Shown one piece after another: positions 1-64,000 of a DNA stretch of 64,000 bases. The stretch is taken from contig NZ_CP093339.1 in NCBI RefSeq assembly GCF_022637395.1, positions 1 through 64,000 of the forward strand, given 5' to 3'. This stretch comes from Shinella sp. H4-D48 (lineage in GTDB: Bacteria; Pseudomonadota; Alphaproteobacteria; Rhizobiales; Rhizobiaceae). The notes under the pieces are model-generated. The model searched no databases, was not told where the DNA came from, and saw only the letters and a program-made list of their open reading frames with translations. Within the stretch, counting starts at the first letter, position 1. Every line of letters starts with the position of its first letter. Position numbers and translations under genes: made by a program.

Positions 1-2
1 CC

Positions 3-344
3 GGCCCGGAAGCCCATGAGGACCGCCGCAAGCGTTGGATCGCTGGGATTGCGGCTGGCTGCTTCTACATTCTCGTCGGCGTGTTCGGCGTCACGCTTGC
101 CGCAGTCTTCACCGCTTTCCCCGCAACCTTCATCACCACGCTTGCCGGCCTCGCGCTGCTCGGCACGATCGGCGGCAGCCTCGCCGGCGCGATGGCCGAT
201 CCCGCCACCCGCGAGGTGTCGCTCATCACCTTCCTGGCCTCCGCCGCCAATATCAAGCTGCTTGGCATCGGCGGCGCCTTCTGGGGGCTGGTGATCGGCC
301 TTCTCGCCTACGCGGTTTTGAACTTCAGGTTCGGCCGCGCCTGA
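3..344 (+). CDS. benE: BenE-family benzoate/H+ symporter, C-terminal fragment
   Basis: The reading frame is open from the left edge, so only the last ~113 residues are present and the start lies outside the window. The fragment is hydrophobic with several membrane segments. It contains GTIGGSLAGAMADPATRE, then a TFLASAANIKLLGIGGAFWG stretch and a terminal membrane helix. This matches the C-terminal helices of BenE-type inner-membrane benzoate/proton symporters as I recall the family. It ends 47 bp from urtE, which converges on it from the other strand, so it belongs to a separate transcription unit. The substrate cannot be inferred from this fragment alone. Confidence 0.7.
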   Translation, partial: GPEAHEDRRKRWIAGIAAGCFYILVGVFGVTLAAVFTAFPATFITTLAGLALLGTIGGSLAGAMADPATREVSLITFLASAANIKLLGIGGAFWGLVIGLLAYAVLNFRFGRA

Positions 345-391
345 TGGCATGTCGGCCGCGGGGTGCGCCGATATTGGCCGGCGCGCCTCCG

Positions 392-1087
392 CTACACCGT
401 CATGTGGCGATGCACGAGATCATCCGTCAGCGCCGGGATAGGGCCTTGCGCGACGATACGGCCCTTTTCCATCATGGCGAAATGATCCGACGCCTCGCGG
501 GCGAACGCGATGTTCTGCTCCACAAGGATCACGGTCATGCCGAGTTCCCGGTTGAGACGCACGATGGCGCGCTCGATCTCCTCGACGATGGAGGGCTGGA
601 TGCCCTCGTTCGGCTCGTCGAGCAGCAGGAGCTTGGGGCCGGTGGCGAGTGCCCTTGCGATTGCGAGCTGTTGCTGTTGCCCGCCGGACAGGAGGCCGCC
701 TTGCCGGTCGAAATTCTCGACCAAATAGGGGAAGAGTTCCCCGACCAGCTCGGGCACGACATGCTTGCGGTCAGCGCGTGCAAACGAGCCCATCAGGATG
801 TTTTCCCGCACGGTGAAATCGGGAATGATCTCGCGGCCCTGCGGCACATAGGCGATGCCCGCCCGCGCGCGTTGATGGGTCTGCGCAGACGAGATGTCCT
901 GACCATCGAGCACGACCGCGCCCGTGCTGCGATCGGTCAGCGCCATCAGCGTCTTGAGGAATGTCGTCTTGCCGGTGCCGTTGCGCCCGAGAATGCTGGT
1001 GATCTTGCCGGCGGGCACCTCGAGCGAGATGCCTTGCAGCACATGGCTGCGGCCGTAATAGCTGTTCAGGTTCTTGATCGAGAGCAT
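392..1087 (-). CDS. urtE: Urea/amide ABC transporter ATPase UrtE
   Basis: A LivF-type ABC ATPase of 231 residues, the usual length for UrtE. Walker A is GRNGTGKTTF, the signature is LSGGQQQQLAIARAL, Walker B is LLLLDEPNEGIQ, and the H-loop follows as VEQNIAFA. It would pair with UrtD to power the UrtBC permease at the inner membrane. Its ATG overlaps the urtD stop by one base (TGATG on the coding strand), which implies translational coupling. It is the last gene of the minus-strand urtABCDE operon. Family knowledge ties this gene order to urea or short-chain amide uptake. The upstream amidase and amiCR make amides a real alternative to urea. Confidence 0.88.
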   Translation of the reverse strand: MLSIKNLNSYYGRSHVLQGISLEVPAGKITSILGRNGTGKTTFLKTLMALTDRSTGAVVLDGQDISSAQTHQRARAGIAYVPQGREIIPDFTVRENILMGSFARADRKHVVPELVGELFPYLVENFDRQGGLLSGGQQQQLAIARALATGPKLLLLDEPNEGIQPSIVEEIERAIVRLNRELGMTVILVEQNIAFAREASDHFAMMEKGRIVAQGPIPALTDDLVHRHMTV

Positions 1088-1836
1088 CAGGATATTCCCT
1101 TCGAACCGAGATAGGCCGCGCGTACGCGTGCATCGTTCTCGATCTCCGCCACGCTGCCTTCCGCCAGCACCTCGCCGAGATGCAGCACTGTGATGTGCTG
1201 GGCGATTTCCCGCACGAAGCCCATGTCGTGCTCAACGACGAGAAGCGTGTGGCGACCCTTGAGGCGGTTTATGATATCGGCTGTCTTTGACGTTTCGGCA
1301 TGGGTCATGCCGGCTGTCGGCTCGTCGAGCAGGATGACCTTAGGGTCTTGCGCCATCAGCATGCCGAGTTCAAGCCACTGGGTCTGCCCGTGGCTGAGGA
1401 ACGCCGCTGTCTTGCGCGCGACCTCAACCAGGCCTGTCAGCTCCAGTATCTCCACGATGCGCCGCCGCCGGTCGGCCGAAACGCCAAACCGGAGATTGGC
1501 AAAAACCGAGGGGTGCTTGTTGCAGCAGGCCACCTGGATGTTCTGCTCGACGGTCAGATCGCGAAACACGCTCGGGATCTGGAACTTTCGGCCGATCCCG
1601 GCGCGGGCAATGCGATGCTCCGGCCAGTTCGTGATCTCCTGGCCGAAGACGCGCACGCTGCCTTCCGTGCTGCGGATCTTGCCGCTGACGAGATCCATGA
1701 GCGTGGTCTTGCCCGCGCCATTGGCGCCGAGCAGCACCCTGAGTTCGCCGGTCGCGACGCTCAGGCTGACATCCTTGATCGCCTTGAAGCCGCCGAAGGC
1801 GACGCTCAGGCCGTTGAGTGTAAGTGCCTGGTTCAT
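1087..1836 (-). CDS. urtD: Urea/amide ABC transporter ATPase UrtD
   Basis: A LivG-type ABC ATPase of 249 residues from the chosen ATG at 1836. An in-frame start 28 codons upstream would run deep into urtC and adds a low-complexity Pro/Arg segment, so it was not used. Walker A is LGANGAGKTTLMDL, the signature is LSHGQTQWLELGMLMA, Walker B is VILLDEPTAGM, and the H-loop sits in LLVVEHDMGF. The LSHGQ-type signature in place of LSGGQ is common in UrtD. The start follows the urtC stop after one base, and the stop overlaps the urtE start, as in a tightly coupled operon. Confidence 0.87.
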   Translation of the reverse strand: MNQALTLNGLSVAFGGFKAIKDVSLSVATGELRVLLGANGAGKTTLMDLVSGKIRSTEGSVRVFGQEITNWPEHRIARAGIGRKFQIPSVFRDLTVEQNIQVACCNKHPSVFANLRFGVSADRRRRIVEILELTGLVEVARKTAAFLSHGQTQWLELGMLMAQDPKVILLDEPTAGMTHAETSKTADIINRLKGRHTLLVVEHDMGFVREIAQHITVLHLGEVLAEGSVAEIENDARVRAAYLGSKGIS

Positions 1837-1837
1837 G

Positions 1838-2977
1838 TCACGCGGTCTCCGATCGTGCAGCGCCCACGGCCGCGGGGGCCGAGGGTTGTTCGTCCCGCTG
1901 GAAGCGGGCGACGAGCGCATGGGCGAGCCCGCCCAGTCCGCGCGGCATGAAGAGCACGACGAGCACGAAGATGAGCCCGATAATGGCCTTCCATGCCTCG
2001 ACCAGCGCTTCGGTCTCGCTGACCTGTGCCTCGATCATGTTGATCAGGATGGCGCCGATGCAGGCGCCGAGCAGCGACGAGCGTCCGCCGACGGCCGCCC
2101 AAACAACCATCGTCACGGAAAAGGAGAGGTCCATGAAGGTCGGTGAAGCGAACTCTGTCACGACCACGTAGAGCATGCCGGCAAAGCCCGCGATCGCCGC
2201 CGACACGACGAAGAAGAACGTCTGGTAGACGGGCACGTTGAAGCCAAGATAACGCGCGCGCAGCTGGTCGTCGCGGATCGCCTGCAGGATGAGGCTTGCC
2301 CGTGTGTCGGCCAACAGCCGTGCGACGATCAGGGTCAGCGAGAGCGACGCTGCGCAAAGATAGTAGGTGGCCCGGCTGTAGGGATCGAACTCGATGCCGC
2401 CGATCGTCAGCCAGCCAAGGTCCGTAAGGCCGTTGAAGCCGTTGGTAATGGGTTGCGCATCGACCAGGACGAGCCGCACGAGAAGCACGAGCGCGAGCGT
2501 GATGATCGACACGAAGACGCCGGAGATGCGTTTGCGGAAGATGACGGCGCCGAGCACGCCCGCGATGACGACTGGCACAACGATGCCCATGGCAAGGCCG
2601 AACCACTGGTGCTGGAAGGGCAGCCACAGGAACGATCCCTTGTTGATGCAGCACAAATCCGTGGGTGCGCCGGGTTCGGCATTCCACAGCATGAAATCCG
2701 GTACCGGCGTGTCCGAGCCCTGCGAGAGGCTTGTGGGGCTGGCGAGCTTCAATGACATGGCAAGCATGTAGGCGCCCATGCCGAAGAACAGGCCTTGTCC
2801 CAGGTTGAGGATGCCGGCATAGCCCCAGGTCAGCGCGATGGCGACGCCGAGCATGCCGTAGACCAGGTATTTCGCGATGCGGTTCAGCCAGAATTCGTCG
2901 CCGAAAGCCGGAGCGAGGAAGAGCGCGGCGATGAACAATCCATAGGCCGCGAGCTGTATCTTGCGTTCGAGAGCCAT
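1838..2977 (-). CDS. urtC: Urea/amide ABC transporter permease UrtC
   Basis: A LivM-type inner-membrane permease of 379 residues. About ten hydrophobic segments are spread through the chain, beginning at residue ~8 and including LVYGMLGVAIALTWGYAGI and the family's GLLFFGMGAYM-like segment (seen as GQGLFFGMGAYMLAM). A longer hydrophilic loop near residues 95-125 contains two adjacent cysteines (LCCINKG). That loop is typical of UrtC rather than of generic LivM. It would form the translocation pore with UrtB. It lies 4 bp after urtB and 1 bp before urtD, in the same minus-strand operon. Confidence 0.87.
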   Translation of the reverse strand: MALERKIQLAAYGLFIAALFLAPAFGDEFWLNRIAKYLVYGMLGVAIALTWGYAGILNLGQGLFFGMGAYMLAMSLKLASPTSLSQGSDTPVPDFMLWNAEPGAPTDLCCINKGSFLWLPFQHQWFGLAMGIVVPVVIAGVLGAVIFRKRISGVFVSIITLALVLLVRLVLVDAQPITNGFNGLTDLGWLTIGGIEFDPYSRATYYLCAASLSLTLIVARLLADTRASLILQAIRDDQLRARYLGFNVPVYQTFFFVVSAAIAGFAGMLYVVVTEFASPTFMDLSFSVTMVVWAAVGGRSSLLGACIGAILINMIEAQVSETEALVEAWKAIIGLIFVLVVLFMPRGLGGLAHALVARFQRDEQPSAPAAVGAARSETA

Positions 2978-2981
2978 GGGG

Positions 2982-3875
2982 TCAGCGTCCTTTGTAAGAG
3001 AAGAGCCCGTTGGGCTTGAACAGGATCACGCCGATCACAACCGCAAAGACCACGGCGCGCGCGATGATGTCGTTGGTGCCGATCGCCACGAGTGCATTGA
3101 TCTCGCCAAGAAGCCCGGAAGACAGGATCGTGCCGAAAATGCTGCCGACGCCGCCCGTGACGACGACCATGAAGCCATCGACCACCATGGTCGCGCCCAT
3201 ATCGGGAAACACGGTCTTGAAGCCCGACATCATGACACCGGCGACGCCCGCCAGCCCCGAACCGAAGGCGAAGGTCAGCGCGTTGACGCGCTTGACGTCG
3301 ATGCCGCAGGCGGCGGCCATCTTCGGATTGCGGATGATGGCGCGAACCTGCACGCCGGCAGACGTGCGATAGAGGATAAACCAGGTCAGAGCGGTCAGGG
3401 CGAGTGTCACGCCGATGATGAAGGCGCGATAGCCGTTGAATTCCAGCCCGGCAACGGAGACCGTGCCCTGCAGGTAGGATGGCACGGTCACGTTCTGGAG
3501 GCCCGGGCCAAGACCGTCGATATGGATACCAAAGAAGGTGAGGCCGAATTCGAGCCGCACGGCCTGCTGGATGAGGATGGAAATCCCCCAGGTGGCAAGG
3601 AGCGTATCGAGAAGGCGGCCGTAGAGGCGGCGCACCACGAGGCGCTCGATGACGAGCCCGAAGAGGGCGGTCACCACGAAGGCGATGGGAATGGCGAGCA
3701 GGAAATTGGCGCCGAGCCAGATGCTGGACAGCACCGCCACATAGGCCCCGATCATCACCATTTCGCCATGCGCCATGTTGATGACGCCCATGGCACCGTA
3801 GGTAATGGCAAGCCCCAGAGCCACCAGCAGCAGGATCGAGCTGAGGCTGAGGCCAATGAAAATCACATCAAACAT
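2982..3875 (-). CDS. urtB: Urea/amide ABC transporter permease UrtB
   Basis: A LivH-type permease of 297 residues from the ATG at 3875, which has GGAAGGAA a suitable distance upstream. An earlier in-frame ATG adds a 20-residue Pro/Arg segment and no signal, and was rejected. The chain is mostly membrane helices with the family sequence GLAITYGAMGVINMAHGEM near residues 22-40. It would be the second half of the translocation pore with UrtC. It starts about 70 bp after urtA and ends 4 bp before urtC. No long periplasmic N-terminal extension, found in some UrtB proteins, is present. Confidence 0.87.
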   Translation of the reverse strand: MFDVIFIGLSLSSILLLVALGLAITYGAMGVINMAHGEMVMIGAYVAVLSSIWLGANFLLAIPIAFVVTALFGLVIERLVVRRLYGRLLDTLLATWGISILIQQAVRLEFGLTFFGIHIDGLGPGLQNVTVPSYLQGTVSVAGLEFNGYRAFIIGVTLALTALTWFILYRTSAGVQVRAIIRNPKMAAACGIDVKRVNALTFAFGSGLAGVAGVMMSGFKTVFPDMGATMVVDGFMVVVTGGVGSIFGTILSSGLLGEINALVAIGTNDIIARAVVFAVVIGVILFKPNGLFSYKGR

Positions 3876-3944
3876 TGAGCTGTTCCTTCCGGTCGAGCGA
3901 ACGCCCGCCGGGGCACGAGGACCCGGCGGGCGCAATTCGCCGAC

Positions 3945-5192
3945 TTAGCCCTTGAGCTTTGCCTGATCGAGGCCCTTGGCGGTGCAGAACAGGTTGTCCT
4001 CCGTCTCGCCGTAAGCGGAATAGGGCAGCGGCTTGAGCGGTGCCGGCTCCTCGCGGACGACCTTGCTCTGGCCGTCGGCCTGCCACTGGCCGATGCGCGG
4101 CGTCATCCAGCAATGCAGGTTATCGGCGTCGATGGTCACCTTGCCGCCGGGCGCGTCGTAGCTCTGGCCGCGAATGGCGTCGCGCATACCCTGCGGATCC
4201 AGATTGCCGGCCTTCTCCACCGCCTGCTTCCAGAGGAAGACCTGGAAATAGGCCGCCTCGAGCGAGTGATAGGTGACGGCCTTCGGGTCGTTGGTGAACT
4301 TGCGGAAGTTGTCGATGAAGGTGTGGTTCGCCGGGGTGTCGATCGACATGAAGTAGGGCACCGACATGTAGCTGCCCGCTGCATATTCCGCGCCCATCGC
4401 GGCGATCTCGATTTCCGAGGTTACGGTCGCGCAGATCGGAATGGTCTCGTGGGAAAGGCCCTGGTTCTTGAACTCGCGGTAAAAGGCGATGATGCTGTCG
4501 CCGACCACATTCGAAAGAACCACGTCGGCGCCTGATTCCTTGATCTTGTTGACCATGACAGCCCATTCGGAGTGGCCGAGTTCCAGATACTCGTCCGCCA
4601 CCCATTCGGCGCCGCTGGCCTCGATGAGCTTTTTGGAAACCTTTGCCATTTCGCGCGGATAGACATAGTTCGAGCCGACGATGAAGAACTTCTTCTTGCC
4701 GAGCGTCTCGACGATCCAGGGAATGTATTTACCGAGCTGCTGGTTCGGTATCGCGCCGGAATAGACCACGTTTCGCGAGCACTCGAAGCCCTCGTAATGG
4801 GTCTGGTAGAAGAGCGTCGCGTTGCGGCGCTCGAAGATCGGCAAGACGGCCTTGCGGCTCGCCGACGTGTGGCAGCCGAACACGGTATCGATCTTGTTCT
4901 TGACGATGAGAGAGGAGGCCTTCTCGCTGAAGGTCTTCGGGTCTGAGGCGCCGTCTTCCACGACGACCTCGATTGGCCGGCCGAGCACGCCGCCTGCGGC
5001 GTTGATCTCGCTTGCGGCCATCTGCACCGCATTGGCAAGAAGCTTTTCGACGACCGACAAGCCGCCGGTCTGGGAATAGAGGGCGCCGACGCGGATCGGG
5101 TCGGAGGCAAAGGCGCGGCCGATGATCGCCGGCGTCGTCATGACGACCGATGCGGCGGCTGTTGTCTTCAGGAAATTGCGTCTGTTCAACAT
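3945..5192 (-). CDS. urtA: Urea/short-chain amide ABC transporter substrate-binding protein UrtA
   Basis: A periplasmic binding protein of 415 residues from the ATG at 5192, with AAGGGG upstream. The N-terminus is a Tat-type signal peptide: NRRNFLKTTAAASVVMTTPA, with a cleavage region near AFASDP. The mature part begins IRVGALYSQTGGLSVVEKLL and contains TVFGCHTSASRKAVLPIFE and GSNYVYPREMA, hallmarks of the UrtA/AmiC/FmdD branch of type I binding proteins. It is the first gene of the importer operon and follows a 246-bp leader with a terminator and ANTAR-type hairpins. Induction by the AmiC/AmiR pair is therefore inferred. Urea and short-chain amides are both possible ligands. Confidence 0.85.
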   Translation of the reverse strand: MLNRRNFLKTTAAASVVMTTPAIIGRAFASDPIRVGALYSQTGGLSVVEKLLANAVQMAASEINAAGGVLGRPIEVVVEDGASDPKTFSEKASSLIVKNKIDTVFGCHTSASRKAVLPIFERRNATLFYQTHYEGFECSRNVVYSGAIPNQQLGKYIPWIVETLGKKKFFIVGSNYVYPREMAKVSKKLIEASGAEWVADEYLELGHSEWAVMVNKIKESGADVVLSNVVGDSIIAFYREFKNQGLSHETIPICATVTSEIEIAAMGAEYAAGSYMSVPYFMSIDTPANHTFIDNFRKFTNDPKAVTYHSLEAAYFQVFLWKQAVEKAGNLDPQGMRDAIRGQSYDAPGGKVTIDADNLHCWMTPRIGQWQADGQSKVVREEPAPLKPLPYSAYGETEDNLFCTAKGLDQAKLKG

Positions 5193-5236
5193 TGTGTTCC
5201 CCTTGTTGATGAACGTTGCATGGCGCGACTCCGCCA

Positions 5237-5255
5237 AATGCCGTGGCACGGCATT
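5237..5255. promoter_or_regulatory. Perfect 9-bp inverted repeat upstream of urtA
   Basis: Positions 5237-5245 and 5247-5255 are perfect inverted copies (AATGCCGTG / CACGGCATT) around a single central base. The element lies 45-63 bases upstream of the urtA start, downstream of the leader terminator. It could be a dimeric repressor or activator site, or an RNA hairpin with a three-base loop. No regulator is assigned. Confidence 0.4.
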
Positions 5256-5282
5256 CCGTCGCTGATTTTCGCTGTGATGGGA

Positions 5283-5298
5283 CTGACGACCTTGTCAG
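5283..5298 (-). promoter_or_regulatory. Hexaloop hairpin CTGAC-AAGGTC-GTCAG in the urtA leader
   Basis: On the minus strand this reads as a 5-bp stem (CTGAC/GTCAG) closing a six-base loop AAGGTC. A at loop position 1 and G at position 4 are the bases known to be conserved in ANTAR-binding hexaloops. It lies between the leader terminator and urtA. A copy with 15 of 16 bases identical lies upstream of the amidase gene (9083-9098). A DNA operator with the same dyad symmetry is the alternative reading. Confidence 0.5.
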
Positions 5299-5306
5299 GT
5301 GACAAT

Positions 5307-5339
5307 AAAAAACCCGCGAGGCTCATTCGAACCTGCGGG
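5307..5339 (-). terminator. Intrinsic terminator in the amiR-urtA leader
   Basis: On the minus strand, arms at 5339-5329 and 5324-5313 form a GC-rich hairpin (outer CCCGC/GCGGG, inner GGTTC/GAGCC with one G-U pair) and a four-base loop. Small bulges sit between the two stem halves. Six consecutive T (5312-5307) follow directly. The element lies about 115 bases before the urtA start, so it would cut off urt expression unless antitermination occurs. Confidence 0.8.
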
Positions 5340-5370
5340 CTACCTTGCCGTTGGCACTTTCCTCTGTGCC
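5336..5370 (-). promoter_or_regulatory. Candidate ANTAR (AmiR) RNA target: P1 and P2 hairpins
   Basis: On the minus strand two hairpins precede the terminator. P1 (5370-5353) has stem GGCAC/GTGCC and loop AGAGGAAA. P2 (5349-5338) has stem GGC/GCC and the six-base loop AAGGTA, with A1 and G4 as in known ANTAR targets. The 3' arm of P2 uses bases of the 5' arm of the terminator, so the two structures exclude each other, as expected for ANTAR antitermination. P1 has an eight-base loop rather than six, and the stems are short, so the assignment is an inference. Confidence 0.6.
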
Positions 5371-5438
5371 GCTTCCATGAATGGCCATGACGTTGCACGG
5401 GGACCCATGGATATATATGTCTTTCAGGACAGTGCGAA

Positions 5439-6047
5439 CTAAGCACGTTTCGGTGAGGCGCGCAAGTGCTCCTCGGACAGAACGATGGACTTTGCCACCT
5501 CCTCGATCGAAATGCGGCGCTCCATCGCCTGCCGCCTAAGATCTTGATATGCCTCGTTTTCCGTCGTGCCGTTGTGCGCCATGAGAATGGCCTTGGCGCG
5601 TGCGAGCTGCTGGTCGCCCATGACCTTCCTGCGGTATTTCCTCGTCTCCTTGATGAGGCGCTGCTGCTCCAGCCAGAGACTTCTGGCAATGGCGAGATTG
5701 GTCAGCAGACCAAAGGGTTTTATCGGCCTTTCCACCACGGCAAGAGCCCCGCTTTCCAGCACGATCTGAAGTGTCGAGGGGTTCTCGTAGCCGACGATGG
5801 CCAGCATGGTCGGGCCGGGTTTGGGCTGGTTCTTGATGAACCGCTCGATCTCGGGGCGGGCATCGTCCTCGATCGCCAGAAAGACCACATCGGTGCCGAC
5901 GGGCAACTCCGGCGGAACGGGCCAGATCTGGGTGGGAGAGCAGCCGATGCGGCGCAGGTGTTCGGTCAGCGACTGCCCCTCGGCATTGTTGGGATGGAGC
6001 ACGAGCACCTTGAGGTCCCGGAGATCTCGCAGAAGCGCAAATGACAT
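5439..6047 (-). CDS. amiR: ANTAR-domain response regulator AmiR (antiterminator)
   Basis: A protein of 202 residues from the ATG at 6047, preceded by AGGAGG. The N-terminal ~125 residues form a pseudo-receiver (LKVLVLHPNNAEGQSLTEHL) without the usual acidic phosphorylation pocket, as in AmiR. A coiled linker (LIKETRKYRRKVMGDQQL) follows. The C-terminal ANTAR three-helix domain reads LARAKAILMAHNGTTENEAY and DLRRQAMERRISIEEVAKSI. In the Pseudomonas amidase system AmiC holds AmiR until amide binds, and AmiR then binds leader RNA to prevent termination. Gene order here is amiC-amiR with a 9-bp gap, and a terminator leader lies immediately downstream before urtA. That places AmiR as its likely antiterminator. 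Confidence 0.88.
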   Translation of the reverse strand: MSFALLRDLRDLKVLVLHPNNAEGQSLTEHLRRIGCSPTQIWPVPPELPVGTDVVFLAIEDDARPEIERFIKNQPKPGPTMLAIVGYENPSTLQIVLESGALAVVERPIKPFGLLTNLAIARSLWLEQQRLIKETRKYRRKVMGDQQLARAKAILMAHNGTTENEAYQDLRRQAMERRISIEEVAKSIVLSEEHLRASPKRA

Positions 6048-6055
6048 CCTGCCTC

Positions 6056-7207
6056 CTAAAGACCGATGGCGTTGCGGGTCGCCGACATCGCCGACTCCGG
6101 TCTGTACTCGAGCATGAACGGATCGGGTGCGACACGGACGGACGGATCGTAGACGATATCGTACTCGCCCTTCGCGTTGACCTTCGCCACCCGAGGCCAC
6201 AGATGGGTGTGGTTGGTGGCGCCGTCGATCTTCACGAGCCCCTGCGGCGCATCGTACTCGACGTCCGCAAGCGCCGGCAGCAGATCGCCGAGCGCGGTGC
6301 TGCCGGCCTGTTCGAGGGCCTGGGCAAATAGGTGAACCTGGAAATAGGCCGCCTCCGCCGGTGCGGTCGGAAGGACGTCGTCACCAAATGCCCTGTGGTA
6401 ACTTGCGACGAACTCCTTCGCCTGGGGGCGGTCGAGCGTAGAGAAGAACGGTGCTGCCGTTACATGGCCCTCGGCAACGCTGGGCGTCAGCTGCCTGAAG
6501 TCGGCCTCGCTGGTGGACTGGCTGGCGATGGGCATGCGCTTCGAATCGAAGCCCGCCTCCTTGAAGGCTTTGAAGAAGGGAACGATGCCGTCTCCAACGA
6601 CCGTGGAATAGATGACGTCGGGGTTGGTGCGGCGGATGCGCTCGATGATCGTTGCGATGCTGGCATCGTCCAGGGCAAGCGGCACGTACATCTCATCCAC
6701 CACCTGGCCGCCGGCGCGCACGAAGAGATCGGCGATGGTGCGGTTCGATTCATAGGGATAGACATAGTTCGAGCCGACGAGGAACACCCGGTTGCCGTAG
6801 TTCTGCGTGAGGAACTGGACGAGCTGCACGGAATTCTGGTTGGGGGCCGCGCCCGTATAGATGCAGTTGCGCGAATATTCGAAGCCCTCGTAAAGGGTGG
6901 GATAGAACAGCAGCGCCCCCCGCGCCTCGATGACCGGCAACGCTGCCTTGCGCGTGTTGGACATGTGGCATCCGAAGACGACGTCGACCCGGTCCTCGTC
7001 GACGAGTTTCAAGGCCATGTCGCGATAGTTTGCGGGGATAGAGCCCGGATCGTAGGCGATCGGCACGATAGGTCGCCCCCGCACACCGCCGGCGCGATTG
7101 ATCTCGTCTATCGCGAGGAATGTTGCGGCGCGCTGCGTGCGCTCGACCGCCCCCGTCACCCCGGTTTCCGAAAACAGGACGCCAACGCGCCAATCATCAT
7201 TCCGCAT
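6056..7207 (-). CDS. amiC: AmiC-type amide sensor (cytoplasmic binding protein)
   Basis: A protein of 383 residues from the ATG at 7207. A TTG 12 bases upstream sits inside the U-tract of a terminator and was not chosen. The sequence starts directly with the ligand-binding fold (WRVGVLFSETGVTGAVERTQ) and has no signal peptide, unlike the homologous UrtA. It should therefore act in the cytoplasm as the ligand-controlled partner of AmiR. FGCHMSNTRKAALPVIE and GSNYVYPYESNR are shared with UrtA, showing common ancestry. Inferred role: sense amides or urea and release AmiR. It stands between the amidase gene and amiR on the same strand. Confidence 0.82.
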   Translation of the reverse strand: MRNDDWRVGVLFSETGVTGAVERTQRAATFLAIDEINRAGGVRGRPIVPIAYDPGSIPANYRDMALKLVDEDRVDVVFGCHMSNTRKAALPVIEARGALLFYPTLYEGFEYSRNCIYTGAAPNQNSVQLVQFLTQNYGNRVFLVGSNYVYPYESNRTIADLFVRAGGQVVDEMYVPLALDDASIATIIERIRRTNPDVIYSTVVGDGIVPFFKAFKEAGFDSKRMPIASQSTSEADFRQLTPSVAEGHVTAAPFFSTLDRPQAKEFVASYHRAFGDDVLPTAPAEAAYFQVHLFAQALEQAGSTALGDLLPALADVEYDAPQGLVKIDGATNHTHLWPRVAKVNAKGEYDIVYDPSVRVAPDPFMLEYRPESAMSATRNAIGL

Positions 7208-7217
7208 GCCTACCGCC

Positions 7218-7253
7218 AAAACAAAAAGCTCCCGCCCGTTGCCGGTCGAGAGC
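7218..7253 (-). terminator. Intrinsic terminator immediately upstream of amiC
   Basis: On the minus strand, arms at 7253-7247 (GCTCTCG) and 7234-7228 (CGGGAGC) pair with one G-U. They enclose a CCG/CGG inner stem with a GCAA loop. TTTTTGTTTT (7227-7218) follows. The hairpin ends about 20 bases before the amiC ATG. A 4-bp hairpin with a six-base loop (7263-7250) uses the same 5' arm and could act as an antiterminator. It may simply end the amidase transcript, or it may attenuate amiCR. Confidence 0.75.
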
Positions 7254-7359
7254 CACCCCGCTCAAGGATCTGGAAATACCAATGGCCGGATCATGTCAGG
7301 CCGTCGGCGATCTGGCAAGGGCGACATTGCCCCGCCGTGCATAACAGTTTTCGATTGTG

Positions 7360-7388
7360 GCCGGGCCGGCAAGGTATGCCGGCCCGGC
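7360..7388. terminator. Strong hairpin after the amidase gene
   Basis: Positions 7360-7370 and 7378-7388 form a perfect 11-bp GC-only inverted repeat around a 7-base loop, 13 bases past the amidase stop. No T-run follows on the minus strand, so it is either a weak or Rho-assisted terminator or an mRNA-stabilising 3' hairpin. A T-rich terminator lies about 110 bases further on. Confidence 0.6.
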
Positions 7389-7401
7389 TTCAGGAGAGCG
7401 G

Positions 7402-8949
7402 TCAGACCGCAGGCTTGCGATGCAGCGTGGCCTGCTCATAGGCGTAGGCGAGGTCGATGATCTTCGCGTCATCCCATTGCCGGGCGAGGAAGATAAGTTC
7501 GAACGGAGCGCCCGACGCATAGTAGCCGGCGGGCACGGTGATGCCGGGAATGCCGGCAATGTTGAGCTCGCCCACCGTGGTTTCCTTGATCGCGTCGCCC
7601 GAATGCAGGCCGGGCAATTCGCAAAGCATCTGCGGATAGGCGAGCGCGTCGAGCTGGTGGCGGGTGAAGACCTCATCGATAAGCCTGAGATAGGTTTCCT
7701 TGAGGGCGGCGAATTCCGGCATGGCCGGCGGCACGGCCGGTGCCTTCACCGCTTCCAGGAAGTCCGGCAGTTCGTTGAGGTAGCCGAGGATCGCGCCAAT
7801 GGCGAGCGGGTTTTCTGCGCTGGTCGCCGCGGTGAACTCTTCCCAGCTTTTCAGTGCTGCCTTGGGGCCAAGACGGCGCAGGTAGCAGGTGATGTCATAG
7901 GGCAGGGATTCCAGCCCGCGCCCGTCGAAGAACGGCGTGCCGGGCGTGATCTGCCGGTAGGTGTTGAAATCCGTGTCGGCGAAGGGATCCTCGATCAGGA
8001 TGGCACCGGCGGCTATCAACTCGCCCTTCGCACGCTCGTAGAGCGCGGCCGTCTCATCGGAGAGCGCGTCCTTGCGCCAGCCGGGTCCATAAAGCCCGAT
8101 CCGCTTGCCCTTGAGGGCGTCCCGCGAGAGATTGACGGCAAAACCGCCCGGCGGAATGTGCCCGATCGAAGCGAGCGTCTTGGGATCTTCGCAGGTGAAG
8201 CCGGCAATGGCGTCGAGGCAAAGAGCGGCGTCGGCGACCGTGCGGGCAATCGGCCCGACAACGTCGCGGTTGCTGGAAAGCGGAACGACGCCCGTATTCG
8301 GCACCATGCCGATGGTTGGTTTGATGCCGACGAGGCCCTGGGCGGAGGCAGGGTTCTGGATCGAGCCGCCAGTTTCTTCCGCAAGGCCGACAAGGCACAT
8401 ATGCGCAGCCACGGCGCTTGCAGTCCCCGCGCTCGATCCGCCCGGTGCGCGCTCCTCGATGGCGACGTTGATCGTCGGTCCCGCCCAGCTGTCATTGGCG
8501 TGCGTGCCGGTCCAGCTGAGGATCGGCACATTCGTCTTGCCGAGGATCACGGCGCCGGCGGCCTTCATGCGCGCCGCCACCGGGGCGTCCCGCTCGGGGA
8601 AGAGATCGACACCGCCGGTGCCCGAATAGAGGAGGCGCCAGCCCGCCGTGGTCGGATATCCAACCATATCGACAGTGTCCTTGATGACGACGGGGATGCC
8701 GGCCAGGGGCCCGAGCGCTTCGCCAGCCGCGCGGCGGCGGTCGATCTCACGCGCTTGTTCCAGGGCGTCGTCGCAAGGGAAGATCACGGCATTGTACTTG
8801 CCGTTCAGCCTCTCGACCTGGGCCAGTGAGGCGCGCGCGAGATCTTCGGAAGTCAGCGTGCCGGCCGCGAAGGCCGCCTGCACCTGCGCTATGGTGAGGC
8901 TGCCGAGATCGGCAAGAAGATCGGGGACGATTCTGGCAGAGGCGGTCAT
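7402..8949 (-). CDS. Amidase-signature family amidase
   Basis: A protein of 515 residues from the ATG at 8949, which has AAGGA seven bases upstream. It shows the Ser-cisSer-Lys layout of amidase-signature hydrolases: Lys90 in GIPVVIKDTVDM, the GGSSAGTA segment at ~170-177, and the nucleophile Ser196 in ETGGSIQNPAS. GLVGIKPTIGMVP and RDVVGPIARTVADAAL follow, as in the family. It would hydrolyse an amide to acid and ammonia in the cytoplasm. It is unrelated in fold to the nitrilase-type AmiE of Pseudomonas but is adjacent to amiC and amiR, so the pathway logic is the same. The exact substrate is not readable; GatA is unlikely because no gatB or gatC is present. Confidence 0.85.
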   Translation of the reverse strand: MTASARIVPDLLADLGSLTIAQVQAAFAAGTLTSEDLARASLAQVERLNGKYNAVIFPCDDALEQAREIDRRRAAGEALGPLAGIPVVIKDTVDMVGYPTTAGWRLLYSGTGGVDLFPERDAPVAARMKAAGAVILGKTNVPILSWTGTHANDSWAGPTINVAIEERAPGGSSAGTASAVAAHMCLVGLAEETGGSIQNPASAQGLVGIKPTIGMVPNTGVVPLSSNRDVVGPIARTVADAALCLDAIAGFTCEDPKTLASIGHIPPGGFAVNLSRDALKGKRIGLYGPGWRKDALSDETAALYERAKGELIAAGAILIEDPFADTDFNTYRQITPGTPFFDGRGLESLPYDITCYLRRLGPKAALKSWEEFTAATSAENPLAIGAILGYLNELPDFLEAVKAPAVPPAMPEFAALKETYLRLIDEVFTRHQLDALAYPQMLCELPGLHSGDAIKETTVGELNIAGIPGITVPAGYYASGAPFELIFLARQWDDAKIIDLAYAYEQATLHRKPAV

Positions 8950-9405
8950 GATGGGTCCTTTCCGCGCGAGACAAGCGCATGGGGCATCCGGAGCGGTGCT
9001 CCGGCTGCGCAAGATGGACCGCAACAGGCGCGACGCGCGCCTTTGGCAGGACGCACAGCATCGACGGTTGCGGAATGATTGTCTGACGTCCTTGTCAGGA
9101 GGAGGATCGGCTTGCGTCCCCGTGGGTGGGGCAGATGCGCCTTGCCGTGACCGTGGCCTTGCGGCATCGCCGGAACGGGCAAGGGGACGGTCGAAGAGAG
9201 TGTGCGACGACTGCGAATGTCCGTCAAGGTGGATTCTTGCCGGACACCCCGCAACCCCACCGCGTTTGGCCGATGCGCTTCACCCGGTGCGCGACGACAT
9301 TGAAAAAGCGGTCTGTCCCCGGTTGGATTACGCCCGTTCTGGTCTATGTTCACAATCCGATACAGACCCGGCCGGAGCAAAGCGGGTGAAACAGGAGGAG
9401 GCGAG
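8950..9405. other. Intergenic region between amidase and aldolase genes
   Basis: The 456-bp region holds the divergent control regions of the amidase (minus) and the aldolase (plus). It contains the hexaloop dyad at 9083-9098 and, on the amidase side, a 7-bp perfect hairpin close to position 8990 without a T-run. A weak sigma-70-like pair, TTGGAT (9323) and TATGTT (9345) with 16-base spacing, lies before the aldolase. No convincing gene was seen. Confidence 0.45.
9083..9098 (-). promoter_or_regulatory. Hexaloop hairpin CTGAC-AAGGAC-GTCAG in the amidase leader
   Basis: This element is nearly identical to the one before urtA (5283-5298). The stem is the same, and the loop AAGGAC keeps A1 and G4 and differs only at loop position 5. 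It lies about 134 bases upstream of the amidase ATG. Recurrence of the same element before two genes flanking amiCR supports a shared regulator, either AmiR acting on RNA or a DNA-binding protein. I could not find a clear terminator with a T-run downstream of it. Confidence 0.5.
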
Positions 9406-10302
9406 ATGACCGATCCGAAGATGATGTCCCAGATGGAAGGCAAGCCGGGATTTATCGCCGCGCTCGACCAGAGCGGCGGCTCGACGCCGGGGGCGCTGAA
9501 GCTCTACGGCATTGCCGAGACCGACTATGACGGCGACGAGGCGATGTTCCGCCTGATGCATGAGATGCGTGTGCGCATCATGACCGCACCGGCCTTTTCC
9601 GGTGACCGGGTGATCGGCGCGATCCTGTTCGAAAAGACGATGGATGGCGAAGCGGGCGGCAAGCCGGTGCCGACCTATCTGTGGGAAGACCGCGGCGTCG
9701 TGCCATTCCTGAAAGTCGACAAGGGTCTTGCGGCGGAAGAGAACGGCGCACAGATACTGAAGCCGATGCCCGACCTCGACGCACTGCTGAAGCGCGCGAG
9801 CGCAAAGGGCGTCTTCGGCACCAAGATGCGCTCTGTCATAGCGAGGGACGACAGGGCCGGTGTGGGCGCTGTCGTGCGCCAGCAGTTCGAAATCGGCCGG
9901 CAGATTCTCGATCACGGCCTCATCCCGATCATCGAGCCGGAAGTCTCCATCGGCAGTCCGAGCAAGCAGGAGGCGGAAGCGCGCCTGCGCGACGAACTCG
10001 CCCGCGAGCTGGACGCGCTGCCGGCGGGAACACGGGTTTTCCTCAAGCTCACCCTTCCCACCCAGGCGGATTTCTACAGGCCGTTGGTCGAGCACAAGGC
10101 CGTTGCGCGGGTCGTGGCACTTTCGGGTGGCTACAGCCGCGCGGATGCCTGCGAAAAGCTCAGCCGCAACCACGGCGTGATCGCCAGCTTCTCCCGCGCG
10201 CTGACGGAAGACCTGCGCGTGACGATGGACGACCCGACGTTCAATGCGAGCCTCGGCAAGACGATCGAGGAAATCTACGCGGCGAGCGTCAACAAGGCCT
10301 GA
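9406..10302 (+). CDS. fda: Class I fructose-bisphosphate aldolase
   Basis: A protein of 298 residues from the ATG at 9406, with AGGAGG upstream. It resembles the ~296-residue bacterial class I aldolases: FIAALDQSGGSTPGALKLYG at the start, ILFEKTMDGEAGGKPVP, then GTKMRSVIARDD and a central IIEPEVSI. A Lys in FLKLTLP fits the Schiff-base residue. Known reaction of the family: reversible cleavage of fructose 1,6-bisphosphate to dihydroxyacetone phosphate and glyceraldehyde 3-phosphate, metal-independent. A LysR gene follows 47 bp downstream. The gene is transcribed away from the amidase and is probably an independent unit. Confidence 0.85.
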   Translation: MTDPKMMSQMEGKPGFIAALDQSGGSTPGALKLYGIAETDYDGDEAMFRLMHEMRVRIMTAPAFSGDRVIGAILFEKTMDGEAGGKPVPTYLWEDRGVVPFLKVDKGLAAEENGAQILKPMPDLDALLKRASAKGVFGTKMRSVIARDDRAGVGAVVRQQFEIGRQILDHGLIPIIEPEVSIGSPSKQEAEARLRDELARELDALPAGTRVFLKLTLPTQADFYRPLVEHKAVARVVALSGGYSRADACEKLSRNHGVIASFSRALTEDLRVTMDDPTFNASLGKTIEEIYAASVNKA

Positions 10303-10349
10303 CCGCGCTTTGACGCGCCCCGTTGCGCTATTTATGACGGGGCGAGGGG

Positions 10350-11270
10350 GTGACGGTGAGCATGGTTTCCAATCGCAACGAGCTATCCGATCTGGCGGTG
10401 TTCCTTCAGATCGTCCGCAGCCGAAGCTTCCGCAAGGCCGCTGACCAGCTTGAAATATCCGTGTCCGCCCTCAGCCACCGCATGAAGGCGCTGGAGGGGC
10501 GGCTCGGCGTACGGCTCCTGAACCGGACGAGCCGGAGCGTTTCCCCGACAGCCGCTGGATCGGCGCTGGCCGAGAAGGTCGCGGCCGGTCTCGATCTTAT
10601 CACAAGCGGGCTGGAGGAATTGCAGGGCCGCTTCAGCGGCATTGCCGGCAGCGTGCGCATCAACGTCTTGCGCGATGCCGTCGACCTGCTGCTGACGCCG
10701 GTGCTGCCGCTGTTTCGCGAGCGCTATCCCAATATCGAGCTGGAGATCGCCTCCGAGGATTCCTTCGTTGACGTCACGGCGGAGGGTTTCGATGCGGGCT
10801 TGCGTTACGCCGGCACCATTCCCGAGGACATGATCGCCGTGCCGGTCACGGAGCCGCTGAACTGGGTCGCGGTGGCCTCGCCGGCCTATCTTGCCCGCTC
10901 GGGACGACCCTCCAAGCCCGAGGACCTGCTGTCGCACAACTGTATCCGCATTCGAACCGGGCGCGGGCAAATCTATCACTGGGAGTTCGAGCGTGGCGAG
11001 GACAAGCGGCAGATCGATGTGCCCGGCGCGCTGATATCGGGCTCGACAGATGTCTCCGTGTCGGCGGCGCTGTCGGGCATCGGTATCGCCTATTGCCTGG
11101 AAAAGGTGGCCGAGCCGCATCTGCGGACCGGGCGGCTGGAGCGGGCGGTGCCGGACTGGTCGTCGCTCGGACCTCCGCTCGCTTTCTACTATTCCAGCCG
11201 CCGGCAGGTGCCCTACGGTTTGCAGGCGCTGATACAGACCATCCGCGAAGTGCAGCCGCGTCATCGTTGA
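10350..11270 (+). CDS. LysR-family transcriptional regulator
   Basis: About 306 residues from the GTG at 10350; an ATG four codons later (10362) is equally possible. The N-terminal winged helix-turn-helix reads AVFLQIVRSRSFRKAADQLE and ISVSALSHRMKALEGRLGVR. A LysR substrate-binding domain with GFDAGLRYAGTIPEDMIAV and a C-terminal YYSSRRQVPYGLQALIQTIR follow. It belongs to the branch whose members often regulate adjacent oxidoreductase genes. The neighbours are an aldolase upstream and two aldo-keto reductases downstream on the same strand, and these are possible targets. The effector is unknown. Confidence 0.85.
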   Translation: MTVSMVSNRNELSDLAVFLQIVRSRSFRKAADQLEISVSALSHRMKALEGRLGVRLLNRTSRSVSPTAAGSALAEKVAAGLDLITSGLEELQGRFSGIAGSVRINVLRDAVDLLLTPVLPLFRERYPNIELEIASEDSFVDVTAEGFDAGLRYAGTIPEDMIAVPVTEPLNWVAVASPAYLARSGRPSKPEDLLSHNCIRIRTGRGQIYHWEFERGEDKRQIDVPGALISGSTDVSVSAALSGIGIAYCLEKVAEPHLRTGRLERAVPDWSSLGPPLAFYYSSRRQVPYGLQALIQTIREVQPRHR

Positions 11271-11395
11271 ACCTGGCTCAATGATCCGTTGAGCGATAGG
11301 TCATTGATGCAATGATCGCGACCGCGTACCCCTGATGCCGTAGTGCCGGAATGCCGGAGCCCGGTCCCGTCCGGCTGAAATGCAAAGGAGACAGC

Positions 11396-12421
11396 ATGTA
11401 TCTCGCCAATCCCAACCGCTACGACGGCACCGAATATCGCCGCAGCGGAAACGCCGGTCTCCGCCTGCCGCCGATTTCGCTCGGCCTCTGGCACAATTTC
11501 GGCGGCATCGACCTGTTCGAGACCGGCCGCAGCGTCGTGCGGCGCGCCTTCGACCGTGGCGTCACGCATTTCGATCTTGCCAACAATTACGGCCCGCCGC
11601 CCGGCTCGGCTGAGGAAAATTTCGGCGTCATCCTGAAGAAGGATTTCCGTCATCACCGCGACGAACTCGTCATCTCGTCCAAGGCGGGCTGGGAAATGTG
11701 GGATGGCCCCTATGGCCGCGGCGGCTCGCGCAAGCACCTGCTGGCGTCTCTCGATCAAAGCCTCCAGCGCATGGGGCTTGACTATGTCGACATCTTCTAT
11801 TCCCACCGCCCGACGGAAGACGTGCCGCTCGAGGAAACGATGGGCGCGCTGATCCAGATGGTGCATCAGGGCAAGGCGCTCTATGTCGGCCTGTCTTCCT
11901 ACGGGCCGGAGCGCACCCGCGCGGCCGAGCGCATCCTGCGTGCCGAAGGCGTGCCGCTGCTGATCCACCAGCCGTCGTACTCCATGCTCAACCGCTGGAT
12001 CGAGAACGGCCTGCTCGATACGCTCGGCGACCTCGGCGTCGGCTGCATCGCCTTCTCGCCACTCGCGCAGGGACTGCTCACGTCCAAATATCTCAACGGT
12101 GTCCCGCAGGATGCGCGTGCCGCTCGCGCCGGCTCCTTTGACGAGGCGCTGCTGAGCGAGGGCAACCTTGCCCGTGTGCGGGCGCTGAACGAGATCGCCA
12201 AGCGCCGTGGCCAGTCGCTGGCACAGATGGCGATCGCCTGGGTGCTGCGGGATGCGCGCGTGACGTCGACCCTGATTGGTGCACGAAATGTCGCCCAGCT
12301 CGACGATTCGCTTGACGCGCTGAACAAGCTCGCTTTCAGCGACGAGGAACTGAAGGAGATCGATACTCACGCCACGGAAGGCGGCATCGATCTCTGGCGT
12401 GACATGATCAGCGCAAAATGA
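11396..12421 (+). CDS. gpr: L-glyceraldehyde 3-phosphate reductase-type aldo-keto reductase
   Basis: A protein of 341 residues from the ATG at 11396 after AAGGAG. It aligns by eye with E. coli YghZ along its length: YLANPNRYDGTEYRRSGNAG, LPPISLGLWHNFGG, THFDLANNYGPPPGSAEENF, FYSHRPTEDVPLEETM and IHQPSYSMLNRWIE. The AKR tetrad is visible (Asp and Tyr in FDLANNYG, Lys in ISSKAGW, His in FYSHR). Known activity of YghZ is NADPH-dependent reduction of L-glyceraldehyde 3-phosphate and methylglyoxal. The 125 bp before it contain three CAATGA motifs (one inverted) that may be a regulator site. A second reductase follows 66 bp later. Confidence 0.85.
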   Translation: MYLANPNRYDGTEYRRSGNAGLRLPPISLGLWHNFGGIDLFETGRSVVRRAFDRGVTHFDLANNYGPPPGSAEENFGVILKKDFRHHRDELVISSKAGWEMWDGPYGRGGSRKHLLASLDQSLQRMGLDYVDIFYSHRPTEDVPLEETMGALIQMVHQGKALYVGLSSYGPERTRAAERILRAEGVPLLIHQPSYSMLNRWIENGLLDTLGDLGVGCIAFSPLAQGLLTSKYLNGVPQDARAARAGSFDEALLSEGNLARVRALNEIAKRRGQSLAQMAIAWVLRDARVTSTLIGARNVAQLDDSLDALNKLAFSDEELKEIDTHATEGGIDLWRDMISAK

Positions 12422-12487
12422 TGCTGGTCTGAAACAAAGCCTGCGCCGAGCGCGGCGGAGGCTCTGCAATCTTAAGGGAGAAGGCGA

Positions 12488-13549
12488 ATGGAATATCGGC
12501 AGCTTGGCCGCTCCGGCCTCAAGGTTTCGGCAATCACCATGGGCACCATGACCTTCGGGGGCGTGGGCTGGGCGAAAACGGTGGGCGATCTCGGCGTCGC
12601 CGATGCGCGCCGTCTCGTGGACCTCTGCGTCGATGCCGGTGTCAATCTTATCGATACGGCAGATGCCTATTCGCAGGGCGTGTGCGAGGAAATCCTCGGC
12701 GAGATCATCGGCGGCCCGCGCAGGAGCGGCGTCCTGATCGCCACCAAGGCCCGCTTTCCGATGGGCGATGGCCCAAACGACCGCGGCCTGTCGCGCCAGC
12801 ACCTCATCGCCGCCTGCGAGGCGAGCCTGAAGCGCATGAAGACCGACGTGATCGATCTCTACCAGGTGCATGAATGGGATGGCCTGACGCCGCTGGAAGA
12901 GACCATGGAAGCGCTCGATACGCTCGTGCGCCAGGGCAAGGTGCGCTATATCGGCTGCTCGAATTTCTCCGGCTGGCACATCATGAAGGCGCTCGGCGTG
13001 TCCGAGCGCGACCGCTATCAGCGGTTCGTGAGCCAGCAGATCCACTACACGCTGGAGAGCCGCGACGCCGAAAACGAGCTCGTTCCCGTCAGCATCGACC
13101 AGGGCCTCGGCATCCTCGTCTGGAGCCCGCTCGCCGGTGGACTTCTCTCCGGCAAGCATCGCCGCGATCAGGGTGCGCCGGAGGGCACGCGCCAGTTCGC
13201 CGGCTGGACGGAACCGCCGATCCGCGATGAAAACCGCCTCTGGTCCATCGTCGAGACGCTGGTCGCCATTGCCGGTGAGCGTGGTGTGTCGGCCGCGCAG
13301 GTGGCGCTCGCCTGGCTGCTTGGCCGCAAGGGCGTGACATCCGTCATCATCGGCGGGCGCACCGAGGCGCAGTTCAGGGATAACCTCGCCGCTGCCGAGC
13401 TGAAGCTGAGCGACGAGGAGCGCAGTCGGCTCGATCAGGTCAGCCAGCCCTGGCTGCAATATCCGTACTGGCACCAGAGAAACACGGCCAACGACCGCCT
13501 GAGCGAGGCCGATCTCAGCCTCATCGCTCCCTATCTGAACGGCGCTTGA
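12488..13549 (+). CDS. Aldo-keto reductase
   Basis: A protein of 353 residues from the ATG at 12488 with GGGAGAAGG upstream. It is a classical AKR barrel: MEYRQLGRSGLKVSAITMGT at the start, LIDTADAYSQGVCEEILGE with the Asp/Tyr pair, ATKARFPMG with Lys, YQVHEWDG with His, and VIIGGRTEAQFRDNL for the cofactor phosphate site. The aldehyde or ketone substrate is not evident. Tandem placement with the YghZ-like gene suggests joint expression and a shared sugar- or aldehyde-reduction role. It is closest in style to the YajO/Tas group. Confidence 0.82.
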   Translation: MEYRQLGRSGLKVSAITMGTMTFGGVGWAKTVGDLGVADARRLVDLCVDAGVNLIDTADAYSQGVCEEILGEIIGGPRRSGVLIATKARFPMGDGPNDRGLSRQHLIAACEASLKRMKTDVIDLYQVHEWDGLTPLEETMEALDTLVRQGKVRYIGCSNFSGWHIMKALGVSERDRYQRFVSQQIHYTLESRDAENELVPVSIDQGLGILVWSPLAGGLLSGKHRRDQGAPEGTRQFAGWTEPPIRDENRLWSIVETLVAIAGERGVSAAQVALAWLLGRKGVTSVIIGGRTEAQFRDNLAAAELKLSDEERSRLDQVSQPWLQYPYWHQRNTANDRLSEADLSLIAPYLNGA

Positions 13550-13599
13550 CCACGAAGGACGATCCCGTGCGGCGGCAGGTCACAATGACGTCGCACGGA

Positions 13600-14169
13600 T
13601 CACCAACCGTTCGAAGCGGTCGGCCCGGCATCTTCCAGTCTGGCGGCGATGGCGCCGACTACGTCGTCCAGCGGTGCGTCGATGTCCACGGTGACAGCGC
13701 TCTCGTCGGCCTCGGGCGGCTCGAGCGCCGAGAACTGGCTGTCGATGAGGCTGGTGGGCATGAAATGGCCGGAGCGGGCGCCCATGCGTCTGGCGATGAG
13801 TTCGCGGCTGCCGGCGAGGTGCACGAAGATCACGGGCGCGCCGGCCTGCGCGCGGATATGGTCGCGGTAGCGGCGTTTCAGCGCTGAGCAGCCGATGATC
13901 AGGGTGCCCTGCGGGTTCGCCAGCCTTTGTCCGACGAGGGTCAGCCATGGCCACCGATCCTCGTCCGTCAGCGGTTCGCCGCGACTCATCTTTTCTATAT
14001 TTGCCGGCGGATGCAGGTCGTCGCCGTCGAGATAGACGGCGCCCAGACGCGCGGCCAGTGCGGCGCCGACGGCGGATTTGCCAGAGCCGGCGACGCCCAT
14101 GAGGACGAGGCGCCGGGGCGTTTCAGAGTGAGGCCGTGATGCCGCCGTCGACATAGAGCGTGTGTCCAT
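13600..14169 (-). CDS. gntK: Gluconokinase
   Basis: A GntK-type kinase of 189 residues (184 if the ATG at 14154 is used). The P-loop is MGVAGSGKSAVG, followed by YLDGDDLHPPANIEKMSRGE, PLTDEDRWPWL and CSALKRRYRDHIR, all typical of gluconokinase. Reaction: D-gluconate + ATP to 6-phosphogluconate, feeding the Entner-Doudoroff or pentose phosphate routes. The start lies inside the upstream gluconate dehydrogenase gene (47-base overlap). A start after the overlap would remove the first beta strand, so the overlap appears real. Neither candidate start has a strong ribosome site, fitting translational coupling. Confidence 0.88.
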   Translation of the reverse strand: MDTRSMSTAASRPHSETPRRLVLMGVAGSGKSAVGAALAARLGAVYLDGDDLHPPANIEKMSRGEPLTDEDRWPWLTLVGQRLANPQGTLIIGCSALKRRYRDHIRAQAGAPVIFVHLAGSRELIARRMGARSGHFMPTSLIDSQFSALEPPEADESAVTVDIDAPLDDVVGAIAARLEDAGPTASNGW

Positions 14170-14878
14170 TCACAAAAGAGGATGCGTTCGAGGCAAGGAA
14201 GATGCAGGCGCCGACAAGTTCCTCGACCTTACCCCAGCGCCCGGCCGGCGTACGCTTTTCCAGCCAGGTGGAGAAGGCCTCGTCGGCGACGAGGGCCGCA
14301 TTCAGCGGCGTATCGAAATAGCCGGGCGCGATGGCGTTGCATTGCAGACCGTATCGGGCCCAATCGGTCGCCATGCCCTTTGTGAGGTTGCCGACCGCCC
14401 CCTTCGTGGCGGTGTAAGGCGCAATGCCGGGACGCGCGAGCGCGGTCTGGACGCTGGCGATATTGATGATCTTGCCAGCGCCGCGCGCGATCATATGGCG
14501 GGCGACGGCCTGCCCGACATTGAACACGCTGGAAATGTTGGTCTTCAGCAGCCGTTCGAAGGCGTCGGCGGGAAAGTCCTCCAGCGGCCCGCGATGCTGC
14601 ATGCCGGCATTATTGACGAGGATATCGATCGGGCCGACTTTCGCTTCGAAACCATCGATTGCGGCGCGCACCGCCGCATGATCCGTGGCATCGAAGGCAA
14701 GCGTGCGACTTGTGCCGATCTCACTGGCCGCCGCAGCGAGCTTGGTCTCATCACGGCCGTTGAGCACGACTTCGGCGCCCGCGGCAGCTAGGCCCCGCGC
14801 CAGCGCCAGGCCGATGCCCTGAGAGGAACCCGTCACGAGCGCGCGTTTGCCCGTGAGGTCGAAGAGTTGGATGCTCAT
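14123..14878 (-). CDS. idnO: Gluconate 5-dehydrogenase-type SDR
   Basis: A classical short-chain dehydrogenase of 251 residues from the ATG at 14878. The Rossmann motif is TGSSQGIGLALARGL, followed by NNAGMQHRGPLEDF, the catalytic set IASVQT...YTATKGAVGNL, and a C-terminal NGHTLYVDGGITASL. The sequence and its coupling to gluconokinase fit IdnO/Gno, which interconverts 5-keto-D-gluconate and D-gluconate with NAD(P)H. Together the pair would channel 5-ketogluconate to 6-phosphogluconate. A divergent chemoreceptor gene lies beyond the 373-bp upstream region. Confidence 0.82.
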   Translation of the reverse strand: MSIQLFDLTGKRALVTGSSQGIGLALARGLAAAGAEVVLNGRDETKLAAAASEIGTSRTLAFDATDHAAVRAAIDGFEAKVGPIDILVNNAGMQHRGPLEDFPADAFERLLKTNISSVFNVGQAVARHMIARGAGKIINIASVQTALARPGIAPYTATKGAVGNLTKGMATDWARYGLQCNAIAPGYFDTPLNAALVADEAFSTWLEKRTPAGRWGKVEELVGACIFLASNASSFVNGHTLYVDGGITASL

Positions 14879-15251
14879 GGGCAAGTCCTTCAAGCCAATG
14901 CCTATGCGTAGCCAACGGCTCCACGTCGATCAAGCCACCCCGAGCGTATCGGTAACCTCTCGCGGTACCGGACAGCCGCTCCGGCACGCGAATTGCGGGA
15001 TCGCACAGCGCAAGAACAACCTATATTACATAATCTAAATATTTACCGGATCCGTTTAGAAGGGTGAAAGCTTTCTGCGGTGGCCGGCTGGTGCGTGACG
15101 CGCCGGGTTGCCGCGAAGGTGCTCAGGCGCTCTTTCCCTAAAGAGGCGGAAGTTTACCGATCAACCGCCACGGCATGATGCCCAGGCCCTTGATATCGAT
15201 GCACGCTGCGATGCTGCCGGCTGTGCTTCCTGAACGGGATGGGAAACAGGC
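14879..15251. other. Divergent promoter region, gluconate genes / chemoreceptor
   Basis: This 373-bp region separates idnO-gntK (minus) from a soluble chemoreceptor gene (plus). At 14947-14957 the sequence GTATCGGTAAC (GTTACCGATAC on the other strand) resembles GntR/IdnR-type LacI-family operators as I remember them. A nearby CGGTACCG palindrome lies at about 14963. An AT-rich block at about 15021-15050 could hold promoters. No gene is apparent. Confidence 0.35.
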
Positions 15252-16967
15252 ATGAATCGCGTCTGGACGAAACTCACGGGCGGGGCGACGGCGGAGGCCG
15301 TTCTTTCGACGGTCGGAAAGGCATTCGCCGTCATCGAGTTCGATGCTGCCGGAAACGTTCTATCCGCCAATGAGAACTTCCTACGCGTCTTGGGTTACAG
15401 CGCGAGCGAGCTTGTCGGACAGCACCACCGCATGTTCGTCGATCCCACCTATGCGGTCAGCGACGACTATGCCGCCTTCTGGCGCAAGCTCGCTCGCGGC
15501 GAATTCGATGCGGCGGAATACAAGCGTATCGGCAAGGGCGGCAGGGAAGTCTGGATTCAGGCGTCCTATAATCCGGTGGTCAGCAGCAGCGGCAAGGTGC
15601 TGAAGATCGTGAAATTCGCGACCGATATCACGGCCGAAAAAATGCGCGCTGCCGAGGCCATTGGCAAGCTCACGGCCCTGTCGAGGGTGCAGGCAATCAT
15701 CGAATTCAGCGTCGACGGACGCGTTCTGACAGCAAACGACAACTTCCTGGGGGTGCTTGGCTATGACCTCGCGGAAATCGCGGGCCGGCCACACAGCATT
15801 TTCGTTGAGCCGGCCTATGCGCAGAGCGCCGACTACACGGAGTTCTGGCAGCGCCTGCGGCGCGGCGAGTTCGTGGCAGCGGAGTTCAAGCGCATCGGCA
15901 AGGGGGGCAGGGAGGTCTGGATCCAGGCATCCTACAATCCGATCTTCGATCCGGATGGCCGGGTGATCAAAGTCGTCAAGTTCGCCACGGATATTACGGC
16001 GCGGGTCAAGGCCGTCACCACCCTCGGCTCGGGCCTTGCGCAGGTTGCGGGCGGCAATCTGACCTGCGAGATCGACGAAGCGTTCATCCCCGCTCTCGAT
16101 CAGCTGCGGCTCGATTTCAACGCTTCGGTTGCGACCCTCAGGACCGCGCTACGGAAGGTGGGTGAAAATGCCTTCAGCATCGACGCATCGGCCGGCGAGC
16201 TCAGCGCGGCGGCCGCCAATCTCTCCATGCGCACGGAACAGCAGGCCGCCTCCGTGGAGGAAACGGCTGCGGCCCTCGACGAGATCACCGCAACGGTGAA
16301 AAGCTCGGTGGCGCGGGCCGAGGAGGCCGGCCAGATCGTCGCGCGGACGAAGGCCAGCGCCGAGCTCTCCGAGACGGTCGTCAAGCGCGCCGTTGCCACC
16401 ATGGGCGAAATCGAGCGCTCCTCGCGCGAGATCAGCTCGATTACCGACATGATGGATGAAATCGCATTCCAGACCAACCTGCTGGCGCTCAATGCAGGTG
16501 TGGAAGCGGCGCGTGCGGGAGATGCCGGCAAGGGCTTCGCCGTCGTGGCGCAGGAGGTGCGCGTGCTCGCACAGCGCTCTGCCGAAGCCGCAAAGCAGAT
16601 CAAGGAACTGATCCTGAAGTCCAGCGACGAGGTACGCTCGGGCGTGAAGCTCGTCGGCGAGACGGGTGCGGCACTGGAGCAGATCATCCGTGATGTGCAG
16701 GAGGTCAGCAGCAACGTGGTCGCCATCGTCGAGGCGTCGCGCGAGCAATCGACCGGCCTTGCGGAGATCAATTCCGCCGTCGGCACGGTCGATCAGGGCA
16801 CGCAGCAGAATGCCGCGATGGTCGAGCAGACATCCGCGGCGAGCGCCAACCTCGCCTCGCAGTCACAGGCGCTCAATGCGCTTCTGGCCACTTTCGAGCT
16901 CGGCGGTACGACCGCCTCGCCGCGTCATGCAACAGGCCGCATGTTCGCCCGACCTGCGGCAGCCTGA
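15252..16967 (+). CDS. Soluble twin-PAS methyl-accepting chemotaxis protein
   Basis: A protein of 571 residues without any membrane segment. Two PAS domains (residues ~20-125 and ~140-250) are internal repeats. Both carry RIGKGGREVWIQASYNP and end in KFATDITA. A HAMP-like linker follows (~255-310), then an MCP signalling domain with the tip EIAFQTNLLALNAGVEAARA near residues 403-422. The domain order is that of BdlA/Aer2-like cytoplasmic receptors, which sense redox or oxygen through PAS cofactors. No C-terminal CheR-binding pentapeptide is seen, and the acidic tail of the receptors near 50-56 kb is absent. It stands alone, far from the che operon. Confidence 0.88.
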   Translation: MNRVWTKLTGGATAEAVLSTVGKAFAVIEFDAAGNVLSANENFLRVLGYSASELVGQHHRMFVDPTYAVSDDYAAFWRKLARGEFDAAEYKRIGKGGREVWIQASYNPVVSSSGKVLKIVKFATDITAEKMRAAEAIGKLTALSRVQAIIEFSVDGRVLTANDNFLGVLGYDLAEIAGRPHSIFVEPAYAQSADYTEFWQRLRRGEFVAAEFKRIGKGGREVWIQASYNPIFDPDGRVIKVVKFATDITARVKAVTTLGSGLAQVAGGNLTCEIDEAFIPALDQLRLDFNASVATLRTALRKVGENAFSIDASAGELSAAAANLSMRTEQQAASVEETAAALDEITATVKSSVARAEEAGQIVARTKASAELSETVVKRAVATMGEIERSSREISSITDMMDEIAFQTNLLALNAGVEAARAGDAGKGFAVVAQEVRVLAQRSAEAAKQIKELILKSSDEVRSGVKLVGETGAALEQIIRDVQEVSSNVVAIVEASREQSTGLAEINSAVGTVDQGTQQNAAMVEQTSAASANLASQSQALNALLATFELGGTTASPRHATGRMFARPAAA

Positions 16968-17005
16968 GCGCAGGTCATGGTGCTATCGGCGCGTCCTGCC
17001 GGGCG

Positions 17006-17524
17006 TTAGTTCAGCAGGGTGCGCCGCAAGGCCTGCAATGTTTCAGCCTGTTCGGCCGTGGGATCGCCCTCGACCGAAGCCACCGCGTCGGCGATGGCGA
17101 TCAGTTCCTGACGTTCTGCAATATCGAGCCTGCTCAGCCAGAGATCGCGAAAGCGGCGGATCGGATCCTGCGGGTTGACGACGTTACGGGTCGCCCAGTC
17201 GGCAAAGATCAGCACCTCGTCCATGTCCTGCGGCTTGATGATGCCGCTCATGCGCGTGCGGATGACGGCGGATGCCTGATCCCTGGCGTGCGGCTTTTCG
17301 GCCGCAAGGGCGAGGAAGAAGGCTACGGCGGCGATGGCCGGATCGGCAATCGAGGCGAGCGGTGCCGCTTCCGCCTTCTGGCGGAACTGCTTGCGCTTGT
17401 AGGCGCCGCGCATTCTTTCGATGGAGTCGACCACTTCGCTGCCGGCTTCCCGCACCATCTTGAAGCGCCAGTACCAGACCGCCGCACCACCCAGCACCAT
17501 CACCAGAAGACCCACAAGATGCAT
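17006..17524 (-). CDS. Membrane-anchored protein of unknown function
   Basis: A protein of 172 residues. One N-terminal membrane helix (residues ~3-20, LVGLLVMVLGGAAVWYWRF) is followed by a basic amphipathic stretch. An all-helical domain follows at ~55-165 (SIADPAIAAVAFFLALAAEK, then FADWATRNVVNPQDPIRRF). The helical domain recalls TerB-like folds in layout, but no diagnostic motif was recognised, so no function is given. It is convergent with the twin-PAS receptor gene, with a 38-bp gap. The 153 bp upstream to the M20 gene contain only a short TACCC/GGGTA repeat. Confidence 0.65.
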   Translation of the reverse strand: MHLVGLLVMVLGGAAVWYWRFKMVREAGSEVVDSIERMRGAYKRKQFRQKAEAAPLASIADPAIAAVAFFLALAAEKPHARDQASAVIRTRMSGIIKPQDMDEVLIFADWATRNVVNPQDPIRRFRDLWLSRLDIAERQELIAIADAVASVEGDPTAEQAETLQALRRTLLN

Positions 17525-17677
17525 CGTTCAAACCTCGTTTTGATTGCCGTCGTTCAAGGGCATACCCTGTGGGTACGGGTAAGCGGCGCAATCAATTCGA
17601 TATTTTCTCGATAAATCTCCACGATAGGTGCGCCCGCGTCGAGCGAACGCCATACGCCTACGATTAATGCCGCCACT

Positions 17678-18874
17678 CTAGCGGGGCTTGGTGAGAAAGG
17701 CGCGCGCAGCCTCGGCCAGTACCATTGCGCCCTTCGGCAGGGCCGTCTCGTCGATGCTGAACTTCGGGTGATGCAAGGGGTAGACAGCGTCGATATCGGC
17801 GTTGCGGATGCCAAGGCGGAAGTACACCGAAGGGCACTTTTCGCTGTAGAAGGCAAAATCGTCGGCGGCGGTCCAGCCCGGCGCTGTCTGGACATTGTCG
17901 CGTCCAACGATCGCCGCGCCCGCGCGTTGCACGATATCGACCATTTCAGGATCGTTGACGACCGCTGGTTCGCCGCGCCTTATATCCACCGCAACATGGG
18001 CGCCGTGGGCGGCCGCAATACCCTCGAAAACCTGCCGCAGCCTTTGCCAGGCCTTTTGCCGTGTTTCCTCGCGGCCGCTGCGGATCGTGCCCTTGAGACG
18101 GACTTCGGGTGCGATGACGTTATAGGCGCCGCCGCCTTCGATGCCGGTGACGGACACGACCAACGGATCATAGGGGTCGATCTCGCGCGCTACGATCTTC
18201 TGTAGTTCGGTCACCATGGAACAGGCGACCGCGATGGCGTCCACTCCATCCGAGGGCTTGGCCGCATGCGCGGAGTTTCCGGTGACGATCACGTCGAAAT
18301 TATCGCAGGCGAGCGTGTAGGGGCCTGCGCCGACGGCGATCCGGCCCGCCGGCGTGTAGGGGTCGACGTGGATGCCGATGGCCGCATCCACGTCGTCGAG
18401 CAGGCCTTCTTCGATGACGCGCCGGCCGCCCAGCGGCTCGGCTTCCTCGGCGGGCTGGAAGATCAGCCGGACGGTGCCGCTGAAGCTCTCTCGCTGCGCG
18501 TCGAGCAGCACGGCGGCGGCGTAACCCATCGCCGCATGGGCATCGTGGCCACAGGCGTGCATGACGCCCGAACGCAGCGAGGCGAACGGCACGCCTGAGG
18601 CCTCGGTGATCGGCAGGGCATCGATATCGGCGCGGATCACCACCTTGCGGTTGGACGGGCCGGCGGTGCCGACGATATCCACCGCAAGGCCGAAGCCGGC
18701 GATGGGGCGCACCGTTGCGAAGCCCGCCTCGACCAGCGCTTGCCGCAGATAGGCCTGCGTCTCGCGCTCCTCGTTCGACAGTTCGGGATGGCGGTGGAGA
18801 TGCCGGCGCATATCGATCATCCGGCCTTCCAGCGCCGCGTCCATCGCCATGCCGGTTTCGTCAGGCCTTGACAT
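17678..18874 (-). CDS. M20D-family amidohydrolase (deacetylase/deacylase), DoeB2-like
   Basis: A protein of 398 residues. Metal-site motifs of the M20D branch are present: MHACGHDAHAAMGYAA, FQPAEEAEPLGGRRVIEEG, IGIHVDPYTPAGRI, and a C-terminal LHHPKFSIDE. Family members remove acyl groups from amino acids or related compounds. It overlaps the upstream M24 gene by 14 bases; an internal ATG at 18850 is an alternative start. Paired with an ectoine-hydrolase-like gene, a role in deacetylating N-acetyl-diaminobutyrate is a plausible inference. Hippurate or N-acyl amino acid hydrolysis are alternatives, and motifs alone do not decide. Confidence 0.75.
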   Translation of the reverse strand: MSRPDETGMAMDAALEGRMIDMRRHLHRHPELSNEERETQAYLRQALVEAGFATVRPIAGFGLAVDIVGTAGPSNRKVVIRADIDALPITEASGVPFASLRSGVMHACGHDAHAAMGYAAAVLLDAQRESFSGTVRLIFQPAEEAEPLGGRRVIEEGLLDDVDAAIGIHVDPYTPAGRIAVGAGPYTLACDNFDVIVTGNSAHAAKPSDGVDAIAVACSMVTELQKIVAREIDPYDPLVVSVTGIEGGGAYNVIAPEVRLKGTIRSGREETRQKAWQRLRQVFEGIAAAHGAHVAVDIRRGEPAVVNDPEMVDIVQRAGAAIVGRDNVQTAPGWTAADDFAFYSEKCPSVYFRLGIRNADIDAVYPLHHPKFSIDETALPKGAMVLAEAARAFLTKPR

Positions 18875-20048
18875 GGATGTCCCGCGGGAAGCTGGTGAGC
18901 GTCTCGCAGCCGTTCTCGGTGACGAGGATGGTCTCGCTGACCTCGATGCCCCAACCGTCCATCCACATGCCGAGAATGGAGTGCAGCACGTTGCCAGGTT
19001 TCAGGATGGTCGTGTCGCCGGGACGAAGGCTGATCGTGTGCTCGCCCCAGTCCGGGGGATAGGCGACGCCGATGGAGTAGCCGATGCGTGATTCCTTCTT
19101 CAGGCCATAGCGCTGGATGACCTGACGCCAGGCCGCCTCCACGGCCTCGGCAGTCACACCGGGCCGGATCGTGTCGAGAACGGCTTCCATGCCTTCCAGA
19201 ACCGCCTTGCTCGTGTCGCTCACCTTGGCGGGCATGGCGCCGAGCTGCATCGTCCTTGCAAGACCCGCCGTATAGCGGCGCACGACGCCGGCCAGTTCCA
19301 GTGCCACTGTCTCGTTTTCGCCAAACCGCCTGTCGCTCCACATGACATGCGGAGCCGACGCGTTCTCGCCGCCGAGAATGGTGGGGGGCAGAGCGGTGAT
19401 GTCGCCGGCGAAGTCCGGTGAGCCGGCGACCTGCGCGGCCTGAATTTTCGCGATGGCGTCGCATTCGCGAACGCCGGGCGCGATAACCTCGTAGGCCGCC
19501 GTGACGGCCGCCTCGGCCAGACGCGATGCCTTGCGCAGATAGTCGATCTCGGCCGGCGACTTCACGCTGCGCACCCAGTTCACCAGCAGGTCCGCGTCAT
19601 GGAAGGTGGCGTTCGGCAGGCCGGCGGTCAGGCGGGCATGCGCCTTCGGCGAGTAGTAATAGGCCTCCAGCTCGATGCCGATATGGCCCTTGCCCCAGCC
19701 CTTGTTGGAAACCCATGCGGCGATCCAGTCCATGGGATGGCGGTCGGCGCGCTGGACGTGGTCTTCCGGGAAGCCGACGACGTTTTCCGGCTTCATCCAC
19801 GCCGTCAGCAGGCCGCCCGCTGCATCCATCGCGCGGCCGATCCATACGGGCTCCTCGTCCGCCAGCGGCACGAGCACCACCTGCGGCGTATAGAAGGACC
19901 AGCCGTCGTAACCGGTGATGTAATGCTGGTTGGCGACGTCGTTGACGATGAGGAGGTCGAGATTGCGGCGCGCCATTTCCGTGCGGATAGCATGGAGACG
20001 GGCCTTGTATTCGGTCGGCGCGAAGGGAAGCTGGATCATGAAGAACAC
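18861..20048 (-). CDS. M24-fold hydrolase resembling ectoine hydrolase DoeA
   Basis: A protein of 395 residues with a creatinase-type N-terminal domain (~1-155: LDLLIVNDVANQHYITGYDG, WIGRAMDAAGG) and a C-terminal pita-bread domain. The metal-binding aspartates of true aminopeptidases are not kept. The LIDAG-like position reads ALELAG, and the second ligand region reads TAGLARTM. Loss of these ligands is typical of creatinase and ectoine hydrolase. YGLKKESRIGYSIGVAYPPD and WGEHTISLRPGD also fit DoeA. Probable reaction: hydrolytic ring or amidine opening of a small nitrogen compound. It is the middle gene of a three-gene minus-strand operon. Confidence 0.7.
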   Translation of the reverse strand: MFFMIQLPFAPTEYKARLHAIRTEMARRNLDLLIVNDVANQHYITGYDGWSFYTPQVVLVPLADEEPVWIGRAMDAAGGLLTAWMKPENVVGFPEDHVQRADRHPMDWIAAWVSNKGWGKGHIGIELEAYYYSPKAHARLTAGLPNATFHDADLLVNWVRSVKSPAEIDYLRKASRLAEAAVTAAYEVIAPGVRECDAIAKIQAAQVAGSPDFAGDITALPPTILGGENASAPHVMWSDRRFGENETVALELAGVVRRYTAGLARTMQLGAMPAKVSDTSKAVLEGMEAVLDTIRPGVTAEAVEAAWRQVIQRYGLKKESRIGYSIGVAYPPDWGEHTISLRPGDTTILKPGNVLHSILGMWMDGWGIEVSETILVTENGCETLTSFPRDIHVKA

Positions 20049-20090
20049 ATCCTGTTCGTTGGGAGCGGGGGTCTCGGTCGTGTGTTACGC

Positions 20091-20951
20091 CTAGAGACCG
20101 TGGCTGAGGTTGTAGCCGTTGCGGTGCGGAGACTGCCAGCCTTCCGGCAGGCGCTTCGGCTTGTAGATCTCCACGACCATCGGGTAGCAGGCGGCCGTGT
20201 CGGAGGAGTGCTGGGCCGAGCAGTCGCCGCCCGGGCAGGCTGACATGCAGCCGAGAAGATCGATTTCCGCGAAGAATTCGAGGTAATCGCCCGGCCGCAC
20301 CGGGCTCGCCTTCATGAAATATTGCCCGGTATCGCGCGTGAAGCCGGTGCACATGAAGACGTTCAGCACGTCATGGACGTGGCGCTCGGCCTCGGCCAGT
20401 GGCAGACCGGTTTTCTGCGACAGCGCGCGCGTGAGATTGGAATGGCAGCAATGGTGATACTGCCCGCCGTTGCTCAGCAGGTTGTTGGTATAGGGATCGC
20501 AGCGCGTGCCGATGACATCGTGTACCGATCCGCCGAATTCATCGAAGCCGTACCAGTCGAGCGTGTCGTGGGTGATGGTCGCGATGGGTCGCATATACGG
20601 AAAGTTCGAGAAAAGCTGATCGCCGAGACCGACATGCGTTCCGTTCAGCGCGCGCGTCTTGCCGCTGAAGAACCGCTCCTCGATGTCGTGCAGGTTGAAA
20701 AGGTTGAGATCGCCGACCTGCGGCCCCTCGGAACACAGCATGCGGCAGAAATGGCCGGCCGGCACCTCCCAGGTCGCGGCCTCTCGCGGCGGTATGATCA
20801 CCGTTTCCACAAGCTCCATATCGTCGCGCACGGCGCGGTAGGCCGCAAGATCGGCCGTCGGGAGCGTATCACGCGGATAGCAGATCACCGGCTGGATCGC
20901 CTTGCGCGCACTGGCGTCGGATGGCGGTTGCGTGATGGGATCTGGCTTCAT
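20091..20951 (-). CDS. DUF1989 / urea carboxylase-associated family protein
   Basis: A protein of 286 residues matching the DUF1989 family as I recall it: ETVIIPPREAATWEVPAGHF, VGDLNLFNLHDIEERFFSGK, a DVIGTRCDPYTN segment, and a C-terminal CMSACPGGDCSAQ with clustered cysteines. The Cys and His residues (also YHHCCHSN) suggest a metal site. Related proteins act in guanidine or urea-derivative breakdown near urea carboxylase, but no carboxylase gene is in this window. It leads a three-gene operon with the DoeA-like and M20 genes, so a shared nitrogen-compound substrate is inferred. The true function is open. Confidence 0.7.
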   Translation of the reverse strand: MKPDPITQPPSDASARKAIQPVICYPRDTLPTADLAAYRAVRDDMELVETVIIPPREAATWEVPAGHFCRMLCSEGPQVGDLNLFNLHDIEERFFSGKTRALNGTHVGLGDQLFSNFPYMRPIATITHDTLDWYGFDEFGGSVHDVIGTRCDPYTNNLLSNGGQYHHCCHSNLTRALSQKTGLPLAEAERHVHDVLNVFMCTGFTRDTGQYFMKASPVRPGDYLEFFAEIDLLGCMSACPGGDCSAQHSSDTAACYPMVVEIYKPKRLPEGWQSPHRNGYNLSHGL

Positions 20952-21014
20952 GGCTCTCCGTCCTGTTTTCCGCTGCAGTTTGCCTGTTCCGGCGAGAGCA
21001 TAATGGCCAATAAT

Positions 21015-21030
21015 TTGATCGGATAATCAA
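21015..21030. promoter_or_regulatory. TTGAT-N6-ATCAA dyad upstream of the DUF1989 operon
   Basis: Arms TTGAT (21015-21019) and ATCAA (21026-21030) flank six bases, 64-79 bases upstream of the start at 20951. The dyad could be a GntR- or IclR-type operator for the catabolic operon. Five-base arms are short, so chance is not excluded. No regulator gene is adjacent. Confidence 0.3.
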
Positions 21031-21176
21031 TGTTCTTCATGCATCCGGCGGACAATCCACACCGTTTGTCCCGGAGGGTCGTTCCCGGTTGACCGGTGCT
21101 TCACTGGATTTCGACGGGCGAAGCGTGTAGGCAGCGATCACACCCTCCCAGCCACCTGCCGCAGACACAAGATTCG

Positions 21177-21767
21177 ATGTTACGAAAACTCTATGCCTGG
21201 ACCCTCTCGCTTGCCGGCCGCAAGGCTGCCGAAGTGTGGCTCGCCGTTATCGCCTTTGTCGAAAGCTCGGTATTTCTCGTGCCGGCGGACGTTTTGTTCG
21301 TGCCGATGGCGATTGCCCGGCGCGAGCGGGCCTATCGCTACGCCTTTGTCGCAACCGTATCGTCGGTCGCGGGCGGCATCGCGGGCTGGCTGCTCGGCTA
21401 TTATGCCTATGCGACCATCGCCGTGCCGGTGCTGGAATTCTACGGCAAGCTCGAGGCCTTCGAGCGGTTGAAGTCGCAGGTCACGGAAGAGCAGCTCAAC
21501 CTGCTTCTGGTTACGTCGGGGCTCGCCCATCTGCCGCCGATCAAGATCGTCACGATCCTTGCCGGCGTGGTGCATATCAAGCTCTGGCACTTCATCGTCT
21601 CGGCGGTCATCGCACGCGGCCTGCGCTTCTATCTGCTCGCCTTCCTGCTGCGCCGCTACGGCGAGGCGATCCAGGCCTTCGTCGAAAAGCGGCTCGGGCT
21701 TATTCTGGCGGCGATCGCCGTCCTGCTCGTCCTGCTCTACGTCGCCTTCAAGATGCTGTTCGGCTGA
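21177..21767 (+). CDS. yqaA: YqaA/DedA-like inner-membrane protein
   Basis: A protein of 196 residues from the ATG at 21177, with about five membrane segments. The N-terminal MLRKLYAWTLSLAGRKAAEV, then FVESSVFLVPADVLFVPMAI and a PPIKIVTILAGV re-entrant-like segment, place it in the VTT/DedA superfamily, YqaA branch. Members are linked to membrane phospholipid handling and envelope homeostasis, but a specific role for YqaA is not established. A longer open frame upstream adds an unlikely hydrophilic extension. Its 3' end overlaps the convergent phosphopantetheinyl transferase gene by 31 bp. Confidence 0.75.
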   Translation: MLRKLYAWTLSLAGRKAAEVWLAVIAFVESSVFLVPADVLFVPMAIARRERAYRYAFVATVSSVAGGIAGWLLGYYAYATIAVPVLEFYGKLEAFERLKSQVTEEQLNLLLVTSGLAHLPPIKIVTILAGVVHIKLWHFIVSAVIARGLRFYLLAFLLRRYGEAIQAFVEKRLGLILAAIAVLLVLLYVAFKMLFG

Positions 21768-22402
21768 TCACCGGCCGCAACGGCCAATACGACCACACGG
21801 GGATGAACGCAGAAGAACAGCCGCATCCTGTGGCCGGTCGTGGTGATGCCCTGGCCGCGCGCGAGATCCACGCGGATATGTTCGTAGCCAAGGATTTCTC
21901 CGTCGAGTGGATGGGCGGCCTTGTAGACCGCCTCCTTGGCGCTGAAGAGAACACGTGCCGCGAGCCCTGCTTCGATGCCGCCAATCCCATCGCCACCATT
22001 GAACACGAGGGCTGCAATCTCGTCGGGCAGCGGTTCGGCGGGCTCCACGTCTATCCCCACCGAAAGCACGTCGGCTGTTCTGGCAATGGCCGCCACCGCC
22101 ATCTGGTCGTCGTGGGCGAGCGAGCCGACCACACCCTGCGGCCAGAGCGGAGCGCCGGTGCCGGATCGGCCAATCACCGCGTCCGGGATGCCGTCATGCA
22201 TCAGCAGGTGCCGGGCGAGGGCGCGTGCGGTGCCGCTGGCGCGCCGGGCGGCGGGCTGGCGGGCGGGAAGGGCTGAGGCCTCTTCGGGAAGGAGCAGCGC
22301 CTCGTCGCCATCGCGAATAAGACGGCAGCCGAGGCGGATGCCCGGCGGCGCAATCCGCTTCATTGCCGCCGAAAGCGCCGCCTCACCCGCGCTGTCACTC
22401 AT
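21737..22402 (-). CDS. 4'-phosphopantetheinyl transferase (Sfp/EntD type)
   Basis: A protein of 221 residues from the ATG at 22402, which overlaps the synthetase stop by 4 bases (ATGA). The three PPTase motifs are visible: GVVGSLAHDDQMAVAA, VGIDVEPAEPLP with the Mg-binding acid, and FSAKEAVYKAAHPL. Reaction: transfer of phosphopantetheine from CoA to a carrier-protein serine. Coupling to the peptide synthetase marks that protein's carrier domain as the likely target. It overlaps yqaA tail to tail by 31 bp, an unusually tight arrangement. Confidence 0.9.
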   Translation of the reverse strand: MSDSAGEAALSAAMKRIAPPGIRLGCRLIRDGDEALLLPEEASALPARQPAARRASGTARALARHLLMHDGIPDAVIGRSGTGAPLWPQGVVGSLAHDDQMAVAAIARTADVLSVGIDVEPAEPLPDEIAALVFNGGDGIGGIEAGLAARVLFSAKEAVYKAAHPLDGEILGYEHIRVDLARGQGITTTGHRMRLFFCVHPRVVVLAVAAGDQPNSILKAT

Positions 22403-25400
22403 TCCGCCGCGACCGGCTTGACCCAGCCGTAGAGCTTGGCCGGGTTGCCGCGCCATATCGAGTTCGGCTCGAGAATTTCGCCCTTCATGACGAAGCAGTC
22501 GACATCCGCAATGGAGCCGTCGCCCATGGTAACGCCGTAATGCACGAAGGCGGCCGGGCTCAGCGTGCAGCCGTTGCCGATGCGGATATAGTCCGACTTG
22601 AAAGCGCCTTCCTCCAGTGAATGGGCCTGGATGACGCAGCCCTCGTTGAGCGTGACGTCGTCGCCGATCTCCACCAGCGAGCGTTCGGTGATATTGGCCC
22701 CACCGTCATAGACGCGCTTGCCGACCTTCACGCCGAGCGCCCGCAGGATCATGGGGCGGAAGGGCGTACCGGCGAAAAGGCGCACAATGGGCGAATCCGA
22801 CAGTTTCCAGTGGCGCTCGTGCCGCCAGAAGGCGACGTCGTAGATGGTCGTCACCTGCGGCTGGAGCTTGCGGAACCCGAGGCTCGCCCATTCCATGAAG
22901 ATGTAGAAGGGAATGGTGATGGCGCCCGTCAGCACGACCGCGGCGAACAATGCGACATTTGCCCATTCCGTATAGTAGTTCAGCGCGCGGTCCCAGATGG
23001 CGAGCGTCACGAACAATGTCGTCCATTGCACGGCAATGAACATCATCGCGGTCGCGAGGTTGTGGCGGTTCTTGTGCGGCAAGCGCGCACGGCGCTCGTC
23101 GTCGCTGACGCCCTGGATCAGCTCCTTGTCGCGCTTGACCATCCGCGGGATTTCGAAGGGCGGCGAGCCCAGGAGGCCGACATTCTCGCGCATCGGCCCG
23201 TCGATCGGCACCATGACCTTGGTGCCCAGAAGCACGTTGTCGCCCGTGCGCCCGTCCGGCGGATAGAAGATGTTGTTGCCGAAATAGTTGCGCTCGCCGA
23301 CCTTGGTATGCTCGAGCCGGAAGGCGGAGGCCGATTTGTGGACGTTGATCATGTAGAGACCGTCCGACACCATGGTGCCCGTGCCGATCTCGCAGAACAG
23401 CGGGTTGTCCTGCTGCTGGTTGCTGCCGAAGTTGGAGCCCGTCTGGACCACCGTGTTGAGGTTCCAGCCAAGCGCGCGGATATAGTGCACGACTGCCGAA
23501 CTGTCGCCGAAAAGCAGGTTGAGCAGCCGGGCGTTCGTGCAGACCTCCACGATGGATTGCAGCCAGAAATGGAAGCCATAAAGCCGGTAGACGCGGCCGG
23601 GCTTCAAGACGAGGCTGAACAGGCGCGGCAGCACCAGCGCCGCAAACAGCAGCGCGCCAATGAGGATGAAGAGCGTCACCGTCGTGCCGATGGCGACGAT
23701 GCCGATGGATTCCTGATAGTCGTCGCTGACATTCTGCCAGTAGCTGTGGAAGAGCAACGGGAAGGGCGTGACGACGGCAAACAGCGTGACCAGCTGCACC
23801 GCCTCGTAGAGAAAGCGCCGGGTCTTCGACAGCGTGACGACGGGAACCGCGCAATAGTCCGCCGATGTCGGAACGGCCGGCGATCCATGCCAGTGCGCGT
23901 CATCGGGAATGTGCTGGCAGCGCTGGAGCGAGGAGCCATGCCCGAGCTGCGCGCGGTCGCCGATCGAGGTGTCGATGTCGATCATACAGCCGACGCCGAC
24001 GAAGGCGTCACGTCCGATGGCGATGGGGCCGGTATGGATGTAGCCGGCCTGGGCACGGTAGCCCAAGACCATGGATTCCTTGCGCAGGATCGCATTCTCG
24101 CCGATGGAGATGAGGTCGGTGCAGACGGGCACGGCCCGGCATTCGACCGTGGTGCTGCGGCCAAGACGCGCGCCGAGCAGGCGCAGATAGAGGCTGTAGA
24201 GCGGGCTGCCGCGGAACAGCACGACGGGAGCCGTGCGGATCAGCGTCTTGACGGCCCAGAACCGATAGTAGCGCAGCCCCCATATCGGGAAGCTTTCCGC
24301 CTTCCAGCGCCCGACCAGCAGCCACTTCATGGCCACGGCGAAGCCCGACATGCCGAAGAACACGGCGGCCGACAGCACGGCGCATCGCAGGTAAAGCTGA
24401 ACCGGGTCGTCCAGCATGTCATAGACCCAGTTGAGGCCCGAATTGAGGATCCAGAAGCCGAAGTAGCTGTAAAGGCCGTAGAAAGCGAGCTGGGCTGCAC
24501 CGCAGGTCCAGTAGGCGAGGTCCGAGGCGTTGTGCGTCAGGCAAGGCTCCTCGGGAAGGGCGACGTCCTCCTGCGGGCCGTGCAGGTGGCGTGCAAGTGC
24601 CGCGACCGTCGGGTGCATGTAAATGTCGCGCATCGAGGTGCCGGCCCATTCCTTGCGCGTGCGCAGCCTGGCGCAGAAGCGGGCCATCAGCAGGGAATTG
24701 GCGCCGAGATCGTCGAAGAAATGATCCTCGACATAGATGTCGTCCATCTTCAGGACATCGCGCAGCGCCTCCGTCATGAAGCGCTCCTCGTCGGTGGAGG
24801 GCAGGATCGCCTTGCGCTCGCCGCCGAGCCGCAGGCCCGAGGGCTTGGGAAGCTTGCGCGTGTCCACCTTGTCGGACACGGTCATCGGCAGCGCCGGCAG
24901 CTCCTCCAGGAAAGCGGGAACCATATAGTCGGGAAGGCGCTGGCGCAGCGCCTTGGCCAGATCGGCGCGCAGGACTGCATCCGTGCCCGATTTCAACGCG
25001 TAATAGCCGACGAGCTCCACACGGCCGGGTTCCATTTCCCAGGTGGTGACGGCGGCCTGGGCAATACCGGGCTGGTCGAGCAGCACGGCTTCGATCTCGC
25101 CGAGCTCGATGCGGTAGCCGCGGATCTTCACCTGGGTGTCGATGCGGCCATGGTACTCGACCTCACCATCGGCATTAATGCGGCCGAGATCGCCGGTGCG
25201 GTAGATGCGCTGCGAGGGATTGTTCGGCAGGCCGAGAAAATCGGGAATGAATTTCTGCGCCGTCAGGTCTGGCCGGTTGAGGTAACCGACGGCGACGCCG
25301 ATGCCGGCAATGCCGATCTCGCCCATTTCGCCGGGTCCGGTCAGCTGCGGGGCGTCGGCATCGAGGATGACGATGGAATAGGTCGGCAGCGGCGTGCCGA

Positions 25401-26439
25401 TGGTGACGACGCGGTCGGGCGTAAGATATCCCATGGTTGCCGTGACTGTCGCCTCGGTCGGGCCATAGGTGTTGAGGATCTGGCGGCCGGGCTTCGACCA
25501 GCGCGTGACGAGATTGTGCGGGCAGGCCTCCCCGCCGACGAGGATGGCGCGCAGGCTCGGCACGTCGCTTTCGATGGAGGACAGCAGCGTCGGCGAGCAG
25601 GCCATGCAGGTGATGGCGTTGGCGCGCAGGAAGTCCGCGAGCTCCTCACCCACCAGCGTCATGCGGCCCGGTGCGGGCACGACGGTCGCACCGGCAGCGA
25701 AAGGCACCCAGATCTCCTCGGTGGAGAAATCGAAGGCGATAGTCATGCCCTGGTAGACCCGGTCGCCCGGGCGATAGCCGTAGGCATGGGCTGCCACGCG
25801 CACGAAGTTGCAGATGCTCTGGTGGCGCACCGCCACGCCCTTGGGCCGGCCCGTCGTGCCTGATGTGTAGAGGATGTAGCAGATGTCGTCGCCGGACGTA
25901 TCGACGGCCGGCGGCGTGTCGGGGAAGCGGGCGGTTTCCTCGCCACCGGCGGTGACCACGACATGCGGCACGGCAAGGCCTGCGGCGCGCGCCGCGTAGC
26001 CGGCAACGGTGACGACGAGGCGCACGCCGGCATCCTCGACGATCAGCGCCATGCGCTCGTCCGGAAAGGCCGGTGCGAGCGGTACGAAGGCCGCACCCGC
26101 CTTCATCACGGCGAGGATGGTGATGTAGGTCTCGGCGGAACGGTCGAGCAGCAGCGCGACGCGGTCGCCGGGCGCGACCCCGCGTTGGGCCAGCAAGTGC
26201 GCGAGGCGGTTCGCCTCCGCATCCATTTCCCGGTAGCTCCAGACCCGGCCGTTATCGAGCACGGCGGGCGAGGCGCCGAAGGTTGCGGCCAAACCCTCGA
26301 AGACGCCTGAAAGCCGCTCTTCCGGCTGGCCGGGATGGGAGAAATCGGGACCGCAGAGGATTTGCGGCATGAGGCCGCTCACCGTGGATTCCACAGCGCC
26401 CTGGGTGAGGCCGCGCAAAAGGGGCCCTGCATCGTTCAT
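22399..26439 (-). CDS. Pls/PosA-type peptide synthetase (A-T-membrane/beta-helix)
   Basis: A single-module synthetase of 1346 residues. The adenylation domain (~40-530) has YTSGTTGRPKG, NTYGPTEATV, YRTGDLGR and Lys524 in SDKVDTRKLP. The carrier domain (~550-625) has DDLGANSLLMARF with Ser582 as the phosphopantetheine site. The C-terminal ~700 residues alternate membrane helices with hexapeptide-repeat segments, such as IGRDAFVGVGCMIDIDTSIG and IGNGCTLSPAAFVHYGVTMG. This is the architecture of Pls (epsilon-poly-lysine synthetase) and PosA relatives, with no condensation or thioesterase domain. Pocket residues Asp237, Phe238 and Glu241 (GrsA 235, 236, 239) suggest a basic amino acid. Its own transferase gene follows. 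The product is unknown. Confidence 0.85.
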   Translation of the reverse strand: MNDAGPLLRGLTQGAVESTVSGLMPQILCGPDFSHPGQPEERLSGVFEGLAATFGASPAVLDNGRVWSYREMDAEANRLAHLLAQRGVAPGDRVALLLDRSAETYITILAVMKAGAAFVPLAPAFPDERMALIVEDAGVRLVVTVAGYAARAAGLAVPHVVVTAGGEETARFPDTPPAVDTSGDDICYILYTSGTTGRPKGVAVRHQSICNFVRVAAHAYGYRPGDRVYQGMTIAFDFSTEEIWVPFAAGATVVPAPGRMTLVGEELADFLRANAITCMACSPTLLSSIESDVPSLRAILVGGEACPHNLVTRWSKPGRQILNTYGPTEATVTATMGYLTPDRVVTIGTPLPTYSIVILDADAPQLTGPGEMGEIGIAGIGVAVGYLNRPDLTAQKFIPDFLGLPNNPSQRIYRTGDLGRINADGEVEYHGRIDTQVKIRGYRIELGEIEAVLLDQPGIAQAAVTTWEMEPGRVELVGYYALKSGTDAVLRADLAKALRQRLPDYMVPAFLEELPALPMTVSDKVDTRKLPKPSGLRLGGERKAILPSTDEERFMTEALRDVLKMDDIYVEDHFFDDLGANSLLMARFCARLRTRKEWAGTSMRDIYMHPTVAALARHLHGPQEDVALPEEPCLTHNASDLAYWTCGAAQLAFYGLYSYFGFWILNSGLNWVYDMLDDPVQLYLRCAVLSAAVFFGMSGFAVAMKWLLVGRWKAESFPIWGLRYYRFWAVKTLIRTAPVVLFRGSPLYSLYLRLLGARLGRSTTVECRAVPVCTDLISIGENAILRKESMVLGYRAQAGYIHTGPIAIGRDAFVGVGCMIDIDTSIGDRAQLGHGSSLQRCQHIPDDAHWHGSPAVPTSADYCAVPVVTLSKTRRFLYEAVQLVTLFAVVTPFPLLFHSYWQNVSDDYQESIGIVAIGTTVTLFILIGALLFAALVLPRLFSLVLKPGRVYRLYGFHFWLQSIVEVCTNARLLNLLFGDSSAVVHYIRALGWNLNTVVQTGSNFGSNQQQDNPLFCEIGTGTMVSDGLYMINVHKSASAFRLEHTKVGERNYFGNNIFYPPDGRTGDNVLLGTKVMVPIDGPMRENVGLLGSPPFEIPRMVKRDKELIQGVSDDERRARLPHKNRHNLATAMMFIAVQWTTLFVTLAIWDRALNYYTEWANVALFAAVVLTGAITIPFYIFMEWASLGFRKLQPQVTTIYDVAFWRHERHWKLSDSPIVRLFAGTPFRPMILRALGVKVGKRVYDGGANITERSLVEIGDDVTLNEGCVIQAHSLEEGAFKSDYIRIGNGCTLSPAAFVHYGVTMGDGSIADVDCFVMKGEILEPNSIWRGNPAKLYGWVKPVAAE

Positions 26440-26670
26440 GTTCTAAAATCCTGCTTGTGCCTTGTCCGGCGAACTGGCGTTCGGGCAGTGGCGCGCCTGG
26501 GGCGCGGGACCGTTCGAATCGCCCGGCGGGGGCCGTTGCGACTGCCGCCATCGTCGAGGTGGCGCCATACGCCCGGCTCTAGAAAAAGAAAAGTGGCTTT
26601 TTGAGGCGGAAAACGTGCGGCCGATAAATTCTGTTTGCTGTTGTGCCGCCGCACCATGGCGCACCGGCTG

Positions 26671-27573
26671 TCACGGCAGGAGGTGCCGTTTCAGCAGGGC
26701 CTCGAGCCATTCTATAAAGACCTGGAGGCGCTGCGACAGGAACTGGCGGTGAGGGTAGAGCAGCGTCATCGGCATGGGCTCCGGGCGCTGTTCCGGCATG
26801 ACCTCCACAAGCTCGCCCGCCTCCAGATGGCGGCGCACGTCATAGGCGGGAATCTGGATGAGGCCGAGCCCCGCGAGACAGCAGGCGATATAGGCTTCCG
26901 CGCTGTTGACCGTGACGCGGCTCTTGACGGACAGGGTTCGCAACGCGCCATCCTCCTGCCATTCCCAGTCCTCGACGCGGCCGGATGACGGGGAGGCGTA
27001 ATTGACGGCCCAATGCGCCGCGAGGTCGGCCGGCGATGCGGGCGTGCCGTGGCGCGCCAGATAGGCGGGGCTCGCAACGTTGATCAGCGCCAGCTTGCCG
27101 ATGGGCCGTGCAATCAGGCCGGAATCGCTGAGCGGTCCGACGCGCAGCACGCAGTCCAGGCTATCTTCGAAAAGATTGACCGCGCGGTCTGTGACACCGA
27201 GGCTGATGTCGATTTTCGGATAGCGCTCCAGGAATCCCGGCAGCGCGGGCGCGATAATCAGCCGACCGATCCGACCGGGAACGTCGATGCGCAGCATGCC
27301 GGAGGGCTGGGCGGCGTTGTGGCGGAAAAGGTTTTCGGCCTCCTCGACATCGAAGATCAGCCGCTGGCAACGCTCGTAGAGGGCAAGGCCCTCCTGTGTC
27401 GGCGAGACTCGGCGGGTGGTGCGTTGCAGGAGCCGTGCCGAAACGCGGGTTTCAAGCTCCTGAACCGCCGCCGAAACCGATGATCGTGGCATGCCCAGTG
27501 TATCGGCGGCCTTGGTGAAGCTGGAGCATTCGACCACCCGGCAGAAAATGCGAAACAGGTCGATTCGGTCCAT
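26671..27573 (-). CDS. LysR-family transcriptional regulator
   Basis: A protein of 300 residues from the ATG at 27573; a GTG one codon earlier is possible. The helix-turn-helix reads FCRVVECSSFTKAADTLGMP and RSSVSAAVQELETRVSARLL. The effector domain contains LRIDVPGRIGRLIIAPALPG and DCVLRVGPLSDSGLIARPIG, as in the CrgA-like LysR branch. It is divergent from the SDR gene (129 bp between starts), the classical LysR layout, so the SDR is its likeliest target. It also lies upstream of the synthetase gene on the same strand, separated by 231 bp. Confidence 0.86.
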   Translation of the reverse strand: MDRIDLFRIFCRVVECSSFTKAADTLGMPRSSVSAAVQELETRVSARLLQRTTRRVSPTQEGLALYERCQRLIFDVEEAENLFRHNAAQPSGMLRIDVPGRIGRLIIAPALPGFLERYPKIDISLGVTDRAVNLFEDSLDCVLRVGPLSDSGLIARPIGKLALINVASPAYLARHGTPASPADLAAHWAVNYASPSSGRVEDWEWQEDGALRTLSVKSRVTVNSAEAYIACCLAGLGLIQIPAYDVRRHLEAGELVEVMPEQRPEPMPMTLLYPHRQFLSQRLQVFIEWLEALLKRHLLP

Positions 27574-27705
27574 CACGCCCCATCATTGTTCTTGATTTCT
27601 GACAAGTGATGTCACGATAGGCGGCTTTATCCCGAAATCCTAGACCGTACATTTGCTAATGTAAGCGCGGCATGAGGCCGTGCCAACGAAGGAGATCATA
27701 CTCCC

Positions 27706-28479
27706 ATGACCGATCACAGCATCAAGGGCAAAACCGTCATCATCGCCGGCGGCGCGAAGAATCTCGGCGGCCTGATTGCCCGCGACCTCGCCGAGCACGG
27801 CGCCAAGGCCGTCGCCATCCATTACAACAGCGCAGCCAGCAAGGCCGATGCGGACGCCACTGTCGCCGCCATCAAAGCCGCCGGCGCCGAAGCGGTCGCC
27901 TTCCAGGCCGACCTCACCTCGGCCGGCGCCATGGAAAAGCTCTTCGCCGATGTCACCGCCGCCGTCGGCCGGCCGGACATCGCGATCAACACTGTCGGCA
28001 AGGTGCTGAAGAAGCCGATCGTCGAGATTTCCGAAGCCGAATATGACGCCATGAGCGCGGTCAATGCCAAGTCTGCCTTCTTCTTCATCAAGGAAGCCGG
28101 CAAGCACCTGAACGACAACGGCAAGATCTGCACGCTCGTCACCTCGCTTCTCGGCGCCTTCACGCCGTTCTACGCGAGCTACGCCGGCACGAAGGCGCCG
28201 GTCGAGCATTTCACGCGGGCCGCCTCGAAGGAGTTCGGCGAGCGCGGCATTTCGGTCACTGCCATCGGCCCGGGCCCGATGGACACGCCCTTCTTCTATC
28301 CGGCCGAGGGCGCCGACGCGGTCGCCTACCACAAGACGGCGGCGGCCCTGTCGAAGTTTACGCCCACGGGTCTGACCCATATCGAGGATATCGTGCCCTA
28401 CATCCGTTTCATGGTATCCGAGGGATGGTGGATGACCGGCCAGACCATCCTCGTCAATGGTGGCTACACCACCAAGTGA
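27706..28479 (+). CDS. Short-chain dehydrogenase/reductase
   Basis: A protein of 257 residues with AAGGAG before the ATG at 27706. The cofactor motif is VIIAGGAKNLGGLIARDLAE, somewhat different from the usual TGxxxGIG. The active site region is LVTSLLGAFTPFYASYAGTK with the Tyr/Lys pair, and the C-terminus is GQTILVNGGYTTK. It has two acidic residues in place of a dinucleotide phosphate pocket only ambiguously, so NAD versus NADP cannot be judged. Divergent LysR control is likely. Two small genes (membrane and NTF2-like) follow on the same strand. The substrate is unknown. Confidence 0.83.
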   Translation: MTDHSIKGKTVIIAGGAKNLGGLIARDLAEHGAKAVAIHYNSAASKADADATVAAIKAAGAEAVAFQADLTSAGAMEKLFADVTAAVGRPDIAINTVGKVLKKPIVEISEAEYDAMSAVNAKSAFFFIKEAGKHLNDNGKICTLVTSLLGAFTPFYASYAGTKAPVEHFTRAASKEFGERGISVTAIGPGPMDTPFFYPAEGADAVAYHKTAAALSKFTPTGLTHIEDIVPYIRFMVSEGWWMTGQTILVNGGYTTK

Positions 28480-28552
28480 CGGGGTGGCCACCGGCGGTCC
28501 GTCCCGCCGGTGGTCTTTCATTCCTTTCACAAACCTCAACGGGAGACGTCCC

Positions 28553-28819
28553 ATGCACATGCTTCTTGTCATCGCCGGAGGAGTGATCCTTCTCGGCGTT
28601 TTTGCCCTTTTCGGAAAGCTGTGGGGCGCGGATGTCGCCGGCATTGCGGCGGGCGCACGCCTGTTCATCCCGGTCTGGCTGGTCGTCGCAATCACGAACA
28701 TGTGGGTGGGCGTCACCAAGGCCGGCTACACCGTGACGCAGGAATTGCCGATCCTTGCGGTGGTGTTCATCGTTCCGGCGGTCCTGGCTGGCGGGCTCGC
28801 ATGGCAGCTTGCGAAATGA
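28553..28819 (+). CDS. Small three-helix membrane protein
   Basis: An 88-residue, strongly hydrophobic protein from the ATG at 28553 with GGGAG upstream. Three membrane segments are visible: residues ~3-20 (LLVIAGGVILLGVFALFG), ~33-52 (LFIPVWLVVAITNMWVGV) and ~65-85. A longer in-frame start upstream adds a proline- and arginine-rich stretch typical of non-coding frame and was rejected. No family was recognised. It is 73 bp after the SDR gene and 48 bp before an NTF2-like gene, so the three may be co-transcribed. Confidence 0.6.
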   Translation: MHMLLVIAGGVILLGVFALFGKLWGADVAGIAAGARLFIPVWLVVAITNMWVGVTKAGYTVTQELPILAVVFIVPAVLAGGLAWQLAK

Positions 28820-28867
28820 TTGCCGTCCCGGCACTATCGCTCCATTAGGAATCAGGAAAATACCTAT

Positions 28868-29194
28868 ATGCCGGTTTCCCTTCCGCCTGCGCTCCAGGCC
28901 GCCGTCGACGCCATCAATGCAGGCGATGAAGCCGCATTCGTTTCCGCCTTCTCCCCCTCAGGCAGCATCAACGACTGGGGCCGCATCCTGAAAGGTCCCG
29001 CAGGCGTTCTCTCATGGGCCCGCTCCGATGCGATTGGCGCCAAGGCGCACATGACAGTGATCGAAGCCGCGACCGAGGGCCCGACCACGCATATCGTCTT
29101 CGACTGGAAAAGCCGTGTCTTCAACGGGCGCAGCGAGGCCTATGTCACGCTGGCCGATGGGCTGATCACCGAATTCCGCATTCCCGCACAATAA
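28868..29194 (+). CDS. NTF2-like / SnoaL-type small protein
   Basis: A 108-residue protein from the ATG at 28868, with AGGAA upstream. The cone-fold pattern is visible: an N-terminal helix pair (LQAAVDAINAGDEAAFVSAF), then FSPSGSINDWGRILKGPAGV, IVFDWKSRVFNGRSEAYVTL and a closing strand LITEFRIPAQ. Such proteins bind or isomerise small hydrophobic molecules, or serve as accessory subunits. Nothing in the sequence fixes a substrate. It sits between the small membrane protein and a Kef-type antiporter gene, 12 bp before the latter. Confidence 0.7.
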   Translation: MPVSLPPALQAAVDAINAGDEAAFVSAFSPSGSINDWGRILKGPAGVLSWARSDAIGAKAHMTVIEAATEGPTTHIVFDWKSRVFNGRSEAYVTLADGLITEFRIPAQ

Positions 29195-29206
29195 GAGGGT
29201 ACGTGC

Positions 29207-30991
29207 ATGGCAGCAGAAGCAGTCTCGCATGCCGCCGAGGCGGCGCAGCATGGTGGTGTCGAACTGACGGGGGTCGTGGTTCTGCTCACGGCCGCCGTCA
29301 TCGCCGTTCCCCTGTTCCGGCGCGCCGGGCTGGGTTCTGTGCTCGGTTATCTCGCGGCGGGACTGGCCATCGGCCCGTTCGGGCTCGGCTTCTTCCATGA
29401 CGCCCAGTCGATCCTCCATATCGCCGAACTTGGCGTCGTGCTCTTTCTTTTCATCATCGGCCTTGAAATGCAGCCCTCGCGGCTATGGAGCATGCGCGGC
29501 GAAATCTTTGGGCTCGGCCTTGTCCAGGTGTGCCTCGCCATCGCGACGCTGGTCTGGGTCGGTATCCTTCTCGGCTATCCCACGGAGGCGAGCTTCGTTG
29601 CCGGTACCGGCTTCGTGCTGACCTCCACGGCGATCGTCATGCAGATGCTGGAAGAGCGCGGCGAGATGAACCTGCCGCGCGGGCGGCGCATCATCGCGAT
29701 CCTCCTTCTGGAAGACCTCGCCATTGTGCCGCTTCTGGCGCTCGTCGCCTTCCTGGCGCCCGGCGGCGCGGAGGCGACGATGGCGGACCGCCTCCAGGGT
29801 GTGGCCATCGGCCTTGCGGCCATCGCCGCCCTCGTGCTTGCCGGCCGCTACCTGCTCGATCCGATGTTCCGCCTTCTCGCCCGCTTCGGCGCGCGCGAAG
29901 TCATGACGGCCGCCGCGCTCCTGGTGGTTCTGGGCGCGGCCGTCCTGATGCAGGCAGGCGGGCTTTCCATGGCGATGGGCGCGTTCCTCGCGGGTGTCCT
30001 GCTGTCGGAATCCTCCTTCCGCCACCAGCTGGAAGCCGATGTGGAGCCCTTCCGCGGCCTGCTGCTCGGCCTGTTCTTCCTCGGCGTGGGCATGGCACTC
30101 GATCTCAACATCATCGCCGCCAATTGGGTGGTCATCGCCATTTCCGTTCCCGCTTTCATGATCCTGAAGATGGTGGTCATCTATGCGGTTGCCCGCTTCA
30201 TGAAGGCCGGCCGTGCCGAAGCGCTGGAGCGTACGGTCCTGATGGCGCAGGGCGGCGAGTTCGCCTTCGTCCTCTACGCAACGGCAACCCAGTTCGGCAT
30301 CCTCACACCCGAATGGAACGCCAACATGACAGCCATCATCATCATCTCCATGGTGCTGACGCCGATCATGATCATCCTGCACGACCGGCTGGTGCCCAAG
30401 GCGTCCCCGTCGATGGACGGGGTGGAGGCGGCCGAGGGCCTTTCCGGCCGGGTGCTGCTCATCGGCTTCGGGCGCTTTGGGCAGATCATCAGCCAACCGC
30501 TTCTGGCGCGCGGCCACAGCTTGTCGATCATCGAATCCGATCCCGATGCCATCCGCGATGCCAAGGATTTCGGCTTCAAGGTCTGGTATGGCGACGGCGC
30601 ACGGCTGGATATCCTCCATGCGGCGGGTGCGGCCGATGCAAGCCTGATCATCGCGGCGGCGGGGGATGCCGAGGCCACGACCCGCATTGCAGAACTGGCG
30701 AGGCACGAATTCCCGACGGTGCCGGTGCTGGCCCGCGCCTTTGACCGCGAACACGCGCTCAAGCTCGTCGAGGCCGGCGTGGATTTCCAGATCCGCGAGA
30801 CCTTTGAGAGCGCCTTGCTGGTCGGCCGGGAAGCCCTCATGCGGCTGGGTGATACGCCGGAAGAGGCCGCCGAGCTGATCGGCGACATCCGTCAGCAGGA
30901 TGCGGAGCGCTTTGCTCTGGAAACGGCAGGCGGAATCTATGCGGGTCGTTCGATGATCCATGGCAATGTCGCGCAGGAGCAGCAGCATTGA
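29207..30991 (+). CDS. kefB: Kef/CPA2-type monovalent cation:proton antiporter
   Basis: A protein of 594 residues. Twelve or so membrane segments (~20-390) contain LGSVLGYLAAGLAIGPFGLG, FLFIIGLEMQPSRLW and ILLLEDLAIVPLLALVAFL, typical of CPA2 exchangers. A cytoplasmic RCK_N/TrkA-N domain follows (~415-535) with the nucleotide motif LLIGFGRFGQIISQPLLARG and acidic IIESDPDA. The domain set is that of KefB/KefC potassium efflux systems. No KefF/KefG-type ancillary subunit gene is adjacent. Its stop shares bases with the start of the DUF924 gene, indicating coupling. Confidence 0.87.
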   Translation: MAAEAVSHAAEAAQHGGVELTGVVVLLTAAVIAVPLFRRAGLGSVLGYLAAGLAIGPFGLGFFHDAQSILHIAELGVVLFLFIIGLEMQPSRLWSMRGEIFGLGLVQVCLAIATLVWVGILLGYPTEASFVAGTGFVLTSTAIVMQMLEERGEMNLPRGRRIIAILLLEDLAIVPLLALVAFLAPGGAEATMADRLQGVAIGLAAIAALVLAGRYLLDPMFRLLARFGAREVMTAAALLVVLGAAVLMQAGGLSMAMGAFLAGVLLSESSFRHQLEADVEPFRGLLLGLFFLGVGMALDLNIIAANWVVIAISVPAFMILKMVVIYAVARFMKAGRAEALERTVLMAQGGEFAFVLYATATQFGILTPEWNANMTAIIIISMVLTPIMIILHDRLVPKASPSMDGVEAAEGLSGRVLLIGFGRFGQIISQPLLARGHSLSIIESDPDAIRDAKDFGFKVWYGDGARLDILHAAGAADASLIIAAAGDAEATTRIAELARHEFPTVPVLARAFDREHALKLVEAGVDFQIRETFESALLVGREALMRLGDTPEEAAELIGDIRQQDAERFALETAGGIYAGRSMIHGNVAQEQQH

Positions 30992-31539
30992 AACGACCCC
31001 TGGCCGAGGCGCACGCGGTCGTTGCCTTCTGGCAGGACGCTGGGGAGAAGGGGGCGTGGTTCGCCAAGGACCCGGCCTTCGACACGGCGTTTCGCGAGCG
31101 CTTCCTCGATCTTCACGTCGCCGCCGCGCGCCGCGAATGTGATGGCTGGGGCGGGACGCCGGAGGGCGCGCTCGCCCTGATGGTCCTGCTCGACCAGTAC
31201 CCGCGCAATGCCTTCCGCGGCACGGCGCATATGTATGCGACCGATCCGCTGGCCCGGCTCCATGCGCGCCATGCGCAGGAAAACGATCACATGGCGCGCT
31301 TCGAAGGCGATATCCGGCTGTTCTTCTGCCTGCCCTTCGCCCATTCCGAATCGCTTGCCGATCAGGATGTGTCCGTTGCGCTCAATGCGGTTCTTGGAGA
31401 ACCATGGCTTTCGCATGCAGAAGGACACCGCGATATCATCAGGCGGTTCGGCCGCTTTCCGCATCGCAATGACCTGCTCGCCCGCGATACCACGCCGGAA
31501 GAAGCAGCCTTCCTGCTGGAGGGCGGCTTTGCGGGTTAG
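30988..31539 (+). CDS. DUF924 family protein
   Basis: A protein of 183 residues. The start is taken as TTG at 30988, overlapping the antiporter stop by four bases (TTGA); no better start is visible before the conserved region. FWQDAGEKGAWFAKDPAFDT, then LALMVLLDQYPRNAFRGTAH, and FEGDIRLFFCLPFAHSESL followed by RRFGRFPHRNDLLAR are the family hallmarks. It is an all-helical TPR-like domain. The biochemical role of DUF924 is not known. Coupling to a Kef antiporter hints at membrane or ion stress, but this is weak. Confidence 0.82.
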   Translation: MKRPLAEAHAVVAFWQDAGEKGAWFAKDPAFDTAFRERFLDLHVAAARRECDGWGGTPEGALALMVLLDQYPRNAFRGTAHMYATDPLARLHARHAQENDHMARFEGDIRLFFCLPFAHSESLADQDVSVALNAVLGEPWLSHAEGHRDIIRRFGRFPHRNDLLARDTTPEEAAFLLEGGFAG

Positions 31540-31647
31540 GGCACATCGAACGCGATCTGCCTTACCCTGAGCCGCACCGCCTTGTGCTTGCGGCCACGGC
31601 TTCTTATGGTGGCCGCCTGATGCGAATGACCGCCGGGAGGAAACCAG

Positions 31648-33039
31648 GTGTCGAGTGAAGCCGCGCGCGTGCCGCGCGACACGTCCGTCGATCCGGAGTT
31701 CGGCCCCTGGCTGGCGCAGGCCTCGATCCTTGTGGTGGACGACGAGCCGGGCATGCGCAACTTCCTGATGCGGACACTGGGGCCACGCTGCGCCAGGCTG
31801 GAGCTGGCCGCGGATACGGACGAGGCCTCGCTCAAGCTCGACCAGCATCATTTCGACGTTGTGATCCTCGACAACATCATGCCGCGCAAGAACGGCGTGG
31901 AGTGGCTTGCAGAGCAACGTGCCATCGGTTTCTTCGCCGATGCCATCCTGATGACGGCCTATGCCGATCTGGAGACGGCCATCCAGGCATTGCGGGCCGG
32001 CGCGGTCGATTTCATCCTGAAGCCGTTCCGCTCCAATCAGCTGCTCAATGCGGTCGCCCGCTGCCTGGACCGGATCCGCTTGCAGCGCGAGAACTATGTG
32101 CTGCGCTATGAGCTGAAGGCGGCTTCCGACCACATTCTCCTGCGCGACCGGCTGATCGGGCAGTCCTCGGCCATCGCCCGCGTGCGCGACGCCATTGCCC
32201 GTGTTGCGCCGCTGCCGACCACGGTTCTGCTCACCGGGCAATCGGGCACGGGCAAGGAGGTCGCGGCGCGCTCGCTGCATACGCTTTCCGACCGGGCGCA
32301 GAAGCCCTTCGTTCCCGTCAATTGCGGTGCCATTCCGCCCGACATGATCGAAAGCGAGCTGTTCGGTCATCTGAAGGGGGCCTTTACCGGTGCCGAGCGG
32401 GCGCGCGAGGGCCTGTTCCTGCACGCACAGGGCGGCACGCTCTTTCTCGACGAGATCAGCGAAATGCCGCTGGCCACGCAGAGCAAGCTGCTGCGTGTGC
32501 TGGAAGACCGCAAGGTGCGGCCCGTCGGTTCCGAGCGCGAGGTCCCGGTGGACCTTCGGTTCGTTTTCGCCACCAATGCGGAGCTTGAAAAGGAAGTTCA
32601 GGCCGGCCGCTTCCGCGCCGATCTGTTCTTCCGCATCAATGTCATGCAGATCCACCTGCCGCCGCTCAAGGAGCGCGATGGCGATGCGGTGGAGCTTGCC
32701 GCGCTCTTCATGAACAAGCTTTCGGCCCAGCTTGCCATGCCGGCCGTACCCATCGACGACGCGGCCCGCCGGGCCCTTTCGAGCTATGACTGGCCGGGCA
32801 ATGTGCGCGAGTTGCGCAACCTCATCGAGCGCACGCTGATCCTCGGCCGCTTCCCGGAAGGGTTCGGCTCGGCCGTAGCGTCGCCCGTGCCTGGCGATGC
32901 CGGCTCGCTCGCCGATGTCGAGCGACGCCACATCCTGTCGGTGCTCGCTGCCTGCAACGGCCAGCGGGATGATGCCGCGCGGCAGCTCGGCATTTCCCGC
33001 AAGACCATCGATCGCAAGCTGGCGGCCTGGGATGGCTGA
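31648..33039 (+). CDS. NtrC-family sigma-54-dependent response regulator
   Basis: A protein of 463 residues from the GTG at 31648 after GGGAGGAAA. The receiver domain (~25-145) has VVDDE and the phosphorylation site Asp75 in VVILDNIMPRKNG. The AAA+ domain (~165-395) has GQSGTGKEVAARSLH (Walker A), GAFTGA for sigma-54 contact, and [14 protein letters not shown] (Walker B). A Fis-type helix-turn-helix ends the protein (DDAARQLGISRKTIDRKLAA). It overlaps the kinase gene by 8 bases. The likely target is the OFA transporter gene, whose upstream region has two palindromes and a sigma-54 promoter. Confidence 0.9.
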   Translation: MSSEAARVPRDTSVDPEFGPWLAQASILVVDDEPGMRNFLMRTLGPRCARLELAADTDEASLKLDQHHFDVVILDNIMPRKNGVEWLAEQRAIGFFADAILMTAYADLETAIQALRAGAVDFILKPFRSNQLLNAVARCLDRIRLQRENYVLRYELKAASDHILLRDRLIGQSSAIARVRDAIARVAPLPTTVLLTGQSGTGKEVAARSLHTLSDRAQKPFVPVNCGAIPPDMIESELFGHLKGAFTGAERAREGLFLHAQGGTLFLDEISEMPLATQSKLLRVLEDRKVRPVGSEREVPVDLRFVFATNAELEKEVQAGRFRADLFFRINVMQIHLPPLKERDGDAVELAALFMNKLSAQLAMPAVPIDDAARRALSSYDWPGNVRELRNLIERTLILGRFPEGFGSAVASPVPGDAGSLADVERRHILSVLAACNGQRDDAARQLGISRKTIDRKLAAWDG

Positions 33040-35047
33040 AATCAGGCCTGCCGGGGCCGTGCGGCCCGCGCGCTCCGTTCGCTACCGGCTACTCGCCATC
33101 GCGCTCCTGCCGATGCTGGTCATCCTGCCGCTTCTGCTTGGCGTGACGGTCTATCGCTGGAACGAGAAATTCGACGCGACGCTGATCTCCAAGGTCAATG
33201 GCGACCTGACGATCGCGCACCAGTATCTCGCTCATATCCTCGACAATACCGGCGAGCATGTCACGGCCCTCGGCGGCTCTGCCGGCTTCCGCGATGTCGC
33301 CAACGACCCCGCCGCGCTCAAGTCGCTGCTCGACGATGCACGGGCAAGGCTCGAACTCGATTTCCTCTATGTCATGGAGCCCGACGGCAGGCTCGTCGCC
33401 TCCGTCATCACCGAGACGTCGGATACATTGCGCACCGACTGGCCGGTCATTCGAGATGCGATTGCCGGGAAATCCGCAACCGGTATCGATATCTTCGACA
33501 ATGCCGATCTCGAGAAGCTCTCGCCGGATCTGGCGGCGCGGGCGCGCCTGCCGCTCGTTCCCACGCCCAATGCCGTGCCGACCGAGCGGCAGGAGGAAAC
33601 ACGCGGCATGGTCGTGCAGAGCGCAAGCCCCGTGACACTCGGCGGCGGGCGCGGTGCCGTTCTGGTCGGCGGCATCCTGCTCAACCAGAACCTCGTCTTC
33701 ATCGACACGATCAACGACCTCGTCTATCGCGAGGCGAGCCTGCCCGAGGGGAGCCAGGGCACGGCGACGCTCTTCCTCGATGACGTGCGTGTGAGCACGA
33801 ATGTCCGGCTTTTCGAGGGTCGGCGTGCGCTCGGCACGCGCGTTTCGTCGGCGGTGCGCGCGGCGGTGCTGGACGAGGGGCGCACCTGGCTCGACAGCGC
33901 CTTCGTCGTCAACGACTGGTACATTTCCGCCTACGAGCCCATCGTCGACAGTCACGGCAAGCGGGTCGGCATGCTTTATGTCGGCTTCCTGGAGGCCCCC
34001 TTCACGGCGGCGAAATATCAGACCGTGCTGACCATCGTGGCCGCCTTCTTCGCCATCGCCGCCGCCAGCGTGCCGATCTTCCTGCGCTGGGCGCGCGGGA
34101 TCTTCAAACCGCTGGAGCGTGTGGATGCGACGATCGCGCGGGTGGAAAGCGGCGATCTCGGTGCGCGCACCGGGCCGGTGGACAGCCAGGACGAGATCGG
34201 CCGCGTCGCCGTCCATCTCGATGCGTTGCTCGACCAGCTCGAGCGCAACGACCAGCAGCTGCGCGGTTGGAACGAGGAACTGAACGCCCGTGTCGACGAA
34301 CGCACGCGCGAACTCCAGCTTGCCAACCGCAAGCTGGAGGCGACGACCAAGCAGCTCATCCTCTCCGAAAAACTCGCCGCCATCGGCGAGATCACGGCAG
34401 GCGTGGCGCATGAGATCAACAACCCGATTGCCGTCATGCAGGGCAATCTGGAGGTCGTGCGTTCCGTGGTGGGAGACCGTGCAGAGCTGGCCAAGGTCGA
34501 GTTCCAGCTGCTCGATGAGCAGATCCAGCGCATCAGCCAGATCGTCACCAAGCTGCTGCAGTTCGCCAAGCCCGAGGAATTCGCCGGCATTGTCGATCGG
34601 CACGCACCGGGCCTTGCGGTGGCCGATTGTCTGCCACTCGTCCAGCACCTGCTTGCGAGGGCCGACATATCGGTGACGCTCGACAACACGGCCGCCCGGC
34701 AGGTTCTGATGAACCGCACCGAGCTTCAACAGGTGGTCGTCAATCTCGTGGTCAATGCCATCCATGCCATGCCGGATGGCGGCCTGCTCACGATCGGTAC
34801 GCATGACAGCGACCGCGAGGGGCGCCCCGGCGTGGAGATCGTCGTCAGCGATACCGGCGTCGGCATGGACCCGGAGCTTGCCGCCAAGATCTTCGATCCG
34901 TTCTTCACGACCAAGCGGCAGGAAGGGACCGGGCTTGGCCTGTCGATCAGCCAGACGCTGGTGCGCCGACAGGGCGGGAGCATTTCCGTCGCCAGTCGGC
35001 CGGGCGAGGGTGCGACCTTCACGATCTGGCTGCCCGAGGCGGAGTGA
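33032..35047 (+). CDS. Membrane sensor histidine kinase
   Basis: A protein of 671 residues from the ATG at 33032, inside the end of the regulator gene. The first membrane helix spans ~20-40. A large periplasmic sensor (~45-330) with a cache-like layout follows (FLYVMEPDGRLVASVITETS; WYISAYEPIVDSHGKRVGML). The second membrane helix is near ~340-360, then HAMP and a coiled coil. The HisKA H-box is [15 protein letters not shown], and the ATPase domain has NLVVNAIHAM, SDTGVGMDPE and GTGLGLSIS. Cache sensors commonly bind organic acids or amino acids. With the adjacent transporter, the ligand is probably that transporter's substrate, which is an inference. Confidence 0.88.
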   Translation: MAEIRPAGAVRPARSVRYRLLAIALLPMLVILPLLLGVTVYRWNEKFDATLISKVNGDLTIAHQYLAHILDNTGEHVTALGGSAGFRDVANDPAALKSLLDDARARLELDFLYVMEPDGRLVASVITETSDTLRTDWPVIRDAIAGKSATGIDIFDNADLEKLSPDLAARARLPLVPTPNAVPTERQEETRGMVVQSASPVTLGGGRGAVLVGGILLNQNLVFIDTINDLVYREASLPEGSQGTATLFLDDVRVSTNVRLFEGRRALGTRVSSAVRAAVLDEGRTWLDSAFVVNDWYISAYEPIVDSHGKRVGMLYVGFLEAPFTAAKYQTVLTIVAAFFAIAAASVPIFLRWARGIFKPLERVDATIARVESGDLGARTGPVDSQDEIGRVAVHLDALLDQLERNDQQLRGWNEELNARVDERTRELQLANRKLEATTKQLILSEKLAAIGEITAGVAHEINNPIAVMQGNLEVVRSVVGDRAELAKVEFQLLDEQIQRISQIVTKLLQFAKPEEFAGIVDRHAPGLAVADCLPLVQHLLARADISVTLDNTAARQVLMNRTELQQVVVNLVVNAIHAMPDGGLLTIGTHDSDREGRPGVEIVVSDTGVGMDPELAAKIFDPFFTTKRQEGTGLGLSISQTLVRRQGGSISVASRPGEGATFTIWLPEAE

Positions 35048-35085
35048 TCGGACAATTTGTCCGACTTTTTAGGACAATTTGTCCG
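35048..35085. promoter_or_regulatory. Two tandem palindromic sites upstream of the OFA transporter gene
   Basis: The first palindrome, TCGGACAATTTGTCCGA (35048-35064), is perfect with 8-bp arms. The second (35072-35084, GGACAATTTGTCC) has perfect 6-bp arms. Their centres are 22 bp apart, two helical turns, so the sites lie on the same face of the helix. They start directly after the kinase stop codon and lie 73 or more bases upstream of a sigma-54 promoter. This is the expected arrangement for enhancer sites of the adjacent NtrC-type regulator. Confidence 0.75.
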
Positions 35086-35136
35086 ACTGCCGCGTCGTGT
35101 GTCATTCAACCCGTTGATATCAAAGCAAATCATCTC

Positions 35137-35152
35137 TGGCATGGCACTTGCA
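35137..35152 (+). promoter_or_regulatory. Sigma-54 promoter of the OFA transporter gene
   Basis: TGGCATGGCACTTGCA has GG at 35138-35139 and GC at 35150-35151 with ten bases between, the exact -24/-12 spacing, and a consensus TTGCA at -12. Transcription would begin near 35163, leaving a leader of about 120 bases before the ATG at 35282. Upstream palindromes and an adjacent NtrC-type activator support it. Confidence 0.8.
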
Positions 35153-35281
35153 AAGCAGCTGGCGGGAGGACCGGTGGCCAGCGCTCGCATGGAGGGTGCG
35201 GCCGTGGACGCCGGAAGGACATTCGGCCGCCTCCCGCCACGAAATCTTCGCATCCGAGGGGTGCGTTGCGGAGGAGACACA

Positions 35282-36934
35282 ATGACTGCATCGACCGAGA
35301 CCTATGCTGGCGGCAATTCCGTTGGCATCCTCGACCGGGAGCGCATCATCGCGAAACCCGGCTTCAACCGCTGGCTGGTTCCGCCGGCCGCCCTTGCCAT
35401 CCACCTTTGCATCGGCATGGCCTATGGCTTCAGCGTGTTCTGGCTGCCGCTGTCCAAGGCGATTGCCGGCGATCCCGATCCCGCCTGCGCCGACATGAAC
35501 CTTCTGTCCGCGCTGTTTACCACAAGCTGCAACTGGCGCGTCGCCGATCTCGGCTGGATCTACACCCTGTTCTTCGTGCTGCTTGGCTGTTCGGCCGCCA
35601 TCTGGGGCGGCTGGCTGGAGCGGGTGGGCCCGCGTAAGGCCGGCTTCGTCTCGGCCTGTTGCTGGTGCGGCGGCATGGTCGTCGCAGCCTTCGGCGTCAT
35701 GACCCACCAGCTGTGGCTGATGTGGCTGGGCGCCGGCTTCATCGGCGGCATCGGTCTCGGCCTCGGCTACATTTCGCCGGTCTCGACGCTGATCAAGTGG
35801 TTCCCCGACCGTCGCGGCATGGCCACAGGCATGGCCATCATGGGCTTCGGTGGCGGCGCCATGATCGGCGCACCGCTGGCCAATATCCTGATGAATGTGT
35901 TCAAGACGGATGTGAACCCCGGCGTCTGGCAGACCTTCCTGGTCATGGCGGCGATCTACTTCTGCTTCATGATGGGCGGCGCCTTCGGCTACCGCATTCC
36001 GCCGGCTGGCTGGCGTCCGGAAGGCTGGACGCCCCCGGTTTCTAAGTCCACCATGATCACGACCAAACACGTACACCTGCGCGATGCGCACAAGACCATG
36101 CAGTTCTGGATGGTCTGGATCGTGCTGTGCATGAACGTGTCCGCCGGTATCGGCGTCATCGGCATGGCCTCGCCCATGCTGCAGGAAATCTTCGGCGGCC
36201 GCCTTATCGGCCAGCCCGAGCTTTCCTTCGGTGATCTGAGCCTCGAGCAGAAGGCTGCCATCGCAGCAATCGCGGCGGGCTTTACCGGCTTCCTGTCCCT
36301 GTTCAACATCGGCGGGCGCTTCTTCTGGGCGTCGCTCTCCGACAAGATCGGCCGTAAGAACACCTATTATACGTTCTTCATCCTCGGCATCGTGCTCTAT
36401 GCACTGGCGCCGACCTTCGCCGACATGGGCAGCAAGGTCCTCTTCGTCTGCGCCTTCGCCATCATCCTGTCGATGTATGGCGGCGGGTTCGCCACCGTGC
36501 CGGCCTATCTTGCCGACATCTTCGGCACGCAGTTCGTGGGCGCCATCCACGGCAGGCTCCTGACCGCATGGGCAACCGCCGGCATCGTCGGCCCCGTCGT
36601 GGTCAACTACATCCGTGAGGCGCAGATCTCCGCGGGCGTGGAACCGGGCCCGGCCCTCTATAGCGGAACGATGTATATCCTCGCGGGCATGCTGGCGGTG
36701 GGTCTGATCGCCAATGCGCTGGTGCGCCCGCTCTCCGACAAGTGGTTCATGTCGGACGAGGAAGTCGCGTCCCTGCAGGCCAAGACCGCCGCCGCGAATG
36801 CCGGCCCGACGGGCTCCTTCGGCATCGGCACCGGCGGCTTCGACGCCAAGGCAGCCGTTGCCTGGGCAATCGTCGGCCTGCCGCTGCTCTGGGGCATCTG
36901 GGTTACGGTCAAGAATACCGCAGCCCTGTTCTAG
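35282..36934 (+). CDS. OFA-family MFS transporter
   Basis: A protein of 550 residues from the ATG at 35282 with GGAGGAG upstream. Twelve membrane segments are visible. GMAYGFSVFWLPLSKAI, GGWLERVGPRKAGF (the MFS loop 2-3 motif) and WFPDRRGMATGMAIMGFGGG are typical of the oxalate:formate antiporter branch. An insertion of ~40 residues between helices 1 and 2 contains several cysteines (PACADMNLLSALFTTSCNWR). The substrate may be a small carboxylate, as known for the family, but cannot be read from the sequence. Expression is inferred to be sigma-54-dependent via the two-component pair encoded directly upstream. An intrinsic terminator follows. Confidence 0.85.
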   Translation: MTASTETYAGGNSVGILDRERIIAKPGFNRWLVPPAALAIHLCIGMAYGFSVFWLPLSKAIAGDPDPACADMNLLSALFTTSCNWRVADLGWIYTLFFVLLGCSAAIWGGWLERVGPRKAGFVSACCWCGGMVVAAFGVMTHQLWLMWLGAGFIGGIGLGLGYISPVSTLIKWFPDRRGMATGMAIMGFGGGAMIGAPLANILMNVFKTDVNPGVWQTFLVMAAIYFCFMMGGAFGYRIPPAGWRPEGWTPPVSKSTMITTKHVHLRDAHKTMQFWMVWIVLCMNVSAGIGVIGMASPMLQEIFGGRLIGQPELSFGDLSLEQKAAIAAIAAGFTGFLSLFNIGGRFFWASLSDKIGRKNTYYTFFILGIVLYALAPTFADMGSKVLFVCAFAIILSMYGGGFATVPAYLADIFGTQFVGAIHGRLLTAWATAGIVGPVVVNYIREAQISAGVEPGPALYSGTMYILAGMLAVGLIANALVRPLSDKWFMSDEEVASLQAKTAAANAGPTGSFGIGTGGFDAKAAVAWAIVGLPLLWGIWVTVKNTAALF

Positions 36935-36958
36935 CCTGCTCTATCGAGTGAAAACGAG

Positions 36959-36983
36959 AGCCCCGGCGAAAGCCGGGGCTTTT
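36959..36983 (+). terminator. Intrinsic terminator after the OFA transporter gene
   Basis: Arms AGCCCCGGC (36959-36967) and GCCGGGGCT (36972-36980) form a perfect 9-bp stem with a GAAA loop, followed by TTT. It lies 24 bases after the stop codon and separates the transporter from the sugar operon. Confidence 0.88.
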
Positions 36984-37046
36984 CGCGTTGCAGGGAACTT
37001 CAGATCCCACATCCCAGCAACGGGACCGGCACTCGCCACCACAATA

Positions 37047-37081
37047 GTGAAATATATTTCTTTCAGTGAATTATATTGACA
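37047..37081 (+). promoter_or_regulatory. Promoter/operator of the sugar operon
   Basis: The palindrome GAAATATATTTC (37049-37060) is perfect. A related element, GTGAATTATATT, begins about 18-20 bases further on, giving a direct repeat of AGTGAAATATATT and AGTGAATTATATT. The second element overlaps a TTGACA -35 box (37076-37081). AT-rich repeats on a -35 box fit a repressor site, most simply for the SorC-family regulator encoded in the operon. The leader from here to the first gene is about 130 bases. Confidence 0.55.
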
Positions 37082-37210
37082 ACTTCTCGGGCTTGCCGTT
37101 AGCTGCCCTCCATCGGATTTCGAGGAGGAATTCCGGTCTTCATGCAAACACCGGCGCGGTTGCTGCGCCTTGGGGTTATTTGGGAGGGGCTTCGGCCTCA
37201 AGGAGGAAAC

Positions 37211-38239
37211 GTGCGCACTTTTTTCACGACGACCGCCATGGCGGTCCTTGCGACGACGCTTTTTGCCGGCGCGGCCGCGGCCGAAACGGAAAGCCCTTTC
37301 CGCTGCAAGCCGGGCGAGAAATACGTCATGAACGTCATGGTATCGGGCGTTGAATACTGGTTCCCGGTCTATGAAATGTTCAAGCAGGCCGGCCAGCAGA
37401 TGGGCTGCGAGACGGAGTATACCGGCACGCCGGAATATGACGTCAACAAGCAGATCGCGACCTTCGATCAGGCGCTGGCGCAGAACCCGGCCGGCATTCT
37501 CGTTCATCCGATGAACTCTGACCCGTTCATCGAGCCGATCAACCGCGCCATCGAGCAGGGCACGGCCGTTGTCACCTTCGCCGCCGACTCGCCGCTCTCC
37601 AAGCGCGTTTCCTTCATCACGTCCGACAACACCCGCGAAGGCACCTATGCCGCCGATGCGATTGCCGAGAAGATGGGCGGCAAGGGCGAATATGCGGTTC
37701 TGGAAAATCCCGGCCAGGACAATCACGACAAGCGCATCGCCGCCTTCATCGCCCGCATGGAAGAGAAGTGGCCGGACATGAAGCTTGTCGGCCGCGCGGC
37801 ATCGAACCAGGATCCGACCAAGGCCTATCAGGGTCTCTCCAGCATCATCCAGGCCAATCCCAACCTCGGCGCCGTTTTCATGCCTGAGGCGAGCTCGGCC
37901 ATCGGCGCCGCTCAGGCGGCCAAGGAAGCGGGCGGCAAGGTTCTCGTCATGTGCGCGGACGTCAACGCCAACATCCTCGACATGATCAAGGCCGGCGAGG
38001 TCTTCGGCTCGATCAACCCGAACCAGGGCATGCAGGGCTATATGGGCTTCATGCTGCTTTGGCTTGCCAAGCATCCCGAGCTGATCGACCCGATGAACGA
38101 CGCCAAGCGCGCGGGCTTCAACCCGATGAGCATTCCCGTCGTCGATAACGGCCTGTCCGTCGTGACCGCCGAAAACGCCGATGATTTCTACTGGGACAAG
38201 TACCTGAAGCGCCGCGGCACCAAGGGTATCGAGGAGTAA
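37211..38239 (+). CDS. Sugar ABC transporter substrate-binding protein (RbsB-like)
   Basis: A protein of 342 residues from the GTG at 37211, directly after AGGAGGAAAC. A Sec signal peptide occupies ~1-26 ([20 protein letters not shown]). The mature chain is a Peripla_BP_4 type protein: [40 protein letters not shown] and [20 protein letters not shown]. It would deliver a sugar or polyol to the permease encoded two genes downstream. It heads an operon of eight genes with short gaps. Xylose-, ribose- or tetritol-type ligands are all compatible. An upstream in-frame ATG has no ribosome site and breaks the signal peptide. Confidence 0.87.
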
Positions 38240-38304
38240 TCTCCCAAGGCGAAGCCGCCCGCACTCGGGTGCGGGTGGCTCTTGAGGGAAGAGGGAGGAC
38301 GACG

Positions 38305-39831
<1,527 letters not shown>

Positions 39832-39853
39832 AAAAGAAGTGGGAGAGAAGACC

Positions 39854-40843
39854 ATGGCTATCGATACGATGACGGCACCGTCGCCCAGGACATCGTCGTT
39901 CAGACGCATCGGCACCATGCGCGAGGCCGGGCTGATCGCCATCATTCTGGCACTCAGCATCGCCATGACCTTTGCGTCGCCGCACTTCCTGACGCTCGGC
40001 AACTTCCGCGCCATGCTGATGAGTTTCTCCGTCGATGGCATCGTGGTCGTCGGCATGACGATCCTGCTCATCGTCGGCGGCATCGACCTTGCCGTCGGCT
40101 CCGTCGTCTGCTTCGCGATGGTCCTGTCGGGCTCGCTCTTCCTTGCCGGGCTCGATCCCTGGTCGGCCTCGCTCATTGGCATTTTCGCAAGCGCGGCGAT
40201 CGGCGGGGCCATGGGTTTCTTCGTGACCGTCGTCGGCCTCAACCATTTCATCACGTCGCTGGCGGCGATGGTGATCGTGCGCGGGCTTTGCCTCATCATT
40301 ACCAAGGGCACGCCGCTGTCGCTCTTCACGCTGCCGGCGTCTTTCAAGCAGGTCGGGCAGGGCACCTTCTACGGTGTGCCTTATGTCATCCTGATCTTTG
40401 TCGCGGTCGTCGTCCTGTTCGACTTCCTTCTTCGTCGGGCGACCGCCTTCCGCAAGGTGTTCTATACGGGTAGCAACGAGAAGGCCGCGCTCTATTCCGG
40501 CATCAAGACAAATCAGGTGAAGTTCTGGGTCACGGTTCTCTGCTCGACGCTCGCAGGCGTTGCAGGCGTCATCTACATGTCCCGCTTCGGCGCGGCCACG
40601 CCCACCTTCGGCGTCGGCATGGAACTCAACATCATCGCGGCCGCGGTCATCGGCGGCGCTTCGCTCAATGGCGGCTCCGGCACCATTCTCGGCGCCATTC
40701 TCGGCATTGCGCTGCTGTCGCTCGTCACCTCCTCGTTGATCCTTCTGAACGTTTCGGTTTACTGGCAGGATATGATCAAGGGTTGCATTCTTCTCGCGGC
40801 CGTTTCGATCGACCATTTCCTGCACAAGCGGAAGGCCGCCTGA
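39854..40843 (+). CDS. Sugar ABC transporter permease (RbsC-like)
   Basis: A protein of 329 residues from the ATG at 39854, with GGGAGAGAAG upstream. About nine to ten membrane helices are visible, including GMTILLIVGGIDLAVGSVVC, the conserved CUT2 segment. GGASLNGGSGTILGAILGIA near the C-terminus is the coupling-helix region typical of RbsC/XylH proteins. It would form a homodimeric pore for the imported sugar. The stop is 1 base from the SorC regulator start, so the regulator is co-expressed with transport. Confidence 0.88.
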   Translation: MAIDTMTAPSPRTSSFRRIGTMREAGLIAIILALSIAMTFASPHFLTLGNFRAMLMSFSVDGIVVVGMTILLIVGGIDLAVGSVVCFAMVLSGSLFLAGLDPWSASLIGIFASAAIGGAMGFFVTVVGLNHFITSLAAMVIVRGLCLIITKGTPLSLFTLPASFKQVGQGTFYGVPYVILIFVAVVVLFDFLLRRATAFRKVFYTGSNEKAALYSGIKTNQVKFWVTVLCSTLAGVAGVIYMSRFGAATPTFGVGMELNIIAAAVIGGASLNGGSGTILGAILGIALLSLVTSSLILLNVSVYWQDMIKGCILLAAVSIDHFLHKRKAA

Positions 40844-40844
40844 C

Positions 40845-41864
40845 ATGCCGATCGCCAGACTGAAACCACCGCTGAAATCCCGAGCAACGGCGCCGCGCGA
40901 GGAGATCGTCATCGCCCGGCAGATGCACCAGGCGCTCGTGCTGCATTTTCTGGAAGGCCTGACACAGGCGCAGATCGCCGACCAGCTCGGTATCTCGCAC
41001 GCCACCGTCAACCGGCTCATCAAGCGCGGCCGCCAGCTCGGTCTCGTCGAGATCAAGATCAAGTCGCCGGTCGAACCGCTGGTCGATCTGGAGGAGCGGC
41101 TTCTGGCACTCGGCGGGATCAGCCGCGCGGTCGTGGTTCCGACCGTTTCCGATAATCCGCAGACCGCGCTTCTTGCGGTCGGCGCGGCGGCTGCCCGGCT
41201 GTTGCTGGAGGAGATCGGTGATGGTGACACCATCTGCATCACCGGCGGCAAGGGCGTGAGCGCCGTGGTCGCCGGCCTTCAGGCACCGCACCGCTTCGAT
41301 GTCGAGGTCATTCCCGCGACGGGCTGCGTACAGGGCAAGCACTATACGGACGTCAACCACGTCTCGACGCTGATGGCCGAACGCCTCGGCGGCCGCTCCT
41401 GGCAGATCCACGCGCCGCTGTTTGCCGACGATGCCGCCCAGCGGGCGATGCTCATCAACATGCGCTCGGTGGCTGATGTCTTCCAGCGGGCCCGGGAGGC
41501 GAAGGTCGCGGTGGTCGGCATCGGCTCGATCCTGAGCTCGGATTCCACCTATTACGACCTGCATCCATCGCCGAGTGCGGACCGCGGCGCCATCGAGCAT
41601 TCCGGCGCAAGCGCGGAACTGCTCGCCCATCTTCTGGATGGCGAGGGCCAGATCTGCGACTACTCGCTCAACCGTTCGCTCGTTTCGCTGACGCTCGCGG
41701 AATTCGCCTCGATCCCCATGAAGATCGGCGTGGCGAGCGGTCTCAACAAGGCAAGCTCCATCCTCAGCGTGCTGCGCGGCAATCATCTTGACACGCTCGT
41801 TACCGACGAGGCGACCGGCGCGCGCATCCTCGAGCTGGCATCCGAAGAAGGACTTTCCGCATGA
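40845..41864 (+). CDS. SorC/DeoR-type sugar-responsive transcriptional regulator
   Basis: A protein of 339 residues. The N-terminal helix-turn-helix is LHFLEGLTQAQIADQLGISH followed by ATVNRLIKRGRQLGLVEI. The C-terminal SorC effector domain (~85-335) has ICITGGKGVSAVVAGL, VEVIPATGCVQGK and VGIGSILSSDSTYYD. Such domains bind phosphorylated sugars or polyols. Its position after the permease and before the enzymes resembles EryD-type control of tetritol operons. The probable binding site is the AT-rich repeat over the -35 box at 37047-37081. It overlaps the next gene by 4 bases. Confidence 0.85.
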   Translation: MPIARLKPPLKSRATAPREEIVIARQMHQALVLHFLEGLTQAQIADQLGISHATVNRLIKRGRQLGLVEIKIKSPVEPLVDLEERLLALGGISRAVVVPTVSDNPQTALLAVGAAAARLLLEEIGDGDTICITGGKGVSAVVAGLQAPHRFDVEVIPATGCVQGKHYTDVNHVSTLMAERLGGRSWQIHAPLFADDAAQRAMLINMRSVADVFQRAREAKVAVVGIGSILSSDSTYYDLHPSPSADRGAIEHSGASAELLAHLLDGEGQICDYSLNRSLVSLTLAEFASIPMKIGVASGLNKASSILSVLRGNHLDTLVTDEATGARILELASEEGLSA

Positions 41865-42856
41865 GCGGCGAACAATTGATCCGCGATATCGGGCGCTCCG
41901 GCGTCAAGGCTTCGGCCGTCGGCCTCGGCACCTGGGCCATCGGCGGCTGGATGTGGGGCGGCACCGACGAGGCGCAGTCGATTGCCGCCATACAGGCGTC
42001 TCTTGATGCGGGCGTAACCCTCATCGACACCGCGCCGGCCTATGGGCTCGGCCGTTCGGAAGAGATCGTCGGCAAGGCCCTTGCCGGCCGGCGCGACAAG
42101 GCGGTCATTGCCACGAAATGCGGCCTGGTCTGGCACACGCAGAAGGGCAGGCACTTCTTCGATCAGGACGGCAAGCCGGTTCACCGCTATCTCGGCCGGG
42201 ACGCGATCATCCATGAAGTCGAGCAGAGCCTGCGCCGGCTCGGCACCGATTACATCGATCTCTACATCACCCACTGGCAGGACCCGACGACACCCATTGC
42301 GGAGACCGTTGCGGCGCTTGAGGAACTCAAGAAGGCCGGCAAGATCCGCGCTATCGGCGCCAGCAACGTCAGTCGCGCCGAACTGGAGCAATACATCGCC
42401 ACCGGCGCGCTCGACGCGATCCAGGAACGGTTCAGCATGATCGACCGCGAGATCGAGGCAGACCTGCTGCCGCTCACGGTTCCGAACGGCGTGGCGACGC
42501 TCAGCTATTCCTCGCTCGCGCTCGGCCTTCTTTCCGGCACCATCGGCCCGGACCGCGTCTTTGCGGGCGACGATCAGCGCAAGGACAATCCGCGCTTCTC
42601 CGTCGCCAACCGGCAGAAGGCCGGTGATTTTTCCGAGGCGATCAGGACTGTTGCCGAGCGGCATGATGCCAGCATCGCACAGGTGGTAATCGCCTGGACG
42701 CTGGCGCAGCCCGGCGTGACCTTCGCGCTGTGCGGGGCAAGAAGCCCCGCACAGGCGCTCGACAATGCAAGGGCCGGCACGCTTCGGCTCACGCAGGAAG
42801 ACCTCGCGGTCATCAACAATGCCATAAAGGCGAAACTGGCCAATATGGACGGATAA
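41861..42856 (+). CDS. Aldo-keto reductase of the sugar operon
   Basis: A protein of 331 residues overlapping the regulator gene by ATGA. The AKR barrel is visible: RDIGRSGVKASAVGLGTWAI, TLIDTAPAYGLGRSEEIVGK with Asp/Tyr, IATKCGLVW with Lys, LYITHWQDPTTP with His. The cofactor region is VTFALCGARSPAQALDNARA. It would reduce or oxidise an aldehyde or keto group of the imported sugar or of an aldolase product. It is not closely similar to the two reductases near 11-13 kb, so it is not a recent copy. Confidence 0.84.
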   Translation: MSGEQLIRDIGRSGVKASAVGLGTWAIGGWMWGGTDEAQSIAAIQASLDAGVTLIDTAPAYGLGRSEEIVGKALAGRRDKAVIATKCGLVWHTQKGRHFFDQDGKPVHRYLGRDAIIHEVEQSLRRLGTDYIDLYITHWQDPTTPIAETVAALEELKKAGKIRAIGASNVSRAELEQYIATGALDAIQERFSMIDREIEADLLPLTVPNGVATLSYSSLALGLLSGTIGPDRVFAGDDQRKDNPRFSVANRQKAGDFSEAIRTVAERHDASIAQVVIAWTLAQPGVTFALCGARSPAQALDNARAGTLRLTQEDLAVINNAIKAKLANMDG

Positions 42857-42868
42857 CGGACTGCCATC

Positions 42869-44617
42869 ATGAACCGGAACGAGACTTTGGACGGGCTTCG
42901 CCGGAGCCCGAAGGTGGACGTGTGCGTCCTCGGCGGCGGCATCAACGGGCTCAGCGTCTTCCGCGAGCTGGCGTTGCAGGGCGTCAATGTGCTGCTCGTC
43001 GATAAGGCGGATTACTGCTCCGGCGCGAGTGCGGCGCTCTCGCGCATGGTCCATGGCGGCCTGCGCTATCTCGAAAATGGCGAGTTCAGCCTGGTCAAGG
43101 AATCGCTCATGGAGCGTGACAGGTTACTGCGCAACGCGCCGCACTATGTCGCGCCTTTGCCCACGACCGTGCCGATCTTCGATACCTTCTCGGGGCTGGC
43201 CAATGGCTTCGTGCGCTTTCTGGGCCTCACACGCCGCCCCAGCCGTCGCGGGGCCATTGCCATCAAGACGGGTCTCGGCATCTATGATTTTCTGACGCGC
43301 AAGCGTGCGCTGATGCCCAAACATCAGTTCCGCAGCAGGAAGGCGACGCTCGCCAAGTGGCCGTCGCTCAATCCATCGATCCGCAACTCCGCGACCTATT
43401 ACGACGCGTGGGTCAGCCATCCCGAACGCATCGGCATCGAGCTTCTGCAGGACGCACTGTCTGCCGGTCCGAACGCCGGGGCGCTGAACTACGCGACGGT
43501 CGAGCAGGCCGGCGAGGGGACCTACCTGCTGCGCGACGACCTGACCGGCGAGACACTGCCGATTGTGCCGCGGCTGATTGTCAACGCCACCGGCGGCTGG
43601 ATCGATATTGCCAACCGTACGCTTTTGACGGGCGCGGATGCACCGGCGCCACTGATGGGCGGCACCAAGGGCTCGCATCTCATCGTCGACAATCCGGCGC
43701 TGCGCGACATGCTCGATGGCCACATGGTCTATTACGAGAATGAGGACGGGCGCATCTGCATCCTGTTTCCCTATCTCGGCAAGGTGCTGGTCGGCTCGAC
43801 GGATATCCGTGTCGACGATCCCGGCACGGTGCGCTGCGAGGCGGATGAGCGGGACTATATCCTGCAATCGCTCGCCTTCGTGCTGCCCGGCGTCAATATC
43901 CGGTCGGAGGAGATCGTCTTCCAGTTCGCTGGCGTTCGCCCGCTGCCGGCCAGCAAGGACAGCTTCACCGGCCGCATTCCCCGCGATCATTTCTGCACCG
44001 TGCTGGAAGGCAAGGACGGTGGCCCGTCGGTGCTGTGCATGATCGGCGGCAAGTGGACGACTTTCCGCTCCTTCGGTGAACTCGCCGCCGACATGGCGCT
44101 CGACCGGCTGGGGCAGGCGCGCCGTGTCGATACGGGCGAGCGGGCCATTGGCGGCGGGCGCGGCTTCCCTTCGGATCGCGCCGGATGGATCCGCAACGTT
44201 TCGGCCTCGACAGGCGTCTCCGTCTCGCGCATCGAAACGCTTTTCAAACGTTACGGCACGGAGGCTGAGGATGTCGCCCGCTTCATTGCGGCGGAAGACG
44301 ACCGGCCGCTGCCGCACGAGGGATATAGCGTGCGGGAGGTCCTCTACCTCATCCGGGCCGAGGCCGTCGAACATCTCGACGACCTGCTTTTGCGCCGCAC
44401 GACGCTCGCCATTTCAGGTGAATTGTCGCTCGGTATGGTCGATGCTGCGCTGGGCGTGCTGGCCGTCGAGAAGGTCTGGAGCCCAGAGCGTACGGCCGCG
44501 GAGCGGAACCGATTTCTTAGCCTCATGCGCGAGCGCCACGGCGTCGCGGAGGAAACCCTGTCCGCAAGGAACGAACAAAGGAGTGAACGATGCGAGACAA
44601 CCGCAAGGTCCGGATGA
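42869..44617 (+). CDS. GlpD-like FAD-dependent polyol-phosphate dehydrogenase
   Basis: A protein of 582 residues in the GlpD family. The FAD motif is VDVCVLGGGINGLSVFRELA, followed by SGASAALSRMVHGGLRYLEN. GGTKGSHLIVDN, FPYLGKVLVGSTDI and GGKWTTFRSFGELAADMAL follow, as in GlpD. The C-terminal ~110 residues form the helical cap of the family. GlpD oxidises glycerol 3-phosphate to dihydroxyacetone phosphate and passes electrons to quinone. EryB-type relatives use erythritol phosphate. With a kinase and an aldolase in the same operon, a phosphorylated polyol longer than glycerol is the better guess. Its 3' end overlaps the aldolase gene by 28 bases. Confidence 0.83.
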   Translation: MNRNETLDGLRRSPKVDVCVLGGGINGLSVFRELALQGVNVLLVDKADYCSGASAALSRMVHGGLRYLENGEFSLVKESLMERDRLLRNAPHYVAPLPTTVPIFDTFSGLANGFVRFLGLTRRPSRRGAIAIKTGLGIYDFLTRKRALMPKHQFRSRKATLAKWPSLNPSIRNSATYYDAWVSHPERIGIELLQDALSAGPNAGALNYATVEQAGEGTYLLRDDLTGETLPIVPRLIVNATGGWIDIANRTLLTGADAPAPLMGGTKGSHLIVDNPALRDMLDGHMVYYENEDGRICILFPYLGKVLVGSTDIRVDDPGTVRCEADERDYILQSLAFVLPGVNIRSEEIVFQFAGVRPLPASKDSFTGRIPRDHFCTVLEGKDGGPSVLCMIGGKWTTFRSFGELAADMALDRLGQARRVDTGERAIGGGRGFPSDRAGWIRNVSASTGVSVSRIETLFKRYGTEAEDVARFIAAEDDRPLPHEGYSVREVLYLIRAEAVEHLDDLLLRRTTLAISGELSLGMVDAALGVLAVEKVWSPERTAAERNRFLSLMRERHGVAEETLSARNEQRSERCETTARSG

Positions 44618-45432
44618 ACCGGCTGTTCGGCAACGGCCGTTGCCTGGACGTGGCGATCGATCATGGTGTGTGCAACGAGCCGTCCTTCCTCGACGGGCTG
44701 GAGAACATGCCCGCCGTGGTGAAGGCGCTGGTGGATGCGAAACCAGATGCGATCCAGATGAACTACGGCCAGGCGGAGCTGTTGCAGGACCTGCCCGGCA
44801 AGGACAAGCCGGCGCTCGTCATGCGCATCGACATGGGCAACCCCTATAACCGCATCCGTCACCGCGACATGTGGGCCGTGCTCCAGAACGAAGCCGAGCC
44901 GCTGGTCGGCGCGCTCGAGATGGATGCCGCCTGCGTGGTGGTAAACCTGTTCATGCTGCCGGACGAACCGGACCTCTTCCGCCAGTGCGTTCAGAACATT
45001 TCGCGCGTACGGGCCGATTGCGAGAAATACGGCATGCCGCTGATGATCGAGCCGCTGGTCATGCAGCCCGTCACAGAGCATGGCGGCTACATGGTCGATG
45101 GCGATGCCGACAAGATCGTCACGCTGACCCGGCTTGCCCGTGAGATGGGCGCGGATATCGTCAAGGCCGATCCGACGAGCAATGCCGAGGATTTCCACCG
45201 CGTCGTCGAGGCGGCACGCTGCCCGGTGCTGGTGCGCGGCGGCGGAAAGGAAGACCTTTCGGCCGTGTTTGCAAAATCTGCCGCCTTGATGCAACAGGGC
45301 GCCATGGGCATGGTCTATGGGCGCAACATCTACCAGCATGCCAATCCAAGCGCCGTCGTGCGCGGCCTGATGGCAATCATCCATGCGGATGCGAGCGGTG
45401 AGGCGGCCTATTCGCTCTATCAGCAGGGCTGA
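44590..45432 (+). CDS. DhnA/LsrF-type class I aldolase
   Basis: A protein of 280 residues with AAAGGAG before the ATG at 44590. It belongs to the DeoC/FbaB/LsrF superfamily: CLDVAIDHGVCNEPSFLDGL at the start, then MRIDMGNPYNRI, PLMIEPLVMQPV, and the Schiff-base Lys in ADIVKADPTSNAED. PVLVRGGGKED and QGAMGMVYGRNIYQH form the phosphate site. It would cleave a ketose phosphate into dihydroxyacetone phosphate and an aldehyde, or thiolyse a related compound as LsrF does. The start lies inside the dehydrogenase gene, so the two are coupled. Confidence 0.83.
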   Translation: MRDNRKVRMNRLFGNGRCLDVAIDHGVCNEPSFLDGLENMPAVVKALVDAKPDAIQMNYGQAELLQDLPGKDKPALVMRIDMGNPYNRIRHRDMWAVLQNEAEPLVGALEMDAACVVVNLFMLPDEPDLFRQCVQNISRVRADCEKYGMPLMIEPLVMQPVTEHGGYMVDGDADKIVTLTRLAREMGADIVKADPTSNAEDFHRVVEAARCPVLVRGGGKEDLSAVFAKSAALMQQGAMGMVYGRNIYQHANPSAVVRGLMAIIHADASGEAAYSLYQQG

Positions 45433-45506
45433 TGTGAAGCATGCACCGGGGACGCCAGCGCGTTCCCGGTGCCGCGAAGGAAAACGAACCTTGGGAGGGG
45501 TTCAGG

Positions 45507-47036
45507 ATGCCGAAATATCTATTGGGGCTCGACGCGGGCAACACCGTCATCAAGGCCGTGATCTTCGATCTCGAAGGGCGGGAACTCGCCCATGCGGGGC
45601 AGGAGGGCAAGAGCCGCATGCTGCGCCCCGGCCATGTCGAGCGCGATCTCGGCGAATTCTGGGAGAATGCCAAGCGGGTGATCGCCGCCTGCCTGGACAA
45701 GGCCGGTATCGCAGCGAGCGACATCGCGGCGATCGGCTGCGCGGGTCACGGCAACGGGCTCTACGCGCTCGATCGCGAGGGCGAGCCGCTCATTGGCATC
45801 CAGTCGATCGATACACGCGCCACCGGCCTTGTGGAGGAATGGGCGGCGCAGGGTGTCGGCGACCGAACCTATCCCATCGGCCGCCAGCGCCCCTGGCCCG
45901 CCCAGACGCCGACCCTTCTCGCCTGGCTGAAACGTTCCGAGCCCGCGCTTTTCCAGCGCATCGGCACGGTGTTCTTCGCCAAGGATTTCGTGGTCAACCG
46001 CCTGACGGGAAAGCGGATCAGCGAAATGTCGGACATGTCCGGAGCCGGCCTGCTCGATCTTGCCGCCCGCCGCTATGACAGGACGCTGATGGAGGCCTAT
46101 GGCCTGGGCGATTGCATGGATCTCCTGCCGCCTTTGATCGAAAGCGCGGATATTGCCGGCACCGTCACGCAGGCCGTGGCGCTGGAGACCGGGCTTGCGG
46201 CCGGCACGCCCGTTGTCGGCGGGCTGTTCGACGTCGTGGCCTCCGCGCTCGGTTCCGGCGTTTCGCGCACCGGAAGCGCCTCGGTCATTGCCGGCACCTG
46301 GAGTATCAATCAGGTCATCATCGACGGGCCGGATCTCGATGGCCCCGTGTTCATGTCGTCCAGCTTTGACCGCACACGCTATATGGCCATGGAAAACAGC
46401 GCGACATCGGCGGCCAATCTGGAATGGCTGGTGCGGGAGTTCTTCGAGGGCGCGCATGACGAAAGCGTCTCACCCTTCGATGCCTGCTGCGCGCTTGCCG
46501 CCGCCGTCACACCCGCAGCCGACGATCCGCTCTACCATCCCTATCTCTACGGTGCCCAGCAGGATGGCCATGCACGGGCGGGCTTTTACGGCATGGCGGG
46601 CTGGCACACCAAGGGCCACCTGATCCGTGCGCTGCTGGAAGGTGTCGCCTTCGGTCACCGCCAGCACATCGAAACCATCCGCAAGGCCGGTGCGCGCTTC
46701 GAAGAGGCGGTGCTGTCAGGCGGCGGATCGCGCAGCATGCTCTGGCCGCAGATTTTCGCGGATGTGCTCGGCGTGCCGGTTTCCGTTGCGGTTTCCCGTG
46801 AGACGGGTGCGCTCGGGGCGGCCATTGCTGCCGGCACGGGCGTCGGCCTCTTTGCCGACTTTACCGAAGGTGCGAATGCGATGGTGCGGAGCGACCGGCA
46901 CTACCGACCGAATGCTGCGATGGCCGCGCACTACGACCGCCGTTACGCCCTCTACACCGATATCGCGGCCGCAATGACGCCGCTCTGGCGACGCCTTTCG
47001 GCCGCTGACAATGCCGCGACGGGTGTCGCGGCATGA
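45507..47036 (+). CDS. FGGY-family carbohydrate kinase
   Basis: A protein of 509 residues from the ATG at 45507 with GGGAGGGG upstream. FGGY features: YLLGLDAGNTVIKAVIFDLE (phosphate 1 motif), IGCAGHGNGLYAL, GLFDVVASALGSG, VIAGTWSINQV and the C-terminal AVLSGGGSRSMLWPQIFADV adenosine motif. GRQRPWPAQTPTLLAWLKR resembles kinases for pentoses, pentitols or erythritol. It phosphorylates the imported substrate before oxidation and cleavage. It is the last gene of the operon. A stem-loop follows and the next gene is convergent. Confidence 0.86.
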   Translation: MPKYLLGLDAGNTVIKAVIFDLEGRELAHAGQEGKSRMLRPGHVERDLGEFWENAKRVIAACLDKAGIAASDIAAIGCAGHGNGLYALDREGEPLIGIQSIDTRATGLVEEWAAQGVGDRTYPIGRQRPWPAQTPTLLAWLKRSEPALFQRIGTVFFAKDFVVNRLTGKRISEMSDMSGAGLLDLAARRYDRTLMEAYGLGDCMDLLPPLIESADIAGTVTQAVALETGLAAGTPVVGGLFDVVASALGSGVSRTGSASVIAGTWSINQVIIDGPDLDGPVFMSSSFDRTRYMAMENSATSAANLEWLVREFFEGAHDESVSPFDACCALAAAVTPAADDPLYHPYLYGAQQDGHARAGFYGMAGWHTKGHLIRALLEGVAFGHRQHIETIRKAGARFEEAVLSGGGSRSMLWPQIFADVLGVPVSVAVSRETGALGAAIAAGTGVGLFADFTEGANAMVRSDRHYRPNAAMAAHYDRRYALYTDIAAAMTPLWRRLSAADNAATGVAA

Positions 47037-47068
47037 TGAAGATACTTGGTCTTGCCGAATTGTAAGGC

Positions 47069-47090
47069 GCCGAAGCGATCCCGCTTCGGC
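47069..47090. terminator. Bidirectional stem-loop between the kinase and parA-like genes
   Basis: GCCGAAGCG (47069-47077) and CGCTTCGGC (47082-47090) form a perfect 9-bp stem with a four-base loop. It sits in the 64-bp gap between two convergent genes. No strong T-run is present on either side, so it may be a weak terminator for both. Confidence 0.6.
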
Positions 47091-47100
47091 CGGAAATGTT

Positions 47101-47808
47101 CTAGGCGACCTTACGCAGTACGGGCGCGCTTGCAGTGGCGGGGATGGCCATCTGCCGCAGCACGTCCATGGCCATGGCATGGGCGTTTTCCTGCGCCTTG
47201 TCGAGATTGGTAACGCGGCGCGGATCCATCGAATAAAGCGTTCCGCCGCAGCCGAAGATATCGCGGAAAGCCGCCCGTTCGCCGATGGGGGTGGGGAGAA
47301 GGTGCACGCGGCGCGCCGCCAGCAGGTCCTTCACGGCGTTCATGGCGCGCGTCGTCACCATGGAATTGACGCGGGTCAGCACGACGGAATGGCGGATGCG
47401 GATATTCGCCTTGTCTTCCAGATACTGCAGAAGCTCGATGACATTGGCACCGCCCTGGGCGTCCATGGCCGAGCCCTGCACGGGAATCAGCACGTAGTCG
47501 GCGTGGCCGACGGCCTTGGCGAGAAGGGAACTGCGCGAGCCGGGCAGGTCGATCAGCACGAAGTCGGCGCGCGCCTTCTCTTCGGCAAGCTGGCGGTCGA
47601 TGGAGTTCATCGTGACGTAGGGAACGACGTTCAGGCGTTTGCCGAGCACGCCTTCGGAGGTCTCATACCAGCGGGTGATCCAGTGCTGCGGATCGGCGTC
47701 GAGCACGGACACGCGGTAGCCCATGCGGGCGAGCTCTGTGGCGAGCAGCAGGACGGCGGTGGTCTTGCCGGCGCCGCCCTTGGTGTTGGCGAATGTGATG
47801 ACGGGCAT
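47101..47808 (-). CDS. ParA/MinD-superfamily partition-type ATPase
   Basis: A protein of 235 residues from the ATG at 47808; an upstream in-frame extension lacks the fold. The deviant Walker A motif is FANTKGGAGKTTAVLLLATE, with VSVLDADPQHWITRW and FVLIDLPGSRSSLLAKAVGH after it. No ParB gene and no N-terminal helix-turn-helix of plasmid ParA are present. It lies 105 bp downstream of cheB on the same strand. ParA-like ATPases (ParC, PpfA) are known to position chemoreceptor clusters in other bacteria, so the location suggests such a role. VirC1-like or other orphan ParA functions are alternatives. Confidence 0.82.
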   Translation of the reverse strand: MPVITFANTKGGAGKTTAVLLLATELARMGYRVSVLDADPQHWITRWYETSEGVLGKRLNVVPYVTMNSIDRQLAEEKARADFVLIDLPGSRSSLLAKAVGHADYVLIPVQGSAMDAQGGANVIELLQYLEDKANIRIRHSVVLTRVNSMVTTRAMNAVKDLLAARRVHLLPTPIGERAAFRDIFGCGGTLYSMDPRRVTNLDKAQENAHAMAMDVLRQMAIPATASAPVLRKVA

Positions 47809-47913
47809 GAGGTCCCCCGGAATGGTTCTCGAGCCGATCATTGCTCGCCTGGGGCACCTTGCATGGTGCGTCGTCATCCTCGCCAACTATGGTTAATCGT
47901 TGGTGTATTTTTC

Positions 47914-49020
47914 TCAATGCCGCCGGTCGGCAGCGAGAATTTCACGCGCGATCTGGTCGAGTGACACGATCTTGTCGACGCCGCCGTGGGCGATTGCCTC
48001 TTTCGGCATGCCGAAGACGACGGAGGAGGCCTCGTCCTGCGCCACCGTATAGGCGCCGGCCTGGTGCATCTCGGCCATGCCGCGCGCGCCGTCATCGCCC
48101 ATGCCTGTCATGATCACCCCCATGGCGTTGGCACCGGCCGCGCGCGCGGCGGAGCGAAACAGCACGTCGACCGACGGGCGGTGGCGCGAGACGAGCGGTC
48201 CTTCACGCACGGCCACATGATAGCGCGCGCCCTGGCGTTCCAGCATCATGTGCCGGTCGCCGGGAGCGATCAGCACATGACCGCGCAGCACCGGATCGCC
48301 GTGAACGGCTTCCTTGACCTCGACCTCGCACAGCGAGTTCAGGCGCTTGGCGAAGGCGGCGGTGAACTTTTCCGGCATATGCTGGACGATGACCATACCC
48401 GGCGAATTGGCCGGAAGCTGTTCCAGCATGACGCGTAGCGCCTCCGTCCCGCCGGTGGAGGCACCGATGCACGCCACCATCTCGGTGGTCTTGGCCATGG
48501 CGCGGCCGGAGGGCGGCGGGAGCACGGCGTCGGCGGTCAGTTTCGTGGTCACATTGGCGGTGGCGCTTGCAGCAGCGGCCGCCATGGCGCGGCGTCCCGC
48601 GCCGAGGCGGGCGACGGCCGCACCCTTCACCGCCTGACGGATGCGCGCGCCGGATTCGGCGAGGTGGTCGGCTGCGCCGATCTTCGGCTTGAGGATGATG
48701 TCGACGGCGCCGGCTTCCAGCGCCTGCATCAGCGTCTCTGACCCTTCTTCCGTCAGAGAGGAGCACATCACGACGGGGATGGGTCGTTGCGACATGATCT
48801 TGCGCAGGAAGGTAATGCCGTCCATGCGCGGCATCTCCACGTCCAGCGTGATGACGTCGGGCATTTCCTCCTGGATCTTCTTTGCCGCCATGAAGGGATC
48901 GGAGGCGGCCCCCATGACCTCGATTTCCGGATCCTGCTCCAGAACGTGCGTCAGCGCCTGACGCACGCTTGCGGAGTCGTCGATGATGAGAACGCGGATC
49001 TTCTTGGTCGGAATGGGCAT
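47914..49020 (-). CDS. cheB: Chemotaxis response regulator protein-glutamate methylesterase CheB
   Basis: A protein of 368 residues from the ATG at 49020, which overlaps the cheR stop by one base. The receiver domain (~1-125) has [14 protein letters not shown] and Asp60 in [13 protein letters not shown] linker of ~65 residues rich in alanine follows. The methylesterase domain (~180-365) has [14 protein letters not shown] (Ser), [20 protein letters not shown] (His) and [16 protein letters not shown] (Asp). It demethylates or deamidates receptor glutamates when phosphorylated by CheA. It is the last gene of the che operon. A much longer open frame upstream runs over cheR in another frame and was rejected. 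Confidence 0.92.
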
Positions 49021-49880
49021 CAGATCTTCTTGAAAACCGTGTTGGCGACCTGGCGCACCGGCAGCGAAATGCCGGTGACCGTCTCGGAATGCCCGACATA
49101 CAGGAAGCCGCCGGGGAGAAGGCAGTCGCACAGGCGCGTCAGCACCTTTGCCTGGGTCGGCTTGTCGAAATAGATCAGCACGTTGCGGCAGAAGATCATG
49201 TGCATCGGCTCGCCCACCTTGTAGGCGTTGTCCATGAGGTTCATGCGCGCGAAACCGACCGTGGCGCGCAGGCGCGGATGGACACGCACCTCGCCGCGCG
49301 AGGCGTCCTTCGAGGTCATTACGTATTTGCGACGCATCTCGGCGGAGACCGGCTGGATCATGTCGCGCGGATAGACGCCGCGCCGGGCGGCCTGCAACAC
49401 GTCGGTCGACAGATCGGTCGCCAGGATGCGGTAGTCCATGCCTGACGTCCTCTCGACGAAGTCCTGCATGACCATGGCCATCGTATAGGGCTCGGCGCCG
49501 ATGGAGCAGGCCGCGCTCCACAGCCGGAAGCGCTTGTGGCCGGCTGCCGCCAGTTCCGGAAGGCCCGTGCTTTCCATGAACTCGAAATGCTTGGGCTCGC
49601 GAAAGAAGTCCGTCTTGTTCGTCGTGACGGCGTCGATCAGGAAGATAGCTTCCTTCTCGATGCCGCCATGCTTGAAGAGGTAGTCGCAATAGCCATTGAA
49701 ATCCGGGATGCCGGTTGCCCTCAGGCGCCGGCGCAGACGGCCTTCCAGCATCGTCAGCTTGGTGATCGGCATCTTGATGCCGCTGTAGTCGTAGATGAAG
49801 CGGGACAGGGCGTCGAAGTTTCGGCTGTTTAAGCCGTCCGGGCCTGTCTGCGCCTGCGTTTGTACTGCTGCTGCCGCCAC
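49020..49880 (-). CDS. cheR: Chemotaxis protein methyltransferase CheR
   Basis: A protein of 286 residues from a GTG at 49880, chosen because AGGAGG lies five bases before it. An ATG at 49913 would overlap cheW and has no such site. The N-terminal helical domain ([20 protein letters not shown]) recognises receptors. The SAM-binding domain has [40 protein letters not shown] and [18 protein letters not shown]. It methylates glutamates of the three receptors encoded upstream. It lacks the TPR extension of some CheR fusions. Confidence 0.92.
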
Positions 49881-49896
49881 GCGGTCCTCCTGAAAC

Positions 49897-50391
49897 TTAT
49901 GCCGTGGCCGCAAGGCGGTTGGCCGTGCCCATCATCGCCACTTCTGAGGTGGAGAAGAGGCGTGCGAGATCGACGATGACGACGAAGGCGCCGTTCCGGC
50001 GCACGACGCCGGAAATGTAATCGGAAGGCCAGCGAACGCCGATATCGGGCGCCCCCTCGATCTCGTCGTTACGGAACGGCACCACCTCGTAGACCCGGTC
50101 CGCGACGAGACCGAGCGTCAGGGTTTTCCCGTCGATCGGTACATCGAGCACCAGCGCCCGCGTGTTGTGCGTCTTCTGCGTCTTCGTCATGCCGAGACGA
50201 AGACGCAGGTCGATGACCGGCACGCCCTGGCCGCGCACGTCCCTCAACCCGAGCAGGTAGTCGGGGCCGTGCGGTATCCGGAAGGCATCCTCATGATCAA
50301 GGATTTCCCGGACGACCGAAACGGGCACCGCGAAGACCTCGTTGTCGAGAGAGAAGGTGACGTATTGGGATTCGGAGGACGGACCGGTCAT
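49897..50391 (-). CDS. cheW: Chemotaxis coupling protein CheW (second copy)
   Basis: A protein of 164 residues from the ATG at 50391, two bases after the receptor stop. The CheW fold is clear: YVTFSLDNEVFAVPVSVVRE, IPHGPDYLLGLRDVRGQGVP, VIDLRLRLGM and FVVIVDLARLFS. It links receptors to CheA in the signalling array. It differs considerably from the CheW encoded next to cheA (56593-57111), so the operon carries two distinct couplers. They may serve different receptors or ring positions. Confidence 0.9.
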   Translation of the reverse strand: MTGPSSESQYVTFSLDNEVFAVPVSVVREILDHEDAFRIPHGPDYLLGLRDVRGQGVPVIDLRLRLGMTKTQKTHNTRALVLDVPIDGKTLTLGLVADRVYEVVPFRNDEIEGAPDIGVRWPSDYISGVVRRNGAFVVIVDLARLFSTSEVAMMGTANRLAATA

Positions 50392-50393
50392 GA

Positions 50394-52208
50394 TCAAGCG
50401 CTTTCTCTGAAGTCGGCGTCGTCGGCGTCGGGGCCGCCCATCGACATGTCGAGGGCAAAGCCGCGGGCGCGGGCCTGCTGGGCATTGACGCTGTTGTCTG
50501 CCTTGCGGAACGCCGTGGCGGCCGGCTTGGCGGGCTGGCGAGCCGCGACGGGAGCGGGGCGACGCTGCATGGAGGCCTGGGCGCCCGATGACATGTCGAC
50601 GCGGAAGAAGGCGATCGATGTCTGCAGTTCCTCGGCCTGGGCGGCGAGTTCTTCAGACGTGCCCGACATCTCCTCGGATGCGCCGGCATTCTGCTGCGTC
50701 ACCTTGTCGAGCTGCTGGATCGCTTCGTTGATCTGCGAGGCGCCGATATCCTGTTCGCGGCAGGCGGCCGAGATTTCGGAGATCAGTTCGGCGGTCTTGC
50801 GGATATCGGGCACCAGGCGGGTCAGCATCTCGCCGGCTTCGGTCGCGACGGAAACCGTCTGGCCGGAGAGCGTGCTGATTTCGGCAGCGGCAGCCTGGCT
50901 GCGTTCGGCAAGCTTGCGCACTTCCGAAGCGACGACCGCAAAGCCCTTGCCATGTTCGCCGGCACGGGCGGCTTCCACCGCGGCGTTAAGGGCGAGCAGG
51001 TCGGTCTGGCGGGCGATTTCCTGCACGATGGAGATCTTCTCCGCGATGGTGCGCATCGCGCCGACGGCGCGGCCCACGGCATCGCCGGACGCTTCCGCAT
51101 CCTTGGCCGACTGGCGGGCGATCTTCTCGGTCTGTGCGGCGTTGTCGGCGTTCTGCTTGATGTTGGCGGCCATCTCCTCCATCGAGGCGGATGCCTCTTC
51201 GGCAGACGATGCCTGCTCGGTCGCGCCCTGCGAAAGGGTTTCGGAGCTTGCAGACAGTTCCTGGCTGCCAGACGAGACATTGCTTGCCGCCGAAAGCGCA
51301 TCGGCCACGACGCCGCGCAGGCGCTCAACCATGCTTTCCAGCGAAAGGCCGAGCGTATCCTTGTCTGAAAGCGGCTTCGGCGTCACCGTCAGGTCGCCAT
51401 TGGCGATCTGGTCGGCAATCGTGGCGGTGTTGCGCAGGTTACCGGTCATGCGCTGCATGGAGTTGACGAGGTCCTTGATCTCGTCATTGCTCTTGTAATC
51501 GATGTCCTGCTCCAGATCGCCGATGGCCACCGCATCGGCAAGCCGGGCGGCTTTCTGCAAGCCGCGAGCGATGCTGAGCGAAAGCCAGATGGCGATGGCC
51601 GACGAGAGCAGGATCAAACCCACCACGACGGCGACAAGGGCCGAACTGATGAAGTCGTACTGAGCGTTCGTCGCCGCGTCCGTTTCGCTAAGGTCCTGTT
51701 CGATCTTCTCGTTCAGGGCCTTCAGCGTCGCAAGCACATCTTCGGTCACCTTGGCGCCACTGCCCATGGAAAGTGCTGCGGCACGCTGGTTGCTCTCAGG
51801 TGTATTCAACTTCGCGAGACGAAGGATTTCGTTCTGAGACTTCTCCCAGTCCGGAAAAGCAGCGCGGAATTCGCCGATCTTGGACCGAATGCCTTCGTTG
51901 GTTTCATTGTCAAACAGCGCCAGCGACTTGCTGATGGCATCGTGCTGGATGTCGACGGCATCGACATAGCTCTGGATCTGAGCTGCATCGGTGTTGAGAA
52001 CGGCGTTCTTCTCCTCACGGATAGCCGTCAGTACGGCTTGGGAAAGGTCACCGGAATTGCGCAGATTGGCGGTCGGTCCCTTAATGATGTCAGTGATGGC
52101 GGCGTTCAGCGACGAGAGGTTCATGATGGACATGGCCGCCATGCCGCAGGTCATGGCAATGATGACGCCGAACGCAATGGCGAGTTTGAGTTTGATGGTG
52201 AAACGCAT
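50394..52208 (-). CDS. Methyl-accepting chemotaxis protein (third receptor of the operon)
   Basis: A protein of 604 residues from the ATG at 52208. The first membrane helix is ~8-28. The periplasmic domain (~30-185) is a four-helix-bundle type, and the second membrane helix ~190-212 reads [24 protein letters not shown] and a second HAMP-like unit ([20 protein letters not shown]) follow. The signalling domain is nearly identical to that of the two upstream receptors, with the tip [20 protein letters not shown]. An Ala/Pro-rich linker leads to the tail [20 protein letters not shown], shared with the other two. No NWETF-type pentapeptide is present. Confidence 0.92.
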
Positions 52209-52267
52209 CTCGAAAAGGTCTCCTTGGGCACATCGCCCTGTTATTGCGGGACACAACGCGGTGTCCG

Positions 52268-52391
52268 TTATGCGTGAAGACCGATACACTCACCCTTCCG
52301 CAGGCCGCCGGAGCGGCCCTTGAGCCGGCGCGTACACACGCCGGTTTTTGCCGCCGCGCATCCTTCCGGCTGCGCGGCAGTCATTGTTCAA
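52268..52391. repeat. Intergenic repeat, copy A, between second and third receptor genes
   Basis: From 52268 the sequence is closely matched by copy B at 54364-54480. The first ~80 bases and the end next to the stop codon agree, while the middle hairpin differs in sequence. The similarity continues into the 3' ends of the receptor genes. On the minus strand each copy has a CCGGCG/CGCCGG hairpin and a larger GC-rich hairpin without a T-run. They may set mRNA stability between receptor genes. Confidence 0.7.
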
Positions 52392-54302
52392 TCACGCGCT
52401 TTCGCGGAAATCGTCATCGTCGGCGTCGGGGCCGCCCATCGACATGTCGAGGGCAAAGCCGCGGGCACGAGCCTGCTGAGCGTTGACGCTGGTGTCTGCC
52501 TTGCGGATCGGCTTGGCGGGATGGCGGGCGGCGACCGGTGCCGGGCGGCGCTGGATGGCAGCCTGGGCGCCGGATGAAAGATCGACCCGGAAGAAGGCGA
52601 TGGATGCCTGCAATTCCTCGGCCTGGGCGGCGAGTTCTTCCGACGTTCCGGACATCTCTTCTGATGCGCCGGCGTTCTGCTGGGTCACCTTGTCGAGCTG
52701 CTGGATCGCTTCGTTGATCTGCGAGGCGCCGATGTCCTGCTCACGGCAGGCGGCCGAGATTTCGGAAACCAGTTCGGCGGTTTTGCGGATATCGGGCACC
52801 AGCCGATTCAGCATGTCGCCGGCTTCAGTGGCGACGGAGACGGTTTCACCGGACAAGGTGCTGATTTCGGCGGCCGCCGCTTGGCTGCGCTCGGCGAGCT
52901 TGCGCACTTCCGAAGCAACGACGGCAAAGCCCCTGCCATGTTCGCCGGCGCGTGCTGCCTCGACGGCGGCGTTAAGCGCGAGAAGGTCGGTCTGGCGGGC
53001 GATTTCCTGCACGATGGAGATCTTCTCCGCGATGGTACGCATGGCGCCGACGGCCCGGCCCACGGCCTCGCCGGAGGCTTCGGCGTCCTTGGCGGACTGG
53101 CGGGCGATCTTCTCGGTCTGTGCGGCGTTGTCGGCGTTTTGCTTGATGTTGGCAGCCATCTCCTCCATCGAGGCGGATGCCTCTTCGGCGGAGGACGCCT
53201 GCTCGGTCGCACCCTGCGAAAGGGTTTCGGAGCTCGAAGACAGTTCCTGGCTGCCTGAAGACACGTTGTTTGCCGCCGAAAGCGCATCGGCCACCACGCC
53301 GCGCAGGCGCTCCACCATGCTTTCCAGTGAAAGACCGAGCGTATCCTTGTCGGAAAGCGGCTTCGGCGTCACCGTCAGGTCGCCATTGGCGATCTGGTCG
53401 GCAATCGTGGCGGTGTTGCGCAGGTTGACGACCATGCCCAGCATGGCGTGACCCAGAACGTCCTTGTCGGACAGCGGCTTCGGCGTATCCGACAGGTCAC
53501 CGTTGCCGATCTGGTTGGCAATATTGGCCGCTTCGCGCAGATTGCCGGTCATGACGTTGATGGTCGATACCAGATCCTTGATCTCGTCATTCGTCTTGAC
53601 GGAAATCGTCTGATCGAGATCGCCGATCGCGACGGCTTCAGCGGCGTCACGAATCTTTCGCAGGCCGGAATTGATTCCAAGCGCGATCCAGAACGCTGCA
53701 CCCACGGCAAGAACGAACGCGACCACGGTCAGCGCGGCGAGAGTGTAAAGCGCGCTTGCATAGCGGGCATCGGCGACAATGTCGGAATCCTTGATCGCCA
53801 CCTCGGTAAGTGCGGCGAGGTCCTCGGTCATCTTGTCGAGCTTTTCGCTGGCGACAGTGCCTTCCGTCTGGTTCAGCTCGATCGCCATATCCCGCTGTCC
53901 CGACGCGATAAGCGAGACCATTCTTTCGTTGATAGCCAGATAATCGTCCCAGAAGTCGCGGATTTCCTGCCACTTCGACCTGAATTCATCTGTGGCGCTT
54001 GCCTCGCCTTGCTTGAGCGCCGTCTCGAAAGCTTCGCGCTCCGCCGCCATTGTCGCCTTTGCCTTGTTGGCGCGCTCAACCGTCGAAGCCATGAGGAGGT
54101 CCGCCTCGGCGAGGCCGAGGCCGTCAAAGGCGCCTGCGAGATCGTCGGCATAGTCGTCCTGCTGAATAGGACCTTCAAGAAGGCTGTCCCGGAGCGAATT
54201 CATCTCGCTCATGCTTCGGACGCCGATACCAGCAGAAACGCAAAGGAGAAGGATCAGAAAGCCGAAGACGAGGGCGAGCTTCGATTTGATGGTCAGACGC
54301 AT
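52392..54302 (-). CDS. Methyl-accepting chemotaxis protein with tandem HAMP units (second receptor)
   Basis: A protein of 636 residues. Membrane helices are ~9-28 and ~185-208 ([20 protein letters not shown]), around a helical periplasmic domain with no similarity to its neighbours. After the first HAMP there are two successive repeats, [20 protein letters not shown] and [20 protein letters not shown]. It therefore has one HAMP-like unit more than the third receptor. The signalling domain and tail ([13 protein letters not shown]) match the sister receptors. The gene is flanked by repeat copies A and B. It probably arose by tandem duplication with replacement of the sensor part. Confidence 0.92.
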
Positions 54303-54363
54303 CTAGTAGGTCTCCTTAATCACAGATGCCTTGTTTTGGAGGGACACCGAAACATGGCGTTCT

Positions 54364-54480
54364 TATGCGTGAAGACCGATACACTCACCCTTCCGCGGGT
54401 CGCCGGAGCGGCCCTTGAGCCGGCGCGTACATACGCCGGGTTTTCCGCCGCGCTCGATGTGAGCGCGGCGGATTGTTCAA
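54364..54480. repeat. Intergenic repeat, copy B, between first and second receptor genes
   Basis: This copy matches copy A at 52268-52391 over most of its length. Here the large hairpin has an 11-bp perfect stem (54445-54455 and 54461-54471) around GATGT. On the coding strand it is followed by A residues, not T, so it is not a standard terminator. It starts directly after the stop codon of the first receptor gene. Confidence 0.7.
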
Positions 54481-56580
54481 TCACGCGCTCTGGCGGAAAT
54501 CGTCGTCGTCGGCGTCGGGGCCGCCCATCGACATGTCGAGCGCAAAGCCGCCGCTTCTGGTCGTCTTGGCTGTGGCCGGCGCCGGGCGATAAGCCGGGTT
54601 TGCGGGGGGGCGCTTGGCGGCCGGTGCTGCCATGCGGGCTGCGGTTGCCCGCAGCTTGTCGGCATGGTTGGCTTCGCTGCGGGCGGCGTTGTCGACCCGG
54701 AAAAAGGCGATGGATGCCTGCAATTCTTCGGCCTGGGCGGCTAGTTCTTCCGACGTTCCGGACATCTCCTCGGATGCGCCGGCATTCTGCTGCGTCACCT
54801 TGTCGAGCTGCTGGATCGCTTCATTGATCTGCGAGGCGCCGATATCCTGCTCGCGGCAGGCGGCCGAGATTTCGGAAACCAGTTCGGCGGTCTTGCGGAT
54901 GTCGGGCACCAGCCGGTTCAGCATTTCGCCAGCTTCCGTGGCGACGGAAACTGTCTGGCCCGACAGCGTGCTGATTTCGGCGGCCGCCGCCTGGCTGCGT
55001 TCGGCAAGCTTGCGCACCTCCGAGGCAACGACGGCGAAGCCCTTGCCATGTTCTCCAGCACGCGCTGCCTCGACGGCGGCGTTGAGGGCCAGAAGGTCGG
55101 TCTGGCGGGCGATTTCCTGAACGATGGAGATTTTCTCCGCGATGGTGCGCATGGCGCCGACGGCGCGGCCAACGGCCTCGCCGGAGGTTTCCGCATCCTT
55201 CGCCGACTGGCGGGCGATCTTCTCGGTCTGTGCGGCGTTGTCGGCGTTCTGCTTGATGTTGGCTGCCATCTCCTCCATCGAGGCGGATGCCTCTTCGGCA
55301 GACGATGCCTGCTCGGTTGCGCCCTGCGAGAGGGTTTCGGAGCTCGACGACAGTTCCTGGCTGCCGGACGACACGTTGTCGGAAGCCGAAAGCGCATCTG
55401 CGACGACACCGCGCAGGCGCTCGATCATGGTGTTGACATAGCCCAGCAGATCACCGATCTCGTCCTTGGTCGTGATGTCGGCAAAGCGGGTGAGATCGCC
55501 CTCGGATACGGAACGGACCGCCTCGTTGGCCTTGCGCAGCCCGCGTGCGATGGAGACGACGATCCACGAGGCGGCGCTCGCGGCGATCAGTGTCGAGATG
55601 GCCAGAAGGGCGATCAGCAGCGAACGGCTGGCTTCGTAGGTCTCGACCGAGGCCTGGAGATCTTCCTTCTGGCGCTCGCCGTTGAAGGCGACAAGCTCGT
55701 TCAGGGAGGCGACCGCCTCTTCACGGGCTGTGCGCATCTCGTGGTTTGCAAAGCGGTTGGCTTCAAAGTTGCCGCGTTCGAGTGCAAGTGCGTTGCCGCG
55801 GTCAGCAGCTTCCTTGACGGCCGCGAAGCTCTTTTGCACCTCGACGGCCAACTGGCGCGCGCTGCCCTGCAGGCCAGCGACCAGAAGCGAGATGTTTGTT
55901 TCGATGTCGGAGCCGGCCTTGGCGTAGTCCGCGGCCCAGGTCGTCTGGCGCTCCGGGTCATTGCTGGCAAGCAGGATATTGCGGTGCTGGCGGAAGAAGT
56001 CGCTGATATCGGCGCGTACGGTGGCGACGCGGGCGAAGTTTTCGAGCGCACCCGGCTCGCCGCGGTTGGCGGCATCCTGCAGTGCCTTAGACATGCGGAT
56101 GACGTTTTCTTCCGCAGCGGATATGGCCGCGCTGCCGTCCGTCGTGGAAATCCGCAGGGCCTCTGCATCGGTGTTCTTCCGTGTCAGGGCCTGCATCTTC
56201 AGGTTCTGCGCCCAATAGAGGTCCCACTTCTTGGAGAAGTCGTCGAGGATTGCGCGGCCTGCATCCGTCGTCAGCTTCGAGCGGACGTCCGCCAGCGTTG
56301 CGCCGATTTCGCTGTTCCTGGCGTCGAGCGCCCGGGAAATCGCGGCCATCTCCTCGGGGTCGGTGCTGAGGATCATCTGGCGGGTCTGGGAGGCCACGTC
56401 GGTGGTCATGGTCTCGGTCCGGCTCAGGCCGAGCGTGGCCGCCGCGCGGCCGTTGACGACCCGTTCCATCCGGTTGTTCAGCTCGCCGAGATCCTGCACC
56501 GCGACGTACATGCTGACGCCCGAAAGCAGGATGACGGTCGTGAAGGTGGCTATAAGCTTTGTCTTGATCGCAATACGCAT
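54481..56580 (-). CDS. Methyl-accepting chemotaxis protein with long sensor domain (first receptor)
   Basis: A protein of 699 residues. Membrane helices are ~9-28 and ~315-340 ([20 protein letters not shown]). The periplasmic domain of ~285 residues is long and helical, in the size class of helical-bimodular or double four-helix sensors. A single HAMP ([20 protein letters not shown]) joins a signalling domain that is nearly the same as in the next two receptors. The linker differs ([13 protein letters not shown]), but the tail [20 protein letters not shown] is conserved. It starts 12 bp after cheW. The ligand is unknown. Confidence 0.92.
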
Positions 56581-56592
56581 CGTCTAAATCCT

Positions 56593-57111
56593 TTAGTTGG
56601 TCCCGGCTGCGACGCCGACACGGTCCCTTTGCGGGGCAAAAATCGCCTGCAGATTGGGGACGATGATGAATTCTCCGTCACGTTTGACGAGGCAGCTGAT
56701 GTAATCCGCCCGCCAGCGCATGCCGACACTCGGCGGCGGTTCGCTGGCGACCTTCGGCAGGGTGGTGACTTCGTTGACCTTGTCCGTGCGGATGCCGATC
56801 AGCGTCGTCTCGTCGTCGAGCAGAAGCTCGATGACGATGATGCGGCTGTCGATGGTGGCTTCCACCGCCTCCATGCCGAAGGCGAGGCGGATATCCGACA
56901 GGGGGATGACCTTGCCTCGGAAGTTGATGACACTGGAGACGAACGGCTTGCTGCCGGGAACGTGGGTTTCCGGCAGGAGATCGAGGATTTCCTGCACGAC
57001 GGTTGCTTCGATGGCGAAGGTCTCGCCATTGAGGTTGAACGTCAGAACCGAGAGGTCCTCGCCCGTGCCCCAGATTGCATCGTAGTCGAGTTTTCTTGCT
57101 GCTTCGCTCAT
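56593..57111 (-). CDS. cheW: Chemotaxis coupling protein CheW (first copy)
   Basis: A protein of 172 residues whose ATG overlaps the cheA stop by 4 bases. An N-terminal extension of ~18 residues precedes the fold: LSVLTFNLNGETFAIEATVV, ILDLLPETHVPGSKPFVSSV, INFRGKVIPLSDIRLAFGM, DKVNEVTTLP and VKRDGEFIIVPNLQAIF. It joins CheA to receptors. Coupling to cheA suggests this is the main partner of the kinase, while the more distant copy follows the receptor genes. Confidence 0.9.
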   Translation of the reverse strand: MSEAARKLDYDAIWGTGEDLSVLTFNLNGETFAIEATVVQEILDLLPETHVPGSKPFVSSVINFRGKVIPLSDIRLAFGMEAVEATIDSRIIVIELLLDDETTLIGIRTDKVNEVTTLPKVASEPPPSVGMRWRADYISCLVKRDGEFIIVPNLQAIFAPQRDRVGVAAGTN

Positions 57112-59111
57112 CCTGCCGCCCGCAATTGCGCCTCCTGCTGCTGTCCGACCGCGACCAGGTGCGTAACGTCGAGGATCAGCGCCACGCTGCCATCGCCAAG
57201 GATGGTCGCGCCGGAGAAAGTGACGACGTCATGGTGCAGTTTCGACATGGATTTGATGACTGTCTGATGGTCGCCGATGATCTGGTCGACGACGAGGCCG
57301 ACGCGCTCCGAGCCCGTCGAGATGACGACGACCTTTTGGTGCGGGTCGGGCTGGGTTCCGGTGCGGAAGAGTTCGCGCAGGCGCAGGAACGGTACGAGGC
57401 TGTCGCGCAGCGATATGAAGCTGCGACCGCGCGAGCGGACATCGTCCTCCAGCGAGATCTCCAGGCATTCCTCGACTGCCGAAAGCGGGATGACGTAGCA
57501 GCCAGTGCCCACACGCACGAGCAGGCCCTCGATGATGGCGAGCGTCAGCGGGATGCGCAGCGACACTTCCGAGCCCTCGCCGGGCCGGCTGGTAATGTCG
57601 ATCGTGCCACGCAGCGCTTCGACCGTCTTCTTGACGACATCCATGCCGACGCCGCGACCGGACAGGTTCGTGACCTGCTGAGCAGTTGAGAAGCCGGGCT
57701 GGAAGATCAGCTGGAGAAGATCCTGGTCGGCAAGCGTAGCGCCCGGCTGAATGAGCCCGGAAGCCTCTGCCTTGGCCCGGACGCGATCACGGTTGATGCC
57801 GCGGCCGTCGTCCTTGATGGTGATGATGACCTCGCCACCCGTCTGGTGCGCCGAGAGCGCGACGCGGCCCTTGGCGGGCTTGCCGGAGGCAAGACGCTCG
57901 TCGGGTTGTTCGAGGCCGTGGTCGATCGAGTTGCGCACGAGATGCACGAGCGGATCGGCCAGCCGGTCGATGACCGTCTTGTCGACTTCGGTGCTTTCGC
58001 CTTCCGTGATGAGTTCGATCTCCTTGCCCGTTTCGCGCGAAAGGTCGTGCACCAGGCGGCGGAAGCGGCTGAAGAGGCTCGCGACCGGCATCATGCGCAG
58101 CACCATCATCGTATCGCGCAGTTCGCCGGACAGGCGTTCGATTTCCTCCGAAACCGAGCGCAGGCCAAGATCGGCAGCGGTGCCGGCAAGCTGGGTGAGG
58201 CGCGACTGGGCGATGACGAGTTCGCCGACCCGGTCCATCATCTCGTCAAGGCGCTCGGCAGGGACGCGGACATTCTCTGCGGTCTTGTTCTGCTTGGGAT
58301 CGTTGACCGCCTGCGCGGGCTCGCGCTCGGTGAAGACGGGTGTCAAGGGTGCGGCGGGCTCGACGGGAGCGGCCGTTGCGGCGGCGACCGGGCGCTCGGC
58401 CGCGATCTCCGTGATATCAAGCTCCATTTCGTCCATGACGAAGATGAAGACGTCTTCGATCTCGCTGCGCGGACGCTCCGTCTTGAGCGTCACCAGCCAG
58501 TGGAGGTGGATGTCGCGCGGATCGAGTACATCGAGTGTCGGCACCTTTGCGGTGTCGGCGACGATGGTGCATTCGCCGAGGTCGCGCATCTCGTCGAGCA
58601 GGCCGAGCGGATTGGTGCCGTTGGCCATGGCATTGGTCGGCAGGCTGAAGCGGATGCGCCATTCCCGCATGCCGCCGGCATCTTCGCCGGCGCTCGGTGC
58701 GATCGCGGCCTGTTGCGCCGCAGGAGTGGGCATGCCCGCACCATTGACAGCGCGGTGCAGACCGTCGAGCAGGGCTGCGCTGACTGCATCATGATCGCCG
58801 TTCGGCGTTTCAAGCAGGGCGCGCATATGGTCCTGCGCGGAAAGAACCGCCGAGACCAGTTCCTGCGTTGCCGGGACGTCGCCCTTGCGCACGCGGTCGA
58901 AGGCTGTCTCGCAATGGTGCGTGAAGGCGGCGAGCTGGTCGAAGCCGAACATCGCGCCTGAGCCCTTCAGCGTGTGCAAACCACGAAAGACCGCGTCGAT
59001 CTGATCGCGGTCGTCAAGGCGGCGGGTGAGGTCGAGAAGGCCGGACTCGATCTGCTCCAGCAGTTCGGCAGCTTCTGTCCTGAAGACTGAGATCGGGTCC
59101 GGGTTGCTCAT
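57108..59111 (-). CDS. cheA: Chemotaxis histidine kinase CheA
   Basis: A protein of 667 residues from the ATG at 59111, overlapping cheY by 4 bases. The P1 domain has His46 in FRGLHTLKGSGAMFGF. P2 is replaced by a different domain (~150-265) and a Pro/Ala-rich linker. P3 dimerisation (VPAERLDEMMDRVGELVIAQ), P4 ATPase (HLVRNSIDHGLEQPDER, IKDDGRGINRDRV, GRGVGMDVVKKTVEALRG) and P5 CheW-like (CYVIPLSAVEECLEI) follow. It phosphorylates CheY and CheB under receptor control. The operon gives it its own receptors, couplers and adaptation enzymes, so it forms a self-contained second system. Confidence 0.93.
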   Translation of the reverse strand: MSNPDPISVFRTEAAELLEQIESGLLDLTRRLDDRDQIDAVFRGLHTLKGSGAMFGFDQLAAFTHHCETAFDRVRKGDVPATQELVSAVLSAQDHMRALLETPNGDHDAVSAALLDGLHRAVNGAGMPTPAAQQAAIAPSAGEDAGGMREWRIRFSLPTNAMANGTNPLGLLDEMRDLGECTIVADTAKVPTLDVLDPRDIHLHWLVTLKTERPRSEIEDVFIFVMDEMELDITEIAAERPVAAATAAPVEPAAPLTPVFTEREPAQAVNDPKQNKTAENVRVPAERLDEMMDRVGELVIAQSRLTQLAGTAADLGLRSVSEEIERLSGELRDTMMVLRMMPVASLFSRFRRLVHDLSRETGKEIELITEGESTEVDKTVIDRLADPLVHLVRNSIDHGLEQPDERLASGKPAKGRVALSAHQTGGEVIITIKDDGRGINRDRVRAKAEASGLIQPGATLADQDLLQLIFQPGFSTAQQVTNLSGRGVGMDVVKKTVEALRGTIDITSRPGEGSEVSLRIPLTLAIIEGLLVRVGTGCYVIPLSAVEECLEISLEDDVRSRGRSFISLRDSLVPFLRLRELFRTGTQPDPHQKVVVISTGSERVGLVVDQIIGDHQTVIKSMSKLHHDVVTFSGATILGDGSVALILDVTHLVAVGQQQEAQLRAAG

Positions 59112-59476
59112 CTTCCGAGGACCTTTCGGGCGATCTTGACGAGGCTTTCGGGATCGAACGGTTTGGTGAGCCATCCGGTGGCGCCGGCCGCCTTGGCCTG
59201 TGCCTTCAATTCGCCGTCCGATTCCGTCGTCAGGAAGACGACCGGAACGCCGGTATGCGCGGGCAGCTTGCGCAACTCGCGGATCATGGTCAGGCCATCC
59301 ATGTTGGGCATGTTCAGGTCGGTGACGACAAGGTCGTATTCCCCGCCCTTCAGCTTGTTGAGGCCATCCAGGCCGTCGACGGCCTCGGTGACGGTGTAGC
59401 CGGCATTGCCAAGCGCAATGCGTGTCGTCAGCCGGATGCTGGCTGAATCGTCGACGGTCAAAATATTCGCGGTCAT
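59108..59476 (-). CDS. cheY: Chemotaxis response regulator CheY
   Basis: A single receiver domain of 122 residues. The acidic pocket Asp9-Asp10 (ILTVDDSASIR), Asp53 in LVVTDLNMPNMDG, Thr in VFLTTESDGE and Lys in GWLTKPFDPE are all in place. It would be phosphorylated by the adjacent CheA. It may act on the flagellar motor, on another output, or as a phosphate sink. It overlaps the STAS gene before it and cheA after it by 4 bases each, so the three are tightly coupled. No cheD or cheZ is present in the window. Confidence 0.92.
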   Translation of the reverse strand: MTANILTVDDSASIRLTTRIALGNAGYTVTEAVDGLDGLNKLKGGEYDLVVTDLNMPNMDGLTMIRELRKLPAHTGVPVVFLTTESDGELKAQAKAAGATGWLTKPFDPESLVKIARKVLGR

Positions 59477-59802
59477 AAAGTCTGCTCCTGATGTAACCAG
59501 AATTGGGAGGCGTCGGGTGTCAGCTCATCGAGAAAGCCGCCGCGCCGTAGAGCCTCGCGCAGCTCACCTGCCGCCGGCCGCGCAAGTAGAACGCGTCCCG
59601 TCTTCTGTGCGGCGTGGCTGCGCGCCGCTACGACGAGTTGCACGAAGCTGAGGTCGACCTGTGCATCGTCGGCGATTTCAAGTACAAGTTCGCCGTTATT
59701 GTCGATGGCGCTCAGGATTTTCTCGCGAATGTCAAGTATATTTTTGATAGTTAGCGTCTTTGGTAAGGTTAATGACGCGTGATCGGGCGCAGGCGACGAC
59801 AT
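59473..59802 (-). CDS. STAS-domain protein at the head of the che operon
   Basis: A protein of 109 residues from the ATG at 59802. Upstream in-frame codons read through AT-rich promoter sequence and were rejected. The STAS pattern is present: SLTLPKTLTIKNILDIREKI, ELVLEIADDAQVDLSFVQLV, then VLLARPAAGELREALRRGGF. In anti-anti-sigma proteins a Ser/Thr follows the Asp; here DLS supplies a Ser. Similar small STAS proteins head rhizobial che operons. Its partner could be CheA, a phosphatase or an anti-sigma factor, which the sequence does not tell. Confidence 0.82.
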   Translation of the reverse strand: MSSPAPDHASLTLPKTLTIKNILDIREKILSAIDNNGELVLEIADDAQVDLSFVQLVVAARSHAAQKTGRVLLARPAAGELREALRRGGFLDELTPDASQFWLHQEQTL

Positions 59803-60153
59803 GGAGGCCTCGATATCAGGTTTTTCCGTAAAGTAATTTCCAGCGCAAATTCCCAGCACATACTTAATGAACTGTAAATTACGGGTGGTGAAATCCGCCA
59901 ATTCGGAGCGATACAAGACGCATGCCTTTATATGAGGTAATATTCATATTCGTTCAAGTGTATGAATAACATGAATAAACATGAGAATTAGCAAAATGTA
60001 ATACTATTTATGAACCACTAATTCTAGGGATGCGTGCAGGACGGGTGTAAGCCGCAGGAAGGTACCGAAACGGCTGTTTTGCCTCCATAAGGGAATCCGA
60101 ATTTACTGGCCGTTACATTGTTTGCCCTAGGGTCCGCTCTGGGATTCTTGAAG
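59803..60153. promoter_or_regulatory. AT-rich divergent promoter region of the che operon
   Basis: The 351-bp region between the STAS gene (minus) and the receptor-like gene (plus) is distinctly AT-rich from ~59900 to 60030, unlike the rest of the window. It has an inverted repeat TATTCATA (59941-59948) and TATGAATA (59961-59968) with 20-bp centre spacing. Direct repeats ATGAATAA lie at 59962 and 59971. These are likely regulator sites for one or both divergent units. No clear sigma-28 or sigma-54 promoter was recognised. Confidence 0.5.
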
Positions 60154-61890
60154 ATGGGGTATGGCGTGTCAGGAACAGCGAGCGCATTGCGGCTTGAGCA
60201 GCAGACGAATGAAGCCGAACTCGTATCGCGGCTCGAAGGCGCGCGTTCGCGCATCGAACAACGCTTTCTGGATGGCGGCGTCGTGCTGCTCGGCGTACTC
60301 GATGTGCTCAACCGGCTGGTTGCGTCGCTCGAGAACCTCTCAGGTTCGCTGGGCGGCGAGGACACGGAAGCCACGACGGCGCGCCTGCTTGCGACGATCG
60401 ATCAGCTGACAGCCTTGCCCGGCATCGAGGAAACACGCCAGCAGCGTCTTGCCGGCGTGGCTCTTACGGAAAAATCGCTTGGCGCCCACATCGCCACCAT
60501 GCAGGAAACGTTGCGTTACCTGCGCACCTTCGCCACCACAGCCAAGATCACCGGCGCTGCCATTCCGGATTTCGCGGGCTTTGCCGACGAAATCCTCGAA
60601 CGTATCCAGTTCGGCACGCGCGAGGTCAATGCGCTGGGCAGCAAGATCAGCACGCTCGGCACCGTGATTTCCAGTGCCTCGGCCGGCGGCGGCGATGCGC
60701 TTGAGCGCTTTCGCGGCAGCGTGCCTGATATCGCCGGCAATCTTTCGCGCAATGCCGCGGATCTCGGCACGCAGCGCCGGCATCTCTCGCAGCTGGCCGG
60801 CAAGGTCGGCGCGCTTGCACGCGGCGTGCAGGGCAAGGTCGCCACGACGCTCTCGGCGATGCAGATCGGCGACATCACCCGCCAGCGCATCGAGCACTGC
60901 CAGTCGGCGTTGACGATGCTCGAGGCGGAGCTTGCGGCGGGCGGCTTCGACGATGAGGCATCGACGCGCCTTACGCAGTTTATTCGCCATCTCGTCCATG
61001 CCCAGCTCGACGAAATCGCCAGGGATTTCGAACGCGAATGCCGCACCGTCGTCCAGACGATCCGCAGCTTTGGCGCCGACGTCGACAACCTCATGACGCT
61101 CTATCGGGATATGGATGCCGGCGACGGCGCGTCCGCCGACCGTGCGATGCGTACGCTGGAGGCTGACATCACCGCCGCACGCGCTGTGGTGCGCGACATC
61201 GAGCAGGTGGCCGACAAGGCGAACACGCTCGGCGAAAGCACGGTCGCGACGGTGCACGAGCTCCTGAAGGGTGTGAAAACCATCCAGCTGGTGCGCACCG
61301 ACATCCAGTATATGGCGCTGAACACCAACCTGCGCTGCAGCAAGCTTGGTGAGGAAGGCCGCGCGATCAATGTCGTCACGGCGGAGCTGCGCAGCTTCTC
61401 AAGCCAGCTCGACGAGACCGCAGAACGGATCCTGACGGCTCTGCAATCGCTTGAGGAGGATGCCGGCAAGCTGGGCGCCGTGGGAGCTGCGGGCGGTGAC
61501 TCGCTCGATGCGCGGCTTGAAGACGTGCTTGGCCATCTGCGCCACACCGGCGACCGTATGGAAGAGGACATGACGGCGCTGCGCGCCTGCGCGGTCGATG
61601 TCACCGCAACGGCTGGACGTATGGCGGAAGGGCTTGATTTCAACGCCGAACTCGGCGACGTGCTCGCCGATTGCACGGCGCGGGCTGGTGAATTGAGCGG
61701 CCCCGGTCTGCCGAATACGGATGGCCTTGAACCCGTACTGGCCGATCTTGGCGCACGGATCGCCCGGACCTATACGATGGTGTCCGAGCGGGACGTTCAT
61801 GCCCGCATCTTCGGCACGGCGGCCGAGCCGCCAGCCGTAACCGCCGCGACCGGCAGCGACGAGGACCTCTTCGAGGACGCCCTGTTCTAA
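60154..61890 (+). CDS. Soluble receptor-like protein with altered signalling tip
   Basis: A protein of 578 residues from the ATG at 60154; a TTG at 60118 is an alternative start. There is no membrane segment, and the chain is predicted almost wholly helical. A segment ALSAMQIGDITRQRIEHCQS (~232-251) resembles a motif of chemotaxis-associated helical proteins. Residues ~381-415 (RTDIQYMALNTNLRCSKLGE, then EGRAINVVTAELRSFS) follow the pattern of the MCP tip but change its key residues. The C-terminus is acidic and ends EDLFEDALF. It is divergent from the che operon and ends 58 bp before convergent dctD. Function is inferred only as che-associated. Confidence 0.7.
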   Translation: MGYGVSGTASALRLEQQTNEAELVSRLEGARSRIEQRFLDGGVVLLGVLDVLNRLVASLENLSGSLGGEDTEATTARLLATIDQLTALPGIEETRQQRLAGVALTEKSLGAHIATMQETLRYLRTFATTAKITGAAIPDFAGFADEILERIQFGTREVNALGSKISTLGTVISSASAGGGDALERFRGSVPDIAGNLSRNAADLGTQRRHLSQLAGKVGALARGVQGKVATTLSAMQIGDITRQRIEHCQSALTMLEAELAAGGFDDEASTRLTQFIRHLVHAQLDEIARDFERECRTVVQTIRSFGADVDNLMTLYRDMDAGDGASADRAMRTLEADITAARAVVRDIEQVADKANTLGESTVATVHELLKGVKTIQLVRTDIQYMALNTNLRCSKLGEEGRAINVVTAELRSFSSQLDETAERILTALQSLEEDAGKLGAVGAAGGDSLDARLEDVLGHLRHTGDRMEEDMTALRACAVDVTATAGRMAEGLDFNAELGDVLADCTARAGELSGPGLPNTDGLEPVLADLGARIARTYTMVSERDVHARIFGTAAEPPAVTAATGSDEDLFEDALF

Positions 61891-61948
61891 GCCTTTTCCG
61901 GCGGAAGCGGGATCGCTTTGACCTTCGGACAAAACGGCAAACGATCGC

Positions 61949-63304
61949 TCAGCCGTCCGCCTTCTGCGTGAAGTCACGGCGCACGATGCCGTGGCGCTGG
62001 AGCTTGTCGTAGAAGGTCTTGCGCGGAATGCCGAGTGCGGCAATCGTTTCCTGCACGTCACCGCCATGGGCCGAAAGCGTATCGCGAATGATCTGCGCCT
62101 CAACCCTCTCCAGCCGTTCGGGAAGCGCGCCGTCGCCGGTATCAGCAGGTGCTGACATTGTCTGTTGACCAGCGGGCGGCATCATGCCCAGCACGGCGCG
62201 TTCGGCGAAGTGGGAAAGTTCGCGCACATTGCCGGGCCAGTCGTGCTCGGCCAGATGTTTGAGGATGGCGGCGGAAAGCGGCGGGGCCTCGCGCTGGAAG
62301 CGCCGCGCTGCCCGTTCGGCGAAATAGCTGAACAGCAGCGGAATATCCTCGCGCCGCTCGCGCAGCGGCGGGATCGTCAATGACACCACGTTGAGGCGAT
62401 AATAGAGATCCTCACGAAAGGTCTTGCGCTGCTCAGGATCGGCCAGATCGACCTTGGCGGCCGCGACGATGCGGATATCGACGGCACGCACCTCGTTGGT
62501 GCCGAGCGGGGTCACCTCGCGCATCTCCAGAACGCGCAGCATCTGGATCTGCGTGGAAAGCGGCATGCTTTCCAGCTCGTCGAGGAAAAGGGTTCCTCCG
62601 CTGGAATGCTCGATGCGGCCGACGCGCTTCTTCTGCGCGCCCGTGAAGGCGCCGGGCTCATGGCCAAACAGCTCGCTCTCGATCACCTGCTCGGGCAGGG
62701 CGCCGCAGTTGAGCGCGACGAAATTGCCCTTCGAGCGTCGGCTCCAGCCGTGCAGCAGGCGGGCCACCACTTCCTTTCCGCTGCCGGTCTCTCCTGTCAC
62801 CAGGACATCGACATCGGTATCGGCGATCTGGCGCAACGTCTGGCGCAGCCGGTCCATGGCCACGGTCTGGCCGATCAGCGGAAAATCGTCCTCCGCTTGG
62901 CGCGCGGCATCCTTCAGGCGGCGGTTCTCCATGACGAGGCCGCGCTTTTCGGCAGCGCGGTGTACGCACTGGATCAGGCGTTCGGCCGGGAAGGGCTTGG
63001 CGATGAAATCGTAGACGCCGTCCTGGATGGCTTTCACGGCTGTCGGGATATCGCCGTGGCCGGTAACGAGGATCACCGGTATCTCCGCATCGATGGCGCG
63101 GATGCGCTCGAAAAGTTGCAGCCCGTCCATACCCGGCATGCGGATATCGGAGACGACGACGCCCCTGAAATCGCTGTTTATGAGGCCGATGGCTTCCGTG
63201 GCGCGGGCAAGCGGCGTCACGTCGAAACCGGCCAGTTCCAGCGTCTGCGCGGTCGCGTGCAGCAGTTGCCCGTCGTCATCGATGAGGAGAACGGGTGTGG
63301 TCAT
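61949..63304 (-). CDS. dctD: C4-dicarboxylate transport transcriptional activator DctD
   Basis: A protein of 451 residues. The receiver (~1-125) has [11 protein letters not shown] and Asp53 in [13 protein letters not shown]. The AAA+ domain (~145-375) has [15 protein letters not shown], the sigma-54 contact GAFTGA in [13 protein letters not shown], and [14 protein letters not shown]. The C-terminal Fis-like DNA-binding helix is [19 protein letters not shown]. The order dctB-dctD with ATGA overlap is that of rhizobia, where DctD activates the dctA transporter gene with sigma-54. dctA is not in the window; it would be expected beyond the right edge, divergent from dctB. Confidence 0.9.
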
Positions 63305-64000
63305 GGCACGGCCTTTCTGAGATGCACGCGGAAGCGGGCGCCGCGCGCGTCCGTTTCGACCTCCAGCCTGCCGCCATAGTCTGAAACGATGTCCTTGACG
63401 ATGACGAGGCCGAGCCCGAGGCCCGTCTCCTTGGACGTGTTGAAGGGCTCGAACAGGGAGGCGAGAATGGTTTCGGAAAGACCCGGCCCGTTGTCGGCAA
63501 CCGTCAGGGCGACGTCGGTTCCGTTTTCCTCGACGGACACATCGACCCGGCCGTCGGCCTTCTCCGCCACGGCCTCCAGCGCGTTCTGGAAGAGGTTGAT
63601 GAATACCTGCTCGAGGCGAAGCCGGTTGCCCATGACCTCCAGGCCCGTCGGGAAGGGAACGATCTTCATTCGCTCGAGACGCCCCGTGAACCGGCTGCGA
63701 AGCAGCAGGACGGCGCCATCCACCGCTTCGCGCAGGTTCACCGGTTCCTCGCCCGACCGGCCCTTGCGCGCCAGCGCCTTCAGGTCCTCGGTGATCGTGG
63801 CGATCCGGTCCGTCAGGCCGGCAATGTGGTCAAGATTTTCCGCGACGGGCTCCGCGCGGCCACGGCCGAGGAAGACCTTGGCATTGTCGGCATAGGCGCG
63901 GATGGTGGCCAGCGGCTGGTTGATCTCATGCGCCACGCCGGCGGCGACCTGTCCGAGAATGGCGAGCCGGTTGGCCTGAACCAGATCCTGCTGCACGGAC
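63301..64000 (-). CDS. dctB: C4-dicarboxylate sensor kinase DctB, C-terminal part
   Basis: The frame is open to the right edge, so the periplasmic sensor and membrane helices lie outside; about 233 C-terminal residues are present. The H-box is [20 protein letters not shown], followed by the N-box [28 protein letters not shown], and the G-box [20 protein letters not shown]. The N-terminal fragment [14 protein letters not shown] fits the DctB linker. It phosphorylates DctD in response to succinate, fumarate or malate in known rhizobia. Its stop overlaps the dctD start by 4 bases. Confidence 0.88.

Follow-up and report, generated by a model that had tools for sequence, protein, structure and literature searches.

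Candidate AmiR-responsive antitermination leaders on both sides of the amiC-amiR pair, ahead of an Urt-type ABC importer in Shinella

Genes and leader elements of the locus

The window, i.e. the whole stretch of 64,000 nucleotides from Shinella sp. H4-D48 that was analysed, carries on its minus strand, in the order in which the genes are read, an amidase gene (8949-7402), amiC (7207-6056), amiR (6047-5439), a gap of 246 nt and the genes urtA to urtE (5192-392). The sequence-only reading of this DNA had described an ANTAR-type antitermination leader in the gap between amiR and urtA. A second leader of the same type, absent from that reading, is located before amiC (7263-7218). We refer to the leader before amiC as leader 1 and to that before urtA as leader 2. 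Residues within a hairpin loop are numbered from its 5' side, so that A1 and G4 denote an adenine at the first and a guanine at the fourth loop position. The genes and features are listed below.

7402-8949, minus strand: amidase, 5' of amiC and in the same orientation (PF01425, Pfam E 2.7e-74)
7290-7318, minus strand: promoter-like site TTGCCA-17-CATGAT before amiC (promoter scan), with a predicted RNA start near 7283
7250-7263, minus strand: P2-type hairpin of leader 1, GAGC-GGGGTG-GCTC, G1 and G4
7218-7254, minus strand: intrinsic terminator of leader 1 with its T tract, overlapping P2 (-17.6 kcal/mol, z -4.06)
6056-7207, minus strand: amiC, amide sensor of the cytoplasmic type (Peripla_BP_5, Pfam 8.1e-137)
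5439-6047, minus strand: amiR, antiterminator with AmiR_N and ANTAR domains (Pfam 7.9e-38 and 2.2e-13)
5353-5370, minus strand: P1 hairpin of leader 2 with an 8-nt loop, GGCAC-AGAGGAAA-GTGCC
5338-5349, minus strand: P2, predicted antiterminator hairpin of leader 2, GGC-AAGGTA-GCC, A1 and G4
5307-5340, minus strand: intrinsic terminator of leader 2 (stem 5340-5312) with a six-T tract (5312-5307)
5283-5298, minus strand: P3 hairpin, just 3' of the terminator, CTGAC-AAGGTC-GTCAG, A1 and G4
3945-5192, minus strand: urtA-like periplasmic binding protein with a TAT signal (Pfam 2.3e-141, TAT_signal)
2982-3878, minus strand: urtB, permease (TIGR03409, above cut-off)
1838-2977, minus strand: urtC, permease (TIGR03408, above cut-off)
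1087-1842, minus strand: urtD, ATPase (TIGR03411, above cut-off)
392-1087, minus strand: urtE, ATPase (TIGR03410, above cut-off)

The starts of amiC (ATG at 7207) and amiR were both picked by inspection. AmiC has a ligand-binding fold and adjoins amiR, and no export signal is apparent in it, as there is no TAT_signal match in Pfam and no signal sequence by eye at the N-terminus; its nearest solved structure is Pseudomonas aeruginosa AmiC (1pea/1qo0, E 6.8e-99). AmiR is built from a pseudo-receiver (AmiR_N) and a C-terminal ANTAR domain, is closest among solved structures to AmiR (1qo0_D, E 4.1e-28), and is 96% identical in the nearest named relative, a Shinella. The amidase is 95% identical in the Shinella locus L003, where it occupies the same place relative to the other genes. 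The amiC-amiR-leader-urtABCDE layout is also found on large plasmids of the laboratory strains Agrobacterium fabrum C58 (pAt, L165) and Rhizobium johnstonii 3841 (pRL12, L168). In C58 a nitrilase-related hydrolase is encoded 3' of urtE, whereas the window instead has the amidase 5' of amiC. A long, GC-rich hairpin, GCCGGGCCGGCA...TGCCGGCCCGGC (7388-7360, minus strand), follows the amidase stop in the window and lacks a T run.

The importer had been named urtABCDE, an assignment that stands for four of its five components: UrtB, UrtC, UrtD and UrtE all exceed their NCBIfam cut-offs, but UrtA reaches only 406.7 bits against TIGR03407, under the cut-off of 492.75, and thus falls outside that family. 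The residues listed for urea-bound UrtA in the available text of PMC10392092 are Trp120, Ser122, Tyr141, Gln144, Glu146, Tyr190, Asn246 and Ser274. In an alignment with residue mapping of our own, the window's UrtA has His, His, Val and Val at the equivalents of Trp120, Gln144, Asn246 and Ser274, respectively, and so lacks the urea-binding set, and AmiC has His, Leu and Val at the equivalents of Trp120, Gln144 and Asn246; both proteins retain Ser122, Tyr141, Glu146 and Tyr190. Together with the neighbouring amidase, these pocket residues suggest, with moderate confidence, that the ligand of AmiC and UrtA is an amide rather than urea. The 'urt' label is therefore apt for the family membership of urtBCDE, but in view of the residues and score of UrtA, urea need not be the substrate, and rhizobial and agrobacterial 'urea' importers encoded behind amiCR may be mislabelled amide importers.

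Within leader 2, direct reading located P1, P2 and the terminator before urtA at the positions originally proposed. P1 folds with -7.0 kcal/mol, which is equalled by 2 of 200 shuffles; it had been taken for an ANTAR six-base-loop hairpin paired with P2, a part of the proposal that we discard, as its loop AGAGGAAA comprises 8 nt. Without a six-base loop bearing A1 and G4 at P1, the leader lies outside the dual-hexaloop definition. P2 has a stem of at least 3 bp and a six-base loop with A1 and G4, and its folding energy of -3.9 kcal/mol is unremarkable alone (38 of 200 shuffles equal it). The terminator stem is far stronger (-18 to -20 kcal/mol, with individual values of -19.5 and, where 0 of 200 shuffles are as good, -18.1), and the stretch from P1 to the terminator folds with -34.3 kcal/mol as compared to -20.2 for its shuffles (z -5.04, 0 of 200 shuffles). 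The trinucleotide GCC at 5340-5338 is common to P2 and the 5' arm of the terminator, which bears out the proposed competition between the two hairpins by base sharing. Since the terminator is strong and P2 is weak, termination is the expected default.

It had also been suggested that a TATATA element might serve as an internal promoter for this leader. The element, TATATAT at 5417-5411, does not coincide with a sigma-70-like site in the promoter scan of positions 1-12000, which returned no promoter-like site in the amiR-urtA gap, and in an alignment of 7 loci only those from Shinella share it. A big predicted hairpin 5' of P1 (5411-5374, minus strand) is likewise kept in Shinella only in this alignment; it was rejected as an ANTAR hexaloop, as its inner loop is CAACGU and lacks A1 and G4. 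A search of Rfam at the gathering score gave no match anywhere in the window, and with E up to 5 over 5150-7400 the single match was RF00489 at 7216-7258 (19.1 bits as compared to a cut-off of 50, E 0.81), which we take as a chance match to the terminator hairpin.

In leader 1, the P2 loop GGGGTG has G4, and its first position is G rather than A. The promoter-like site TTGCCA-17-CATGAT is the sole one found in 1-12000, where the mean of the shuffles is higher, at 2.5; it is partly conserved in 10 aligned loci. The RNA start predicted from it lies ~20 nt 5' of the leader 1 P2, leaving no room for a P1 hairpin. As this leader is positioned before amiC, AmiC and AmiR may gate their own synthesis.

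Conservation and covariation among AmiR loci

The comparison drew on 61 non-duplicate AmiR loci that were retrieved from a sample of genomes across the family, the class and the phylum. They are made up of the window itself, L003, 44 of 49 additional rows with at least 141 bits, and 6 and 9 genomes from two further searches. An AmiC-like gene adjoins amiR in each of the 42 loci with an examined gene context (the window, L003 and L073-L112). A UrtA homologue is encoded 3' of amiR in 28 of these, either directly or after another gene (nitrilase type by reading), and was not seen within the stretch examined in the other 14. In L081, L086 and L090-L092, where a nitrilase-type gene comes right after amiR, inspection by eye shows TTGAC-like promoter sequences in the interval from amiR to the leader, which may be transcribed on its own in these loci.

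Intrinsic terminators were identified by one scanning rule applied to all fetched stretches. A competing hexaloop hairpin with G4 accompanies 47 of 65 terminators after amiR and 15 of 24 before amiC, as compared to 29 of 213 elsewhere, counts that are not independent because the loci share ancestry, so that P values of the enrichment overstate independence. Hexaloops with both A1 and G4 compete with 8 of the 213 terminators elsewhere. A hexaloop P1 is also present upstream in 35 of 65 cases after amiR, 4 of 24 before amiC and 6 of 213 elsewhere. When the loop letters are left free, a competing hexaloop is found at 55 of 65, 20 of 24 and 68 of 213 terminators, respectively, and of these, 47 of 55, 14 of 20 and 29 of 68 have G in fourth place. 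Counted by locus, a terminator after amiR is present in 48 of the 61, P2 in 43 and P2 together with P1 in 31. No terminator after amiR was found by the rule in 13 of the 61 loci, and five more have a terminator without such a P2; the rule is strict, as L112, among the thirteen, has a match of 48.9 bits to covariance model R1 (see below) after its second amiR, and L094, among the five, has by eye a hexaloop whose fourth letter is C. In L103, L111, L138 and L142, the amiR-urtA gap contains two complete P1-P2-terminator leaders in tandem; the same arrangement is seen by eye in L106, where the scan missed the second terminator.

To gauge covariation, 51 leaders were aligned using MAFFT with no structure supplied. 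In this alignment, 82.7% of the P1 and P2 cells are paired as compared to 72.5% in shuffles, with 54 versus 19.6 both-side changes, values to be read with the selection of the 51 leaders for a detected P2 in mind, which favours the P2 pairing and its G4. The corresponding values for the terminator are 85.5% versus 70.2% and 64 versus 24.6, and sliding the structures along the alignment lowers the pairing to no more than 58.7% and 57.6%. There is no clear excess in the number of pairs with both-side changes or in further pair types (values as high occur in 279, 38, 476 and 120 of 500 shuffles). Conservation of P2 and the terminator after amiR in relatives, accompanied by covariation, was the check that the sequence-only reading had proposed, and it came out in favour, though two of the five covariation measures are not above shuffles. 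The fourth P2 pair is unpaired in 30 of the 51 leaders, so that P2 is effectively a stem of 3 bp. Changes at three positions go together, namely at the base that closes P2, at the base with which it pairs, and at the terminator mate of the latter: T,A,T occurs in 8 leaders and T,G,T in 1, the other 42 having C,G,T or C,G,C. Judged from the alignment, this three-way base change is the pattern expected of two hairpins that compete for one strand.

A covariance model, R2, was built from 40 leaders, leaving out the window and all loci with an AmiR identity of at least 63%; L073 and L075-L078 (AmiR 47-50%) were retained for training. Over the 64-kb window and with no filters, the first-ranked match of R2 is the leader before urtA (5393-5303, 20.2 bits, E 0.001) and the second is the leader before amiC (7310-7218, 15.5 bits, E 0.02), followed by a match of 8.8 bits. 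R2 also matches both sites in 6 of 6 left-out relatives (L003, L082, L084 and L107-L109), as well as in A. fabrum C58, S. oryzae and N. galegae. On the 4.77-Mb genome, where 150 of 2148 candidates were scored and 9 hits obtained, neither window site is among the matches listed, and the best hit elsewhere has the same score as the urtA leader, 20.2 bits, indicating that R2 is not specific enough genome-wide. Model R1, whose training included the window's own leaders, returned 12 genome-wide hits with E up to 10, in which the window sites score 38.1 and 34.1 bits and the next hit 20.2. Three hits of the R1 and R2 lists were inspected as further AmiR targets and rejected, as C1:299723, C1:270558 and C1:282100 (L146, L156 and L157) look like ordinary terminators after a gene, with no visible P2-type hairpin. 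C1:282100 is positioned right before what reads as an amino-acid ABC binding protein.

P1, leader 1 and P3 in the closest loci

We defined as close the 22 loci in which AmiR is at least 44% identical to that of the window and the next gene encodes a UrtA with at least 52% identity to that of the window; they comprise 13 of the 61 loci together with L165-L171, L174 and L175, and below this group the next lower identity of a UrtA directly behind amiR is 48.8%. No hexaloop P1 (G4, stem of at least 4 bp) was found in 11 of 11 loci of the Shinella/Agrobacterium/Rhizobium type (the window, L003, L082, L084, L165-L169, L174 and L175). In these loci P1 is a hairpin with a loop that by eye has 3, 4 or 8 nt: a tri- or tetraloop in Agrobacterium and Rhizobium, and the 8-nt loop in the window. 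By eye, the place of P1 is taken by a 3-bp GAC-AnnGnn-GTC hexaloop in L073-L077, L170 and L171, by CCGAC-AGCGTC-GTCGG in L078 and by GAAC-GGGGAT-GTTC in L107-L109.

Before amiC, 15 of the 22 close loci have a terminator with a competing G4-type hexaloop. The counterparts of the leader 1 hairpin are GAGC-AGGGTA-GCTC in Agrobacterium, Rhizobium and Neorhizobium, and GAGC-AGGGCA-GCTC in L107-L109. The remaining seven loci (L073-L078 and L170) have no such terminator before amiC by scan. A hexaloop hairpin seen by eye 5' of amiC is kept among these seven, GGAAAC-AGTG(G/C)C-GTTTCC, and is possibly an AmiR site that works by another route.

P3 lies inside the interval covered by the sequence-only reading, yet is unmentioned there. 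It was first spotted in an alignment holding L165-L167 and by eye elsewhere, and was then counted: it is present in all 13 close loci among the 61, which with L165-L167 makes 16 of 16, and in 6 of 6 held-out close loci that were fetched later (L168-L171, L174 and L175), four of which are near kin of loci already seen, Ancylobacter (L171) being the most distant. All 22 close amiCR-urtA loci thus contain P3. For comparison, an A1/G4 hexaloop with a stem of at least 5 bp occurs in 431 of 12000 random 67-nt windows and in 4 of 213 stretches after other terminators. Outside the close group, two hairpins pass among the other 34 amiR-leader terminators with P2, both in L111 and both unlike P3; Comamonas (L173) has P1 and P2 and no P3, and Thioclava (L172) has no terminator after amiR. 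On the sense strand the 22 loci present eight distinct P3 loops (AGTGAC, AAGGCC, AGGGCT, AAGGTC, AAGGCT, AGTGTC, AGGGCC and AGTGAA), closed by CTGAC/GTCAG, CCGAC/GTTGG, CCGAC/GTCGG or CTGAC/GTCGG stems. The P2 of L167 accommodates an insertion of 2 nt by pairing as GGCA-AGCGGG-TGCC, which still has A1 and G4.

CTGAC-N6-GTCAG is a perfect inverted repeat, as might be expected of a palindromic DNA operator, but it is improbable that P3 acts at the DNA level rather than as an RNA site, as A1 and G4 are present in 8 of 8 distinct loops and the other four positions vary, for which a DNA operator has no need, and as the stems shift from C-G to T-A with a T-G intermediate in L175. P3 is probably a further, predicted AmiR site. 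Being transcribed after the terminator, it cannot act on it, and it is unlikely that P2 and P3 form a classical dual pair, as P3 is made past the termination point and is 39 nt from P2. The RNA site could titrate AmiR, affect translation or stability, or be the remnant of a second tandem leader. We tentatively envisage, at somewhat short of an even chance, that AmiR acts twice per transcript, with P2 preventing termination and P3 then either tying up AmiR, which would limit the positive loop created by leader 1, or protecting or tuning translation of the importer; in this lineage, single hexaloops would operate antitermination with two gates in series.

Proposed mechanism and relation to known ANTAR switches

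Control of the importer by AmiC/AmiR antitermination, as put forward in the sequence-only reading, retains the protein pair, the competition between P2 and the terminator, the conservation and the covariation, and loses the P1 hexaloop and the extra promoter. The adjacent location of AmiC and AmiR, and their closeness to the solved P. aeruginosa pair, argue for it. With the anatomy, conservation, covariation and gene content as observed, it is quite likely that the locus contains two AmiR-responsive antitermination leaders in series, and that freed AmiR grips P2 at each of them, raising expression of amiCR and the importer. Polymerase starting 5' of amiC would encounter terminator 1 (7254-7218) and, after amiC-amiR, terminator 2 (5340-5307) ahead of urtA. 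When the ligand is absent, AmiR would be held by AmiC and both terminators would fold; ligand binding to AmiC would free AmiR, whose ANTAR domain would grip the emerging P2 hexaloop (GGGGTG in leader 1, AAGGTA in leader 2), thereby keeping the common 5' arm out of the terminator and allowing polymerase to read on. The AmiC/AmiR pair would in this way boost both its own production and the importer's, and P3 would arise only in the read-through RNA. In this scheme the release of AmiR from AmiC is modelled on P. aeruginosa, and RNA binding, the ligand, the order of events and the promoter are likewise predictions. Several points count against it: there is no strict P1 in this lineage, whereas EutV needs two hexaloops for antitermination (PMC3369931, PMC8934654), position 1 of the leader 1 P2 loop is G, not A, and some of the AmiR loci lack a terminator after amiR (13 of 61) or have one without such a P2 (five more).

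The rate at which P2-like hairpins accompany terminators elsewhere (29 of 213) means that P2 could be there by chance in any one genome; taken by itself, its presence in this window counts for little, and it is on conservation that the case rests. It is nevertheless very unlikely that P2 is a chance hairpin beside an ordinary terminator that lowers or ends expression after amiR, with urtA read from another promoter. The enrichment, the covariation and the performance of a model trained without near relatives are at odds with such an arrangement, as are the similarly built leader before amiC and the lack of a promoter-like site in the gap by scan. The genome encodes two ANTAR proteins, and the leader could in principle answer to the second (C2:720416) instead of the neighbouring AmiR, which we judge extremely unlikely, as the leader accompanies amiCR in 43 of 61 loci and the second protein has, by eye, an AmiC-like partner and a binding protein of its own. 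Its gene (L143, G000:C2:716500-724500) comes after that of the AmiC-like protein and before that of another binding protein with hardly any gap, also by eye.

A different version of the antitermination mechanism, in which the role of P1 has been lost in Shinella, Agrobacterium and Rhizobium and P2 alone suffices, as it would in leader 1, is in our estimate evenly balanced. It is consistent with the finding of no hexaloop P1 in all 11 such loci, with the ~20 nt that the inferred start of leader 1 leaves before P2, too little for P1, and with the EutV structure, for which the available text of PMC8934654 gives one hexaloop as the minimal binding unit. Antitermination by EutV nonetheless requires both hairpins, and P1 is still a hairpin in the window, where it may act via an A.A mismatch and an inner loop GAGGAA with G at position 4. 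Natural leaders that lack a strict P1 bear on whether one hexaloop suffices for antitermination. Leader 1 bears on whether the gene of an ANTAR regulator can itself be subject to antitermination by that regulator, forming a positive loop through RNA, and P3 on what a kept ANTAR-type hexaloop does past a terminator.

The two-leader arrangement proposed here shares its parts with several known systems, which we describe as far as the accessible portions of the cited papers go. ANTAR RNAs are defined by a six-base loop (PMC3369931, PMC8934654). In P. aeruginosa, the same protein pair as in the window operates through ligand-induced breakage of the AmiC-AmiR complex, and the target RNA has, as here, a six-base-loop hairpin ahead of an intrinsic terminator (PMC3369931); the operon is amiEBCRS with its leader before the amidase gene amiE (PMC3795266), whereas in the window the regulator pair is located between two leaders, the second of which precedes an ABC importer. 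In Enterococcus faecalis, the P2 hexaloop of the eut leaders has A1 and G4 and overlaps the terminator, as in the window, but the eut leaders have two strict hexaloops, both needed by EutV, and respond to a phosphorylated response regulator (PMC3369931, PMC8934654), whereas P1 here lacks a six-base loop and AmiR would be released by ligand. A Klebsiella plasmid operon, amiE-amiC-amiR-ABC transporter, similarly joins amiCR and an importer, and no leader RNA is described in the text available for it (PMC13209695). Within the literature covered, we found no report of an ANTAR leader between amiR and urtA or before amiC, or of a hexaloop 3' of the terminator; the sites of this locus may nevertheless be among those tabulated in the supplement of PMC3369931.

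A parallel in gene order is the Paracoccus denitrificans nasTS-leader-nasABGHC arrangement, in which the genes for an ANTAR regulator and its sensor lie directly 5' of their own leader, as here; that leader is ~200 bp long and contains hairpins, and mutation of a hairpin in the chromosome abolishes the use of nitrate (PMC5424462). The nasA leader is a binding target of NasT (PMC3795266). The system differs in responding to nitrate through NasS and NasT, and a second antitermination leader before nasT is not described in the accessible text. The covariance search of Ramesh et al. (2012) placed ANTAR RNAs upstream of urea transporters (PMC3369931). As the nasTS-nasA leader and the urea-transporter ANTAR RNAs are already known, the core of the present locus would work like a known kind of switch, and what sets it apart from known ANTAR switches, as read from its sequence, is the predicted doubling of the leader, a P1 without a hexaloop, and P3.
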